A stretch of DNA of 50,166 nt, taken from positions 1-50,166 of the forward strand of contig JAUXED010000006.1 of assembly GCA_030618105.1 (NCBI GenBank), given 5' to 3'. This stretch comes from Bacteroidota bacterium. GTDB taxonomy: Bacteria > Bacteroidota > Bacteroidia > Bacteroidales > VadinHA17. This document shows, one piece after another, positions 1 through 50,166 of the stretch. Made by a program: the position numbers and the translations under genes. The notes beneath the pieces were generated by a model. That model had not been told where the DNA came from, did no database searches, and was given only the letters and a program-made list of their open reading frames with translations. How positions within the stretch are numbered: the stretch's first letter is position 1; the number at the start of each line of letters is the position of its first letter.

Positions 1-93
1 GAGCGAGTAACAACCGAACTGCCGATAGGCAGTGAGCTCGCGAATACCTTTGAAAATAAATTTGTTTATGAGCAAATACCACAGAACTTGTAA
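1..93 (+). CDS. possible 3' end of a truncated upstream gene
   Basis: Frame 1 is open from the window edge to a TAA at 91-93, giving 30 residues that end in QIPQNL. The composition is protein-like, but 30 open codons in AT-rich DNA can arise by chance. The same stretch (12-63) also resembles the hairpin repeat element found before two other genes, so it may not be coding at all. No family is recognisable from so short a tail. Confidence 0.28.
   Translation, partial: ERVTTELPIGSELANTFENKFVYEQIPQNL
12..63 (+). repeat. possible diverged third copy of the hairpin leader element
   Basis: This segment shares AACCGAAC, CGAT, TGAGCT and TTGAAAATAAATTT with the two strong copies at 14700-14760 and 36099-36157. 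The 11-base spacing between GAGCT and TTGAAAATAAATTT is the same. The stem differs: ACTGCC/GGCAGT here, ACCCCGAT/ATCGGGGT there, so both arms have changed while pairing is kept. It ends about 80 bases before the downstream peptidase gene. A competing reading is the tail of a coding sequence. Confidence 0.4.
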
Positions 94-144
94 AAAGGTA
101 GAAAATATAAGTAACCTTGTCACTAACATAAAAGATTTAAACGT

Positions 145-1380
145 ATGAAAAAAACTATTTTATCACTCTTCTTAGTAGTAATTGTTATAGGACAGGGTAT
201 TACCCAATCCTTTGATAAGATAAAATTTAAAGAGTATAAACCAGGCTTTTATCAAAATTTTATTATGAAAGATATCGATTCAGTGGAAAAGAAGCAAAAA
301 GATACAAAAGTGGATAAACGCCTGCTAATGGATCAGTCGGGAATGGACTTGCCTAATGATCCTGAATTGTACAATTCTTACTGGCACAATCCGGTTATAT
401 CACAGGGAAATACAGGAACCTGCTGGTGCTTTTCAACCATTTCTATGTATGAGTCAGAGGTAAAAAGGTTATGCCGGAAAGAAGTTAAGTTATCTGAGAT
501 GTTTACAGTGTATTGGGAATATGTTGAAAAAGCCAGACGTTATATAAGGAAAAGAGGAGAATCCTTGTTTTCCCAAGGTTCGGAGGCAAATGCAGTTACT
601 CGAATATTCAGGAAATATGGTGCTGTACCGTGGCAAGAATATACAGGTTTGAAAGATGGACGTAAATATTTTAGTCATGCTAAAATGTACAAAGAAATGT
701 ATAACTTTCTGAAGGGATTGAAAAACTCAAATGACTGGAATGAGGAAGAAGCCCTTGAAACTATTAAATCTATCATGAATTTTTATATGGGTGTTCCCCC
801 TGAAAAATTTGAATATGAAGGAAAAACAATAACACCCAGGGAATACCTGAGCAAGGTGATTATGATTAACCCTGATGATTATGTCGAAATATTATCCTAT
901 ATCCAACAACCCTATTGGAAACAGGTTGAATATGAGGTTCCGGATAACTGGTGGCACAGTTCTGAGTATTATAATGTACCGCTTAACATATTTATGGAAA
1001 TCCTTAAAGAAGGAATAAGAAAGAAATATACAGTGAGTATTGGGGGTGATGTTTCTGAAGCAGGTTTCAGCCGGGAAACCAATGTAGCTCTAGTTCCTGA
1101 TTTTGATATCCCTTCAGATAATATTAATGAAAATGCCAGACAGTTCCGTTTTTCAAATAAAACAACAACCGATGATCATGGTATGCATCTGGTAGGGTTT
1201 TATAAGAAAAATGGTACTGATTGGTACCTGGTAAAAGATTCTAGCTCCGGATCCAGGAATGTGGGTAAAGATGATGAACGTTTCGGATATTATTTCTTTA
1301 GTGAAGATTATGTTAAGTTAAAAATGATGAATTTTACTATTCATAAAGATGCCATAAAAAATATTTTGGATAATTTCTAG
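145..1380 (+). CDS. secreted C1-family (papain/bleomycin hydrolase-like) cysteine peptidase
   Basis: The 411-residue product starts with a signal peptide (MKKTILSLFLVVIVIGQGIT, cleavage near QS) and so is exported. Around residue 92 it has GNTGTCWCFSTISMYESE, the Q...CWxF pattern carrying the catalytic cysteine of C1 peptidases. Near residue 345 DDHGMHLVGF gives the catalytic histidine, followed by a WYLVKDSSSG segment where the family usually has the Asn/Asp. This layout matches the C1B/bleomycin hydrolase-like branch (papain fold with inserts). The large insert between the Cys and His blocks (about 110-340) is rich in Tyr, Trp and Glu. It stands alone with a terminator behind it. A role in peptide degradation outside the cytoplasm is inferred; the substrate is unknown. 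Confidence 0.82.
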   Translation: MKKTILSLFLVVIVIGQGITQSFDKIKFKEYKPGFYQNFIMKDIDSVEKKQKDTKVDKRLLMDQSGMDLPNDPELYNSYWHNPVISQGNTGTCWCFSTISMYESEVKRLCRKEVKLSEMFTVYWEYVEKARRYIRKRGESLFSQGSEANAVTRIFRKYGAVPWQEYTGLKDGRKYFSHAKMYKEMYNFLKGLKNSNDWNEEEALETIKSIMNFYMGVPPEKFEYEGKTITPREYLSKVIMINPDDYVEILSYIQQPYWKQVEYEVPDNWWHSSEYYNVPLNIFMEILKEGIRKKYTVSIGGDVSEAGFSRETNVALVPDFDIPSDNINENARQFRFSNKTTTDDHGMHLVGFYKKNGTDWYLVKDSSSGSRNVGKDDERFGYYFFSEDYVKLKMMNFTIHKDAIKNILDNF

Positions 1381-1410
1381 TAATAAAAACTCAAAATTTG
1401 AAAAACATAA

Positions 1411-1440
1411 AAGTCCCTTTTGAACGGGGCTTTTTTGTTT
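1411..1440 (+). terminator. rho-independent terminator after the C1 peptidase
   Basis: AGTCCC and GGGGCT can pair (one G-T wobble) around a short loop and are followed by TTTTTTGTTT. It lies 31 bases after the stop codon and before the guaA promoter. Confidence 0.75.
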
Positions 1441-1479
1441 TGCAGTAATTAAGAGAATCTATTCTCGGAAATAAAGTCT

Positions 1480-1487
1480 TATCTTTG
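1480..1487 (+). promoter_or_regulatory. Bacteroidota -7 element for guaA
   Basis: TATCTTTG matches the TAnnTTTG -7 consensus of Bacteroidota and lies 37 bases before the guaA GTG. No convincing TTTG -33 box is visible at the expected distance. Confidence 0.5.
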
Positions 1488-1524
1488 ATAAAGTTTTTTT
1501 TACCAGGTTGATAATTTTATAGAA

Positions 1525-3054
1525 GTGCAGGAAAAAATAATCATACTTGATTTTGGATCACAATATACACAGCTGATTGCCAGACGCATCAGAGAGTTAA
1601 ATGTCTATTGCGAAATTCGGCCCTTTAGCAGGAACCATGGAATAGATGATTCGGTGAAAGGGGTTATATTATCCGGTAGTCCTTCATCTGTACGGGATAA
1701 AAATGCTCCGGAACCGGACCTTTCCGGAATAAAAGGAGAGAGACCACTCCTTGGGGTTTGCTATGGAGCGCAATATCTGGTACATCACTATGGAGGTGAA
1801 GTTTTACCTTCTGAAACCAGGGAATACGGAAGAGCTAACCTGAAATTTGTAAAACATAACAGCGATCTTTTTAGTGGTGTTACACCAAATACACAGGTGT
1901 GGATGTCGCATGGGGATACAATAACCAGGTTGCCCCGGGATTATGAGGTGATAGGTAGCACTGATGATGTGAAAGTGGGGGCGTTTAAAATCAGAAATGA
2001 GACTTCCTATGGAATTCAGTTTCATCCGGAAGTATATCATACTACTGACGGGAAAAAGATTTTGAAAAACTTTGTTTTGAATATTTGTGGATGCCGCCAG
2101 GATTGGACACCTGCCTCCTTTGTTGAAACAACTGTTGCAAATTTGAAAAAGAAACTTGGAAGAGATAAAGTGATTCTTGGACTTTCAGGAGGCGTGGATT
2201 CTTCAGTTGCCGCTATCCTCTTAAACAGAGCTATTGGTGATAAACTTACTTGTGTTTTCGTAGACAATGGAATGTTGAGGAAAAATGAATTTAACCAGGT
2301 CCTCGGGTTGTATAAAAACATGGGATTGAATGTGTTAGGAATAGATGCCTCGGACAGGTTCATTGAAAAACTATCAGGAATATATGAACCTGAACAAAAA
2401 CGGAAAATAATAGGAAAAATTTTTATCGAGGTTTTCGAAGAAGAAGCAGTCAAAGTTAAGGATGTAAAATGGCTGGCACAGGGAACGATTTATCCGGATG
2501 TTATTGAATCAATATCGGTTAATGGTCCCTCAGCAACTATTAAATCACATCATAATGTTGGTGGGTTACCTGAAACAATGAATTTGAAAGTAGTAGAACC
2601 CCTGATGCTTTTATTTAAAGATGAGGTGAGAAGAGTGGGAAAGACACTAAATATAAGTCAGGTGATTTTAAAAAGACATCCCTTTCCGGGACCCGGATTA
2701 GCCATTAGGATACTGGGAGATATTACCCTGGAAAAAATCAAAATGTTACAGGAAGCAGATGATATTTATATTCAGGCTCTGAAGAAAGAGAATTTATACG
2801 ATGAAGTATGGCAGTCGGCTGTTATACTTCTTCCGGTTCAATCGGTTGGAGTTATGGGTGATGAGAGAACATATGAAAATACGGTCGTATTGAGAGCAGT
2901 GACTTCAACAGATGGGATGACAGCTGATTGGGCTCATTTACCATATGATTTTTTAAGTAGAGTTTCAAATACAATAATAAATAAGATAAAAGGAATAAAC
3001 AGGGTTGTATACGATGTGAGTTCTAAACCTCCGGCTACAATTGAGTGGGAGTAG
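1525..3054 (+). CDS. guaA: GMP synthase (glutamine-hydrolysing)
   Basis: GuaA makes GMP from XMP, glutamine and ATP in the cytoplasm, the last step of guanine nucleotide synthesis. The 509 residues are full length for the family. The class I amidotransferase half has the nucleophile in GVCYGAQ (Cys about 79) and the His/Glu pair in IQFHPEV (about 169). The ATP pyrophosphatase half has the P-loop [11 protein letters not shown] (about 220), and the C-terminus ends in the family's KPPATIEWE. The start is GTG: the N-terminus ([20 protein letters not shown]) begins where GuaA proteins begin, and no upstream ATG is in frame. The gene is preceded by a terminator and its own -7 element, so it is likely transcribed independently. 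Its TAG stop is the first unit of a short tandem repeat. Confidence 0.97.
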
Positions 3055-3074
3055 GAATTAGGAATTAGGAATTA
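3052..3074 (+). repeat. 7-bp tandem repeat overlapping the guaA stop codon
   Basis: Three units of TAGGAAT begin with the TAG stop codon of guaA and continue as TAGGAATTA, followed by looser AAATTAGAAATT copies to about 3087. Similar tracts with other unit sequences sit at the ends of several other genes in the window. Confidence 0.8.
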
Positions 3075-3140
3075 AAAATTAGAAATTATTCGGCAAAACT
3101 AAATGCTGATAAATTGAAATAGCATTAAAAACTTATAATT

Positions 3141-4763
3141 ATGAGGAGAAATAATTTGACTTTTCTGTTCGTGGTATTAATGTTAACAATAAGCCTGATT
3201 GTTCCGGTTAATGGGCAGTTTACTGATGCATCATTGAAGATGGGTAAAGTAATAAGTTTGATTGAAGCCTATTATGTGGAAGAGGTAAATCAGGAAAAAA
3301 TGGTTGAGCAAGCCATTATTAATGTTCTTAAAGAGCTTGATCCTCATTCAACGTATATTTCTGAAAAGGAAGTAAAGGATATGAATGAACCCCTTATTGG
3401 GAACTACGAAGGAATAGGGATTCAATTCAATGTACTATATGATACTATTCTTGTGATCTCACCAATTCCAGGTGGCCCATCAGAAAAAGTTGGAATACGG
3501 GCCGGGGACAGAATTGTGAAAATTGATGGTGAAAATGTTGCAGGTATAGGCATAACCACTACAAAAGTAAAAGACAAGTTGCTTGGGAAAAAGGGTACTA
3601 AAGTAAATGTCGGTGTAAAAAGAAAAGGAGTTGTAAAATTAATTGAATTTACAATAACACGTGATAAGATACCAATTCACAGTCTTGATGCTGCTTACAT
3701 GGCTGATGATGAAGTTGGATATATAAAGTTAAACAGATTTTCCTTTACAACTATGAAAGAATTCCATAAAGCAGTGGATTCTTTGTTAGATTTAAATATG
3801 AAAAAACTCATCCTTGATCTTCGTGGAAATGGTGGAGGATACCTTGAGACGTCAGTTAGATTGGTTGATGAGTTTCTTCCGGAAGGGAAGATGATTGTAA
3901 ATATGGAAGGCAACCATGTACCTGAAAAATCATTTCTTAGTCATTCGGGAGGCAGATTGCTTGATAATCAGGTTGTTGTAATTATTGATGAAGGATCTGC
4001 TTCTGCCAGTGAAATTGTTGCCGGGGCTTTACAGGATTGGGACAGAGGGGTTGTTATAGGGCGAAGATCATTTGGAAAGGGACTGGTGCAGAGGCCCTTT
4101 AACTTACCTGATGGGTCAATAGTCAGACTTACCATTGCCAAGTACTATACTCCTTCAGGAAGGTTGATACAAAAGCCTTATAATGATGGCTTTGAAGAAT
4201 ATGCAAAAGATCTGGTTACAAGATATAGTAAAGGGGAGTTTGTTTATGCTGACAGTATTCACTTCCCTGACTCTCTTAAATACACTACATTACTTAATAA
4301 ACGGGTTGTATACGGTGGAGGCGGTATCATGCCTGATATTTTTGTTCCGCTTGATACAACAGGAAATACTGGCTACTATAGCGATTTATTGAGAAAAGGT
4401 GTAATAACAAATTTTATACTTGATTATGTTGATCGAAACAGGGATGAAATTATTCACAGGTACAGTTCTTTTAGCGAATTCAGAGATCAATTTAAGATTG
4501 ACGACCTTATGCTCAAAGATCTGTTAGTTGCTGCTGAAGATGAAAAAATTGAAAAAAACGAACTGGAGTTTGAACAGTCAAAAGAACAAATCAAGGTGAT
4601 ACTGAAAGCACTGATCGCGAGAGATATCTGGGATATGAGCGAGTATTATGAAATTGTTAATGAAAAGAACAAAGCATTTAATAAAGCGATAAGTATCCTT
4701 AAAAATGAAGAAACTTTCTTTTCCACAATAGATCCCGGGTTAATTTTAAAAGATCTTCACTAA
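3141..4763 (+). CDS. S41-family C-terminal processing peptidase
   Basis: This exported serine protease has a signal peptide (ending near VNGQ), an N-terminal helical region, a PDZ domain (about 85-170; EGIGIQF, AGDRIVKIDG) and the S41 catalytic domain. The active-site blocks are SASASEIVAG (Ser at about 288-290) and SFGKGLVQ (Lys at 313), the Ser-Lys dyad of Ctp/Prc proteases. ILDLRGNGGG at about 227 is another family hallmark. At 540 residues it is typical for Bacteroidota. Such enzymes trim exported proteins in the periplasm; the targets here are unknown. It is the first gene of a tight run with pnuC 18 bases downstream, although no functional link to NAD uptake is obvious. Confidence 0.93.
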   Translation: MRRNNLTFLFVVLMLTISLIVPVNGQFTDASLKMGKVISLIEAYYVEEVNQEKMVEQAIINVLKELDPHSTYISEKEVKDMNEPLIGNYEGIGIQFNVLYDTILVISPIPGGPSEKVGIRAGDRIVKIDGENVAGIGITTTKVKDKLLGKKGTKVNVGVKRKGVVKLIEFTITRDKIPIHSLDAAYMADDEVGYIKLNRFSFTTMKEFHKAVDSLLDLNMKKLILDLRGNGGGYLETSVRLVDEFLPEGKMIVNMEGNHVPEKSFLSHSGGRLLDNQVVVIIDEGSASASEIVAGALQDWDRGVVIGRRSFGKGLVQRPFNLPDGSIVRLTIAKYYTPSGRLIQKPYNDGFEEYAKDLVTRYSKGEFVYADSIHFPDSLKYTTLLNKRVVYGGGGIMPDIFVPLDTTGNTGYYSDLLRKGVITNFILDYVDRNRDEIIHRYSSFSEFRDQFKIDDLMLKDLLVAAEDEKIEKNELEFEQSKEQIKVILKALIARDIWDMSEYYEIVNEKNKAFNKAISILKNEETFFSTIDPGLILKDLH

Positions 4764-4781
4764 AAAATTAATTGTACTTAT

Positions 4782-5423
4782 ATGATTCAGGTTTTCCTGA
4801 GCTGGACCGGTAATAATGCAGATTTACTTATTGAACTATTTGGTTTTTTAACTGCACTTATTTACCTCTACTTTTCAATAAAACAGAAAATCTGGCTTTG
4901 GCCATTTGGCATCTTAACCTCATCGTTATACATTTATATATTCTATATTTCAAGTCTGTATGCCGATATGGGTTTACAGATTTATTACGTGTTAATTAGT
5001 TTTTATGGCTGGTATCATTGGGTTCATGGGGTAAACCATAATAAGGATAGTAATCTTTCAGTTTCAACCCTTTCAGGTTCTTTAGCTCTTAAATTGTTAT
5101 TGATATTATTTGTTATTTACTGGATAATTGTATTTATTCTCTTGAAGGGTCCAACTTATCTTGGCATGCCTCCCTCTGATCTTCTTTACTGGGATGCTTT
5201 TACAACATCAGTAAGTATTATTGCTACATGGATGCTTGCCAGAAAAATAATTGAGCATTGGATTGCCTGGATAATTGTTGATTCTGTGTCATTTGGTTTG
5301 TATATTTATAAAGAATTGTACATTACTGTCGTTTTGTTTCTGATCTATACTATTCTTGCATTTGTTGGATTTTACAAATGGAAAAAAGATTTAATAAAAA
5401 CAAGCCAAAGTACAGAAAGATAG
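4782..5423 (+). CDS. pnuC: PnuC-family nicotinamide riboside transporter
   Basis: The 213-residue, strongly hydrophobic protein has about seven membrane segments. It carries PnuC hallmarks: a first segment followed by KQKIWLWPFGILTSSLYIYI, the aromatic block FYGWYHWVHG at about 87, and WMLARKIIEHWIAWIIVD near 146-163. PnuC proteins move nicotinamide riboside (or thiamine in PnuT forms) across the inner membrane by facilitated diffusion, and trapping is by phosphorylation. The next gene encodes a NadR-type ribosylnicotinamide kinase and overlaps it by 46 bases, so nicotinamide riboside is the most likely substrate. Confidence 0.9.
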   Translation: MIQVFLSWTGNNADLLIELFGFLTALIYLYFSIKQKIWLWPFGILTSSLYIYIFYISSLYADMGLQIYYVLISFYGWYHWVHGVNHNKDSNLSVSTLSGSLALKLLLILFVIYWIIVFILLKGPTYLGMPPSDLLYWDAFTTSVSIIATWMLARKIIEHWIAWIIVDSVSFGLYIYKELYITVVLFLIYTILAFVGFYKWKKDLIKTSQSTER

Positions 5424-5956
5424 TCCTGACCGGACCTGAATCAACTGGAAAGACATGGTTGGCGAAGCGATTAGCCATGCATTACCAGACTGACTGGATT
5501 TCGGAATATGCCAGGGAATATGTTGAGAATCTGAAAAGAAAATATAACTATTCTGATTTAGTTGTTATTGCGCAGTATCAGGTTAATGTTGTAAAAGATT
5601 ATAATGGGAAAGTTAACAGGTTTCTTTTTCTTGATACGGACCTTATTATTCTCAAAATCTGGTTTGATGTTGTTTATAACGATTGTCCTGCATGGCTGAC
5701 TGAAAGTATTCGTAATCGTAATATTGACCTTTACCTGCTTTGTGACACTGATATTATGTGGGAATATGATCCTGTGAGAGAAAATGCTAATCAGAACAGG
5801 GAAGTACTTATTAAAATGTATAAACAAGAAATTCAGGACTCCGGTGTTCCATTTGTTTTGATCAGAGGTAAGGAAAATACCAGGTTAGCGAATGCTGTTA
5901 ATGCGGTTGAAAAATGGGATAGAGGGGATAGAGGGAATATCCAATTAATATTTTAA
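5378..5956 (+). CDS. nadR: NadR-type nicotinamide riboside kinase (AAA family P-loop protein)
   Basis: This 192-residue protein matches the C-terminal kinase domain of NadR, which phosphorylates nicotinamide riboside to NMN. The P-loop is GPESTGKTW at about 19-27, followed by WISEYAREYVENL and a Walker-B-like FLFLDTDLI near 82-90. There is no N-terminal helix-turn-helix and no adenylyltransferase domain, so it is kinase-only and not a NadR repressor. The 46-base overlap with pnuC suggests translational coupling and supports an uptake-and-trap pair. The last codons (KWDRGDRGN) are encoded by a short ATAGAGGG tandem repeat, so the C-terminus may be a recent, dispensable extension. Confidence 0.88.
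   Translation: MEKRFNKNKPKYRKIVLTGPESTGKTWLAKRLAMHYQTDWISEYAREYVENLKRKYNYSDLVVIAQYQVNVVKDYNGKVNRFLFLDTDLIILKIWFDVVYNDCPAWLTESIRNRNIDLYLLCDTDIMWEYDPVRENANQNREVLIKMYKQEIQDSGVPFVLIRGKENTRLANAVNAVEKWDRGDRGNIQLIF
5913..5940 (+). repeat. ATAGAGGG tandem repeat inside the nadR 3' end
   Basis: GGGATAGAGGGGATAGAGGG gives about two and a half units of an 8-9 bp repeat and encodes DRGDRG. Nearly the same unit makes up the larger tract at the comB stop codon (18731-18785). Confidence 0.7.
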
Positions 5957-5962
5957 ATAGCA

Positions 5963-7099
5963 ATGGGAAAATATGGCAATGTCTATATTGCGAAAACAAT
6001 GCAGGGACTTGAAGGAGTACTTGCGAAAGAACTAAAAGAGCTGGGTGCATGCAGGATAAAACCGGGTAGAAGAATGGTTGAATTCTCCGGTGATATGAAT
6101 ATTGTCTATAAAGCTAACTATTGGCTTCGGACTGCCCTCCGGATTCTTGTACCTGTCCGGTCATTCAGGGCTATAAATGAACATCAACTTTATACTGAAA
6201 CGAAAGCTATTAATTGGGAAAAATATTTAAGTCTCCAACATACTTTCGCTGTTGATTCGGTAGTATTTTCAAAGTACTTCAATCATTCACATTATGTTGC
6301 TTTGAAGGTGAAGGATGCGATTGTGGATCAGTTTCGGGAGAAAAAGGGCCGGAGACCGTCAGTTGATAGCAAGGATCCTGATATAAAAATTAATATTTAT
6401 ATAAATATTGATAGATGCACAATTTCACTTGATAGTTCCGGTGAATCATTACATAAACGAGGTTATAGGGTTGAACAATACAAAGCACCACTGAACGAAG
6501 TTTTGGCTGCGGGGTTGATCATGTTATCCGGTTGGGATAAAAAAACAAATTTTCTTGATCCTATGTGTGGTTCCGGAACGTTTCTTATTGAAGCGGCTAT
6601 GATTTCAAGAAATATTCCTCCAGGGTATTACAGGCAAAAGTATAGTTTTATGAACTGGCTTGATTATGATCCTGAACTGTACAGGGATATTCAGGTAAGC
6701 CCCTATTCAAAGCAATATGAACCAAAAATACTGGGAAAAGATATTTCATTCCGTGCTATTGCAGCTGCAAGAGAAAACATCCAAAAAGCAGGTCTTATGT
6801 CATCTATATCTCCCGAGGTTTGTTCTTTTGAAACAACCAGCTCTCCATGGAGTTCAGGTTTTATTATAATGAATCCGCCATATGGTGAAAGGATCAAGAT
6901 TGCTGCAACAGGGAAGCTTTACAAAACAATTGGGGACCATCTTAAAAAAGAATTTCCTGGATATAAAGTATGGATATTCAGCTCGAATTTTGAAGCACTT
7001 AAGCAAATAGGTTTGCGTCCAACGGTTAAAAAAACACTTTTTAACGGACCTCTAGAATGTAAATTTATGGGGTTTGAAATGTACGAGGGATCAAAATGA
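5963..7099 (+). CDS. THUMP-domain class I rRNA/RNA guanine-N2 methyltransferase (RlmL/RlmK-N-terminal-like)
   Basis: The 378-residue protein has an N-terminal THUMP RNA-binding region (about 40-165) and a Rossmann methyltransferase domain of the UPF0020 family. SAM-binding motif I is FLDPMCGSGTFLIEA at about 196-210. The catalytic motif IV is MNPPYGERI at about 302-310, the NPPY form used for exocyclic amino methylation of guanine. By analogy with RlmL it most likely modifies 23S rRNA using SAM in the cytoplasm; the exact nucleotide cannot be read from the sequence. It lies 6 bases after nadR, so it is probably in the same transcript. It lacks the second (RlmK) half of the E. coli fusion. Confidence 0.9.
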   Translation: MGKYGNVYIAKTMQGLEGVLAKELKELGACRIKPGRRMVEFSGDMNIVYKANYWLRTALRILVPVRSFRAINEHQLYTETKAINWEKYLSLQHTFAVDSVVFSKYFNHSHYVALKVKDAIVDQFREKKGRRPSVDSKDPDIKINIYINIDRCTISLDSSGESLHKRGYRVEQYKAPLNEVLAAGLIMLSGWDKKTNFLDPMCGSGTFLIEAAMISRNIPPGYYRQKYSFMNWLDYDPELYRDIQVSPYSKQYEPKILGKDISFRAIAAARENIQKAGLMSSISPEVCSFETTSSPWSSGFIIMNPPYGERIKIAATGKLYKTIGDHLKKEFPGYKVWIFSSNFEALKQIGLRPTVKKTLFNGPLECKFMGFEMYEGSK

Positions 7100-7244
7100 G
7101 AAACAATTTTCTCAATTATTTGTTGGGAAACCAATTTTTGTTGTATATTTAATTTTAAATATTCTTATCTGTTTTTTTGAAATTTTCAGATAAGATGTTA
7201 TTTTTATTGTTTCTTTATTTTAGTTATATAAGTTCTATTTTTAT

Positions 7245-7252
7245 TATATTTG
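7245..7252 (+). promoter_or_regulatory. Bacteroidota -7 element before siaB
   Basis: TATATTTG fits TAnnTTTG and lies 54 bases before the siaB-like start. The 207 bases between 7100 and 7306 are AT-rich and contain no gene. Confidence 0.45.
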
Positions 7253-7306
7253 TCAATTAATGGTTTTGAATAACCTGGCAAAGGAGTACGAAAACTTTTA
7301 GCCTCA

Positions 7307-7858
7307 ATGAGTTTTAATTTTCAGGAATACTTTGATGAATTAAATGGCGGGAATGTACTGTTTTCCTATAAGGGAAGTATTACTACAGGCCTGATAAATA
7401 ATGTATTAGACACTGTTGAGGCTAAGCTTCAGGACTCTGATGAGCATTCAAAAATACGAAAGAAAGTTTATAATGTTCTGGTAGAGGGTTTGCAGAATTT
7501 ATATCATCACAATGATGATTTGCCAAATTCTTACAAAGAAAAATTTGAAGATGGTTTTGGCGTTTTAGTTATTAAGAAACTTGGTGATTGTTATAAAATT
7601 TCAACAGGAAATTTTATTTTCTCCGAGCATATTAAAGGATTAAAAAACAGGATTGATAAGATAAATTCATTGTCGAAAGAGGAGTTAAAAGAGGAATATA
7701 AGAATATACTTAATAACCAAAAAATGTCAGCAAAAGGAGGTGGAGGTCTTGGATTAGTTGATATTGCACGTAAAACAGGAAACAAACTCGATTATATGTT
7801 TCATAACTATAATGAGAAGTATTATTTTTTTAGTCTCGATATCTCTATTTCAAATTAA
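7307..7858 (+). CDS. siaB: SiaB-family protein kinase (GHKL/anti-sigma-type ATPase fold)
   Basis: The 183-residue protein resembles SiaB, the small kinase that phosphorylates SiaC on threonine. An N-box-like helix reads VEGLQNLYHHNDD (about 66-78), and a glycine-rich ATP-lid-like loop, SAKGGGGLGLVDIARKTG, lies at about 143-160. This is the arrangement of anti-sigma-factor kinases such as SpoIIAB. The next gene, 30 bases on, encodes the SiaC substrate, which strongly supports the call. In Pseudomonas, SiaB and the PP2C phosphatase SiaA set the phosphorylation state of SiaC, which controls the diguanylate cyclase SiaD. Neither SiaA nor SiaD is in this window, so the output here is unknown. Confidence 0.8.
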   Translation: MSFNFQEYFDELNGGNVLFSYKGSITTGLINNVLDTVEAKLQDSDEHSKIRKKVYNVLVEGLQNLYHHNDDLPNSYKEKFEDGFGVLVIKKLGDCYKISTGNFIFSEHIKGLKNRIDKINSLSKEELKEEYKNILNNQKMSAKGGGGLGLVDIARKTGNKLDYMFHNYNEKYYFFSLDISISN

Positions 7859-7888
7859 TTATTTTAGAAATTAATAAAGATTTATAAT

Positions 7889-8269
7889 ATGGAACCCATT
7901 TCATTTGAAGGAACCCCGAAAACACCCACAGTTAATTTTAATGCTGATAATGGAATTATTGAAATCAAAGGGAGATCTATTCCTGAAAATTCTATTGAAT
8001 TTTACAAACCGTTGGTTGATTGGCTTGAGAAGTATAAAGAAAATGCACAGCCAATGACTAAAGTAATTATTCAGCTTGAGTATTTTAACACCAGCTCATC
8101 AAAATGCATACTTGATGTTTTTAAGAAACTTGAGGCTATACATAAAGCGAAAAATCCGGTTGAAATTCATTGGTACTATGAAGAGGATGATGAAGATATG
8201 CTGGAAGCAGGGGAAGATTATGAATCGATTATCAGAGTGCCTTTTAAGATGGTCGAAATTGTTGAATAA
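7889..8269 (+). CDS. siaC: SiaC-family phosphoswitch protein (DUF1987)
   Basis: The 126-residue cytoplasmic protein matches the DUF1987/SiaC family: an N-terminal FEGTPKTPTVNF, a central amphipathic part and YFNTSSSKCILDVFKKL at about 65-81. Thr68 in that block occupies the same numbered position as the threonine phosphorylated in Pseudomonas SiaC. The protein has an unusually acidic EEDDEDMLEAGEDYES stretch near residues 98-113. It lies 30 bases after the SiaB-like kinase gene and is closed by a strong terminator, so the two form a compact operon. Its partner is not identifiable here; in Pseudomonas it is a GGDEF protein. Confidence 0.85.
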   Translation: MEPISFEGTPKTPTVNFNADNGIIEIKGRSIPENSIEFYKPLVDWLEKYKENAQPMTKVIIQLEYFNTSSSKCILDVFKKLEAIHKAKNPVEIHWYYEEDDEDMLEAGEDYESIIRVPFKMVEIVE

Positions 8270-8290
8270 TATTTTAATAATAATATTATA

Positions 8291-8321
8291 AAGGGAGGTT
8301 GACTGACCTCCCTTTTTTTTT
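8291..8321. terminator. terminator between siaC and the convergent ABC gene
   Basis: AAGGGAGGT and ACCTCCCTT form a perfect 9-bp stem with a 6-base loop, followed by a T-run on the plus strand. It sits between two convergent genes and mainly serves siaC; the minus-strand T-run is short. Confidence 0.88.
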
Positions 8322-8323
8322 CG

Positions 8324-11300
8324 TTAATTTGATTGATCTCCAAACTTATAGCCAATTTGTTCAAAAAAATCAAGTGACCTTTTCAGCAATCTTTTATGCA
8401 GAACAAAATACAATAGTATGGTGAAAATCCAAATGACTAATACATTTATCCAGAATGTGCTGAAATAATTGCCAAATAACTTCTTGGTTGGTGCATAGAA
8501 ATGTGCCTTAATAAATGGATGCTCAGGGTCAAGATATACCGGGTCTATCTTTTGGATTAATTCACCCTTGAATTCAATAATCCTGTCTTTTTCCTTTTCA
8601 TTCGTTACAAACTCTTTGATCTGGTCGTTGGAATGCTGTCGTTTTAATTTTAAAAATTTCTCTTTATCTTCCTTTTCTAACCCGGATATTATAATATCCT
8701 TTCTTTCATTAGCATTGTTATAAAGTGCTATATAGTACTTTCTATTTAATTCCAGGTAGGCTCCGGTAGCTTGTATAGCTTCAGAAGTAATCTTTTCCGG
8801 GTATAAGTAATCAAGATATTTAAATTTTACTTTTGGGTTATTTTTTAATTCTTTGCCAATTTCATTACGCAGAACTAACAAATCTTGTGAGAAATTATTT
8901 TTATCTCTTTCGTCCTTACTTATTGCCCTGGATATACTATTAGTTTTATTCTTCAATTTATCATACCAGTAGTTTTTTTTATAATTAGCTTTACTCATTG
9001 TTTTATCGTAAATATAAAACTGTTTCTGGTAATCATTATTTTTGAATTGATGAACAGCCAGGGCTTCATATCCCCACCTTGCAGTTATAAATTCTCCATA
9101 CAAGGGAATTTGTTTGGGAGAAGAGAGATTAGGATTTAATTTTTCGAACTTTATCATTACACCACTAAGTGCTAATTGCGGGATGATCAGGAAAGGAATG
9201 AGTATGTAAATGGTTACCACGGTTTTGAAACTGTCAGAAATAACAAGTCCAATCATATTTGACATAGCCCAGCAGCTGAACAGTACTATCCAATAATGAA
9301 AATACATGCCTTTGATCTCTATAATACTGTTACCAACCATTACAAAAGTAAATGCCTGGATAGCTGATATTGCAAATAACACACCTACTTTTGAGAATAA
9401 ATAACTGGTCCAGCTCAGGTTTAAGAACACTTCCCTTTTAAGTATTTTCCGGTCTTTAATAATTTCTTCTGCACTTACTGTTAAGCCCATAAAAATACCA
9501 ACGATAACCGACATGAAAATATAAATTGGAAGATTGTAATTTTCCAGAAGTGTATATCCTAGTTGATTAGAGGCACTTTCATCCCAATACTTAATCAGAA
9601 ATGCCAGTAAAAAAGCAATTATTGGTGCTTCCAGCAAGTTAATAACAAGGTATTGAGTGTTGGCGAGTTTTGATAAAATATCTCGTTTAACAAAAATTAC
9701 GAATTGTTTAAATTTATTGGGTGTTTTGAAGTGTATTTTCGGAATTTCTTCAGCCGGTTCTAACTTTTCATCATTTTTCTCTAGCGATTTTTTGTAAAAG
9801 CCGTTCCATTCAGGGGGTGATATTTTTCTGGTATTGGTTACTTTACCATACTCGTCCAGTACATTCGATTCGACAATGTTGAATACTTGTTCCGGATTTA
9901 CATTACCGCATTCTGTACATTCACTCTCGTTCCAGTTTGCATGATGTGCTTTGTCTTTGAAATAAATGATTGATTCAATAGGATCACCATTATATATTAA
10001 GAAACCTCCGGTATCAAGAATAATAAGCTTGTCAAACATCTTGAAAATATCAGAAGAGGGTTGATGGATTACAACAAAAACAAGCTTTCCCTTAAGCGCT
10101 AGTTCTTTCAATAGATCAAGAATGTTTTCTGAGTCACGTGATGAGAGTCCTGAAGTTGGTTCATCAAGGAACAGTACTGATGGTTCACGAATTAATTCAA
10201 GCGCTATATTTAACCTTTTCCTTTGTCCGCCACTGATTTTTTTGTCAAGTGGACTCCCGACTCTCATGTCTTTAATTTCAAATAATCCAAGGTTTTTCAG
10301 AACCTTGTGAACAGTTTCAATAATTTCTTCTTCTGTATAATTACCAAAACAAAGTTTTGCATTATAAAACAAATTCTGATATACTGAAAGCTCTTCAATT
10401 AACAAATCATCCTGTGAAACAAAACCAATAAGACCTTCAATTTTTTCAGATTCCCTATGGATATCTACTCCATTTATAAGCACCTGCCCGGTGGTCGGTT
10501 CATTTGAGCCATTCAGAACATTTAACAAGGTTGATTTGCCAGCGCCACTTGCACCCATTATACCAACAAGTCTGCCAGATTCTTCATCAAAACTTAATTT
10601 GTGTATACCCAATTTTCCTCCTTTAAATCTGTACTCAATATCCTTAATCTGGTATACAATTCTTGATTCCTTAAGTTCAGGTCTGAATTGACTAATAATA
10701 TCGCTGTAGTAAATAGGTTGTGTTTTTGGGTCACGGATTGAGGAACCCGGATTAAACACAAATACCCTGTCTTGCTGGAGAAGTTGCCCGTTCATGTATA
10801 ATTCACTGTCTCCCATATATCTTAGAGCATACATATTTGCAGAGGGTATATTAAGAACCCTGATCTGTCCAATTAATGGTTTAACAACAAGGTGCTTCGT
10901 CTCTGGGTGGGAAAAATCTTCCTTGTTGTCAAGAATGAGAACATCGGGAGAACTTGGTAATTTGTCGAAACTAAATATTACAAATGATTCAATTGTGTTG
11001 TATTCTTCTATTGAAATGTTAAAAGTGTCTGAAACAGTTTTAATGAATTCCAGTTCTTGATCTGTTACTACATCTCTATCAGATTTTGAAAATTCGAATA
11101 GCTGGATAAGTACAATTATCTTCTGTTGTTGAGTAAGTTGATTGTTAATTTCCGTACATATTTTTAAAACCCTTACCGAGCTTGCTGAAATTCGCCTTCT
11201 TTGTTTTTCTTTTTCCTTTTGTTTATTTTGATAAATGTTATAGAATTCATCAAAAACTTCAATATACTCCTTTACCAATTCCTGGTTAAGTTGATTGCGT

Positions 11301-11401
11301 AAGAATGCTTCAACAACTGTTCGCCTGTCTGCTTCATTACTGGCAGGTCTTGCAATTATTGCAAAGAGTTGCATTAGAGCTTTTAATATTTGTGCACTCA
11401 T
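8324..11401 (-). CDS. ABCG-type ABC half-transporter with N-terminal TerB-like region and large loop insertion
   Basis: The 1025-residue fusion has several parts in order. A helical N-terminus with a TerB-like segment (about 68-145) comes first, then a beta-rich FHA-like stretch (about 185-235, tentative). The nucleotide-binding domain follows, with Walker A GASGAGKSTLLN (about 281), signature SGGQRKRLN (about 389) and VLFLDEPTSGLSSRDS. A type ABC2 membrane domain has about five segments between 590 and 770. A roughly 190-residue soluble insert comes before the last membrane segment near 985-1005. Cassette-before-membrane order with the PTSGL motif is the ABCG/White-type export pattern. A CxxC pair (ESECTECGNV, about 495) could bind metal. 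Substrate is unknown. It is a single gene, convergent with siaBC. Confidence 0.85.
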   Translation of the reverse strand: MSAQILKALMQLFAIIARPASNEADRRTVVEAFLRNQLNQELVKEYIEVFDEFYNIYQNKQKEKEKQRRRISASSVRVLKICTEINNQLTQQQKIIVLIQLFEFSKSDRDVVTDQELEFIKTVSDTFNISIEEYNTIESFVIFSFDKLPSSPDVLILDNKEDFSHPETKHLVVKPLIGQIRVLNIPSANMYALRYMGDSELYMNGQLLQQDRVFVFNPGSSIRDPKTQPIYYSDIISQFRPELKESRIVYQIKDIEYRFKGGKLGIHKLSFDEESGRLVGIMGASGAGKSTLLNVLNGSNEPTTGQVLINGVDIHRESEKIEGLIGFVSQDDLLIEELSVYQNLFYNAKLCFGNYTEEEIIETVHKVLKNLGLFEIKDMRVGSPLDKKISGGQRKRLNIALELIREPSVLFLDEPTSGLSSRDSENILDLLKELALKGKLVFVVIHQPSSDIFKMFDKLIILDTGGFLIYNGDPIESIIYFKDKAHHANWNESECTECGNVNPEQVFNIVESNVLDEYGKVTNTRKISPPEWNGFYKKSLEKNDEKLEPAEEIPKIHFKTPNKFKQFVIFVKRDILSKLANTQYLVINLLEAPIIAFLLAFLIKYWDESASNQLGYTLLENYNLPIYIFMSVIVGIFMGLTVSAEEIIKDRKILKREVFLNLSWTSYLFSKVGVLFAISAIQAFTFVMVGNSIIEIKGMYFHYWIVLFSCWAMSNMIGLVISDSFKTVVTIYILIPFLIIPQLALSGVMIKFEKLNPNLSSPKQIPLYGEFITARWGYEALAVHQFKNNDYQKQFYIYDKTMSKANYKKNYWYDKLKNKTNSISRAISKDERDKNNFSQDLLVLRNEIGKELKNNPKVKFKYLDYLYPEKITSEAIQATGAYLELNRKYYIALYNNANERKDIIISGLEKEDKEKFLKLKRQHSNDQIKEFVTNEKEKDRIIEFKGELIQKIDPVYLDPEHPFIKAHFYAPTKKLFGNYFSTFWINVLVIWIFTILLYFVLHKRLLKRSLDFFEQIGYKFGDQSN

Positions 11402-11649
11402 AATATATCAGTTTATGATGACTAAAATACTTATAAAATTTCTAAAATATGATCATTTTAATATAAATCCGGCAAATATCAATTAAACAAGTAAGCAAAA
11501 AATATTAAAATTATCAAAAGTGAGTGTTAATAATACAAAATAAAAGATTTCGGTCATTTCATTTTATTGATAATTTGTAATACCCGGGAGTACTTTTGTT
11601 GATTTAACAGGAAAATCTTTGTTTTAAAGCCCATTTCTGCCGGGTTTTG
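11402..11649. other. AT-rich intergenic gap with a hairpin behind the protease gene
   Basis: The gap lies between two minus-strand genes. AAAGCCC/GGGTTTT (11626-11648) can form a stem directly after the protease stop and may end its transcript. TACTTTTG at 11591-11598 matches a -7 consensus on the plus strand but points at no gene. No reading frame of interest is seen. Confidence 0.4.
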
Positions 11650-12972
11650 TTATTTAGAGATGTTTTTGTTTACAATAAAATCTCTTAGGTAAATATGCAC
11701 TGAAAAATCATATTCATCCCGAATTATTCCCAGCTTAATTTTTTTCCCTGGTTTTCGATAGAAAAATTCATATATATCGTTTATTGATAAATTGTAAGTG
11801 CGGTTGTTGTTTATATATTTTATTTCATCTCCTCTTCTTAGTCCGGCATCATCTGCCGGTGATCCTTTTCGAACATGACTTATAACGTAATATGGTAGTT
11901 CAGGTATTGGGGTTTCAATATCAATTCCGCTGTGGTTTACTTTGAATGGATCATTGAAATTATTATTTTTCGTTAATGTGATTTTCTTATTTGGATAATC
12001 GATGGTTACATTGAACCGGCGCAGTAATTCTGCCCCCAATGTACCATTTCTGTAATCTAGACCCCTTGATTGTCCCGCTGATATTGAATCAGGAAAGGCT
12101 ACTATAGGATTTGAAAAAACAAAATTGCCTATTTGTATTTCAGAAATTTTTCCAAGTTTCCCAAAAACATCTCCATTTAATCCCTTACCCAGAAAAACTT
12201 TAGTGGTTGCTTCCGGTAGTTTTATTAATGTATCAGAAAAAGTATCAAGCCAAAGAGAGTGACTTGCTCCTGTATCAACTAAAAGCTTTACAGGAATTCT
12301 GTTACCATTGTTCATTACAATATATGTCAGAATATATGGTTTTGTTTCGTGGATTATGAGAGGTAATGATTCATTTTTTCTACCACTTTGAAAAATCCAC
12401 CATCCCTTCTTATAATTATATGTCTTAGGATCATGGAATGAGATAATTTTTTTGGAATAGTCTATTTCGACAATAAAATTCATAAAAATATTATATCCTA
12501 AAAGTCCATGTATCCTTGTTCCAAATACTGATGATAAATTGAAAACATTCTGCAGAAGTATTATTAAGTCCTGATTTGTGCCACGTATACTGGAAACATT
12601 GAAACTATTTCCGGAGGAATGTAGGGCATCAATTGGTTCACCTTGCCCTAATCCTTTTAACTTAACCTGTCTGGCGTAGTTTAATAAAAGACTGTCGCCA
12701 ATCGAAAGTTCTGTCATAATAGATGTACTGACACCAGTGTCAAGGATAAACTGTAATGTGTCTGAATCATTTATCACAACAGGAAGAATAATAAGGTTAT
12801 TAATGAATTTGAAAGGTAAAGAAACAGATTTTTGTGTTGAATTGACAAATGATAAATTTTGTATCTGCTGCTGAGCATATAATGATGTATTAGAACATCT
12901 TAATAAACTTAAGCATGCTAACAATGAAAACAGGAATATATTATTTATTTTTCTTTTATTTAAATACTTCAT
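11650..12972 (-). CDS. exported retropepsin-like aspartyl protease with C-terminal PDZ domain
   Basis: The 440-residue protein begins with a basic N-terminus and a hydrophobic export segment (about 10-27). It has two aspartyl protease lobes, each with a DTG motif: FILDTGVSTSIM at about 75 and LLVDTGASHSLWLD at about 230. The duplication suggests a single-chain bilobed fold of the kind seen in bacterial gag/asp-protease families. A PDZ domain closes the protein (about 355-425; ISHVRKGSPADDAGLRRGDEI). Such Bacteroidota proteins are usually annotated as aspartyl protease family; substrates are not known. A Cys in the export segment (LLRCSN) is not a good lipobox because Arg precedes it. Confidence 0.85.
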   Translation of the reverse strand: MKYLNKRKINNIFLFSLLACLSLLRCSNTSLYAQQQIQNLSFVNSTQKSVSLPFKFINNLIILPVVINDSDTLQFILDTGVSTSIMTELSIGDSLLLNYARQVKLKGLGQGEPIDALHSSGNSFNVSSIRGTNQDLIILLQNVFNLSSVFGTRIHGLLGYNIFMNFIVEIDYSKKIISFHDPKTYNYKKGWWIFQSGRKNESLPLIIHETKPYILTYIVMNNGNRIPVKLLVDTGASHSLWLDTFSDTLIKLPEATTKVFLGKGLNGDVFGKLGKISEIQIGNFVFSNPIVAFPDSISAGQSRGLDYRNGTLGAELLRRFNVTIDYPNKKITLTKNNNFNDPFKVNHSGIDIETPIPELPYYVISHVRKGSPADDAGLRRGDEIKYINNNRTYNLSINDIYEFFYRKPGKKIKLGIIRDEYDFSVHIYLRDFIVNKNISK

Positions 12973-13295
12973 CCTGGCAATAGATTCTTTGTTATGAATA
13001 AATGATCATATTTTGTGCCAATTACATTAATTGCCTTAACAATAAATAGTTACAATAGATTGAGTAATTTCTACCTGTTAAATACCTGAACGGTTCTGAT
13101 ACATTATGTGTACATATACGAAAAAAATTACTGTTGCATTGCATATCATATTAATCTGTTGAGAAAAAGATTTCTGTAGAAATTGACATATATTTTTTAT
13201 GTAATGGTAGTAGTAAAAAATTCGATATTAATAATACAATGAAATTAAAGAATTTAACAATTTAAAAAAAAATATATAGTTAAAAGAATACTACT
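12973..13295. other. AT-rich intergenic region between divergent genes
   Basis: These 323 bases lie between the minus-strand protease and a possible plus-strand peptide gene. The composition is very AT-rich. GTAGTAGTA at 13207-13215 is complementary to TACTACTA at 13289-13296, which abuts the peptide's start codon, so a long-range hairpin could mask the start. No other structure or frame stands out. Confidence 0.35.
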
Positions 13296-13421
13296 ATGAG
13301 TTTACATAATAATCAAATAGCCGGAGGTTCTTTTAATTCCCTCGATTGCTTTACTATTAATCTGGATGGAATGATGAGCGATGAAGAATTCTGGTTACTG
13401 CTTCACAACTTATTCAACTGA
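13296..13421 (+). CDS. possible 41-residue peptide
   Basis: An ATG at 13296 opens 41 codons ending in TGA at 13419-13421. The peptide begins MSLHNNQIAGGSFNSLDCFT and ends DEEFWLLLHNLFN: a polar, glycine-containing front and an acidic, amphipathic, aromatic tail. Codon use looks like the neighbouring genes, with GGA, GAT and ATG rather than a plain AT-run. It overlaps the 3' end of the convergent STAS gene by 12 bases. No family is recognised. It could be a small regulator or a leader peptide, or simply a chance frame. Confidence 0.4.
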   Translation: MSLHNNQIAGGSFNSLDCFTINLDGMMSDEEFWLLLHNLFN

Positions 13422-13754
13422 AAAACTTTTGATACATTCATCCACAGTGTGGTGAATCTTGAAAATATTGTGTAACTGCAATAGCTTAAACAATTCCATT
13501 ACCTCGTCGGAGATATTACAAAATCGCAAATCTCCATAATTGTTGTTAGCACTTTTCATTACTGAAAGAAAAACTCCAAAACCGGAACTATCTATATATT
13601 TAACTCCTTTAAGATCAATCACTAGTTTTGTATTTGGTTTTTCAAAAAATTCAAAAAGCTGATCTTTTACCGGCTCAGTTATCAAAGCATTAAATTTCTT
13701 AATATCATCGAATTTAACGACAATAACACCATCTTTTTTTTCAGTTTTTAACAT
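13410..13754 (-). CDS. STAS-domain protein (anti-sigma-factor antagonist type)
   Basis: The 114-residue protein is a single STAS domain. The hallmark is IDLKGVKYIDSSGFGVFL at about 46-63, with Ser56/Ser57 in the position phosphorylated in SpoIIAA-type antagonists. In partner-switching systems such proteins release a target from a GHKL kinase when unphosphorylated. The SiaB-like kinase about 6 kb away has that kinase fold, so a partnership is conceivable, but SiaC is its obvious substrate. The gene appears to be monocistronic and is separated from the Hpt gene by a repeat-bearing gap. Confidence 0.9.
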   Translation of the reverse strand: MLKTEKKDGVIVVKFDDIKKFNALITEPVKDQLFEFFEKPNTKLVIDLKGVKYIDSSGFGVFLSVMKSANNNYGDLRFCNISDEVMELFKLLQLHNIFKIHHTVDECIKSFSVE

Positions 13755-13804
13755 TGTATATAGATTATTTATTTAGTAACTATTTGGTACCTTATGTTTG
13801 GAAT

Positions 13805-14012
13805 GCTTAAATGTCTAAAGTTTTAAAAATAATAGTGCCTAAAGTTTAAAGTGCCTAAAGTTATAATTTCTTCTCTTCTCAACTTTTTATGCTGAGCGCA
13901 ATCGAAGCATAATTCGCTTTCAACTTTAGCTCACTTTAAACTTCTTCTCATTTATTCATTTACTCATTTACTCATTTACTCATTTCCTCACTTTAAGTAC
14001 TGATTAGTTACA
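13805..14012. repeat. dispersed inverted-repeat element plus 8-bp tandem repeats
   Basis: Imperfect inverted arms GTTTAAAGTGCCTAAAGTT (13844-13862) and AACTTTAGCTCACTTTAAAC (13922-13941) enclose a smaller hairpin TTATGC/GCATAA (13887-13912). Then CATTTACT-type 8-bp units repeat at about 13950-13985. The 21 bases at 13853-13873 recur exactly at 22231-22251, and CACTTTAAGTACTGATT recurs at about 22269, so this is one member of a dispersed family. Confidence 0.65.
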
Positions 14013-14363
14013 TTATTTATTGATTTCTTTTAATTCATTAATGGCCTGATCACAGAGTTGTTTAAAATGATTGATAAATTCTTCATATTTGTCAATACCC
14101 TTCTCTTTCTTTGCCCGAAGTTCGAATTCTTTTAATTCTTTTGCCAGATTTTCCATCCCCATTATCGATATCGATGATTTAGCTTTGTGTGCCAGGTTCC
14201 CGAGCTTGAAATATTCCTGTCTATTGTTTAAATCTTTCATTTCTTTGGCAAACTCTAAAACCTGGGAAATAAAGATGTTAATCATTTCTTTCATAACCTC
14301 CTTATTACCCCCCGACATATCTTCAAGATAGGTTAAATTAACAATCTGAGGATTTTTATTCAT
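14013..14363 (-). CDS. Hpt (histidine phosphotransfer) domain protein
   Basis: The 116-residue, all-helical protein is a stand-alone Hpt domain. The phospho-accepting histidine is His59 in LGNLAHKAKSS, followed by the usual MGMENLAKELKEFE helix. Such proteins pass a phosphoryl group between the receiver of a hybrid histidine kinase and a response regulator in the cytoplasm. A hybrid kinase end is present at the right edge of this window but is not linked to this gene. A hairpin with a T-run precedes the start on the same strand. Confidence 0.9.
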   Translation of the reverse strand: MNKNPQIVNLTYLEDMSGGNKEVMKEMINIFISQVLEFAKEMKDLNNRQEYFKLGNLAHKAKSSISIMGMENLAKELKEFELRAKKEKGIDKYEEFINHFKQLCDQAINELKEINK

Positions 14364-14396
14364 AGTACTCTATCTGAGATATAAACAATAAATGTA

Positions 14397-14427
14397 ATAA
14401 AAAAAAAGTTCTTCCGGAAAATCCGGA
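14397..14427 (-). terminator. terminator-like hairpin in the leader of the Hpt gene
   Basis: On the minus strand TCCGGA-TTT-TCCGGA can pair over 6 bp and is followed, after about five bases, by a run of nine T. It ends about 34 bases before the Hpt start. No minus-strand gene ends here, so it may be an attenuator. The stem is short and the spacing to the T-run is long. Confidence 0.35.
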
Positions 14428-14699
14428 GATAAAAGTAAAAAATAAACTTTAGATATTCTTTCCTGTGGTATTGATTTAATTGAAATATTACATCAATAGT
14501 ATCTTTTGAAATGTTAATGCATGTTGTTTCAATAAATATTAAAACTATATGTTTTATGCAGGTTTCTTTTTAATCATTATTAGTTGATAATTGAGAAAAT
14601 AATAAAGAAAACAGACATTGAATTTTTAGAATAGAAAATATTTGTAAATTTATCGGGAGAAAAATCTATATTTTTTGTGATATATAAAACTATTCACGG
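14428..14699. other. AT-rich intergenic region, no gene seen
   Basis: This stretch separates the Hpt gene (minus) from the PorE-like gene (plus). It is very AT-rich. AATATTTG at 14637-14644 is one base away from the -7 consensus and may drive the PorE-like gene. Only very short frames are present. Confidence 0.35.
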
Positions 14700-14760
14700 A
14701 TGAACCGAACCCCGATAAAAAATCGGGGTGAGCTACATATAACCGTTGAAAATAAATTTT
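14700..14760 (+). repeat. hairpin leader element, copy A (before the PorE-like gene)
   Basis: The 61-bp element consists of ATGAACCGAACCCCGAT, a 5-base loop, ATCGGGGTGAGCTACATAT, one variable base and ACCGTTGAAAATAAATTTT. ACCCCGAT/ATCGGGGT forms an 8-bp stem. It ends 7 bases before the ATG of the downstream gene. Copy B at 36099-36157 is identical apart from the loop and one base. Confidence 0.85.
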
Positions 14761-14767
14761 TATAAAT

Positions 14768-16828
14768 ATGAAACAAAAAACGTCCTTTTTCATAACTATT
14801 TTCCTGGTATTCGTTTTGTGTGCTTCAGCTCAGGAAAAGCTTAAAATTAAAATTTCCGATTTTGATATTGATGAACCCGGATTAAAATCGGCATGGACCC
14901 ATCTGAAAATGGGAGATAAGTATTTCAAGGCTGGAAAGGGAACTTTCCCTGAAGCTATATTAGAGTATCAATTTGCACTTCAGTATAATCGTTATAACCC
15001 TGCAATAAACTATAATATAGGTGTGTGTTGTCTTTATTCAGATAAACAAGGAGAAGCTCTTGGCTATTTTCAGAAAGCATTTGAGTTTGATAATAATATT
15101 GCTCCGGATATTCATTTGTTGCTCGGAAGGGCATATCAATATAATTATCAGTTTGATAAAGCAATTAAAGAATATCAGATTTACCTGGAAGCGCTTACGG
15201 AAAAGGAAAAGAAAAAACTGGATTTTGATATTGAACGATGGATGCAGGAGTGTCGAAATGGAATTGAATTAATGAAAGATACCCTGCGCGTAGAGATTAC
15301 AAATATTGGTAATAACGTAAACTCTAAAAAGGATGATTATAATTCAGTTATCTCGAAAAATGAAAAAAGGATGTATTTTACATCAAGACGACCATTCTAT
15401 GCAAGACCTGACAGAAATTATTTTGATAACAAATTCAATGAGGATATTTATGTAAGCTATTATGAAGATGGCAATTGGGGTTTGGCTCAAAATCTTGGAA
15501 GAACTGTTAATAGTAAATATAATGATGCGGTTCTTACTATTTCTTCCGATGCACAAAAACTTTTTTTATACAGAGGTGTTAAAAGAAAAGGAGATTTTTA
15601 TGTGAGCGAAGCTAAAAAGGATAAATGGACATCTCCTAAAAGATTTTCCGGAAAATTTAATTCTCCTTCTTCAAGGGAAACAACCCTCAATTTTAATGAA
15701 GATGGGAGTAAAGCAGTTTTTGTAAGTTCAGACAAGAAAGAATCAATAGGAGGTACTGATATCTTTTTTATCCGGAAAGGGACAAATGATAAATGGGGAG
15801 AACCGGTAAATTTGGGCGTAACTGTTAATACAGCCTATGATGAAGAGGGTGTTTATATTGACTCAGTTGGAAATACATTGTACTTTAGTTCCACCGGGCA
15901 TAATAGTATGGGGGGGTATGATATTTTTAAAACAACTATGGATGAAAAAGGCAACTGGTCGGAACCCGTGAATCTGGGTTTTCCAATAAATTCTCCTTAT
16001 AATGACCTGTTTTATATACCTACCGGGGATACTGCTGTTTCATATTTCTCATCTGTCAGGCAGGATGGATATGGATATATGGATATTTATAAAATAACCT
16101 ATTTGCCACCTCCTGAACCGGAAATAATTGAGGAGGAACCGGAACCTCTTGTTGATACTGTATTTATTGTAGTTACTGATACAGTAAAAATTGAGGAACC
16201 TGAACCCGAATTTATTGTAAGGGGTTCAGTATTAAATAGTAAGGATTCATCTCCTGTTGTGGCAAAACTCGAGGTAATTGATATGGATATTAACCAGGTG
16301 GTGGCTACAACTATTTCTGATCGTAATGATGGCTATTATTCAGTTAAGCTTAAAGAGAAGAAAGATTACGGGATCGAAATTACAGCCCAGGGTTACCTTG
16401 TTTATCTCGATATTCTGGAAGTTGAAGAAGATTCAGAATCGAATGAATTTTTCCGTAATTTTCTTCTTAAACCTATTGAAGTTGGTGAAAAGATTATCCT
16501 AAAGAATATTTTCTTCGAATTTGGTAAAGCTGTACTTACATCTGATTCATATATTGAACTGGGTAGTGTACTTAAACTTATGAGTACAAACCCAGGACTG
16601 AGAATTGAGATTTCAGGGCATTCAGATAATGTTGGTTCATATGCATTTAACCAGAAGCTGTCTGAGCAAAGAGCTAAAGCAGTGGTCGATTATCTTGTTG
16701 GTTTGGGAATAGAACCTGCCAGACTCGAATATGCTGGCTATGCTTCATCACAGCCTGTTGCTAATAACGATACAGAAGAAGGAAGAGCTCAAAACAGAAG
16801 AGTTGAGTTTAAGATACTTAGCAAGTAA
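14768..16828 (+). CDS. PorE-like TPR / PD40 propeller / CarboxypepD-reg / OmpA protein
   Basis: The 686-residue protein has a signal peptide (ending near CASAQ). TPR helices follow (about 35-165), then a WD40-like PD40 propeller (about 195-450; repeated blocks such as YFTSRRP, FVSSDKKE, YFSSTGHN). A Glu/Pro-rich linker precedes a carboxypeptidase-regulatory-like beta domain (about 475-560). The C-terminal OmpA domain (about 575-686; ISGHSDNVGS and NRRVEF) binds peptidoglycan. This order and length match PorE, which anchors the type IX secretion machine, but many paralogues share the layout. A T9SS cargo protein at 45.5 kb shows the system operates in this organism. The start codon follows directly on the hairpin element. 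Confidence 0.85.
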   Translation: MKQKTSFFITIFLVFVLCASAQEKLKIKISDFDIDEPGLKSAWTHLKMGDKYFKAGKGTFPEAILEYQFALQYNRYNPAINYNIGVCCLYSDKQGEALGYFQKAFEFDNNIAPDIHLLLGRAYQYNYQFDKAIKEYQIYLEALTEKEKKKLDFDIERWMQECRNGIELMKDTLRVEITNIGNNVNSKKDDYNSVISKNEKRMYFTSRRPFYARPDRNYFDNKFNEDIYVSYYEDGNWGLAQNLGRTVNSKYNDAVLTISSDAQKLFLYRGVKRKGDFYVSEAKKDKWTSPKRFSGKFNSPSSRETTLNFNEDGSKAVFVSSDKKESIGGTDIFFIRKGTNDKWGEPVNLGVTVNTAYDEEGVYIDSVGNTLYFSSTGHNSMGGYDIFKTTMDEKGNWSEPVNLGFPINSPYNDLFYIPTGDTAVSYFSSVRQDGYGYMDIYKITYLPPPEPEIIEEEPEPLVDTVFIVVTDTVKIEEPEPEFIVRGSVLNSKDSSPVVAKLEVIDMDINQVVATTISDRNDGYYSVKLKEKKDYGIEITAQGYLVYLDILEVEEDSESNEFFRNFLLKPIEVGEKIILKNIFFEFGKAVLTSDSYIELGSVLKLMSTNPGLRIEISGHSDNVGSYAFNQKLSEQRAKAVVDYLVGLGIEPARLEYAGYASSQPVANNDTEEGRAQNRRVEFKILSK

Positions 16829-16874
16829 AGCCGGCAGCTGTGAACAAATATTTACTATTAATCGATTAAATAAT

Positions 16875-17978
16875 ATGAAAGAAACCCCATTTATTAAGTA
16901 CCATGAGAAGCTTGGTGGGAAGATTGTCTCATTTGCAGGTTTTAATATGCCGGTTGAATATAGTGGAATTACTGATGAACATATTAATGTGCGTGAAAAA
17001 CTTGGGGTGTTCGATGTTTCGCACATGGGTGAATTTTGGGTTATTGGTACAAAGTCATACAGGTTTGTACAACATATTACTTCAAATGATGTTTCCAGAC
17101 TTACTGATGGGCAAGTTCAGTATTCATATTTTCCCAATGGTAAAGGAGGAATTATTGATGACCTTCTGGTTTACCGGTTCAGCAACGAAAAATACCTGAT
17201 GGTGGTAAATGCTGCAAATATTGAAAAGGACTGGAACTGGTGTGTGGAAAATGCAACTAAAGCCGGGCTTGTGCCTGGGCAGGATATTTTAAACGCTTCA
17301 GATGATATCGCTCAGCTGGCTATCCAGGGACCTCTTGCATTAAAAGCAATGCAGAAATTAACCGATTACCCGGTTGAAGAAATGAAATTCTATACCTTCG
17401 TTGAAGTAAATTTTGCGGGCATTGAAAATGTGATTTTTTCAACCACCGGTTATACAGGTGCCGGAGGTTGTGAGATATATATTCCGAATAAAAATTCTTC
17501 TGAATTATGGGAAGCTGTTATGAAGGCAGGAGAAGAGTATGGAATTAAACCAATTGGTCTTGGCGCCAGGGATACGCTTAGACTTGAAATGGGCTACTGC
17601 TTATATGGTAATGATATTGATGATAATACATCGCCTATTGAAGCAGGTTTGGGCTGGGTAACAAAATTTACCGATAATAATAATTTTATTGATAAAGATC
17701 TGTTATTTAGACAAAAAGAAGAAGGTGTTTCTAAAAGATTAAAAGGGTTTGAAATGATTGACCGGGGTATCCCGCGGCAACATTATAAAGTGACAGATAA
17801 TAATGCTAATTTGATTGGTGAAGTTACATCTGGAACTATGTCTCCTATGATGAAAAAAGGCATAGGTATGGCTTATCTCGAAAAAGAATTCTGGAAAGAG
17901 GGAACGGAAATATATATCCTGATAAGGAATAAATCACTTAAAGCAAAAGTTGTGAAATTGCCAATATACAAGGGCTAA
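16875..17978 (+). CDS. gcvT: glycine cleavage system T protein (aminomethyltransferase)
   Basis: GcvT transfers the methylene group of glycine from the H-protein lipoyl arm to tetrahydrofolate and releases ammonia. The frame is open further upstream to 16731, inside the previous gene, but ATG 16875 gives the family N-terminus (MKETPFIKYHEKLGGKIVSF) and a normal length of 367 residues. Family blocks include FDVSHMGEF, GYTGAGGCEIY and GLGARDTLRLEMGYCLYGND. It is followed at 32 bases by comB and then by serC and serA, a run that links one-carbon units to serine and glycine. No other gcv genes are in the window. Confidence 0.96.
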   Translation: MKETPFIKYHEKLGGKIVSFAGFNMPVEYSGITDEHINVREKLGVFDVSHMGEFWVIGTKSYRFVQHITSNDVSRLTDGQVQYSYFPNGKGGIIDDLLVYRFSNEKYLMVVNAANIEKDWNWCVENATKAGLVPGQDILNASDDIAQLAIQGPLALKAMQKLTDYPVEEMKFYTFVEVNFAGIENVIFSTTGYTGAGGCEIYIPNKNSSELWEAVMKAGEEYGIKPIGLGARDTLRLEMGYCLYGNDIDDNTSPIEAGLGWVTKFTDNNNFIDKDLLFRQKEEGVSKRLKGFEMIDRGIPRQHYKVTDNNANLIGEVTSGTMSPMMKKGIGMAYLEKEFWKEGTEIYILIRNKSLKAKVVKLPIYKG

Positions 17979-18010
17979 GATTATTTACTTCGTTTATTTG
18001 ATAAGAGAAA

Positions 18011-18745
18011 ATGCGTAATAAGAAGAAAATAGAAGTTTGTTTTTCTCCCGCGGTTTTTCAATACTATAAGGATAGTAATGCTATTGCTGTGGTAATTGAC
18101 ACTTTGAGAGCTACATCGTCAATTTGTACCGCGTTTCAGAATGGGGTGGAGAAACTGATTCCTGTGAAAACAATTGGTGAGGCAAGGGAGTATAAAAAGA
18201 AAGGTTTTATTGTTGCTGCTGAACGGGATGGGTATGTTCTGGATTTTGCAGATTTTGGCAATTCCCCTTTTAATTTCACCGAGGAAAGGGTTAAGGGGAA
18301 AACTATTGTTTATAGTACCACCAATGGAACTCAGGCTATTCAAATGGCAGAAAGTTGTTATATGGTGGCAATCGGATCTTTTCTGAACTTGTCCTGCCTG
18401 TGTAACTGGTTGGTTAAGCAGGGAAGAGATGTGTTGCTCCTATGTGCAGGATGGAAAAACAGGTTCAATCTTGAAGATACTGTCCTGGCAGGTGCAATTA
18501 CTGAAAAACTGATAGCAAGTAATAATTATTCTGCGGTATGTGATTCTGCAATTGCGTCTCTCGATTTATGGTCACTTGCTAAACCGGATATCCCGGGATA
18601 CATAGACAAAGCAGCTCAGAGAACGCGTCTTAGGGAAAAAGGTCTTGATGATGTTATTGAGTTTTGCCATACCCCGGATTCAGCAAATGTTATTCCTGTT
18701 TTGAAAAATGGATGCCTTGTGGAAGAGGGGAGTAGAGGGAAATAG
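18011..18745 (+). CDS. comB: ComB-family 2-phosphosulfolactate phosphatase
   Basis: The 244 residues match the ComB family, whose archaeal member removes phosphate from (R)-2-phospho-3-sulfolactate in coenzyme M synthesis. Family features are VVIDTLRATSSICTAFQNG (about 24-42), AAERDG near 68, STTNGTQAI near 100, and LLLCAGWKNRFNLEDTVLAG (about 138-157). The organism is not expected to make coenzyme M, so the role is open. Sulfolactate release or a sulfonolipid side path is possible, or a different substrate, since it lies between gcvT and serC. The last codons (EEGSRGK) and the stop are built from a tandem repeat, so the C-terminus has probably been rewritten by the repeat. Confidence 0.85.
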   Translation: MRNKKKIEVCFSPAVFQYYKDSNAIAVVIDTLRATSSICTAFQNGVEKLIPVKTIGEAREYKKKGFIVAAERDGYVLDFADFGNSPFNFTEERVKGKTIVYSTTNGTQAIQMAESCYMVAIGSFLNLSCLCNWLVKQGRDVLLLCAGWKNRFNLEDTVLAGAITEKLIASNNYSAVCDSAIASLDLWSLAKPDIPGYIDKAAQRTRLREKGLDDVIEFCHTPDSANVIPVLKNGCLVEEGSRGK

Positions 18746-18785
18746 AGGGAATAGAGGGAATAGAGGGAATAGAGGGAATAGAGGT
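18731..18785 (+). repeat. AATAGAGGG tandem repeat overlapping the comB stop codon
   Basis: About six units of (A)ATAGAGGG run from the last comB codons through its TAG stop and into the serC leader. The unit is 9 bp, with one 10-bp copy. The stop codon is the TAG within a unit, so changes in unit number or register could alter the end of ComB. A shorter version lies in nadR. Confidence 0.9.
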
Positions 18786-18813
18786 TTTAAACAATTAATA
18801 TAAAAAATCAGAT

Positions 18814-19887
18814 ATGAAAAAACATAATTTTTATGCAGGTCCTTCAATACTTCCTGAATTTACTGAAGACCAGGTTGTTAAAGCAATTAAGGATTTTAGT
18901 GGTACGGGTATATCAATCATGTCAATCTCTCACAGGAGTAAGGAGTTTGTAGCAGTTATGGAAGAAACCGTGTCACTATTCAGGGAACTGCTCAATATTC
19001 CTGAAGGTTACCATGTCTTGTTTCTTGGAGGTGGTGCCAGTTTGCAATTCGCTATGGTTCCTATGAACTTGATGAACAAAAAAGCTGCCTACCTGAATAC
19101 CGGAAGTTGGGCAAAAAAAGCTATGAAAGAAGCGAAAAATTTTGGAGAAATGGTTGAGGTCGCCTCCTCTGATGATAAAAACTTTGCGTATATTCCAAAG
19201 AATTATAAAATTCCTTCTGATGCAGATTATCTTCATATCACAACAAATAATACTATTTATGGTACTGAAATTAAGGAGGATATGGATGTTGAAGTCCCTT
19301 TGGTAGCTGATATGTCTTCAGATATTTTCAGCCGGATGGTTGATGTGTCAAAATATGTTCTTATTTATGGTGGTGCGCAAAAGAACCTGGCTCCTTCGGG
19401 TGTCACATTTGTTATCGTTAAGGAAGATGCACTGGGAAAGGTAAATCGTACCATACCAACTATGCTTGATTATAAAACCCATATAGAAAAAGGATCAATG
19501 TTTAACACTCCCCCCTGCATAGCAATATTTGCAGCACTGCAGACACTAAAATGGATAAAGAACCTGGGAGGTGTGGAAGTTATGAATAAGATGAACCGGG
19601 AAAAAGCAGAGTTATTGTATAATGAAATTGGCAGAAACAAGCTGTTTGTCCCCACTATTACCAACGAACAGGATCGTTCAATAATGAATGTTTGCTGGGT
19701 GATGAATAAAGATTTTACTTTCCTTGAAAAAGAATTTCTTGAGTTTGCCACCGAAAGAGGGATGGTTGGAATTAAAGGTCATCGCTCGGTAGGTGGTTTC
19801 AGAGCTTCAATTTATAATGCTTTACCTAAAGATAGTGTTGAAGCAATTATTGCAGTTATGCAGGGATTCGAGAATGAAAAGGCTTAA
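18814..19887 (+). CDS. serC: phosphoserine aminotransferase
   Basis: SerC converts 3-phosphohydroxypyruvate and glutamate to phosphoserine with PLP, the second step of serine synthesis. It is also used for 3-hydroxy-4-phosphohydroxythreonine in pyridoxal phosphate synthesis. The 357 residues are full length and start with the family's [15 protein letters not shown]. The PLP lysine is in [12 protein letters not shown] (about Lys190), and the C-terminus has the phosphate-binding [15 protein letters not shown]. It lies 32 bases before serA. The leader carries the end of the AATAGAGGG repeat tract. Confidence 0.97.
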
Positions 19888-19919
19888 GTTTTAGATCATA
19901 ATAAATAAATATACAAATA

Positions 19920-20840
19920 ATGAAAAAAGTATTAGTAGCGACCGTAAAACCATTTGCCCCTGAAACATTACCTCTTATTAAAAAGATTTGTGGTGAAGCC
20001 GGTTATGAAATGGAGTTGATTGAAAAATATGAAAGCCAGGAGAATTTTATTGAAGCTGTAAAAGGAGCTAATGCCCTGATAATCCGTTCAGATAAAGTGA
20101 CAAAGGAAGTAATAGAAGCTGCAGAAAACCTTGAGATAGTGGTAAGAGCCGGTGCCGGGTATGATAATGTTGACCTTGAAGCAGCTACAGCGAATAATGT
20201 AATAGTGATGAATACACCCGGACAGAATTCTAACGCAGTAGCTGAACTAACCCTTGGAATGATGGTCTATTTTGCACGTAATCTGTTTAACGGGAAACCG
20301 GGTACCGAATTAAAAGGGAAAAAACTTGGAATGCATGCTTATGGTCACGTTGGGAAATTAGTAACCAATATTGCAAAAGGATTTGGTATGGAGATATTTG
20401 CTTTCGATCCATATATTGAAAATGATGATATACGGAAAGATAATGTTATTCCGGTTGATTCTGCGGAGGAATTGTATCGAAAATGTCAGTATATTTCTCT
20501 CCATATACCGGCTAATGAAAAAACAAAAGGATCTATTAACTATGATCTTATGAAACAAATGCCTATGGGAGCAACTATTGTAAACACTGCCCGTAAGGAG
20601 GTGATTGATGAAGATTCTTTATTAAGAATTATGGAGGAGAGAAGTGATTTTAATTATCTGGCTGACATTGCTCCGGATTGTAAAGATGAATTTGAACAAA
20701 AGTATGATGGGAGATATTACTTTACTCCGAAAAAAATGGGCGCTCAAACAAAAGAAGCAAATATTAATGCAGGAGTTGCAGCGGCAAATCAGATTGTGAA
20801 TTTTTTTACAAAAGATGATACTACATATAAAGTTAATTAG
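19920..20840 (+). CDS. serA: D-3-phosphoglycerate dehydrogenase, short ACT-less form
   Basis: SerA oxidises 3-phosphoglycerate to 3-phosphohydroxypyruvate with NAD, the entry step to serine. The 306 residues comprise substrate- and NAD-binding halves only, without the C-terminal ACT domain, so serine feedback of the E. coli type is not expected. [12 protein letters not shown] and the Rossmann loop [11 protein letters not shown] (about 138-148) are clear, and [14 protein letters not shown] follows the family. Where most members have the catalytic His in TPHxGAxT, this one reads [12 protein letters not shown] (about 269), so a Lys replaces His. The same replacement is known from the short Entamoeba-type enzymes. 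It lies between serC and a DUF1015 gene in one transcript direction. Confidence 0.94.
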
Positions 20841-20935
20841 TGTTAGCTTAAAAGTCAAAAAGTCGAAGTGTCAAAAAGTGAAGAAGGTTTAAGGTTTGAA
20901 AAAAGACCCAGTACCCAGCACCCAGCACCCAGTAA
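20841..20935 (+). repeat. simple tandem repeats behind serA
   Basis: AAAAAGTC/AAAAAGTG-type units (about 20850-20882) are followed by ACCCAGTACCCAGCACCCAGC units of 7 bp (about 20907-20935). The same CAGCACCCAGC word recurs at about 27577-27587. Confidence 0.75.
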
Positions 20936-20953
20936 CCAATTAACCAATTAACT

Positions 20954-22204
20954 ATGGCAATACTAAAACCATTTAAAGGGATCATGCCAACCAGAGAAAT
21001 TGCTGAAAAAATAGCCTCCCGTCCTTATGATGTTTTAAATTCGCAGGAAGCGAGAGAGGAAGCTAAAGGTAATGAATATAGTTTGCTTCATATTATTAAA
21101 CCTGAAATTGATCTTGAACAGGATGTGGATATACATAGTAATATAGTCTATAATAAGGCTAAAGAAAACTATAATAAATTCATGCAAAATGGATGGTTGG
21201 TTCAGGATAGTAAAGATCATATTTATATATATGCCCAAACAATGCATGGTAAAACACAATATGGTGTTGTTGGAGGAGCTTCTGTTGATGATTATCTTAA
21301 TGGTGTAATACGGAAACATGAACTCACCAGACCAGACAAAGAAGAAGATCGTATGAAGCATGTGTGGGTTAATAATGCAAACATCGAACCGGTTTTCTTT
21401 TCTTATCCGGCTCACTTAGAATTGGATAGCCTGGTTAAAGAATATGCTGATTCAAATGTTCCTGAATATGATTTCGTTGCTGATGATGGTATCAGTCACC
21501 ATTTCTGGGTGGTAAAAGATGATGAGGTGACTAAACGAATTGTTTTACTTTTTAAAGAAATCCCTTATACTTACGTGGCTGATGGCCATCATCGTACAGC
21601 CGCTGCAGCCAGGGTGGGTGTGGAGAAGAGAAAAAATAATCCAAACTTTGTTGGTGATGAAGAATATAATTTTTTTCTGGCTGTCCATTTTCCTCATAAC
21701 CAGCTTACAATAATTGATTATAACAGAGTAGTCAGGGATATGAATGGACTTACACCGGGGGAATTCCTTAAGAAACTTGAAAAGGGATTTAGTATTGAAG
21801 AAAAAGGAACAGATATCTATAAACCAGATAAACTGCATAACTTTTCAATGTACCTGGAAGGGAAATGGTACTCACTTACTGCGAATGAGAATTTCTACGA
21901 TGATAACGACCCGGTAGGAGCATTGGATGTAACAATACTTACAAAACATGTATTGGATCCGGTTCTTGATATCAAAGATCTGAGAAGATCAGAACGGATT
22001 GATTTTGTTGGAGGAATCCGTGGGTTGGAAGGGCTGAAAAAACGGGTTGATTCAGGGGAAATGAAAATTGCTTTTGCATTGTTTCCTGTTTCTATGAAAC
22101 AATTAATCAGAATTGCGGATACTGGTAATATTATGCCACCGAAAACTACATGGTTCGAACCAAAACTCAGAAGTGGATTGATAATTCATAGCCTTGATGA
22201 TTGA
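20954..22204 (+). CDS. DUF1015-family protein
   Basis: The 416-residue soluble protein belongs to DUF1015, a family commonly found beside serA/serC in bacteria. The N-terminus (AILKPFKGIMPTREIAEKIA followed by SRPYDVLNSQEAR) and the central VADGHHRTAAAARVG (about 210-224) are the characteristic blocks. The latter, with two adjacent histidines, looks like an active or metal-binding site. No signal peptide is present. Context suggests a role in serine or phosphoserine metabolism, but no reaction can be named from the sequence. It is separated from serA by 113 bases of simple repeats and is probably the last gene of the operon. Confidence 0.88.
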   Translation: MAILKPFKGIMPTREIAEKIASRPYDVLNSQEAREEAKGNEYSLLHIIKPEIDLEQDVDIHSNIVYNKAKENYNKFMQNGWLVQDSKDHIYIYAQTMHGKTQYGVVGGASVDDYLNGVIRKHELTRPDKEEDRMKHVWVNNANIEPVFFSYPAHLELDSLVKEYADSNVPEYDFVADDGISHHFWVVKDDEVTKRIVLLFKEIPYTYVADGHHRTAAAARVGVEKRKNNPNFVGDEEYNFFLAVHFPHNQLTIIDYNRVVRDMNGLTPGEFLKKLEKGFSIEEKGTDIYKPDKLHNFSMYLEGKWYSLTANENFYDDNDPVGALDVTILTKHVLDPVLDIKDLRRSERIDFVGGIRGLEGLKKRVDSGEMKIAFALFPVSMKQLIRIADTGNIMPPKTTWFEPKLRSGLIIHSLDD

Positions 22205-22211
22205 AAAGAAG

Positions 22212-22296
22212 TGGCTAAAATGTCTAAAATGCCTAAAGTTATAATTTCTTCAATTCTCAATTTTAGTTCACTTTAAGTACTGATTTAGTTACGCTT
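22212..22296. repeat. second copy of the dispersed CCTAAAGTTATAATTTC element
   Basis: Imperfect GGCTAAAATGTCTAAAATGCCTAAAG units lead into a segment identical over 21 bases (22231-22251) to the element at 13853-13873, and CACTTTAAGTACTGATT is shared downstream. The large inverted arms of the first copy are reduced here. It starts 8 bases after the DUF1015 stop. Confidence 0.65.
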
Positions 22297-22465
22297 TGCA
22301 AATTAAAAAGTAATATTTGATTGATATATAAAAAGAGAAAACTTTGAAAAACATAATAATTAATATAAAATCATAAACGAATCAGATTTTGTATTTAGAA
22401 AAAAAATATTAATTTTACTTTCAGTATGATGAAATAGTTTAAATAATCCTTTAAATCAAATAATT

Positions 22466-23389
22466 ATGGCTAACAACTTTTATCGGTTTAAATTTTCAAT
22501 GACATTCATGCTAATTATTATTAGCGCATTAGTCATTGGTTGTAAGTCGGACGGGAAGGGGGACAAGGAACCGGAGTTTGATGTAGATATGACAGAAATT
22601 GATGAGGCCCTCTTTGATAATATCAATCAGGCAAAGCAGATTTTTTATGCTATGCCTTCTCCTCTTGAGACTGCTATGTTAGTTAAGTCTGCCGGCGCTG
22701 CATATGATGAAGACCTTCTTAACTCCATTGATAATGCGGGTAATTATACTACAAATCGCAGTATGGCTCTTAATCTTGGAATTTATACCTGTGATTTAAG
22801 TTTTGCCAGCCTTTTCGACCAGACTCAAACTTCAATCTCTTATATGTCTGCAGCTAAAAAAATGGCAGACGGACTTGGGATTCTTGATGCAATTAATGAG
22901 GAAACTCTTGAAAGACTTGAAGAGAATGTGAACAACAGGGAGATGATCATGGATATTGTTTCTGAAACTTTCATGAACTCCAGTTCATACTTGCAGGAGA
23001 ATAACAGACAAGCTATTTCTTCAATTGTGCTTGTTGGTGGTTGGGTCGAGGGATTATATCTTGCTACTAAACTTGTTGACAAGGATTCTTTCGAAGGGAA
23101 TAAACTGGTGACGAGGATCATAGATCAGAAACTATCACTTAATATCGTGATGAAATTACTTGAGGAACAAAAAAGTAATCCTGATGTGGCTGCTATTATT
23201 GATGATATGAATGAGTTGAAAGCTATTTATGAAAAAATCAGTGTTACTACTTCGGAAATAAAACCGTCATTTGATGAAGAAACTCAAGTTACAACACTTG
23301 AATCTGAAACAAAAAATAATTTCACGCCTGAACTTTTTGCTGAACTTAGTGCAAAAGTTGAGTCACTTCGGGAATCTTATATTCTTTAA
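22466..23389 (+). CDS. unknown lipoprotein
   Basis: The 307-residue protein has a lipoprotein signal: a basic N-terminus, the hydrophobic stretch MTFMLIIISALVIG, then Cys at about 26 followed by KSDGKGDKEPEFD. An acidic linker after the lipidated Cys is common in exported Bacteroidota lipoproteins. The rest is predominantly helical with Asp/Glu/Ser-rich segments and no recognised motif. It lies 15 bases before another unknown secreted protein gene, and the pair shares a terminator, so the two probably act together in the envelope. No function is proposed. Confidence 0.8.
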   Translation: MANNFYRFKFSMTFMLIIISALVIGCKSDGKGDKEPEFDVDMTEIDEALFDNINQAKQIFYAMPSPLETAMLVKSAGAAYDEDLLNSIDNAGNYTTNRSMALNLGIYTCDLSFASLFDQTQTSISYMSAAKKMADGLGILDAINEETLERLEENVNNREMIMDIVSETFMNSSSYLQENNRQAISSIVLVGGWVEGLYLATKLVDKDSFEGNKLVTRIIDQKLSLNIVMKLLEEQKSNPDVAAIIDDMNELKAIYEKISVTTSEIKPSFDEETQVTTLESETKNNFTPELFAELSAKVESLRESYIL

Positions 23390-23404
23390 AAAATCTTCAA
23401 TGTT

Positions 23405-23845
23405 ATGAAAAGGAGTTTGTTTGTTTTTATTATTATTGCATTATGCTTTGCGTTTCCTCAATCAGGTAAGTCACAGTGTAAAGGTTTTGCGAAAAAAATA
23501 TGTAAAGCTGAACTTAACCCGTTTACACATGATGGGAATTATCATGCTGCTATACTGACCGAAGGGGAAGAAGCAGAACTTTATAAAACTTTTTATTCTG
23601 ATCAGGAATACAGGGTAGCAATTTGTGGATCTGTTGGCCTGCCAAATATTGAATTCAAAATTGTGGATGCGCATAGAAATGAATTGTACAATAACCGGAA
23701 TGACGACTATACTAATGTTTGGGACTTTAAACTTGATTCAAGTCAGCAACTTAAATTAGTGGTTAAGGTATTGAAAGCGGGGAATGAAACCGAAGAACCG
23801 GAAAGTGGTTGCGTAGCAATTATGTTTGGTTTTAAGGTTAAGTAA
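23405..23845 (+). CDS. unknown small secreted protein
   Basis: The 146-residue product has a signal peptide (MKRSLFVFIIIALCFAF, cleavage near GKSQ). Its mature part has three early or central cysteines (SQCKG, KKICKA, AICGS) and one late (SGCVAI), so one or two disulfides are possible. The body alternates short hydrophobic and charged stretches as expected of a small beta-sandwich (IEFKIVDAHRNELYNNR, FKLDSSQQLKLVVKVL). It is not assigned to a family. It follows the lipoprotein gene by 15 bases. Confidence 0.8.
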   Translation: MKRSLFVFIIIALCFAFPQSGKSQCKGFAKKICKAELNPFTHDGNYHAAILTEGEEAELYKTFYSDQEYRVAICGSVGLPNIEFKIVDAHRNELYNNRNDDYTNVWDFKLDSSQQLKLVVKVLKAGNETEEPESGCVAIMFGFKVK

Positions 23846-23864
23846 CTATTCGAAATTATAAAAG

Positions 23865-23897
23865 AAAACCACCTTCTGAAAAAAAGGTGGTTTTTTT
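23865..23897. terminator. bidirectional terminator between the secreted protein gene and uvrA
   Basis: AAAACCACCTT and AAGGTGGTTTT form an 11-bp stem with a T-run on the plus strand (TTTTTTT). On the minus strand the stem is also followed by T-rich sequence. It lies between convergent genes. Confidence 0.88.
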
Positions 23898-23925
23898 ATA
23901 TAAGCCAACATAAGAATTCATTAAT

Positions 23926-26769
23926 CTATGTTCTAAGTTTTGGTCGTAAATATTTTCCGGTGTAAGATTTGTCGCATTTAATAAGCTCCTCAGGAGTTCC
24001 TTCAAAAATCAGATTACCCCCCTGTTCACCACCACCGGGTCCCAGATCAATAACCCAGTCTGCACATTTTATTACCTCAAGATTGTGCTCAATTATTAAA
24101 ATTGAATGCCCTCTTTCTATAAGGGCATTGAATGAATCAAGTAACTTCCTTATATCATGGAAATGCAAACCGGTAGTAGGTTCGTCAAAAATAAATACAG
24201 AAGGACTTATACTTCTCTCTTTGCCTAAATATGAGGCAAGCTTAACCCGTTGACTTTCACCTCCACTTAGAGTGCTTGATGCCTGACCTAATTTTATATA
24301 ACCTAACCCAACATCTGATAAAGGTCTTAATTTTTCAACTATTCTCTTCTCAAGGGAATCTTCTCTCGAGCTAAAGAAATCAATAGCTTCGTTTACAGTT
24401 TGTTCTAAGATATTGTGGATATTCTTACCCCTGTATCTGACATCAAGTATTTCTTTCTTGAACCTTTTTCCTCCGCAGCTTTCACAAATCAGTTCAACAT
24501 CAGCCATAAATTGCATTTCAACCTTGATGATCCCTTCACCCTGGCACTCATCACATCTTCCGCCATCAACATTGAACGAGAAATGTGAAGGACTGAAATG
24601 ATTATATTTTGATAATTGTTGTTCCGCATATAGTTTTCTTATCTCATCATATGCTTTCAGATATGTAACAGGATTTGAGCGGGAGGACCTTCCTATTGGG
24701 TTTTGGTCTACAAATTCAACAGAACCCAGAGAGGATGTATCTACTGTTAACTGATCAAATTCGCCGGGTTGTTTGCCATACTCATTGAGATGTCGTGAAA
24801 GAGCGGGATATAAAACTGATCCCACGAGCGAAGATTTTCCTGATCCGCTTACTCCGGTGATAACTGTTAAATTGTTTAAAGGAAATTTAATTGTAAGATT
24901 CCTCAGATTATTTTCCCTCGCACCCTGGATTTCTATAGAATTATGCCATTTTCTTCTTATCGTGGGAACAGGAATTTGCATTTCTCCGGTTAAATATCTG
25001 GCTGTCAAACTGTTCTTTTTACTGTAAAGTGCTTTGTTGGTTCCATGGAATACAACTTCACCACCTAATCTTCCTGCCTTTGGTCCGATATCAATTATTT
25101 CATCAGCTGCCCTGATTATCTCTTCGTCATGTTCAACAACAAGAACAGTATTCCCGAGTTTTTTCAGGTGTTTGAGAACATCGATCAGCCTTGAAGTGTC
25201 GCGGGGATGCAAGCCTATTGATGGTTCATCGAGGATATACAACGAACCTACAAGGTTACTTCCCAGTGATGTTGCGAGATTTATCCGCTGAGATTCGCCT
25301 CCTGAGAGGGTTGAGGATAACCTGTTTAATGTCAGATAACCTAACCCCACATTTACAAGGAATTCTAACCGGTTACTAATTTCAATTAAAAGTCTTTTGG
25401 CAATTTCCTGCTGATGTGAGGAAATTTTTATCTCTTTGAAAAAGGTATATAGCTTATCTACAGGCATGTCAACAAGGTGCTGAATTGATTTCCCTCCCAC
25501 TTTTACATAGGAAGCTTCCTTTTTCAGGCGTTTCCCTTTGCACTCATGACAAATAGTTTTGCCCCTGTACCTTGAAAGTAAAACCCTGTATTGAATTTTG
25601 TATTTTTTTTCCTCCAGATAATCAAAAAATGTATTTAACCCTTTAAAGTATCTATTTCCATTCCAGAGTAAATCCTTCTGATCAGGACTCAATAAAAAAT
25701 ATGGTTTGTGTATTGGGAAATTGAATTTGTCAGCATTTAGAATAAGTCGTTCTTTCCACTTTCCTAGTTTGTCCCCCTTCCAGCAAACAATAGCATCCTC
25801 ATAAACCGATAATGCTTTATTTGGGATGACAAGGTTTTCGTCAATACCGATAATCCTTCCATACCCCCCGCATACCGGACATGCTCCAACAGGATTATTG
25901 AAATTAAACATATGAACAGTGGGTTCTTCAAATTCAACTCCATCAATTTCAAACTTATTGGAAAAAACTTCATCAATAACTTTGTCTCCACTAAATACTT
26001 CAATTTCACAGTATCCTTTTCCAATCTGGAATGCTGTCTGAATCGAATCATCAATCTGCCCTGCAGTATCAGTATCGTTGATTACTATTATCCGGTCAAT
26101 AACAATTTTTGCGTGCTCTAATTCCTCCGGTTCTGTTAATTTTTTTATTAATTCATCTATCTTTTTTATCTGGTTGCCTGTTTTTATTCTTGTAAATCCA
26201 AGCTTTTTTAAGTACTCTAAATATTCCGGTATTCCAAATTTCTTATCTATATAAAGTGGAGCCAGAATGAAAGCTTTGGTTTTTTCAGGAAATGAAAAAA
26301 GAAAATCTGCTACATCTTTAACCTGGTGTCGCTTTACAATTTTATTTGAACCGGGTGAGTGGGTTTTTCCAATCCTGGCGTACAATAATTTGAGGTAATC
26401 ATAAATCTCTGTTGTAGTTCCTACGGTTGACCTGGGATTATGAGAGTTTATCTTCTGTTGTATTGCAATGGCCGGGGGGATTCCTTTGATGTAATCAACC
26501 TCGGGTTTACTCATTCTTCCAAGAAACTGCCTGGCATATGAGGATAAACTCTCAACGTACCTGCGCTGTCCTTCAGCATAAAGAGTGTCAAAAGCCAGTG
26601 ATGATTTTCCTGAACCGGATAAGCCTGTGATAACGATAAACTTATCTCTCGAGATAGAAAGATCAAAATTTTTCAAATTATGTACTCGTGCTCCTTTTAT
26701 CTCAATTACTTCTGTTTTCTTTCCCGTCTGCCGGCTGTCAGGTGTCTCTTTACTGGCATTAAATCTCAT
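23926..26769 (-). CDS. uvrA: excinuclease ABC subunit A
   Basis: UvrA recognises DNA lesions with UvrB in nucleotide excision repair. The 947 residues are full length. The first ATPase half has Walker [14 protein letters not shown] (about 49-61) and a Cys-rich insertion CPVCGGYG; the second has [12 protein letters not shown] and the zinc module CDECQGEG...CESCGGKR. Two ABC signatures, [12 protein letters not shown] and [12 protein letters not shown], are present. The gene appears monocistronic, with a -7 element (26806-26813) upstream. The adjacent divergent gene encodes a sigma factor. Confidence 0.98.
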
Positions 26770-26805
26770 GTTGCTGCAAATATTTTAACATTATTTAGCA
26801 AATTT

Positions 26806-26813
26806 CAAAAGTA
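26806..26813 (-). promoter_or_regulatory. Bacteroidota -7 element for uvrA
   Basis: Read on the minus strand this is TACTTTTG, fitting TAnnTTTG, 36 bases before the uvrA start. A -33 box is not obvious. Confidence 0.5.
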
Positions 26814-26920
26814 ATATTTTTTGATTAAACATTTTTTTTACTTTAATTGCATAATATTAAGATTAAACTAAATACAGGAGGACTGCCTTAGAAACATTTC
26901 TACTCCCATTGAATTTAAAT

Positions 26921-26927
26921 AGGAGGT
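26921..26927 (+). promoter_or_regulatory. strong Shine-Dalgarno before the sigma factor gene
   Basis: AGGAGGT lies 6 bases before the ATG at 26934. A near-consensus site is unusual here, since most genes in this window start without one. A second AGGAGG occurs at about 26877 with no clear start behind it. Confidence 0.65.
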
Positions 26928-26933
26928 AAGATA

Positions 26934-27521
26934 ATGATTCATAATTTACCTGATTATGAACTGATAGAACGGTTCATGAATGGTAGTCAACCAAGTATTG
27001 AAGAGTTAATTAATCGCTACAAAACAAAAGTATATACCTATATTTTGCTGATGGTCAAAAATCAGCAGCTTGCCGAAGATCTGTTTCAGGAAACATTCAT
27101 TAAAGTAATCCAATCACTTAAAATGCATAAATATAAGGATAACGGAAAGTTTGTTTCCTGGGTAATACGTATTGCTCATAATCTTGTAATTGACCATTTC
27201 CGTAAAGAAAAACAGATAAATACCTGTAATAACGAGGATTATGAGGCTGACTTGTTTAACTCAAGTAAGTTTTCAGCAAAAAATATTGAACAATTAATTG
27301 TGCATGACCAGATAATCAAAGATGTCAGGAAACTTATTGATGAATTACCTGATGATCAAAAAGAGGTTGTTATGCTTAGGCATTATGGCCAACTTAGTTT
27401 TAAAGAAATTGCTGAGCAAACAGATGTAAGTATTAATACTGCCCTGGGTAGAATGAGATATGCACTTATAAATATGCGAAAGATGATTGAAGAGAAAAAA
27501 TTGAGTCTTACCTATTATTAA
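26934..27521 (+). CDS. ECF-type RNA polymerase sigma factor
   Basis: The 195-residue protein has sigma region 2 (about 20-95; AEDLFQETFIKVIQSL and FVSWVIRIAHNLVIDHFRKEKQ) and region 4 (about 135-185; LPDDQKEVVMLRHYGQLSFK followed by EIAEQ and a recognition helix near SINTALGRMR). Regions 1 and 3 are missing, as in ECF sigma factors. It would direct RNA polymerase to an alternative set of promoters. No classical transmembrane anti-sigma gene follows; instead a 61-residue acidic protein is encoded 198 bases downstream. A strong AGGAGGT ribosome binding site suggests efficient translation. Confidence 0.93.
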   Translation: MIHNLPDYELIERFMNGSQPSIEELINRYKTKVYTYILLMVKNQQLAEDLFQETFIKVIQSLKMHKYKDNGKFVSWVIRIAHNLVIDHFRKEKQINTCNNEDYEADLFNSSKFSAKNIEQLIVHDQIIKDVRKLIDELPDDQKEVVMLRHYGQLSFKEIAEQTDVSINTALGRMRYALINMRKMIEEKKLSLTYY

Positions 27522-27529
27522 GAGTCCTT

Positions 27530-27617
27530 TAGGTTTGAGGTTTGAAGTTTGAAGAGTGTTTGAGGTCGAAAAGAACCAGCACCCAGCTTCGTCCACCGTA
27601 GTTTCAACGAAGGTGGA
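27530..27617. repeat. simple repeats and small inverted repeat behind the sigma factor gene
   Basis: GGTTTGAGGTTTGAAGTTTGAAG (7-bp units, about 27533-27555) leads into CAGCACCCAGC, a word also found behind serA. TCCACC (27592-27597) and GGTGGA (27612-27617) can pair, and CTTCG/CGAAG offers an alternative pairing in the same stretch. This resembles dispersed intergenic repeats rather than a classical terminator, since no T-run follows. Confidence 0.55.
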
Positions 27618-27719
27618 TAACCATCTGACAGGTTATTAAAAAAGATTTCCACTCCTTAAATACTAAATCTTCGGGTATAACGTTTTGTTAATGCATATAA
27701 AAACAATAATTATCTGCCT

Positions 27720-27905
27720 ATGGAACAAAGTTATACTCCTATCCCTTTACTCAGTGATAATATAGATAACGACACGGACTTGTATCACCTTGAATGGCAG
27801 GTGGAACATTCTTTTAGTGACGTTTTATCTCTTCTTTTTCTTCTTCAATTTGATGTTAGAAAAGAAGTGACTGAGAAATTGTTTCGACAAATAGAACAAT
27901 CCTGA
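27720..27905 (+). CDS. small acidic protein, possible partner of the sigma factor
   Basis: The 61-residue product begins MEQSYTPIPLLSDNIDNDTD and has a later amphipathic helix region (HSFSDVLSLLFLLQFDVRKEVTEKLFRQIEQS). It is acidic, cytoplasmic and without a known motif. It lies in the same direction as the ECF sigma factor, 198 bases downstream across a repeat-bearing gap, and converges on rsmE. A role as a small anti-sigma or helper protein is only an inference from position. Length and composition argue that it is a real gene rather than a chance frame. Confidence 0.6.
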   Translation: MEQSYTPIPLLSDNIDNDTDLYHLEWQVEHSFSDVLSLLFLLQFDVRKEVTEKLFRQIEQS

Positions 27906-27918
27906 AAATTATTTCTTT

Positions 27919-28620
27919 TTACTGGTTAATCAGGTTGACAGTATGACAGGCAACAATACCGGCTGTTTCTGTACGTAACCTGTTTGTTCCCAGTTGTATT
28001 GAATAAAATCCGTTTTTGGTTGCCTGATGTACTTCTTCTGAAGAAAAATCTCCCTCAGGACCAATTAAGATCAGAATATCATCTCCTTTTGTTACCAGTT
28101 CTTTTAATTCAGGATTAGATTTCTTGTCGCAATAGGCAATGAATTTATTGAAGGAATGTTTTAAGGATACGAATTCTGTGAAATTTGTTATTCTATTTAA
28201 TTTTGGTTTGTAGGCTTTGACAGATTGCTTCATCGCTGAAACAATTACCTTATCTAAACGTTTATTACGAATGGTTTTTCTTTCAGACCGCTCACAAAGC
28301 AGGGGAGTGATCTCATCAATGCTAATTTCAGTTGCTTTTTCAAGAAACCATTCGAAACGGCTGATGTTTTTTGTTGGAGCAATTGCAATATGAAGTCTGA
28401 AATCCTTTTTCCCAACCTCGTGTTTACTGCTTATAATTTCAACCGTACATTTATGTGAATCAGGTGTTTTGACCTCTGCTTTGTGGTATCCGCCATTTCC
28501 GTCAACAAGGATAATTTTATCACCCTCTTGTAAGCGGAGCACATTTATACAGTGTTGTGATTCGTGCTTCTCAAGCTGGTGTAACTTCCCCTGAATGCCC
28601 GGTGTATAAAAAGTATGCAT
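27919..28620 (-). CDS. rsmE: 16S rRNA (uracil-1498-N3)-methyltransferase
   Basis: RsmE methylates U1498 of 16S rRNA using SAM and has a SPOUT (knotted) fold. The frame opens at 28653, but ATG 28620 gives the family start MHTFYTPGI and 233 residues. This start also avoids the overlap with the upstream gene and has AGAGGGAG just before it. The knot signature is ILIGPEGDFSSEEV (about 180-193) followed by IQLGTNRLRTETAGIVA. It is the last gene of the tpiA / 1486-residue protein / rsmE run on this strand. Confidence 0.94.
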   Translation of the reverse strand: MHTFYTPGIQGKLHQLEKHESQHCINVLRLQEGDKIILVDGNGGYHKAEVKTPDSHKCTVEIISSKHEVGKKDFRLHIAIAPTKNISRFEWFLEKATEISIDEITPLLCERSERKTIRNKRLDKVIVSAMKQSVKAYKPKLNRITNFTEFVSLKHSFNKFIAYCDKKSNPELKELVTKGDDILILIGPEGDFSSEEVHQATKNGFYSIQLGTNRLRTETAGIVACHTVNLINQ

Positions 28621-28627
28621 CTCCCTC

Positions 28628-31600
28628 TTATTCTTCTTCGTCATCATTCTCATATAATCTGAACCTTCTCAGGAACATCTGAAGTTTTCTGTCGACTGAT
28701 AGCATATATATATAAGATGTCTCACCACTTCTTACATCCAGTCTTCTTTGACCTGTCTTGAGTGCCTGAATGGGATCTGTGAAGCTATGGTTATTTGAAA
28801 GGGCTTGCATAACGCCTCTTGTATATGCAAAATAATACCAGGTTTCATCATCAAGTTTAAGATACAGATCAAACATGTCACCGCTTTTCTTCTTTTGAAT
28901 TTCAAGGTATCCTTCAGTTTTTACGTTCAGTTGTTTATTCATAATATTACCAATACCTATCTTTCCTACTGAGCGATATGAACTGGTTTCCTGGTTCCAT
29001 TTCAACTTAACATCTGTTAAAAGCATTCTGTATTTTCTGATCCCTTCGGGAAGTTCAGCCATTATTCCAAAAAGACTTGATTCCTGTGATAATGAATTAG
29101 CCTGTTCAGTACCTATCAGTTCCCGCATACCTTTTTTATATTGCCCGGTGGTCATATCAACAGGCTCAAGTGTGGGTATTACAAATATATCGTTAGCCAT
29201 AACCATCATAGCTTCATCGGAAAAGAAGAAATCAAAACCTAACATAACATTCATTGTTGTTAGTTCTGATTCTGATTCATGAAGAGTATTTCCAACAATA
29301 GTAATTTCAACCTGTCCATATTCAACAGCCAGATCAAGTGCCCCTTCACCATAAAGATTACAGTAATTTTTATCAAAGCTTAGTAGATTACCTGGTAAAC
29401 TTTCATCAGTCAATTTTTCCAAACTACCTATTTTGTAATTATCTGAACCTTCATCGTAATACAAATAACCTTCAGCTTGCGTTATAAGATTATCACTGTA
29501 GTCTTTTCGTCCGCCCATAAATGTTTGATAAATATGAGTGGAATCTTCAGTAATATAAAGACCGTTGAAAATTCTTCTGCCATCACTATTCCGTGAGTTA
29601 GATGAAACAGGAATCAATACATTCTCAGGATTGATCTCAGATGTAAATTGCAAATAATTCTGAGCTATGCCGGCACACTGGTGTTCAATTTGTACTCCTC
29701 CTGTAAAAGTCAGATAATCTTTAATCGCATTTATATTCACATCTCCAATAAAACGGAAGTAGGGACTTAATTTAAAATCATCATTTTCTTCGATAGTTCC
29801 GTATCCGACCGTTACTTTCTCTTCGTTTACTGTTATGCTGTTAAACCTAATTGGTTGAAGATTTTCATTTTGGTCAATATAATTAAACAATCCTGAACCG
29901 GTATAATTGTTATTATCGTGGATATTTACACTTGCCGGTTCAATTACAAACCGGTTGTTGGCAAGTATCTTTGCATCTTCAAGAGTTCTTATTCTCGATT
30001 TGTTTTCAATTTTAACAATACCTCCATCAGGAAAGATCATTGCATCAGCTATTTCAATAAAATTTACTTCATAAGCAGTAATAAGATTCTCTTCCAGGTT
30101 GTAAACCGCTGAATCGGTTACAAATCCTAATGAGTCTTTTTTTGGGTTGATTGAAACAAGAGTTGGTTTTTCAATTCTGGTATCAGCATAATATGGGGAG
30201 ATATTGCCCATTGCCAGTTCATTAACATTCATATTCCATACAAAATAGTCCAGGCTTGTTGCTATCTGGTTTTCAGGGAAAATCATATCGGTTGTATCAG
30301 AATTTGAGGCGAATAAGCCACTATTAATACTTAAATCAATATGCGCGCTTACATTATCAGCAATAAATGCATATCCGTCAGTTTTTCTCGATTTTAACCG
30401 GAAGTTAGTTGTATCAGTATCAAAAGACTTTTCTGTAAAAAGATAATTATCCGATGTTAAAATGGCATCAGGCAGGTCGATTCTTCCTGACCCTAAAAGG
30501 CCATCAGGTTTTAGTGTAACTGATCCTTTCAATTTCATCTTATCATCAAATAATGAAAAATCATTCTTAGTGCTTTGGGCAATCCATTCATCTTTATTTG
30601 GGTACCATTTTATCCGGATATTATCTGCACTTAATTCGGGAAACTTCACACCGGTTTCCTGCTTATTGATACTAAAAGTTTGAGCCTCGGCAAACATTGA
30701 ATCGGGATAAAAAATAAAATCATCAGATTCAGCAACAGAAGAAAGATAATGCAATTTTCCCTCGCCCTTGAGTCCTTTATTACTTAGTTTGATATTATTG
30801 TAAAAAAACCCTTTTCCTTTATATGCAGGAAGCCCTTCTGCAGAGGTTGGGTGCGAAAAACCGAGTGAATTATCTTCCTGTACTGTAAGTGTTTGTGAGA
30901 TTTCCGGGAATATACTGCTACTGAATTTACCTTTGAACTGCACATCTTCTTTTTTGAATCTGTCCAGGTTATTGATTGTGTAAGGTTCAAGCTCAAAATA
31001 AAAATCATCGCGGGAATATGTGCTGTCCAAACCGGAAATATGATCGTAATAAACGAAAGAATTGGACATACTGTGAAGTATTGGGTATTCAGGGAATTGA
31101 TAATATCCCGATTTATTAGAAGGATGATCAATAAGTAGTTCCCCTGTTATCATTTCAATAGTGTTCTTGATTTCTGTAAGTAAAGCGTCTCCATAAATAT
31201 TGGATGTATCTGTCTGAATAGATAGCTGCATAGAGTCAAGGTTGTGAAGGTTAATCTTAAAAGAATCATACTTGAATTTAAAATTTTCGCCAAAAAATGT
31301 AAAAAGACCGGCTATGATTTTCCCGTCAAAATCAAAATTCCGGTTTTTACCAAGAATAATTTGTTCATTTCTTGGCCATATAATAACATTTTGAAAATCG
31401 CTAAGAAATATTTGAGATACACCATTAATGGTCAAATTATTAGTATTCAGATCAAGTGTGGCATTTTCAAGCGGAGCCTCTGTATTTGAAACAAAACCAA
31501 TCACATCAAAATCAATCTCTCCGGCAAATGCATCAATAAAATCGTATAGCCGTTTTTTAATTGTTACTTCACCCGTATTCTGATCATAATAAATAAAACC

Positions 31601-33088
31601 ATCTATTGATAATCTTACACAGAGTTGTTTTATCTGGTAGGGTGGTTTATTCATCCATTTTGCCAGTTCATCAACAGGAAAAGTTTCGGAGTAATACCAT
31701 TTGGCAAATTTCTTCAGTGTAAAAAGAGGATGATGGTTATCGATTCCCTGGATTCTGTGGAATTCATTTTCGTTATAATAACTAATTGATTCAAATCGTG
31801 CATGCCCAAGACTTGCTCCTCTTGACATTGTCATTTTTATTTTGGGATCCTCAATCTTCCATGAGAACATTTCAAATTCCATATCAAGATTGTGGTAGGA
31901 ATTAAAATATGGGCTGTGAGTAAGTTTATCATTTGTGCGGTACAACGTTATTTCTTTATTTGAAACTTGATAATTGAAGGCAATTCCGGGATGGAAAATA
32001 GAGTCTTCTTCAAGGTAAATTGTTGCAATAGCTTTTTTGCTGGCAATGCGGTCTTTTGAAAATACAATATATTCTGACTTAATATTCAGCAGTAGTGTGT
32101 CGTTCTTAAAAATTGAGAGACTGGCATTTTTGTATTTATCACCTGATCCGTTTAGCTTACTGCCATTCATTGAAATACCACCCTCAAAGTTGATATTATC
32201 AAACATATTCACAATCAAAATACGTTTGGTATAAGAGTTGAACCTTGGAAATGTAGCCATGTTTGGTGAGGGAATAGCTCTTATCCTCTCTTCAAGGTTC
32301 CCCTTAAGCGGTTTGTCCAGGTAAATATGGTGGTAAAAAAGTACCGAATCAGCTGAGTAATATGGATGACCGAGATCTATTTGGTAATTCTGTAGCTCAG
32401 CATAAACCCGGGTTTTGTCAAATCCGGCTCTTTCCCAACTTACAATTCCTCCCTCACCAATCCACACTGCCCTGTCAGGAAATAATGTTCCCTGTGTTTG
32501 ATAAATGATACCACTGTCTCTTTGAGCATAACAGACCAGATCTGATTTTTTGAAAATTATTTTTAATGTGCTGTCAAAAAGGAACCGGTATTCACCCGAA
32601 CGTATTTTCCATTCGTTAGCAGATGAGGTGTATAAAACCCCGGCTTCCATAACTCCTTTCGTGATATTAAAATAGCGACTAATATCTCCCAGAGTGAAAT
32701 TTTTATTAATCAGAAGTTCAACAAGTCCGTTATACCAGGGAGCAAAATTTTTCTGGTTTCCTTCAGTTTGCTTGAAAGCAGATAAAGAAGTTAAAAATTC
32801 AAGAAAATTTGGATTTGCCCGTGCTCTTCGCTTAAGTAAAAGGTTCGACAAATTGATGATCTTGTTTTTTTCTTCAAGATCATAAGTGCCAGATAACCAG
32901 AGAGAACCAAAGTTTATTAAGATAGCCTGTTGATTTTCATTCAGGTTTGTCCCCATAAATTTATTCAATTCGGGAAGAAACAGATCCTGTTCGGATGGAA
33001 ATTCTTTTATTGACTGCCCGGCTGCAGGGAAAGAGGTAATTAACAAATAGAGTAAGAAAAAAAGTACTACTTCAATACGTTTTTTCAT
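28628..33088 (-). CDS. unknown 1486-residue exported protein
   Basis: The protein has a signal peptide (MKKRIEVVLFFLLYLLITSF, cleavage near AAGQS), a helical N-terminal part (to about 110) and then more than 1300 residues of short alternating hydrophobic and polar stretches that suggest repeated beta-strands. No membrane segment beyond the signal and no T9SS sorting domain are seen; the C-terminus ends in an Arg-rich, then acidic tail (RRFRLYENDDEEE). Repeated themes include YYDxxTGEV-like, GxGxLxY-like and INxAIxDYLTFTG-like segments. The Tyr/Asp/Asn-rich, beta-rich build recalls large periplasmic or surface proteins, but no family is recognised. It lies 25 bases after tpiA and 7 bases before rsmE. 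Codon use is like its neighbours, and no frame break is visible. Confidence 0.85.
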   Translation of the reverse strand: MKKRIEVVLFFLLYLLITSFPAAGQSIKEFPSEQDLFLPELNKFMGTNLNENQQAILINFGSLWLSGTYDLEEKNKIINLSNLLLKRRARANPNFLEFLTSLSAFKQTEGNQKNFAPWYNGLVELLINKNFTLGDISRYFNITKGVMEAGVLYTSSANEWKIRSGEYRFLFDSTLKIIFKKSDLVCYAQRDSGIIYQTQGTLFPDRAVWIGEGGIVSWERAGFDKTRVYAELQNYQIDLGHPYYSADSVLFYHHIYLDKPLKGNLEERIRAIPSPNMATFPRFNSYTKRILIVNMFDNINFEGGISMNGSKLNGSGDKYKNASLSIFKNDTLLLNIKSEYIVFSKDRIASKKAIATIYLEEDSIFHPGIAFNYQVSNKEITLYRTNDKLTHSPYFNSYHNLDMEFEMFSWKIEDPKIKMTMSRGASLGHARFESISYYNENEFHRIQGIDNHHPLFTLKKFAKWYYSETFPVDELAKWMNKPPYQIKQLCVRLSIDGFIYYDQNTGEVTIKKRLYDFIDAFAGEIDFDVIGFVSNTEAPLENATLDLNTNNLTINGVSQIFLSDFQNVIIWPRNEQIILGKNRNFDFDGKIIAGLFTFFGENFKFKYDSFKINLHNLDSMQLSIQTDTSNIYGDALLTEIKNTIEMITGELLIDHPSNKSGYYQFPEYPILHSMSNSFVYYDHISGLDSTYSRDDFYFELEPYTINNLDRFKKEDVQFKGKFSSSIFPEISQTLTVQEDNSLGFSHPTSAEGLPAYKGKGFFYNNIKLSNKGLKGEGKLHYLSSVAESDDFIFYPDSMFAEAQTFSINKQETGVKFPELSADNIRIKWYPNKDEWIAQSTKNDFSLFDDKMKLKGSVTLKPDGLLGSGRIDLPDAILTSDNYLFTEKSFDTDTTNFRLKSRKTDGYAFIADNVSAHIDLSINSGLFASNSDTTDMIFPENQIATSLDYFVWNMNVNELAMGNISPYYADTRIEKPTLVSINPKKDSLGFVTDSAVYNLEENLITAYEVNFIEIADAMIFPDGGIVKIENKSRIRTLEDAKILANNRFVIEPASVNIHDNNNYTGSGLFNYIDQNENLQPIRFNSITVNEEKVTVGYGTIEENDDFKLSPYFRFIGDVNINAIKDYLTFTGGVQIEHQCAGIAQNYLQFTSEINPENVLIPVSSNSRNSDGRRIFNGLYITEDSTHIYQTFMGGRKDYSDNLITQAEGYLYYDEGSDNYKIGSLEKLTDESLPGNLLSFDKNYCNLYGEGALDLAVEYGQVEITIVGNTLHESESELTTMNVMLGFDFFFSDEAMMVMANDIFVIPTLEPVDMTTGQYKKGMRELIGTEQANSLSQESSLFGIMAELPEGIRKYRMLLTDVKLKWNQETSSYRSVGKIGIGNIMNKQLNVKTEGYLEIQKKKSGDMFDLYLKLDDETWYYFAYTRGVMQALSNNHSFTDPIQALKTGQRRLDVRSGETSYIYMLSVDRKLQMFLRRFRLYENDDEEE

Positions 33089-33113
33089 GAGACATATTTT
33101 TATTCACAGAATA

Positions 33114-33872
33114 CTAGAATGAATTGATTATTTCCATAAAATCATCTGCTTTGAGTGATGCGCCTCCTATTAGTCCGCCATCAACATCAGGATTGGCAAA
33201 CAGTTCTTGTGCATTTGATGGTTTGCAGCTTCCGCCATATAAAATAGTGGTGTTATCTGCAATTTCTGCATTATAGTTCTCGGAAATCAATTTTCGTATA
33301 TATTTATGCATTTCCTGTGCCTGATCAGGAGTAGCGGTTTCTCCTGTGCCAATTGCCCAAACCGGTTCGTATGCAATTATTATTTTGCCAAATTCTGCAT
33401 CAGTCAGATCAAACAGACCTTCATTAAGTTGTTTGTTTACAACATCAAATTGTTTATCATGTTTCCTCTCATCAAGTAATTCACCAATACAGAAAATTGG
33501 GCTAAGGTTGTTTTCCAGTGCAAGTTTTACCTTTTTGTTCAGGGTTTTGTTATCCTCATTAAAATACGACCTTCTTTCAGAATGTCCTATTATAACATAT
33601 TCGGTACCTGTCGATTTAATCATTTCAGCTGATATTTCACCCGTAAATGCACCCTTTGGTTCAGAAGAACAATTTTGTGCTGCAATAGAAATAAGATTAT
33701 GGTTAATAATCTTTGATACTTCCGATAAATGAATAAAAGGTGTCCCGATTATGACCCCAATGCTTTTATCATCTTGCTTTTCAATCTGTTGCTCAATTTC
33801 TTTGGTAAGCTCAATGCCTTCATTTAATGTTTTGTTCATTTTCCAGTTACCGGCAACTATTCTTTTTCTCAT
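33114..33872 (-). CDS. tpiA: triosephosphate isomerase
   Basis: TpiA interconverts dihydroxyacetone phosphate and glyceraldehyde 3-phosphate in glycolysis. The frame is open to 33947, but ATG 33872 gives the family start [15 protein letters not shown] and 252 residues. The upstream extension would cover the -7 element at 33903-33910. Catalytic residues are seen in NWKMNK (Lys), [11 protein letters not shown] (His) and [11 protein letters not shown] (Glu), with the phosphate-binding loop YGGSCKPSN and GGLIGGASL. It precedes the large unknown exported protein and follows the DoxX-type gene. Confidence 0.97.
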
Positions 33873-33902
33873 GATGTTTTTTTTATGAATGATACGAAAA
33901 AC

Positions 33903-33910
33903 CAAAAGTA
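33903..33910 (-). promoter_or_regulatory. Bacteroidota -7 element for tpiA
   Basis: Minus-strand TACTTTTG fits TAnnTTTG and lies 30 bases before the tpiA ATG at 33872. It supports the shorter tpiA start and shows that tpiA need not depend on the tmk promoter. Confidence 0.5.
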
Positions 33911-33984
33911 AGAAATATTCAAGCAAATTAAAATGCCTACAATTCAAAATGAACTAAAATGTCATATCATTTTTAGAAATAAAA

Positions 33985-34022
33985 TTACATCCCGCATCCT
34001 GTATCCTGCATCTTGTATCCTA
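33985..34022. repeat. 8-bp tandem repeat beside the DoxX gene stop
   Basis: Units of the type GCATCCTGTATCCTGCATCT (8 bp, TCCTGCA/TCCTGTA) end a few bases from the stop codon of the minus-strand gene at 34027. Confidence 0.65.
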
Positions 34023-34026
34023 TCGT

Positions 34027-35298
34027 CTACCTCTTCAACTTTAGCAGCATGTTTCTTGTCACTTCAAACATTGAAACTCCAAGGAACAAAACAAGGGTCG
34101 AAATTATGGCTGATGTACGTTCATGTTTCTTTCGCGCTTTTTTAATCACCATCGAAAGAAAAGGTTGCCTTAGTTCTTCAATTTCAGGCAGATCATTGTA
34201 GTGCCATTTGGCAAGTATTATGCCTTCCTTTAAAAGTAACAATCCCGGGTTTGAGCGGATAATGGTTTTTAAAGTTGTTTCATCAGTGAAATAGAAATTT
34301 AAAGATAATTGTTGTGATATCTTAATTTGTTCTATTTCTGAATTTGTCGAAGATGAAAGAGAATAAAATTTAACACCTGTCTGATTACAATACAAAGATA
34401 ATGTATCAAGTTTTTGAAGAGCTTCTTTGTCGGCTTTAGCCAGATCGGCAGAGACAAGAATAAATAAAAATGCTTCATCTGAAAGCACAATATCAGTTAT
34501 TTCATTACCATCCTGGGTTGAAATTATAAAATCATGTATTGGCGGTTTGTATCCTTCTTTTATTAGTATTGACTTTTGTTCAACGAAGGACCATGTAGAA
34601 TCCTGCCACGGAAAGTTATCTAAGTTAAATCCTTTTCTAATCCCATTCTTCTCGTATATCAGAATTGTTTCATATTCATCAACCGGGGCATCTGCCGGTA
34701 TTTTCATCTTCTCAGGGATATTGGTTCCGGCATTATAAGGCCTGAAATCTATCATTGGCAGGTGACGGTAACTATAAAGAGAAAAACCCGTGAAAAGAAC
34801 AAAAATTACAACCAGAATTGACCAATCTGTTATAGCGTGATAAGCCGGTTTAAATTTCTTTCTGTGATAGAAAACTAAAAGTACCATAATCATCAGTACG
34901 ACATTTTTCCAGAAGGTTTGCCAGTTTGTAAGTACAATAGCATCACCAAAGCAGCCACAATCGGATACAGGATTGAAAAGTGCAAGTCCAAGGGTCAGGA
35001 GTGTAAAAGCAGCCATAAATAATGATACCCCCCAGGTACCCCAATAGGTTCTGTATCCAAACAGCAGAGAGATCCCTATAATAAATTCAGTGGATATAAG
35101 AAAAATGGCAAGTGGGAGTGATACCGGTATAAAAAAATCCATTCCGAAAGCCACAAAATAATCATCAAATTTGATAGCAGAACCCTGTAAATCTATCCCC
35201 TTTACAAAACCTGAGAAAACAAAAACAGCACCAATAACTATCCGGAAAAAAATAATTAACGGCTTCAATCTAAATTTGAATTGTGAAGTATGAATCAT
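34027..35298 (-). CDS. DoxX/MauE-type membrane protein (BT_3928-like)
   Basis: The 423-residue protein has an N-terminal four-helix DoxX-like membrane domain (about 15-150; FSGFVKGIDLQGSAIKFDDY, then IFLISTEFIIGISLLFG) with a CGCFG motif at about 113-117. One further membrane segment follows (about 160-180). A soluble domain with a weak thioredoxin-like outline comes next (about 230-375), and a last hydrophobic segment lies near the C-terminus. The CxC pair in the loop suggests redox chemistry, as in MauE/DoxX proteins. Conserved placement between tmk and tpiA is common in Bacteroidota. It lies 13 bases after tmk. The biological role is not established. Confidence 0.82.
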   Translation of the reverse strand: MIHTSQFKFRLKPLIIFFRIVIGAVFVFSGFVKGIDLQGSAIKFDDYFVAFGMDFFIPVSLPLAIFLISTEFIIGISLLFGYRTYWGTWGVSLFMAAFTLLTLGLALFNPVSDCGCFGDAIVLTNWQTFWKNVVLMIMVLLVFYHRKKFKPAYHAITDWSILVVIFVLFTGFSLYSYRHLPMIDFRPYNAGTNIPEKMKIPADAPVDEYETILIYEKNGIRKGFNLDNFPWQDSTWSFVEQKSILIKEGYKPPIHDFIISTQDGNEITDIVLSDEAFLFILVSADLAKADKEALQKLDTLSLYCNQTGVKFYSLSSSTNSEIEQIKISQQLSLNFYFTDETTLKTIIRSNPGLLLLKEGIILAKWHYNDLPEIEELRQPFLSMVIKKARKKHERTSAIISTLVLFLGVSMFEVTRNMLLKLKR

Positions 35299-35311
35299 AG
35301 AATATTACATG

Positions 35312-35998
35312 TTACAAAATGTTGTTGGCTTTGAGTGTTGTTAGTATTTTTTCAAAAATCTCTTCAGGAGTAAGTATCTTATCATCTGATTCATAACAAT
35401 TAATTATTTCTATATTTTCGTCTGAATCAACTTCCTGGAGGTAAACTTCTCTCACCCTGTTTTGAAATTCCAGGTTTGCTTCATGAATATCTTGTTTCCC
35501 ATTCAGATAACCTCGTTCCGAACCTTCCCTGGCACTACTAAGCCGTTGTGTAGTAAATTTAAAAGGCACATCAAGAAAAAGATTAATGTCAGGTTTAGGA
35601 ATATTGTAATATTCATACTCCAATTTAAGTATCCATTTCCTGAGTAGTTTCCTTTCATCAGGATTCAGGAGCTTAGCACATTGAAAAGCAATATTTGAAA
35701 ACACATACCTGTCAACCAGAACCAGGTTCCCGCTTTTAATCCAGGTTTTTATTATTGAAGCTGCATCCATGCGGTCTCCGGCATAAAGCAAAGCAACTAT
35801 GTAAGGATCAACCTTACTTATATCGCCAAATTCTCCACGAAGGAACCTGGCAATCATCTCTCCGAAAAATTGTGAGTCAGTGCGTGGGAAATGCAGATAT
35901 TTGTATGCTATTCTCTTCTTCCCGAGCCAATCTTGCAGCAGGTTGATCTGTGTTGACTTACCCGCACCGTCTAATCCTTCAATAACAACAAAAGGCAT
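35312..35998 (-). CDS. tmk: thymidylate kinase
   Basis: Tmk phosphorylates dTMP to dTDP with ATP. The 228 residues have the P-loop IEGLDGAGKSTQINLL (about 5-20), the DRY block VLVDRYVFSNIAFQ (about 92-105; substrate binding) and a LID-type region with Arg-rich SSAREGSERG. The family's usual FxREPGGT is replaced by YLHFPRTDSQFF, as in eukaryote-like or long variants. The DoxX-type gene follows at 13 bases, so the two are probably co-transcribed. Confidence 0.92.
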   Translation of the reverse strand: MPFVVIEGLDGAGKSTQINLLQDWLGKKRIAYKYLHFPRTDSQFFGEMIARFLRGEFGDISKVDPYIVALLYAGDRMDAASIIKTWIKSGNLVLVDRYVFSNIAFQCAKLLNPDERKLLRKWILKLEYEYYNIPKPDINLFLDVPFKFTTQRLSSAREGSERGYLNGKQDIHEANLEFQNRVREVYLQEVDSDENIEIINCYESDDKILTPEEIFEKILTTLKANNIL

Positions 35999-36001
35999 AG
36001 A

Positions 36002-36031
36002 TTTGAATGTAAATTAAAATAGTTACTTTTG
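36002..36031 (+). promoter_or_regulatory. promoter for the folP region
   Basis: TTTG at 36002-36005 and TACTTTTG at 36024-36031 are separated by 18 bases, close to the Bacteroidota -33/-7 consensus (TTTG, about 19 bases, TAnnTTTG). It would transcribe the hairpin element copy B and folP. Confidence 0.65.
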
Positions 36032-36041
36032 CTAAGTAACT
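36021..36041. promoter_or_regulatory. inverted repeat overlapping the folP -7 element
   Basis: AGTTACTT, a 5-base loop and AAGTAACT form a perfect 8-bp inverted repeat that covers the -7 box. Position and symmetry suggest an operator, though chance or an RNA hairpin at the transcript start are alternatives. Confidence 0.45.
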
Positions 36042-36098
36042 ACAGTTTTGTTAATAACAATAAACCCTAAAGATACATTATTTTCGAGAAATCATAGC

Positions 36099-36157
36099 AT
36101 GAACCGAACCCCGATTTTATCGGGGTGAGCTACATATGACCGTTGAAAATAAATTTT
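36099..36157 (+). repeat. hairpin leader element, copy B (before folP)
   Basis: This is the same element as at 14700-14760 with a 3-base instead of 5-base loop and one A-to-G change. The 8-bp stem ACCCCGAT/ATCGGGGT is unchanged. It ends 6 bases before the folP ATG. The frame through the element is not conserved between copies, which argues against a conserved leader peptide. Confidence 0.85.
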
Positions 36158-36163
36158 AAACAT

Positions 36164-36994
36164 ATGAAAATCAAAGGACAATTAATAGATTTCTCTGTTC
36201 CAAAAGTAATGGGGGTATTGAATGTAACACCCGATTCTTTTTATGATGGTGGTCGCTATACTGCGGAGAAGAAAATAGCGAGTAAAGTTGAGAAAATGAT
36301 CATGGAAGGCGCCGATTTTATTGATGTTGGTGCTTATTCTTCGCGGCCGGGAGCGGCTATTATTTCTTACGAGGAAGAAGTTCGCCGGTTATCTAAAACT
36401 ATGAAAGTGCTGAAATCCAGGTTTCCCTCGATAATAATTTCAATTGATACATTCCGATCAGGAATTGCACGGAAAATGGTTGAAGAATATGGGGCTGACA
36501 TGATCAATGATATTTCTGCAGGTGATATGGACAAGGAAATGTTCAGTACAATTGCAGATCTGCAAATTCCTTATGTAATGATGCATATGCAGGGAACACC
36601 TCAGACTATGCAGAAAAATCCAAAATATAAGAATATTGTAAAGGATATCATAACTATTTTTGCCGGCAAGGTAGAGGAATTGAAACTTCTTGGAGTAGAT
36701 GATGTAATACTCGATCCCGGATTTGGGTTTGGGAAAACCCTCGATCATAATTATGAATTAATGAATGGGTTAGGGTTATTTGCAGTTCTTAATAAACCAA
36801 TTATGGTTGGGGTTTCAAGAAAATCAATGATAGGGAAATTGCTTGGATGCACACCGGATGAAGCGCTAAACGGCACAGTTGTACTTAATACTATTGCTTT
36901 AATGAAAGGTATTGATATTCTTAGAGTTCATGACGTAAAAGAAGCTGTTGAAGCAATTAGGATTGTTGAGAAATTGAATGAATTTATAAGCTAA
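36164..36994 (+). CDS. folP: dihydropteroate synthase
   Basis: FolP joins p-aminobenzoate to the pterin diphosphate in folate synthesis and is the sulfonamide target. A TTG 21 bases upstream is in frame but lies inside the hairpin repeat; ATG 36164 gives 276 residues with the family opening PKVMGVLNVTPDSFYDGG. Further blocks are DFIDVGAYSSRPGA (pterin/phosphate binding), ISIDTFRSGIA, MINDISAG, MHMQGTPQTMQ and LDPGFGFGKT. cdaA follows 271 bases downstream with its own promoter, a neighbour pairing common in Bacteroidota. Confidence 0.96.
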   Translation: MKIKGQLIDFSVPKVMGVLNVTPDSFYDGGRYTAEKKIASKVEKMIMEGADFIDVGAYSSRPGAAIISYEEEVRRLSKTMKVLKSRFPSIIISIDTFRSGIARKMVEEYGADMINDISAGDMDKEMFSTIADLQIPYVMMHMQGTPQTMQKNPKYKNIVKDIITIFAGKVEELKLLGVDDVILDPGFGFGKTLDHNYELMNGLGLFAVLNKPIMVGVSRKSMIGKLLGCTPDEALNGTVVLNTIALMKGIDILRVHDVKEAVEAIRIVEKLNEFIS

Positions 36995-36999
36995 GCCAC

Positions 37000-37113
37000 T
37001 CAGAAAAGTCTTTGTGCCTCTTTGTGACTTCTTTGTGTTTCTCTGTGATTAGCTCTTAAATAATTATTACACAAAGGTTCACAAAGAAGACACAGAGGAC
37101 CGCAAAGAGAAGA
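37000..37113. repeat. inverted CTTTGTG-rich repeat between folP and cdaA
   Basis: CTTTGTG/CTCTGTG-type units at about 37009-37050 face ACAAAG/ACACAGAG units at about 37070-37112 in inverse orientation. The two arms are complementary in kind but imperfect, so a long irregular hairpin is possible. It starts just behind the folP stop. Confidence 0.65.
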
Positions 37114-37213
37114 ACTGTAACCATTACTCTCTTTTGAGACAGTCCCTCTGGGGTAAAAAATTTTTGAAATCTTTGAATTCTGACTTTTCGGAATAGACTT
37201 AATCAGTTTAGAG

Positions 37214-37244
37214 TTGAATAAGTGATTGTATTTAAGTACTTTTG
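37214..37244 (+). promoter_or_regulatory. promoter for cdaA
   Basis: TTG at 37214-37216 and TACTTTTG at 37237-37244 are separated by 20 bases. The in-frame TTG at 37242 falls inside the -7 box and would be outside the transcript, so the ATG at 37266 is the likely start. Confidence 0.65.
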
Positions 37245-37265
37245 AATGATAAAAACATTATAACC

Positions 37266-38045
37266 ATGCTTCCTGCATTTATCACAATACGAGTTCTTGA
37301 TATCCTTGATATAATATTGGTTGCTGTATTGTTGTACCAGTTATACAGACTTATACGTGGAACAGTTGCAATAAATATTTTTATTGGAATATTCATTGTT
37401 TATCTTTTCTGGCTTGTTGTTAAAGCACTGAATATGGAGCTTATCAGTACCATATTCGGACAGGTTATTGGTGTTGGAGTGATAGCACTTATTATTGTTT
37501 TTCAGCAGGAGATTCGCAGATTTCTGTTGATACTGGGTTCAAAGTATATTTCTAATGAACGGTTTTCGTTTGATAATATATTTTCAACTGTTACTTTAAC
37601 ATCTAAGCCTAAATTGGATATTAATTCTTTAATAAAAGCTTGCAAACGGATGTCAACGTCAAAAACCGGTGCGCTTATTGTTGTGAAACGCAGATCGGTT
37701 TTAAGTGCAATAATTGAAAGCGGAGATATTCTTAATGCTGATTGCTCATCCCGGATGCTTGAGTCAATATTCTTTAAGAATAATCCCCTGCATGATGGAG
37801 CAGTGATTATTGAAGGGAAAAAAATTGTTGCAGCAAGATGCGTTTTACCAACATCTGAGAATATATACCTGCCGGCAAGATATGGAATGCGTCACCGTGC
37901 AGCCATTGGCATGACTGAAAGGAACGATTCCCTGGTAATTGTTGTGTCAGAAGAAACAGGAGAAATATCCCTGGCAAACTCGGGCGAGATTAAGACAAAA
38001 CTGAAATTTGAGGATTTAAAAAATCTTCTTGAAAGTGAATTATAG
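37266..38045 (+). CDS. cdaA: diadenylate cyclase (c-di-AMP synthase), CdaA type
   Basis: CdaA makes c-di-AMP from two ATP at the inner face of the membrane; the messenger controls potassium/osmolyte balance and wall stress. From ATG 37266 the protein has 259 residues. Three membrane segments lie in the first 90 residues (IRVLDILDIILVAVLLYQLY, INIFIGIFIVYLFWLVV, VIGVGVIALIIVF). The DAC domain has GALIVVKR, LHDGAVII (DGA motif) and YGMRHRAAIGM (RHR motif). No CdaR-type partner gene is adjacent. The gene lies downstream of folP but has its own consensus promoter. Confidence 0.95.
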   Translation: MLPAFITIRVLDILDIILVAVLLYQLYRLIRGTVAINIFIGIFIVYLFWLVVKALNMELISTIFGQVIGVGVIALIIVFQQEIRRFLLILGSKYISNERFSFDNIFSTVTLTSKPKLDINSLIKACKRMSTSKTGALIVVKRRSVLSAIIESGDILNADCSSRMLESIFFKNNPLHDGAVIIEGKKIVAARCVLPTSENIYLPARYGMRHRAAIGMTERNDSLVIVVSEETGEISLANSGEIKTKLKFEDLKNLLESEL

Positions 38046-38061
38046 TTTTCCGGTTCTTAGA

Positions 38062-38733
38062 TTATCTTTTTTCTCTGTTACGAAAAAGAAAAGTTGCTTT
38101 TGATTCTTCCTTTCTCAGTAAACGTCCTATATTTTTCTGGTGGGTAAGAACTAGTAAAACAGATACAGCTATTGAAAATACTACCATGGAAGTAACTGAT
38201 GTATGAAATATTACAATAACTGCAACGGGAAATGTAAATCCGGCAAGAATTGAACTTAACGAAACATATTTTGTGAGAAATAATGTTATTAAAAATACAC
38301 CTGCACAAACCATTGTAGAAAATGGGCTGATAGCCAGTATCATCCCAAACAAGGTTGCAACTCCTTTCCCCCCGCGGAACCTTGCAAAAACAGGAAAAAT
38401 GTGTCCGATAACTGCTGCCCCTCCCAACATAAGCTGGTAATTTACAAACTGATCGGTTCCGGGTAGTGGTGACTGAACAAAACGTATCAGTGTAACAGCT
38501 GCGAACCCTTTTAGTACATCAACAATCATAACCGGCAAACCGGCTTTCCATCCTAATACCCTGATGGTGTTTGTAGCACCGGCATTTCCACTGCCATGCT
38601 CACGGATGTCAATTCCGAAAAGCCCCTTTCCAATCCAAACTGCCGTAGGTATTGATCCGAGCAGGTATGCTGATATTATTATTGATATCAATACAACCAA
38701 TTGCATATATTGAAAGATATTGATGATCTGCAA
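38062..38733 (-). CDS. plsY: glycerol-3-phosphate acyltransferase (acyl-phosphate dependent)
   Basis: PlsY transfers the acyl group of acyl phosphate to glycerol 3-phosphate, the first step of phospholipid synthesis, in the inner membrane. The 223 residues have five or so membrane segments and the three family blocks: LGSIPTAVWIGKGLFGIDIR, GSGNAGATNTIRVLGWKAG, and FARFRGGKGVATLFG. ATG 38733 is used; an internal ATG at 38706 would also suit the family. It follows ppdK by 31 bases on the same strand and is probably co-transcribed. The gap to the convergent cdaA is only 16 bases with no clear terminator. Confidence 0.95.
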   Translation of the reverse strand: MQIINIFQYMQLVVLISIIISAYLLGSIPTAVWIGKGLFGIDIREHGSGNAGATNTIRVLGWKAGLPVMIVDVLKGFAAVTLIRFVQSPLPGTDQFVNYQLMLGGAAVIGHIFPVFARFRGGKGVATLFGMILAISPFSTMVCAGVFLITLFLTKYVSLSSILAGFTFPVAVIVIFHTSVTSMVVFSIAVSVLLVLTHQKNIGRLLRKEESKATFLFRNREKR

Positions 38734-38764
38734 ATTTCATAATAATTTTCTACCAAAACAAATT

Positions 38765-41479
38765 TTATTGATTTTTTAGCATAGCTTGTGCAGCAGCAAG
38801 ACGGGCTATTGGCACCCTGTAGGGTGAGCAGCTCACATAGTCCATGCCCACCTTGTAGCAGAATTCCACAGAACTCGGCTCACCTCCGTGTTCACCGCAG
38901 ATACCCACTTTCAAATCAGGTTTTGTTTCCCTTCCTTTCCTGGTTCCCATTTCAACTAGCTGGCCTATGCCATCCTGATCGAGAATCTGGAACGGATCGT
39001 TTTTCAGTAAACCCTTCTCAATATAAATTGGCAGAAATGTTCCTGCATCATCGCGCGAATATCCAAATCCCATTTGCGTCAGGTCATTTGTGCCGAAAGA
39101 GAAGAATTCTGCCGATTTGGCAATTTGGTCAGCGGTAAGCGCTGCTCTCGGAATTTCAATCATAGTTCCAACCATGTATTCGATCGTATCGTTTCTTTCT
39201 TCGAATACTTTTCCTATGGTGTCCCTGATAATTTTTTCCTGCAATTCCATTTCTTGCAAAGTGCCTGTCAGTGGGACCATAATTTCAGGTATAGCCTTAA
39301 CACCTTTTTTCTTCAGGTTTAATGCAGCCTCAATAATTGCCCTTGCCTGCATTTCGGTAATTTCCGGATAAGTGTTACCTAACCTGCATCCCCTGTGTCC
39401 CAGCATTGGATTAAACTCATGCAGGGATTCCACTTTGGCTTTTATCTCTTCAACCGAAATACCCATTTCTTCAGCCATTTCTTTCTGGTTTTCTTCTTCA
39501 TGGGGAACAAATTCGTGCAGAGGAGGATCAAGTAAACGAACCGTTACGGGAAGATCATGCATGGCTTCGAAAATTCTTTCAAAATCTTCTCTTTGGATTG
39601 GTAATAATTTCTCTAATGCTTTCCGTCTTCCGGCTTCATCTTCAGCAAGTATCATTTCACGCATGGCTTTGATCCGGTCTCCTTCGAAAAACATGTGCTC
39701 TGTTCTGGTCAGACCGATTCCCAAAGCGCCGAAATCCCTGGCAACTTTTGCATCTTTTGGTGTGTCAGCATTGGTTCTGACTTTCATCGTAGCATACTTG
39801 TTAGCCAGATCCATAATTTTACCAAAATCACCGCTTAATTCCGGGTCAATAGTTGCAAGTTTACCTTCGTATAATTCTCCGGTTGAACCATTTAATGAGA
39901 CCCAGGTACCTTCACTGAAGGTGTGACCATCTATAGAAAGTGTACGTGTTTTATAATTGACTACAATACTACCGGCACCGGCTACACAGCATTTACCCAT
40001 CCCACGGGCAACAACAGCAGCGTGAGAGGTCATCCCACCACGAGCCGTTAAAATACCTTTTGCAATATTCATTCCCGCCAGATCTTCAGGAGATGTCTCA
40101 ATACGTACAAGGATAGATTCGGGATATTTATCCGCTTCATCTGCAAAAAACACAATCTGACCGGTAGCTGCTCCCGGGGAAGCAGGTAATCCTTTAGCCA
40201 GAACGTTTGCTCTGGTAATGGCTTTCTTGTCAAAAACCGGATGTAATAATTCGTCTAATTTGTTCGGTTCCTGGCGTAAAAGTGCTGTTTTTTCATCGAT
40301 GATCCCTTGTTGAAGCATATCCATGGCGATTTTTACCATCGCGGCACCTGTCCGTTTTCCATTTCGTGTTTGTAATAACCAAAGTTTCCCTTCCTGAATA
40401 GTAAATTCGAGATCCTGTATATCTTTGTAATGGTTCTCCAGTTTCTGTTGTATATCATCGAGCTCTTTGTAAAGTTCAGGCATGGATTCTTCGAGAGACG
40501 GATACATGGTTGCTCTTTCTTCTTCAGAAATGTTTGCCAACCTTGCCCAACGCATTGATCCCTCTTTTGTAATATTTAGTGGAGTCCTGGTGCCTGCCAC
40601 TACATCTTCACCTTGTGCATTGATCAGGTATTCTCCATTGAAAATATCTTCACCTGTGCCGGCATCCCTTGTAAATGCTACACCGGTCGCAGAACTTTCA
40701 CCCATATTTCCGAAAACCATAGCCTGGACATTAATGGCTGTTCCCCAATCGTTAGGAATCTGATTCAGGTTCCGGTAAACAATTGCTCTTGGTGTGTTCC
40801 AGCTATCGAAAACAGCCATGATCGAACCCCATAACTGTTGCCATGGATCAATAGGAAAATCTTTTCCTGTTTGTTCTTTTACCGCTTGCTTGAATTGTTT
40901 TACCAGCTCTTTCAAATCATCAACACCAAGATCATTATCCTCTTTAATGCCTTTGGCTTCCTTAACGTTCTCCATAATCTCTTCGAACGGATCGATATCC
41001 TCTTTTGATACAGGTTTCATTCCCAGAACCACATCACCGTACATTTGTACAAAACGACGATAAGAATCCCATACAAACCTGGGATTTCCCGTTTTTTTGG
41101 AGAGACTCTCAACAGTATCATCATTTAAACCCAGGTTCAGAACCGTATCCATCATCCCCGGCATTGAAGCTCTTGCACCCGATCGTACGGAAACCAGACA
41201 AGGATTCTCCTTACTTCCAAATTTTGTTTCCATGATCCGTTCTATATAAGCAATAGATTTTTCTACTTCCTCTTTCAATAAATCAACAACCTTCTCTCTT
41301 CCGAGTTCAAAATATTCAGTGCATACTTCTGTGGTAATTGTGAATCCGGGAGGTACTGGAATACCAATCCTGTTCATTTCGGCAAGATTTGAACCTTTCC
41401 CGCCTAACAGGTTTTTTAATTCTGCTTTACCTTCAGCCTCCTTATTACCAAATGTATAAACTCTTTTAATCTCTGACAT
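38765..41479 (-). CDS. ppdK: pyruvate, phosphate dikinase
   Basis: PpdK reversibly converts pyruvate, ATP and phosphate to phosphoenolpyruvate, AMP and diphosphate. The 904 residues include an ATP-grasp N-terminal region (LLGGKGSNLAEMNRIGIPVP, about 24-43). The phosphohistidine loop is GGMTSHAAVVARGMGKCCV (about 481), and the TIM-barrel PEP domain has GICGEHGGEPSS (about 860) with the catalytic Cys. The presence of pyruvate kinase nearby (43.1 kb) gives the organism both directions of the PEP/pyruvate step. It is transcribed with plsY behind it. A -7 element is present at 41538-41545. Confidence 0.97.
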   Translation of the reverse strand: MSEIKRVYTFGNKEAEGKAELKNLLGGKGSNLAEMNRIGIPVPPGFTITTEVCTEYFELGREKVVDLLKEEVEKSIAYIERIMETKFGSKENPCLVSVRSGARASMPGMMDTVLNLGLNDDTVESLSKKTGNPRFVWDSYRRFVQMYGDVVLGMKPVSKEDIDPFEEIMENVKEAKGIKEDNDLGVDDLKELVKQFKQAVKEQTGKDFPIDPWQQLWGSIMAVFDSWNTPRAIVYRNLNQIPNDWGTAINVQAMVFGNMGESSATGVAFTRDAGTGEDIFNGEYLINAQGEDVVAGTRTPLNITKEGSMRWARLANISEEERATMYPSLEESMPELYKELDDIQQKLENHYKDIQDLEFTIQEGKLWLLQTRNGKRTGAAMVKIAMDMLQQGIIDEKTALLRQEPNKLDELLHPVFDKKAITRANVLAKGLPASPGAATGQIVFFADEADKYPESILVRIETSPEDLAGMNIAKGILTARGGMTSHAAVVARGMGKCCVAGAGSIVVNYKTRTLSIDGHTFSEGTWVSLNGSTGELYEGKLATIDPELSGDFGKIMDLANKYATMKVRTNADTPKDAKVARDFGALGIGLTRTEHMFFEGDRIKAMREMILAEDEAGRRKALEKLLPIQREDFERIFEAMHDLPVTVRLLDPPLHEFVPHEEENQKEMAEEMGISVEEIKAKVESLHEFNPMLGHRGCRLGNTYPEITEMQARAIIEAALNLKKKGVKAIPEIMVPLTGTLQEMELQEKIIRDTIGKVFEERNDTIEYMVGTMIEIPRAALTADQIAKSAEFFSFGTNDLTQMGFGYSRDDAGTFLPIYIEKGLLKNDPFQILDQDGIGQLVEMGTRKGRETKPDLKVGICGEHGGEPSSVEFCYKVGMDYVSCSPYRVPIARLAAAQAMLKNQ

Positions 41480-41537
41480 AATTACCTCTTTTTTAATGTG
41501 TTAGTATATATATTTTTTCAATTTTAGCAAATTGAGC

Positions 41538-41545
41538 CAAAAGTA
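41538..41545 (-). promoter_or_regulatory. Bacteroidota -7 element for ppdK
   Basis: Minus-strand TACTTTTG, 58 bases before the ppdK start. It is the same -7 sequence as seen before uvrA, tpiA, folP and cdaA. A -33 box at the normal distance is not evident. Confidence 0.45.
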
Positions 41546-41614
41546 GCAATATTTTTTTTATTTGCACTATTTTCAATAGCCATTGTTACGCAAAGTTCAA
41601 GGTTGGTATTTTAA

Positions 41615-41660
41615 AACATCACCTCATCACCTCATCACCTCATTTCTCCATTTCCTCCTC
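41615..41660. repeat. ATCACCTC 8-bp tandem repeat behind xerD
   Basis: Three units of CATCACCT/ATCACCTC are followed by looser CATTTCTC and CATTTCCTCC copies. The tract lies 20-60 bases behind the xerD stop (minus strand). Confidence 0.8.
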
Positions 41661-41677
41661 GCCCTGTCGCCTTGGCA

Positions 41678-42574
41678 CTACGATCTGGGATGAAACCGGA
41701 TTATAGTATCCCGCAGGTATTCACTGTCAAGGTGGGTGTAAATTTCGGTGGTAAGGATTGATTCATGTCCCAGCATCTCCTGCACCGCCCTCAAATCAGC
41801 CCCTCCCTCAACCAGGTGTGTTGCAAAAGAGTGACGGAAAGTATGCGGACTGATTTTCTTTTTTAGCTGGATCTTATTTGCCAGATCTTTGACAATGGTA
41901 AATATCATAACCCTTGTTAACCGTTTACCACGCCTGTTCAAAAAAACAATATTTCCATCCCATTTATCAATATTTGGTAACCTGCGCCTGTCCTGGTAAT
42001 ATAGATTTATCTCTTTTAGGGCTTTGGGACTGATGGGTATAAGCCGTTCTTTATTTCCTTTTCCCACGACCCGTACAAACCCCAGGTCAGGATACACATT
42101 TGATATCTTCAGGTTTATTAGCTCGGTTACTCTTAACCCGCAACTGTAGAGTGTCTCCAGCATGGCTTTGTTTCTCTGGCCTTCTGGTTTACTCAGATCA
42201 ATTGCAGCAAGCAGCCTGTCAATTTCTTCTACCGATAATACTACCGGTAGTTTTTTCCCGATCTTTGGTATTTCAAGCAGGGCAATCGGGTTAACTTCAA
42301 TGATCTCCTCAAACATTAAATATGAAAAAAAAGCTTTAATACCTGAAATAACACGAGCCTGTGTGCGGGGAGTTACCCCCAGTTCGCTTATATACTGAAC
42401 AAATTTCTGGATATCCGATAACTCAATCTCAGCAGGTTCTTTCTCAATATGTGCTACTTCAAGGTACTGGGTTAACATATGGATATCATGAATATATGCC
42501 GATATGGAATTAGGTGATAAAGATTTTTCCAGTTTCAGGAAAATTTCAAAATTATAAATATTTTTATTCCACAT
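41678..42574 (-). CDS. xerD: tyrosine recombinase XerD
   Basis: XerD works with XerC at dif to resolve chromosome dimers. From ATG 42574 the protein has 298 residues, the usual length; an ATG three codons upstream is also possible. The N-terminal SAM-like domain (LKLEKSLSPNSISAYIHDI) is followed by the catalytic domain with Arg in SCGLRVTELINL, Lys in VVGKGNKERLIP, the HTFRHSFATHLVEGGADLRA box, then GHESILTTEIYTH with the nucleophilic Tyr. It is divergent from aroQ. It is a housekeeping recombinase; no integrated element or att site is evident beside it. Confidence 0.93.
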   Translation of the reverse strand: MWNKNIYNFEIFLKLEKSLSPNSISAYIHDIHMLTQYLEVAHIEKEPAEIELSDIQKFVQYISELGVTPRTQARVISGIKAFFSYLMFEEIIEVNPIALLEIPKIGKKLPVVLSVEEIDRLLAAIDLSKPEGQRNKAMLETLYSCGLRVTELINLKISNVYPDLGFVRVVGKGNKERLIPISPKALKEINLYYQDRRRLPNIDKWDGNIVFLNRRGKRLTRVMIFTIVKDLANKIQLKKKISPHTFRHSFATHLVEGGADLRAVQEMLGHESILTTEIYTHLDSEYLRDTIIRFHPRS

Positions 42575-42622
42575 TAAACACAATATAAAGCAATTTTAAT
42601 TCAATTCTAAGAATAATCTGAT

Positions 42623-42630
42623 TAATTTTG
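42623..42630 (+). promoter_or_regulatory. Bacteroidota -7 element for aroQ-pyk
   Basis: TAATTTTG fits TAnnTTTG and lies 35 bases before the aroQ ATG, in the short gap between divergent xerD and aroQ. No clear -33 box. Confidence 0.5.
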
Positions 42631-42665
42631 TATCATATTCTTGTAAAAAATAAAAAAAAACTAAA

Positions 42666-43100
42666 ATGAAAGTTAAAATTATCAATGGTCCCAATCTTAA
42701 CCTGCTAGGCAGAAGACAAACGGATATTTATGGTACTAGTGATTTTATATCCTTCTTTAAGAAACTTCGGGAGAAATATCCTGAAATAGAGATTGATCAT
42801 TATCAATCAAATGTTGAAGGTGAAATTGTAAATAAAATCCATGAGGTGGGTTTTTCGTACGATGGTATTATTATTAATGCCGGCGGCTATACACACACAT
42901 CAATTTCTATTGCTGATGCGCTGGTTGCAGTTGAAACTCCTGCCATTGAGGTACATATTACCAATATCCTTGCACGTGAAGAATATCGTCATATGTCTTT
43001 TATCGCATATGCTTGCTGCGGTACCATTATGGGGTTCGGACTTGATTCTTACAGGTTAGGACTGGAAGGATTAATTGAAATTGTAAGGAGGAAAAAGTAA
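42666..43100 (+). CDS. aroQ: type II 3-dehydroquinate dehydratase
   Basis: AroQ dehydrates 3-dehydroquinate to 3-dehydroshikimate in the shikimate pathway and assembles as a dodecamer. The 144 residues are full length, with INGPNLNLLGRRQTDIYG (about 5-22; catalytic Arg and Tyr), DHYQSNVEGEIVNKIHE, INAGGYTHTSISIADAL (substrate-binding Asn and His) and EVHITNILAREEYRHMSF. Pyruvate kinase follows at 26 bases, linking PEP supply and aromatic synthesis in one transcript. Confidence 0.97.
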   Translation: MKVKIINGPNLNLLGRRQTDIYGTSDFISFFKKLREKYPEIEIDHYQSNVEGEIVNKIHEVGFSYDGIIINAGGYTHTSISIADALVAVETPAIEVHITNILAREEYRHMSFIAYACCGTIMGFGLDSYRLGLEGLIEIVRRKK

Positions 43101-43126
43101 CAATATAATAATAACAGCCATAGCTT

Positions 43127-44563
43127 ATGAGCCGTAAGAAGACGAAAATCGTAGCGACTATTTCCGATAAGAAATGCGATGTTGAATTCCTAAGGGAACT
43201 TTATGATGCGGGAATGAATGTAGTAAGGATCAATACTGCACATCAGTCACCGGACGATTCTATTAAGGTGATAAATAATGTAAGAGAAGTATCTGAAAAG
43301 ATTGCTATTCTGCTCGACACAAAAGGACCGGAGGTTCGAACAAACAAATCTGAACTGGATATTAGTGTAACCCAGGGTCAGAGAATTAAGATCAGAGGCA
43401 ATCCTGCGATGGAATCAAACAATGAGTGTTTGCATGTTTCATATAAGGGGTTTGTGGATGACGTTCCTGAGGGGAGTAATGTACTTATTGATGATGGTGA
43501 TATTGAGTTAAAAGTAGTGGAGAAGAATAAGAATGCTTTATTGTGCGAGGTCTGTAACAGCGGGATAATTAAAAGTCGTAAAAGTGTAAATGTCCCGAAA
43601 GTATCTATGAATCTCCCGTCTCTTAGCGATAAGGACAGGATGTATGTACATTTTGCTGTTGAAAACAATCTGGATTTTATTGCCCATTCGTTCGTCAGGA
43701 GCAAAGAAGATGTCAGGGAGATACAAGAGATACTTGATAAACATAAAAGTCCAATAAAGATAATTGCCAAGATCGAAAATCAGGATGGGGTGGACAATAT
43801 TGATGAGATACTGGAAAATGTTTATGGAATAATGGTAGCAAGAGGTGATCTTGCTATTGAAGTTCCGTATGAAAAGATACCCGGTGTGCAAAATATGATT
43901 GTACGGAAATGTATTGCCTTAAGAAAACCGGTGATTATTGCAACCCAAATACTTCATTCCATGATACATAATCCCAGGCCTACACGGGCTGAGATAAGTG
44001 ATATTGCTAATTCTATTTACGGTCAGACTGATGCTGTAATGCTTAGTGGTGAAACAGCTTATGGGAAATATGCTGTTCGCTCGGTTGAAACTATGACCCG
44101 GGTTGCTATACAGGCTGAGCAGGATAAGGAGGAATTCTATGATGCACCAACTATTCCTTTAAGCACTGAAATTACCGGATATCTTTCCAAGTCGGCCGTA
44201 AAAGCTTCAATCAGACTAAATGCCGGTGCAGTTATCGCTGATACTATTGAAGGAAACACTATCAGGAACCTTGCCGGTTTCAGGGGTAAAAAAACAGTGT
44301 TTGCCCAATGCTATTCGAAAAGAACCATGCGTGAACTTGCCCTTTCGTACGGAGTGGAAGCTCATTATATGGAACTAAAAGATACTTCGCGTGAATTCTT
44401 TATTGATAACGCCCTGGATGCACTTACCAGTAACGGAATAATCACCGAAAAAGACCTGGTTGTTGTTCTTGCAGGGAACTTTGGACCCGGACCTGGTGCT
44501 TCCTATATTGAGATAACCAGTGCAGAAAACCTGAGATCAGACGATCTGCCTGAAACTCATTAG
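43127..44563 (+). CDS. pyk: pyruvate kinase
   Basis: Pyk converts PEP and ADP to pyruvate and ATP. The 478 residues contain TKIVATIS near the start, LLDTKGPEVRTN (about 65-76), the central NLPSLSDKDRMYVHFAVENN, IAKIENQDGVDNIDEIL (active-site Lys), MVARGDLAIEVP (Mg and PEP binding) and DAVMLSGETAYGKYAV. Two early blocks deviate from the usual family text: ISDKKCD for the common IGPAS, and VRINTAHQSPDD for VRLNFSHG; the catalytic residues are retained. The gene is co-directional with aroQ. A recognisable terminator is not obvious after its stop. Confidence 0.96.
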   Translation: MSRKKTKIVATISDKKCDVEFLRELYDAGMNVVRINTAHQSPDDSIKVINNVREVSEKIAILLDTKGPEVRTNKSELDISVTQGQRIKIRGNPAMESNNECLHVSYKGFVDDVPEGSNVLIDDGDIELKVVEKNKNALLCEVCNSGIIKSRKSVNVPKVSMNLPSLSDKDRMYVHFAVENNLDFIAHSFVRSKEDVREIQEILDKHKSPIKIIAKIENQDGVDNIDEILENVYGIMVARGDLAIEVPYEKIPGVQNMIVRKCIALRKPVIIATQILHSMIHNPRPTRAEISDIANSIYGQTDAVMLSGETAYGKYAVRSVETMTRVAIQAEQDKEEFYDAPTIPLSTEITGYLSKSAVKASIRLNAGAVIADTIEGNTIRNLAGFRGKKTVFAQCYSKRTMRELALSYGVEAHYMELKDTSREFFIDNALDALTSNGIITEKDLVVVLAGNFGPGPGASYIEITSAENLRSDDLPETH

Positions 44564-44920
44564 GAGTTTTTTTTCTTCTGAAAAATAATCCGTATACCTG
44601 TTTTTTCTGAGGTGATTACAAAACAGGAATTACGTTATTAATAACGTTATTAATAACGTAATTAAATGACTAAGGAAGGCAATCCTGATCAGTTTAATTT
44701 TCCGGTCCAGGCTATGATTGAAGTCGGGAGAATATGAGCAAAATAAAGCATGCCCCCTGCAAGTATCACACTTACCTGAAGCTCAGCCAATGAGTACAAA
44801 TAAAATTCCTGAAAAAATAGAAAGATAAGATTTTCTTCAAACTTTGCCCGATTTTTGCAGTAAATTAGCCATTTGTAAGTTTTTTGAATTTTTAAAACAA
44901 TAATAAGAAAAAAAAACAGA
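44564..44920. other. 357-base gap with palindrome and possible gene remnant
   Basis: The gap holds a perfect 36-bp palindrome (44628-44663), described separately. On the minus strand a frame ending in TGA at 44689-44691 stays open for about 70 codons toward 44900 without a good start codon, and ends in a hydrophobic, membrane-segment-like sequence (AGGMLYFAHILPTSIIAWTG). On the plus strand only frames of 12-23 codons occur (44666-44737 and 44790-44828). The region may contain a decayed gene. Confidence 0.4.
44628..44663. repeat. perfect 36-bp palindrome
   Basis: AATTACGTTATTAATAAC followed by its exact reverse complement. Internally it is two copies of the 16-bp palindrome ACGTTATTAATAACGT that share one ACGT, so it is both a 12-bp tandem repeat and a palindrome. 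It could form a long hairpin or a cruciform, or hold two adjacent binding sites for a dimeric protein. Confidence 0.9.
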
Positions 44921-45409
44921 ATGATAACAACCGGTCAATTGCTTTTATTTTTTTTACTGGCATTTCACCCTGTCCATGTTTCTGTAACGAGCATGGACTA
45001 TAACAAAGTGGAGAAGGTTTTCCTTGTGTCATTTAAGGTTTTTACCGATGATTTTGAAACTATTGTTGAGAGAAAATACGATGTGGACCTGAACCTGGGA
45101 AAGGAGAATGAGCTTAAGAATGCCGATGAATATTTTAACCGGTATTTTAGAGAAACGTTCAGTTTTATTGTAAATGGAAAAGAGCTGAAAGAACCGGTTT
45201 TTTTAGAGAAAAAAATGAATGATATTGCCGTTTGGTTATATTACGGGTATCCCATTTCAGGCAACGTAGAGAAGGTAAAGATAAAGAATATTATTATGTT
45301 GGATATGTTCATGGATCAGAGTAATTTGTTGATATTCAAATATAATAATTTTGAAAAAGGATTTATTTTCAATAAAGAAAAAATTGAAATTCAGTTTCAA
45401 CTGAATTAG
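44921..45409 (+). CDS. DUF6702-type secreted protein
   Basis: The 162-residue protein has a hydrophobic N-terminus (TTGQLLLFFLLAFHPV) acting as a signal or anchor. It opens with HPVHVSVTSMDYNKVEKVF, typical of the DUF6702 family in Bacteroidota. The remainder is a compact mixed domain (SFKVFTDDFETIVERKYDVD, FIVNGKELKEPVFL, VWLYYGYP). Members often accompany exported metallopeptidases, but none is adjacent here. No function is known. It is separated from the cargo protein gene by 95 bases, including a -7 element. Confidence 0.72.
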   Translation: MITTGQLLLFFLLAFHPVHVSVTSMDYNKVEKVFLVSFKVFTDDFETIVERKYDVDLNLGKENELKNADEYFNRYFRETFSFIVNGKELKEPVFLEKKMNDIAVWLYYGYPISGNVEKVKIKNIIMLDMFMDQSNLLIFKYNNFEKGFIFNKEKIEIQFQLN

Positions 45410-45443
45410 TTGAGTGGTTGAGTAAGGTGAGTAAGAAAATGCT

Positions 45444-45451
45444 TAACTTTG
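45444..45451 (+). promoter_or_regulatory. Bacteroidota -7 element for the T9SS cargo gene
   Basis: TAACTTTG fits TAnnTTTG, 53 bases before the start at 45505. A TTG at 45418-45420 is 23 bases upstream, a loose -33 match. Confidence 0.45.
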
Positions 45452-45504
45452 TTAACAAGGGTTTGTTTAAAATTCAGGTGTGTTATTAAGATAGAATACA
45501 GAAG

Positions 45505-48129
45505 ATGTTAGAATTAAGGAGAATAGCAGCAATATTGCTTATAGTATTAATTGTTTCTGTTAAAGGTTTTGCAACTCACAACAGGGCAGGAGAGATTACT
45601 TACAGGCAGATATCTGATCTGACTTTTGAATTAACGATTACCACTTTTACTTTTACACTTAGTGCTGCCGATCGCGATGATCTGATGGTGGATTGGGGGG
45701 ATAATACTACTTCAATTGCACCAAGGGTTGAAGAGGTTTTACTTCCTAATTTTTACAAACGCAATAAGTATATTAAGGAACATACATTTCCGGGTCCCGG
45801 AGTGTATGAAATTATTGTTCAGGACCCAAACAGGAATTTTGGGGTACTTAATATTCCCAATTCGGTAACTGTGGTTTTTTGCCTGAAGACCACGATGATG
45901 ATCAATCCTTCGGTTGGATATAATAACACACCGGTCTTATTAAATCCGCCTATAGATAAGGCAGCGATAGGCCATGTTTTTATTCATAATCCTGCAGCCT
46001 ACGATCCCGATGGTGATAGCATTTCATACAGTCGTACAGTATGCCTTCAGGAGAATGGCGAGCCAATAGCAGGTTATACTTTCCCACCGGCAAGTGATAC
46101 ACTTTATGTGGATCCGGTAAGCGGTGATTATGTATGGGATGCTCCGGTTGATTCAGGTAAGTTCAATATTGCTATGAATATTGAAGAATGGAGAAACGGT
46201 ATTAAAATTGGGAATATTGTACGTGATATCCAGGTTGAAGTATATAAAACAACGAATAAACCACCTGAAAACCAGGAATTGACAGACTATTGTGTTGAGG
46301 CAGGGACAGTTGTTGAATTTGATGTTATCAGTACTGATATTGATGGTGACAGTATTATTCAAACAGCCAGCGGTGGTCCGCTAATTGTTGAAGAAAGTCC
46401 GGCTGAGTTTTTTTATGTATCTTCTGAAACAGGTTTGAGTGTATCGAGGTTCAGGTGGCAAACTGCTTGTGAGCATGTCAGGGAACGGACATACCAGGTT
46501 ATTTTTAAATCGGAAGATACTAACTGGCAGTTAAGTCTGGTGGATATTGACAATATGGAGATAAGGGTAATTGGTCCTGCTCCTGATGGTTTGTCAGCTT
46601 TCCCTTCCAGTAATTCAATCAGTCTGGTTTGGAACAAAAGTGTCTGCACAAATATTGCCGGTTACCGGTTATACAGGAAAGCCGGGGTTTCGGGATTCAA
46701 ACCAGATTCCTGCGAGATTGGGATACCTCCGGATATTGGTTATGAAGCTATTGGAGAAACTGAGTCTGTTGAGGATACTGTATTCCTTGATAACAACAAC
46801 GGTATAGGATTAATGAAAGGGACAGAATATTGTTATATTGTTGTAGCGTTATTCCCCGATGGAACTGAAAGTATTGCATCCGAAGAGTATTGTTCTGTTC
46901 TTGTCCAGGGAACTCCCCTGATCACTAATGTAAGTGTCACTGAAACAGGCGAGAGTAATGGTTCTATATATATTGCATGGGCTAAACCAAAGAATCTTGA
47001 CACTATACCGGCAAATGGACCATATGAGTACAATATATTCAGGTCGCCGGGAATCTGGGGCGAGAATTATTCATTGGTAGGGACAATAAATACTGTTGAT
47101 CTGGATGATACTACATTCGTGGATGAGCCTGTTAATTCAGCAGGTTACAACTATTCGTACAAAATAGAATTGTATAACGATGAAGGAGGAAGCCGGTTTC
47201 TTATAGGATCAGGAGAGGCATCATCTCTCGGTATGGATATTGAACCGGCTGACAATAAGCTTTCCCTGCTCTTAATAAAGAATGTACCATGGATTAACCT
47301 GGAGTATGTGGTTTACAGGCAGGATCCGGTAAGTATGAGTTTCGATTCGATTGGGGTTACTACTGATTCTCTGTTTATTGATTATGGACTTGAAAATGGA
47401 AAAACTTATTGTTACCTCGTAAAAAGTATCGGTACCTATAACCGTCCGGGTATCCTGGATCCTTTGATCAATTATTCTTATGAGAGTTGTGGTATCCCTG
47501 TTGATAATGAACCTCCCTGTCCGCCTGATTTAAATGTATCTTCAAATTGTGACAGTCTTTATAACGAATTGACCTGGAATTTGCCGGTACCGGGATGCCC
47601 GGATGATGTGGCTAATTATAAGATATTTTATAAGCCAACTCTTGAGTCAGATCTGGAATTTATTCATACGGTTGAATCACCACTGGATACTGTTTTTATA
47701 CACTATCCTGACTTCTCTATGGCAGGTTGTTATGCAATATCCGCAGTTGATTCAACAGGGAATGAAAGTGAGCTTTCATCACCTGTAATATGCGTTGATA
47801 CCTGTAATTATTATGAGATACCAAATGTTTTTACACCCAATAATGATGGTTACAATGATATTCTCCGTGCAAGGACCACTGATTTTGTAATAAGGATTGA
47901 TATGAAAATTTACAGTCGTTCCGGGGCACTGGTTTATGAGACTGTTGATCCGTATATAAATTGGGACGGGATGTATAATGGAAAATATGTTGCACCAGGT
48001 GTTTACTATTATCATTGTGATGTATATGAGAACAGAATTACCGGAGTTGAAACAAGGCATTATTCAGGCTTCATTCATGTAATAACAGAAAAGGATGCCA
48101 GGTTGCCGGGGGAAGGGGGGAAGAAGTAA
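45505..48129 (+). CDS. secreted fibronectin-III-like protein with T9SS type B (gliding-type) sorting domain
   Basis: The 874-residue protein has a signal peptide (MLELRRIAAILLIVLIVSVK; mature start near ATHNRAGEITYRQ, a common opening in this family). PKD/Ig-like beta domains follow, then fibronectin-III-like domains (about 365-770; e.g. SISLVWNKSVCTNIAGYRLY, NGSIYIAWAKP, YNELTWNLP). The C-terminal CHU_C/type B sorting domain (about 775-860) has PNVFTPNNDGYNDI, MKIYSRSGALVYE, NWDGMYNGKYVAPGVYYY. This domain directs export by the type IX system and surface attachment or release. After the usual domain end (GFIHVI) the protein carries a further 15 residues that end in GEGGKK and run into the repeat tract supplying the stop codon. 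Many Cys residues suggest disulfides in the Fn3 part. Confidence 0.93.
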   Translation: MLELRRIAAILLIVLIVSVKGFATHNRAGEITYRQISDLTFELTITTFTFTLSAADRDDLMVDWGDNTTSIAPRVEEVLLPNFYKRNKYIKEHTFPGPGVYEIIVQDPNRNFGVLNIPNSVTVVFCLKTTMMINPSVGYNNTPVLLNPPIDKAAIGHVFIHNPAAYDPDGDSISYSRTVCLQENGEPIAGYTFPPASDTLYVDPVSGDYVWDAPVDSGKFNIAMNIEEWRNGIKIGNIVRDIQVEVYKTTNKPPENQELTDYCVEAGTVVEFDVISTDIDGDSIIQTASGGPLIVEESPAEFFYVSSETGLSVSRFRWQTACEHVRERTYQVIFKSEDTNWQLSLVDIDNMEIRVIGPAPDGLSAFPSSNSISLVWNKSVCTNIAGYRLYRKAGVSGFKPDSCEIGIPPDIGYEAIGETESVEDTVFLDNNNGIGLMKGTEYCYIVVALFPDGTESIASEEYCSVLVQGTPLITNVSVTETGESNGSIYIAWAKPKNLDTIPANGPYEYNIFRSPGIWGENYSLVGTINTVDLDDTTFVDEPVNSAGYNYSYKIELYNDEGGSRFLIGSGEASSLGMDIEPADNKLSLLLIKNVPWINLEYVVYRQDPVSMSFDSIGVTTDSLFIDYGLENGKTYCYLVKSIGTYNRPGILDPLINYSYESCGIPVDNEPPCPPDLNVSSNCDSLYNELTWNLPVPGCPDDVANYKIFYKPTLESDLEFIHTVESPLDTVFIHYPDFSMAGCYAISAVDSTGNESELSSPVICVDTCNYYEIPNVFTPNNDGYNDILRARTTDFVIRIDMKIYSRSGALVYETVDPYINWDGMYNGKYVAPGVYYYHCDVYENRITGVETRHYSGFIHVITEKDARLPGEGGKK

Positions 48130-48270
48130 GAAGTAAGAAGTAAGAAGTAGGAAGTAAGAAGTAGGAAGTAGGAAGGAGGAAGGAGGAGAAGATGAGAAAA
48201 GGAGAAGAGGAGAAGAGGAGAAGAGGGGAAGAAGTAAGAAGAAAAAGGGCAAAAGGCAGTTGGCAGTCGG
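48120..48270 (+). repeat. polypurine tandem-repeat tract overlapping the cargo gene stop
   Basis: Units AAGTAAG, AAGTAGG and AAGGAGG (7 bp) shift into GGAGAAGA-type units (8-9 bp) over about 150 bases with almost no pyrimidines on this strand other than T. The TAA stop of the T9SS cargo gene lies in the first unit. Such purine-only DNA can form triplex or slipped structures and may block polymerase. Confidence 0.88.
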
Positions 48271-48369
48271 TAAAAAGAGTACCACTACTGTTGCATCCGG
48301 CGCAAGAAACAGAGAAATAGTAAGAAGGAAAAAAGAAAAAAAGTTGAAAGCTTATATTAGATTAAGAGC

Positions 48370-49581
48370 ATGACAGTTATGAGAAAATTATTAAATATCA
48401 CTTTACTAATTTTGATATACTTTCCGGTTAATGCTCAAACAGAGAATGATCATTACCTGGCAGGGCTTGCCAATTTGCAAAGGAAAGAGTTTAAAAAAGC
48501 TATTTCTGAGTTTGATAAGGCCATTGAACCAGGGAGTATCAAACACCATTATTATCTGAAAAGAGGAGAGGCATATTTCTGGCTCGGGGAATATTTGAAA
48601 GCCAAAGATGATTTTAATGAAGCCTCACAACTTGAGAGATATTCCGGTAGTATTGGACTGGCAATGACTTATGCCAAAATGGGGGATACAGATTTGGCTA
48701 TCAGGCATCTGGAGGATCACATGAGATCTTCGTTCAGGGTTTCGGAGAAAACAATTAAACTGAATAAAGCATTTAAGAGTATCGAGAACTCAAGAAAATG
48801 GGTGGAGCTCTGGAAAAAAGAATGGTATAACTCTTTTGAAAAGCTTGAGCAGGAAATTAATTATTTGACGAAAACTTCACAGTATTCGGAAGCTCTCGAT
48901 TTGATTGAAGTATATATTTCGAAATATCCTGATAAAGCGGGAGCTTATGCATTAAAAGGTAGAATAAATTATGCACGGGGTAAAATCCATGAAGCAGAAG
49001 TGAATTTTACAAAAGCAATTTCCCTGGATTCGGAAAATCCGGATTTCCGAAAAAGAAGAGCAGATGTTTATGTTAAGTTAGAAAATTTTCCAATGGCGGT
49101 GAAAGACATTTCAAATGTCCTAAGGTCTGATCCGTCAATGTTTGATCTTTATATCAAAAGAGCCGGATTATATCACCGGATGAATGCAGGAGATAAGGCA
49201 CTTGATGATCTGACCCGTTATCTGGATTATTTTCCTGCTGATGAAGAGGCACTTCACTTATGTGGTAAGATCTACATTGATCAGGAAAAATATTATTCTG
49301 CTCTGAAATGTTTCTCATTGAATGTTGAGAATCATCCTGAGAATCCGGAAAGTTTTATTGACCGCGCTGACACTTATGTTTTGTCAGGAAAATATAAATA
49401 TGCTATTATAGACTATGGTATGGCTTTAGATCTAGATCCGGCGAATCCGGCTACCTGGCTAAATCGCGGAAAAGTTTATATCAAAACAGGAAACAATAAA
49501 CAGGCCTGTTATGACTTTATCCGGGCTGTACACCTAAATAGCCGGGAAGGAGTATGGTTGTATAAAGAATATTGTGAGTAG
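48370..49581 (+). CDS. exported TPR-repeat protein
   Basis: The 403-residue protein has a signal peptide (MRKLLNITLLILIYFPVNAQ from residue 4). About seven to nine TPR helix pairs fill the rest, e.g. YLAGLANLQRKEFKKAISEF, AYALKGRINYARGKIHEAEV, and AIIDYGMALDLDPANPATWL. TPR proteins act as scaffolds for protein contacts; in the periplasm of Bacteroidota some serve gliding or type IX machinery, but nothing here is specific for that. An ATG nine bases downstream (48379) would give the same signal peptide with a cleaner start. It follows the cargo gene across the polypurine tract. Confidence 0.88.
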   Translation: MTVMRKLLNITLLILIYFPVNAQTENDHYLAGLANLQRKEFKKAISEFDKAIEPGSIKHHYYLKRGEAYFWLGEYLKAKDDFNEASQLERYSGSIGLAMTYAKMGDTDLAIRHLEDHMRSSFRVSEKTIKLNKAFKSIENSRKWVELWKKEWYNSFEKLEQEINYLTKTSQYSEALDLIEVYISKYPDKAGAYALKGRINYARGKIHEAEVNFTKAISLDSENPDFRKRRADVYVKLENFPMAVKDISNVLRSDPSMFDLYIKRAGLYHRMNAGDKALDDLTRYLDYFPADEEALHLCGKIYIDQEKYYSALKCFSLNVENHPENPESFIDRADTYVLSGKYKYAIIDYGMALDLDPANPATWLNRGKVYIKTGNNKQACYDFIRAVHLNSREGVWLYKEYCE

Positions 49582-49617
49582 ATAATAAAAATTGAAACTG
49601 GAAATACGAAATTTTAA

Positions 49618-49700
49618 CCCGTAACCCGTAACCCGTAACACTCTTAATCTTATACTTATAAACTCCTAAACTCCTAAACTTATAAACTCATAAACTCTTC
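49618..49700. repeat. short tandem repeats behind the TPR gene
   Basis: CCCGTAA is repeated three times at about 49619-49638 (7 bp). It is followed by AAACTCCTAAACTCCTAAACTT and AAACTCATAAACTC units (8-9 bp) at about 49658-49697. Confidence 0.75.
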
Positions 49701-49710
49701 AAATCTTCAA

Positions 49711-50166
49711 CTACTTATTTACTTGCATAAATATTTTATTATATAATTCCGTGGGGTTAAAAGGTTTCAAAACATAATCATTAAAATTTGCTTTTTCTAT
49801 TTTACTTTGCACATCTGACATCACACTTGCAGTAAGGGCAATAATAGGTATTTTTCTTATTTTCTTATTTTCCGAATTACGGATCTTTTCAGTTGCCTTA
49901 AAACCATCCATTTCAGGCATATGCAGGTCCATTAAGATCACATCAAAATCATATTTATTTACTTTTTCGATTACTTCCAGTCCGTTTGTTACAGTTTCCA
50001 CATCAATTCCCCACCTGGTAAAAATTTTTTGTGCCACAATAGCATTTATCTCGTTATCTTCAGCTAAAAGGACTTTTTTTCCTGTAAGCTGATCAAATTT
50101 CTTCTCCCTGGTATATTCCGGTTTCAATGATTTACGTTCACTTTTCTTAAATTCAAGTGTGAAAGA
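49711..50166 (-). CDS. C-terminal receiver of a hybrid histidine kinase (cut by window edge)
   Basis: The minus-strand frame has no ATG start in view and runs off the right edge. Beyond the apparent TTG start it reads SFTLEFKKSERKSLKPEYTR, where FTLEFKK is how the ATPase domain of histidine kinases usually ends, so the gene is a hybrid sensor kinase. The receiver domain (from about LTGKKVLLAEDNEINAIVA) has the acidic pair in AEDN, the phosphoacceptor Asp in VILMDLHMPEMDG, the Thr/Ser in IIALTAS, and Lys in DYVLKPFNP. It would need an Hpt protein, such as the one at 14.0 kb, to pass the phosphoryl group on. Only the 3' 152 codons are in the window. Confidence 0.88.
   Translation of the reverse strand, partial: SFTLEFKKSERKSLKPEYTREKKFDQLTGKKVLLAEDNEINAIVAQKIFTRWGIDVETVTNGLEVIEKVNKYDFDVILMDLHMPEMDGFKATEKIRNSENKKIRKIPIIALTASVMSDVQSKIEKANFNDYVLKPFNPTELYNKIFMQVNK

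Follow-up and report, generated by a model that had tools for sequence, protein, structure and literature searches.

A short palindromic element of Bacteroidota, probably mobile, that inserts at start codons and rebuilds them

The window analysed here, a stretch of 50,166 nucleotides from a member of the Bacteroidales (Bacteroidota), carries two copies of a short palindromic repeat immediately ahead of genes. We conclude that the repeat is very probably a non-autonomous mobile element, IS200/IS605- or REP-like, that inserts at ATGAAW and rebuilds the start codon on which it lands. Short palindromic mobile elements are of a known kind; landing on start codons and rebuilding them is new as far as our searches go, and a literature search largely confined to papers outside subscription found no description of such an element. 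Below, G, C and L numbers denote genomes, contigs and loci, G000 being the window's own genome (2.39 Mb in 184 contigs).

A preliminary description of the window had reported a nearly identical 60-bp hairpin repeat at two gene starts, and this was confirmed with its coordinates. The repeat occupies 14700-14760 and 36099-36157 on the same strand, the copies agree at 55 of the 56 bases outside the loop, and 7 and 6 bases, respectively, separate their ends from the downstream ATG. The 60 bp are real and yet make up only most of a larger unit, which begins with an ATGAA and stops just short of the following one. Scanning the window with the first 16 bases of a copy, at up to 3 mismatches, gave three matches (both copies and a 3-mismatch match at 15474) compared to 0.19 expected, and none of 100 shuffles reached three. 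The reading frame was rightly said to differ between the copies, and the frames of upstream ORFs are not conserved.

Table 1. Features of the element in the window
Feature	Position	Strand	Context
Right part of long variant, cut by contig end	1..144	+	papain-like peptidase gene starts at 145
Copy 1, 68-nt unit, from left ATGAA to base preceding new start	14700..14767	+	PorE-like (OmpA/TPR) gene downstream, new ATG 14768
Left ATGAA of copy 1, original start of PorE-like gene, retained	14700..14704	+	leader matches empty orthologous sites
GC-rich hairpin ACCCCGAT / ATCGGGGT, loop AAAAA, copy 1	14709..14729	+	
CATATA of copy 1, internal partner of new start	14736..14741	+	imperfect pairing with AATATG 14765-14770
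Copy 2, 65-nt unit	36099..36163	+	folP downstream, new ATG 36164; empty in G004, G002, G006, G001
Left ATGAA of copy 2, original folP start, retained	36099..36103	+	upstream leader identical in G002, G004
GC-rich hairpin ACCCCGAT / ATCGGGGT, loop TTT, copy 2	36108..36126	+	
CATATG of copy 2	36133..36138	+	pairs with CATATG 36161-36166, which holds new start codon
Conserved A/T-rich segment between arms, copy 2	36139..36160	+	immediately 5' of new start

As in non-autonomous mobile elements, orthologous sites occur both with and without the insertion, and their comparison fixes its exact ends; this was seen for two genes, to which Pfam assigns OmpA/TPR (PorE-like) and Pterin_bind (folP) domains. 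In the orthologs of the PorE-like gene from G006 (93% identical protein) and G001 (90%), the leader ...actattcacgg is joined directly to the start codon, which opens as ATGAA in G006 and ATGAT in G001. The same leader in G000 is followed by ATGAA, the remainder of the 68-nt unit, a second ATGAA and the gene. The G004 ortholog (97%) carries a longer form of the element at this very position, that in G005 (83%) is empty with a more divergent leader, and the match in G002 came without the gene start. The folP site is filled in G000 only; the leader ...gagaaatcatagc preceding the folP ATG is identical in G002 and G004. G003 gave no match, and neither G005 nor genomes further away gave a clear picture. 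Most likely, G000 acquired its folP copy once it had split from species whose FolP is 94-95% identical. Read at the level of sequence, insertion leaves the old leader and the old ATG in place upstream, and a new leader and a new ATGAA come from the right end, so that the coding sequence is unchanged. All ten copies of the window's genome with a left end start with ATGAA and stop just before ATGAA, suggesting that the element enters at ATGAA and ends up with this target on either side. Tandem units likewise join at ATGAA, as re-insertion at a rebuilt start would give. A mobile palindromic element preferring gene starts had been among the first proposals; it is supported, and sharpened by the empty sites with their exact insertion at the start codon. 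Three near-identical tandem units with 131-nt spacing and ATGAA joins were also seen in the complete genome G299 (C1, 824924-825232; L136, L164, L165).

The general plan of the element is ATGAA, a hairpin strand, a loop, the other hairpin strand, CATNNN, an A/T-rich stretch of ~22 nt, and N'N'N'ATGAA, in a unit of usually 60-150 nt with no gene inside (108 of 117 units are shorter than 150 nt). A single CAT is complementary to both ATG ends and takes part in two alternative hairpins. In the right helix, CATNNN/N'N'N'ATG, 98.2% of cells were paired across 37 right ends, and 25 cells were changed on both sides, with such changes at three pairs. Of 500 shuffles, none came up to the real alignment in percentage paired, in changed cells or in covariation score; two other measures discriminated less, three changed pairs being reached by 43 shuffles and the observed number of pair types by 352. 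With the partner displaced by 1-3 columns, pairing fell to 11-51%. The 37 sequences were drawn from 50 loci (L050-L099), and the 13 left out were four good copies from the window's genome (L080, L083, L086, L087), three weak ones (L091, L097, L098), the longer relatives L092-L096 and L099. An independent pattern scan gave right ends that pair at all three N positions in 40 of 50 cases and at two in the other 10. The left hairpin includes the left ATGAA, and where subfamilies differ in it, its two strands have changed in step (for example AACCTCC with GGAGGTT, AACCCAC with GTGGGTT, AATGTCC with GGACATT), with two facing G-A mismatches in the CGAG subfamilies. The ATG that faces CAT on either side was built into the search and hence cannot itself covary. 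Covariation in the compared sequences thus gives the element what IS200/IS605-type elements have, namely end hairpins with internal bases complementary to the ends. On RNA folding of 105 units, the mean pairing probability of CAT was 0.91 with the new ATG and 0.02 with the old one, the first figure being favoured by construction because the units had been selected for complementary NNN; folding z-scores lay between -2.7 and -5.0 in five of six examples and at -0.5 in the sixth.

Some copies carry an extra hairpin, TCCCGA...TCGGGACAGGC, between the two helices, and in G299 the right helix is incomplete in 12 of 39 copies, mostly those with the extra hairpin. This REP-like hairpin or a close variant recurs at one constant position of the element in several lineages (L004, L005, L007, L010, L209, L232, L235), and L189 and L196 have a reversed form of it inside the loop of the left hairpin. 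A second motif, resembling ACACACANNGGGATGATTAT, is found repeatedly in the left-hairpin loops of long forms from Bacteroidales and Cyclobacteriaceae (L059, L061, L199, L228, L231). The window's genome also holds a longer relative, whose whole unit measures ~264 nt (L096), at five places (L092-L096, the window's being L094). Its final ATGAA opens a reading frame in L092, L093 and the window copy; ATAAA stands in its place in L096, and the end of L095 falls outside the sequence seen. The left end of this variant, ATGAAACTTCCATG (L095, L096), is complementary to CATGGAAGTT.

The copies are many, dispersed, short and free of genes, as expected of a mobile element. A genome-wide search with the core, which the preliminary description had proposed, was run on G000 with a 15-base pattern at up to 2 mismatches and gave 10 places, compared to none for the reversed control pattern; nine are true copies and L008 is a chance match. 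Several searches combined bring the genome to ~16 copies, excluding the longer relative (L092-L096) and the chance matches L099 and L008. Judged by eye, an ORF of 80 codons or more follows 12 of these 16 copies, and short frames follow the remaining four (L009, L018, L091, L097). Model R1 matched in 49 of 147 genomes, the window's own included, leaving 98 without a match at E <= 0.01; model R2 matched in 152 of 393 genomes of the order, many with at least 15 matches, and G299 had 50 matches in 43 arrays. A pattern scan of GTDB r220 contigs returned 50 records; the 24 genomes they come from are all assigned to Bacteroidota by title or taxonomy, and a single bin accounts for 16 of the records. 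The carriers belong to Bacteroidales, to Bacteroidota metagenome bins without further placement and to Cytophagales, the last including Algoriphagus, Cyclobacterium, Lunatibacter, Pleomorphovibrio, Anditalea and Agaribacillus. An exact-pattern scan of viral contigs gave no matches, and blastn of the folP copy against plasmids gave none either.

The element inserts next to a short target of constant sequence, like IS200/IS605-type elements. ATGAA is followed by A or T at 107 of 108 sites, compared to 81 of 115 among start-like controls from G299 (p 2e-10), and the same holds for all 44 non-tandem sites of the pattern scan; from this we take the target to be ATGAAW. Models R1 and R2 include ATGAAA and thus favour it, while the pattern scan left that base open. 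The 108 sites derive from 117 units, for which three complementary NNN pairs were required, after 9 right ends preceding another unit had been dropped; the 117 units also served for the comparison of left hairpins between subfamilies, for the folding of CAT with the two ATGs and for the pooled count of gene starts given below.

Placement was quantified in G299, whose 50 matches reduce to 43 arrays after removal of 7 tandem neighbours and to 39 reconstructed sites after removal of 2 arrays without terminal ATGAA and 2 without left end. Of these, 24 coincide with the start of an ORF that is 80 codons or longer, 12 are intergenic without being starts, and 3 fall inside ORFs (2 antisense, 1 sense); the corresponding numbers for 1395 control ATGAA sites in 400 kb are 75, 151 and 1169. 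Starts are enriched relative to other non-coding positions (odds 4.0, p 0.0002), and non-coding relative to coding positions (odds 62, p 2e-24). With all sets pooled, gene starts make up 71 of the 94 reconstructed sites; automated labels for G000 gave 5 starts and 4 intergenic sites (n=9), and an ORF of at least 80 codons begins at the terminal ATG in 39 of the 44 non-tandem scan records. The link with gene starts seen in the window therefore extends to copies beyond it as an enrichment, but it is not exclusive. Five G299 copies (L175, L176, L183, L186, L248) lie antisense to genes or between genes of the opposite strand, so insertion occurs at the DNA level, enriched at starts and not restricted to them. 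Genes identified by Pfam immediately downstream of copies include dnaN (L054), purA (L161), lpxB (L252), thyA (L005) and a coaD-like cytidylyltransferase gene (L006). Since dnaN, purA, thyA, lpxB and folP are normally essential, the new start presumably has to work, and the new ATG is probably the one used for initiation.

A mobilising enzyme was sought among Y1 (HUH) transposases. Y1_Tnp was found in 107 of 147 genomes and in 11 of 12 picked mostly for copy number. Scanning 58 distinct Y1-transposase loci with R2 and short patterns revealed no clear association with the element, and ends shared with a Y1 transposase gene did not emerge: an R2 right-end match lay within ~1.5 kb at 2 of the loci, about what copy density predicts (roughly one match, a rough estimate from the density in G299). 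One genome with at least 15 R2 matches, G239, gave no Y1_Tnp match when searched. Six right ends lacking a near left end were inspected for a larger autonomous copy, and none encloses a transposase. The sole Y1_Tnp match in G000 is a partial domain within an Eco57I-type methylase ORF. This domain (L049, C181) lies in frame at residues ~502-561 of a 1061-aa frame assigned by Pfam to an Eco57I/TaqI-type methylase and carries repeated HAPLS-like segments. Lagging-strand targeting has been reported for IS608 and ISDra2 (PMC6006769); no strand bias relative to replication, and hence no sign that the lagging-strand template is targeted, was seen in G299, where 23 of 43 arrays have leading-strand sense (p 0.76), in a test of one genome with the origin set by eye from the GC skew of 20 stretches.

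These searches bear on a possible though doubtful alternative, that the copies are the atypical palindromes lying beside Bacteroidetes RAYT genes (TnpA_REP subclass 2.6, RAYT group 5) and are moved by such an enzyme. Subclass 2.6 is reported to be mostly from Bacteroidetes and to have atypical flanking secondary structures with copies elsewhere (PMC6006769), which fits the wide occurrence of Y1_Tnp, also among mostly copy-rich genomes; the scarcity of right-end matches near Y1 loci, counted over all subclasses, and the G239 result count against it. Entry into mRNAs at AUGAA near the 5' end, followed by copying back through a reverse transcriptase, would account for the sense orientation and start position of the 71 gene-start sites, but is weakened by the antisense and opposite-strand intergenic copies of G299, and we regard it as very improbable. 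Scarcely credible, too, is an exchange of leaders by homologous recombination or gene conversion with no insertion mechanism. The internal hairpins at the orthologous filled sites do differ, short in G000 and long in G004, from which the element's interior appears replaceable; yet filled and empty sites share their leader up to the old ATG, so that the leader was interrupted, not exchanged, and the tandem joins at ATGAA also speak against exchange.

The remaining alternative, a cis-acting RNA regulator of translation in which CAUNNN/N'N'N'AUG hides the start and the CAU could toggle between old and new AUG, draws on the strong covariation of the helix, on the preferential pairing of CAU with the new AUG (a figure helped by selection of the units) and on the low folding z-scores of five of the six examples. 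We nevertheless consider it unlikely. The downstream genes are unrelated, the element's presence is patchy and recent, as the four genomes with an empty folP site illustrate, upstream frames vary, the sixth folding example has a z-score of only -0.5, and there is no Rfam family. Among the G299 copies, 17 of 24 at starts and 10 of 15 elsewhere have a complete helix, and because completeness is this similar, conservation of the helix need not reflect regulation. At the gathering threshold Rfam gave no matches in the window; at E <= 10, nine loci gave 12 matches, all below gathering scores, those overlapping the element being microRNA and snoRNA models (E 0.57 and 0.82) and the best being an rRNA end at a locus edge. 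Three further ideas were rejected: a peptide from the upstream ATG on account of the differing frames, a regulon on account of the unrelated downstream genes, and a tRNA-like origin, the window containing no tRNA gene.

We therefore place mobility first, and regulation may be a by-product. The mobile element would move as single-stranded DNA, like IS200/IS605 and REP elements, with the paired ATGAA sites as putative cleavage sites and the CAT plus its neighbours as a candidate guide. Insertion would rebuild the start and deliver an A/T-rich ribosome-docking stretch with it, and because harm would be small where both are supplied, copies may accumulate at gene starts. Most mobile elements avoid or break genes, and start rebuilding would explain how dozens of copies (50 matches in G299) come to lie ahead of working, even essential, genes. 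Many Bacteroidota genes thereby receive a new leader with a start-codon hairpin, by which translation may be shaped, and start annotation can err because the old ATG persists upstream. More tentatively, with a chance we place somewhat below even, the copies represent a phylum-wide class specialised on starts, in which an internal guide finds ATGAAW and a portable initiation region brings its own start, so that essential genes could be entered without protein change and the start-codon hairpin could tune translation. The target rule and the covarying guide open the way to direct tests.

In IS200/IS605 elements a short target stays on the left, the ends form hairpins and internal bases are complementary to the ends. 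The present element resembles this family and its non-autonomous derivatives in its short fixed left target, subterminal hairpins and end-complementary internal bases, but differs in having ATGAA at both ends, in a target that is mainly a start codon and is rebuilt by the right end, and in that no transposase link was found and no strand bias was seen in G299. HEARO / IscB elements insert beside ATGA. The target of our element also contains ATGA, whereas its unit of 60-150 nt has neither a nuclease gene nor an Rfam match; NTGA is the motif required beside the target by the related IsrB, according to PMC9581776. With REP/RAYT (TnpA_REP) elements, especially subclass 2.6, our element shares a short, palindromic, multicopy form, occurrence in Bacteroidota and single as well as tandem arrangement; in contrast to REP elements, its consensus lacks a GTAG foot, GTAG being the REP tag given in PMC3733652, its unit carries a start codon, and copies lie near 2 of 58 Y1 loci. 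On Borrelia plasmids, IS605 stem-loops are described at the 3' ends of lipoprotein genes (abstract of PMC2775950); like these, the element consists of transposon hairpins linked to genes and standing apart from any transposase, but the Borrelia stem-loops sit at gene 3' ends, with start-codon rebuilding absent from that abstract, while the present element sits at gene starts.
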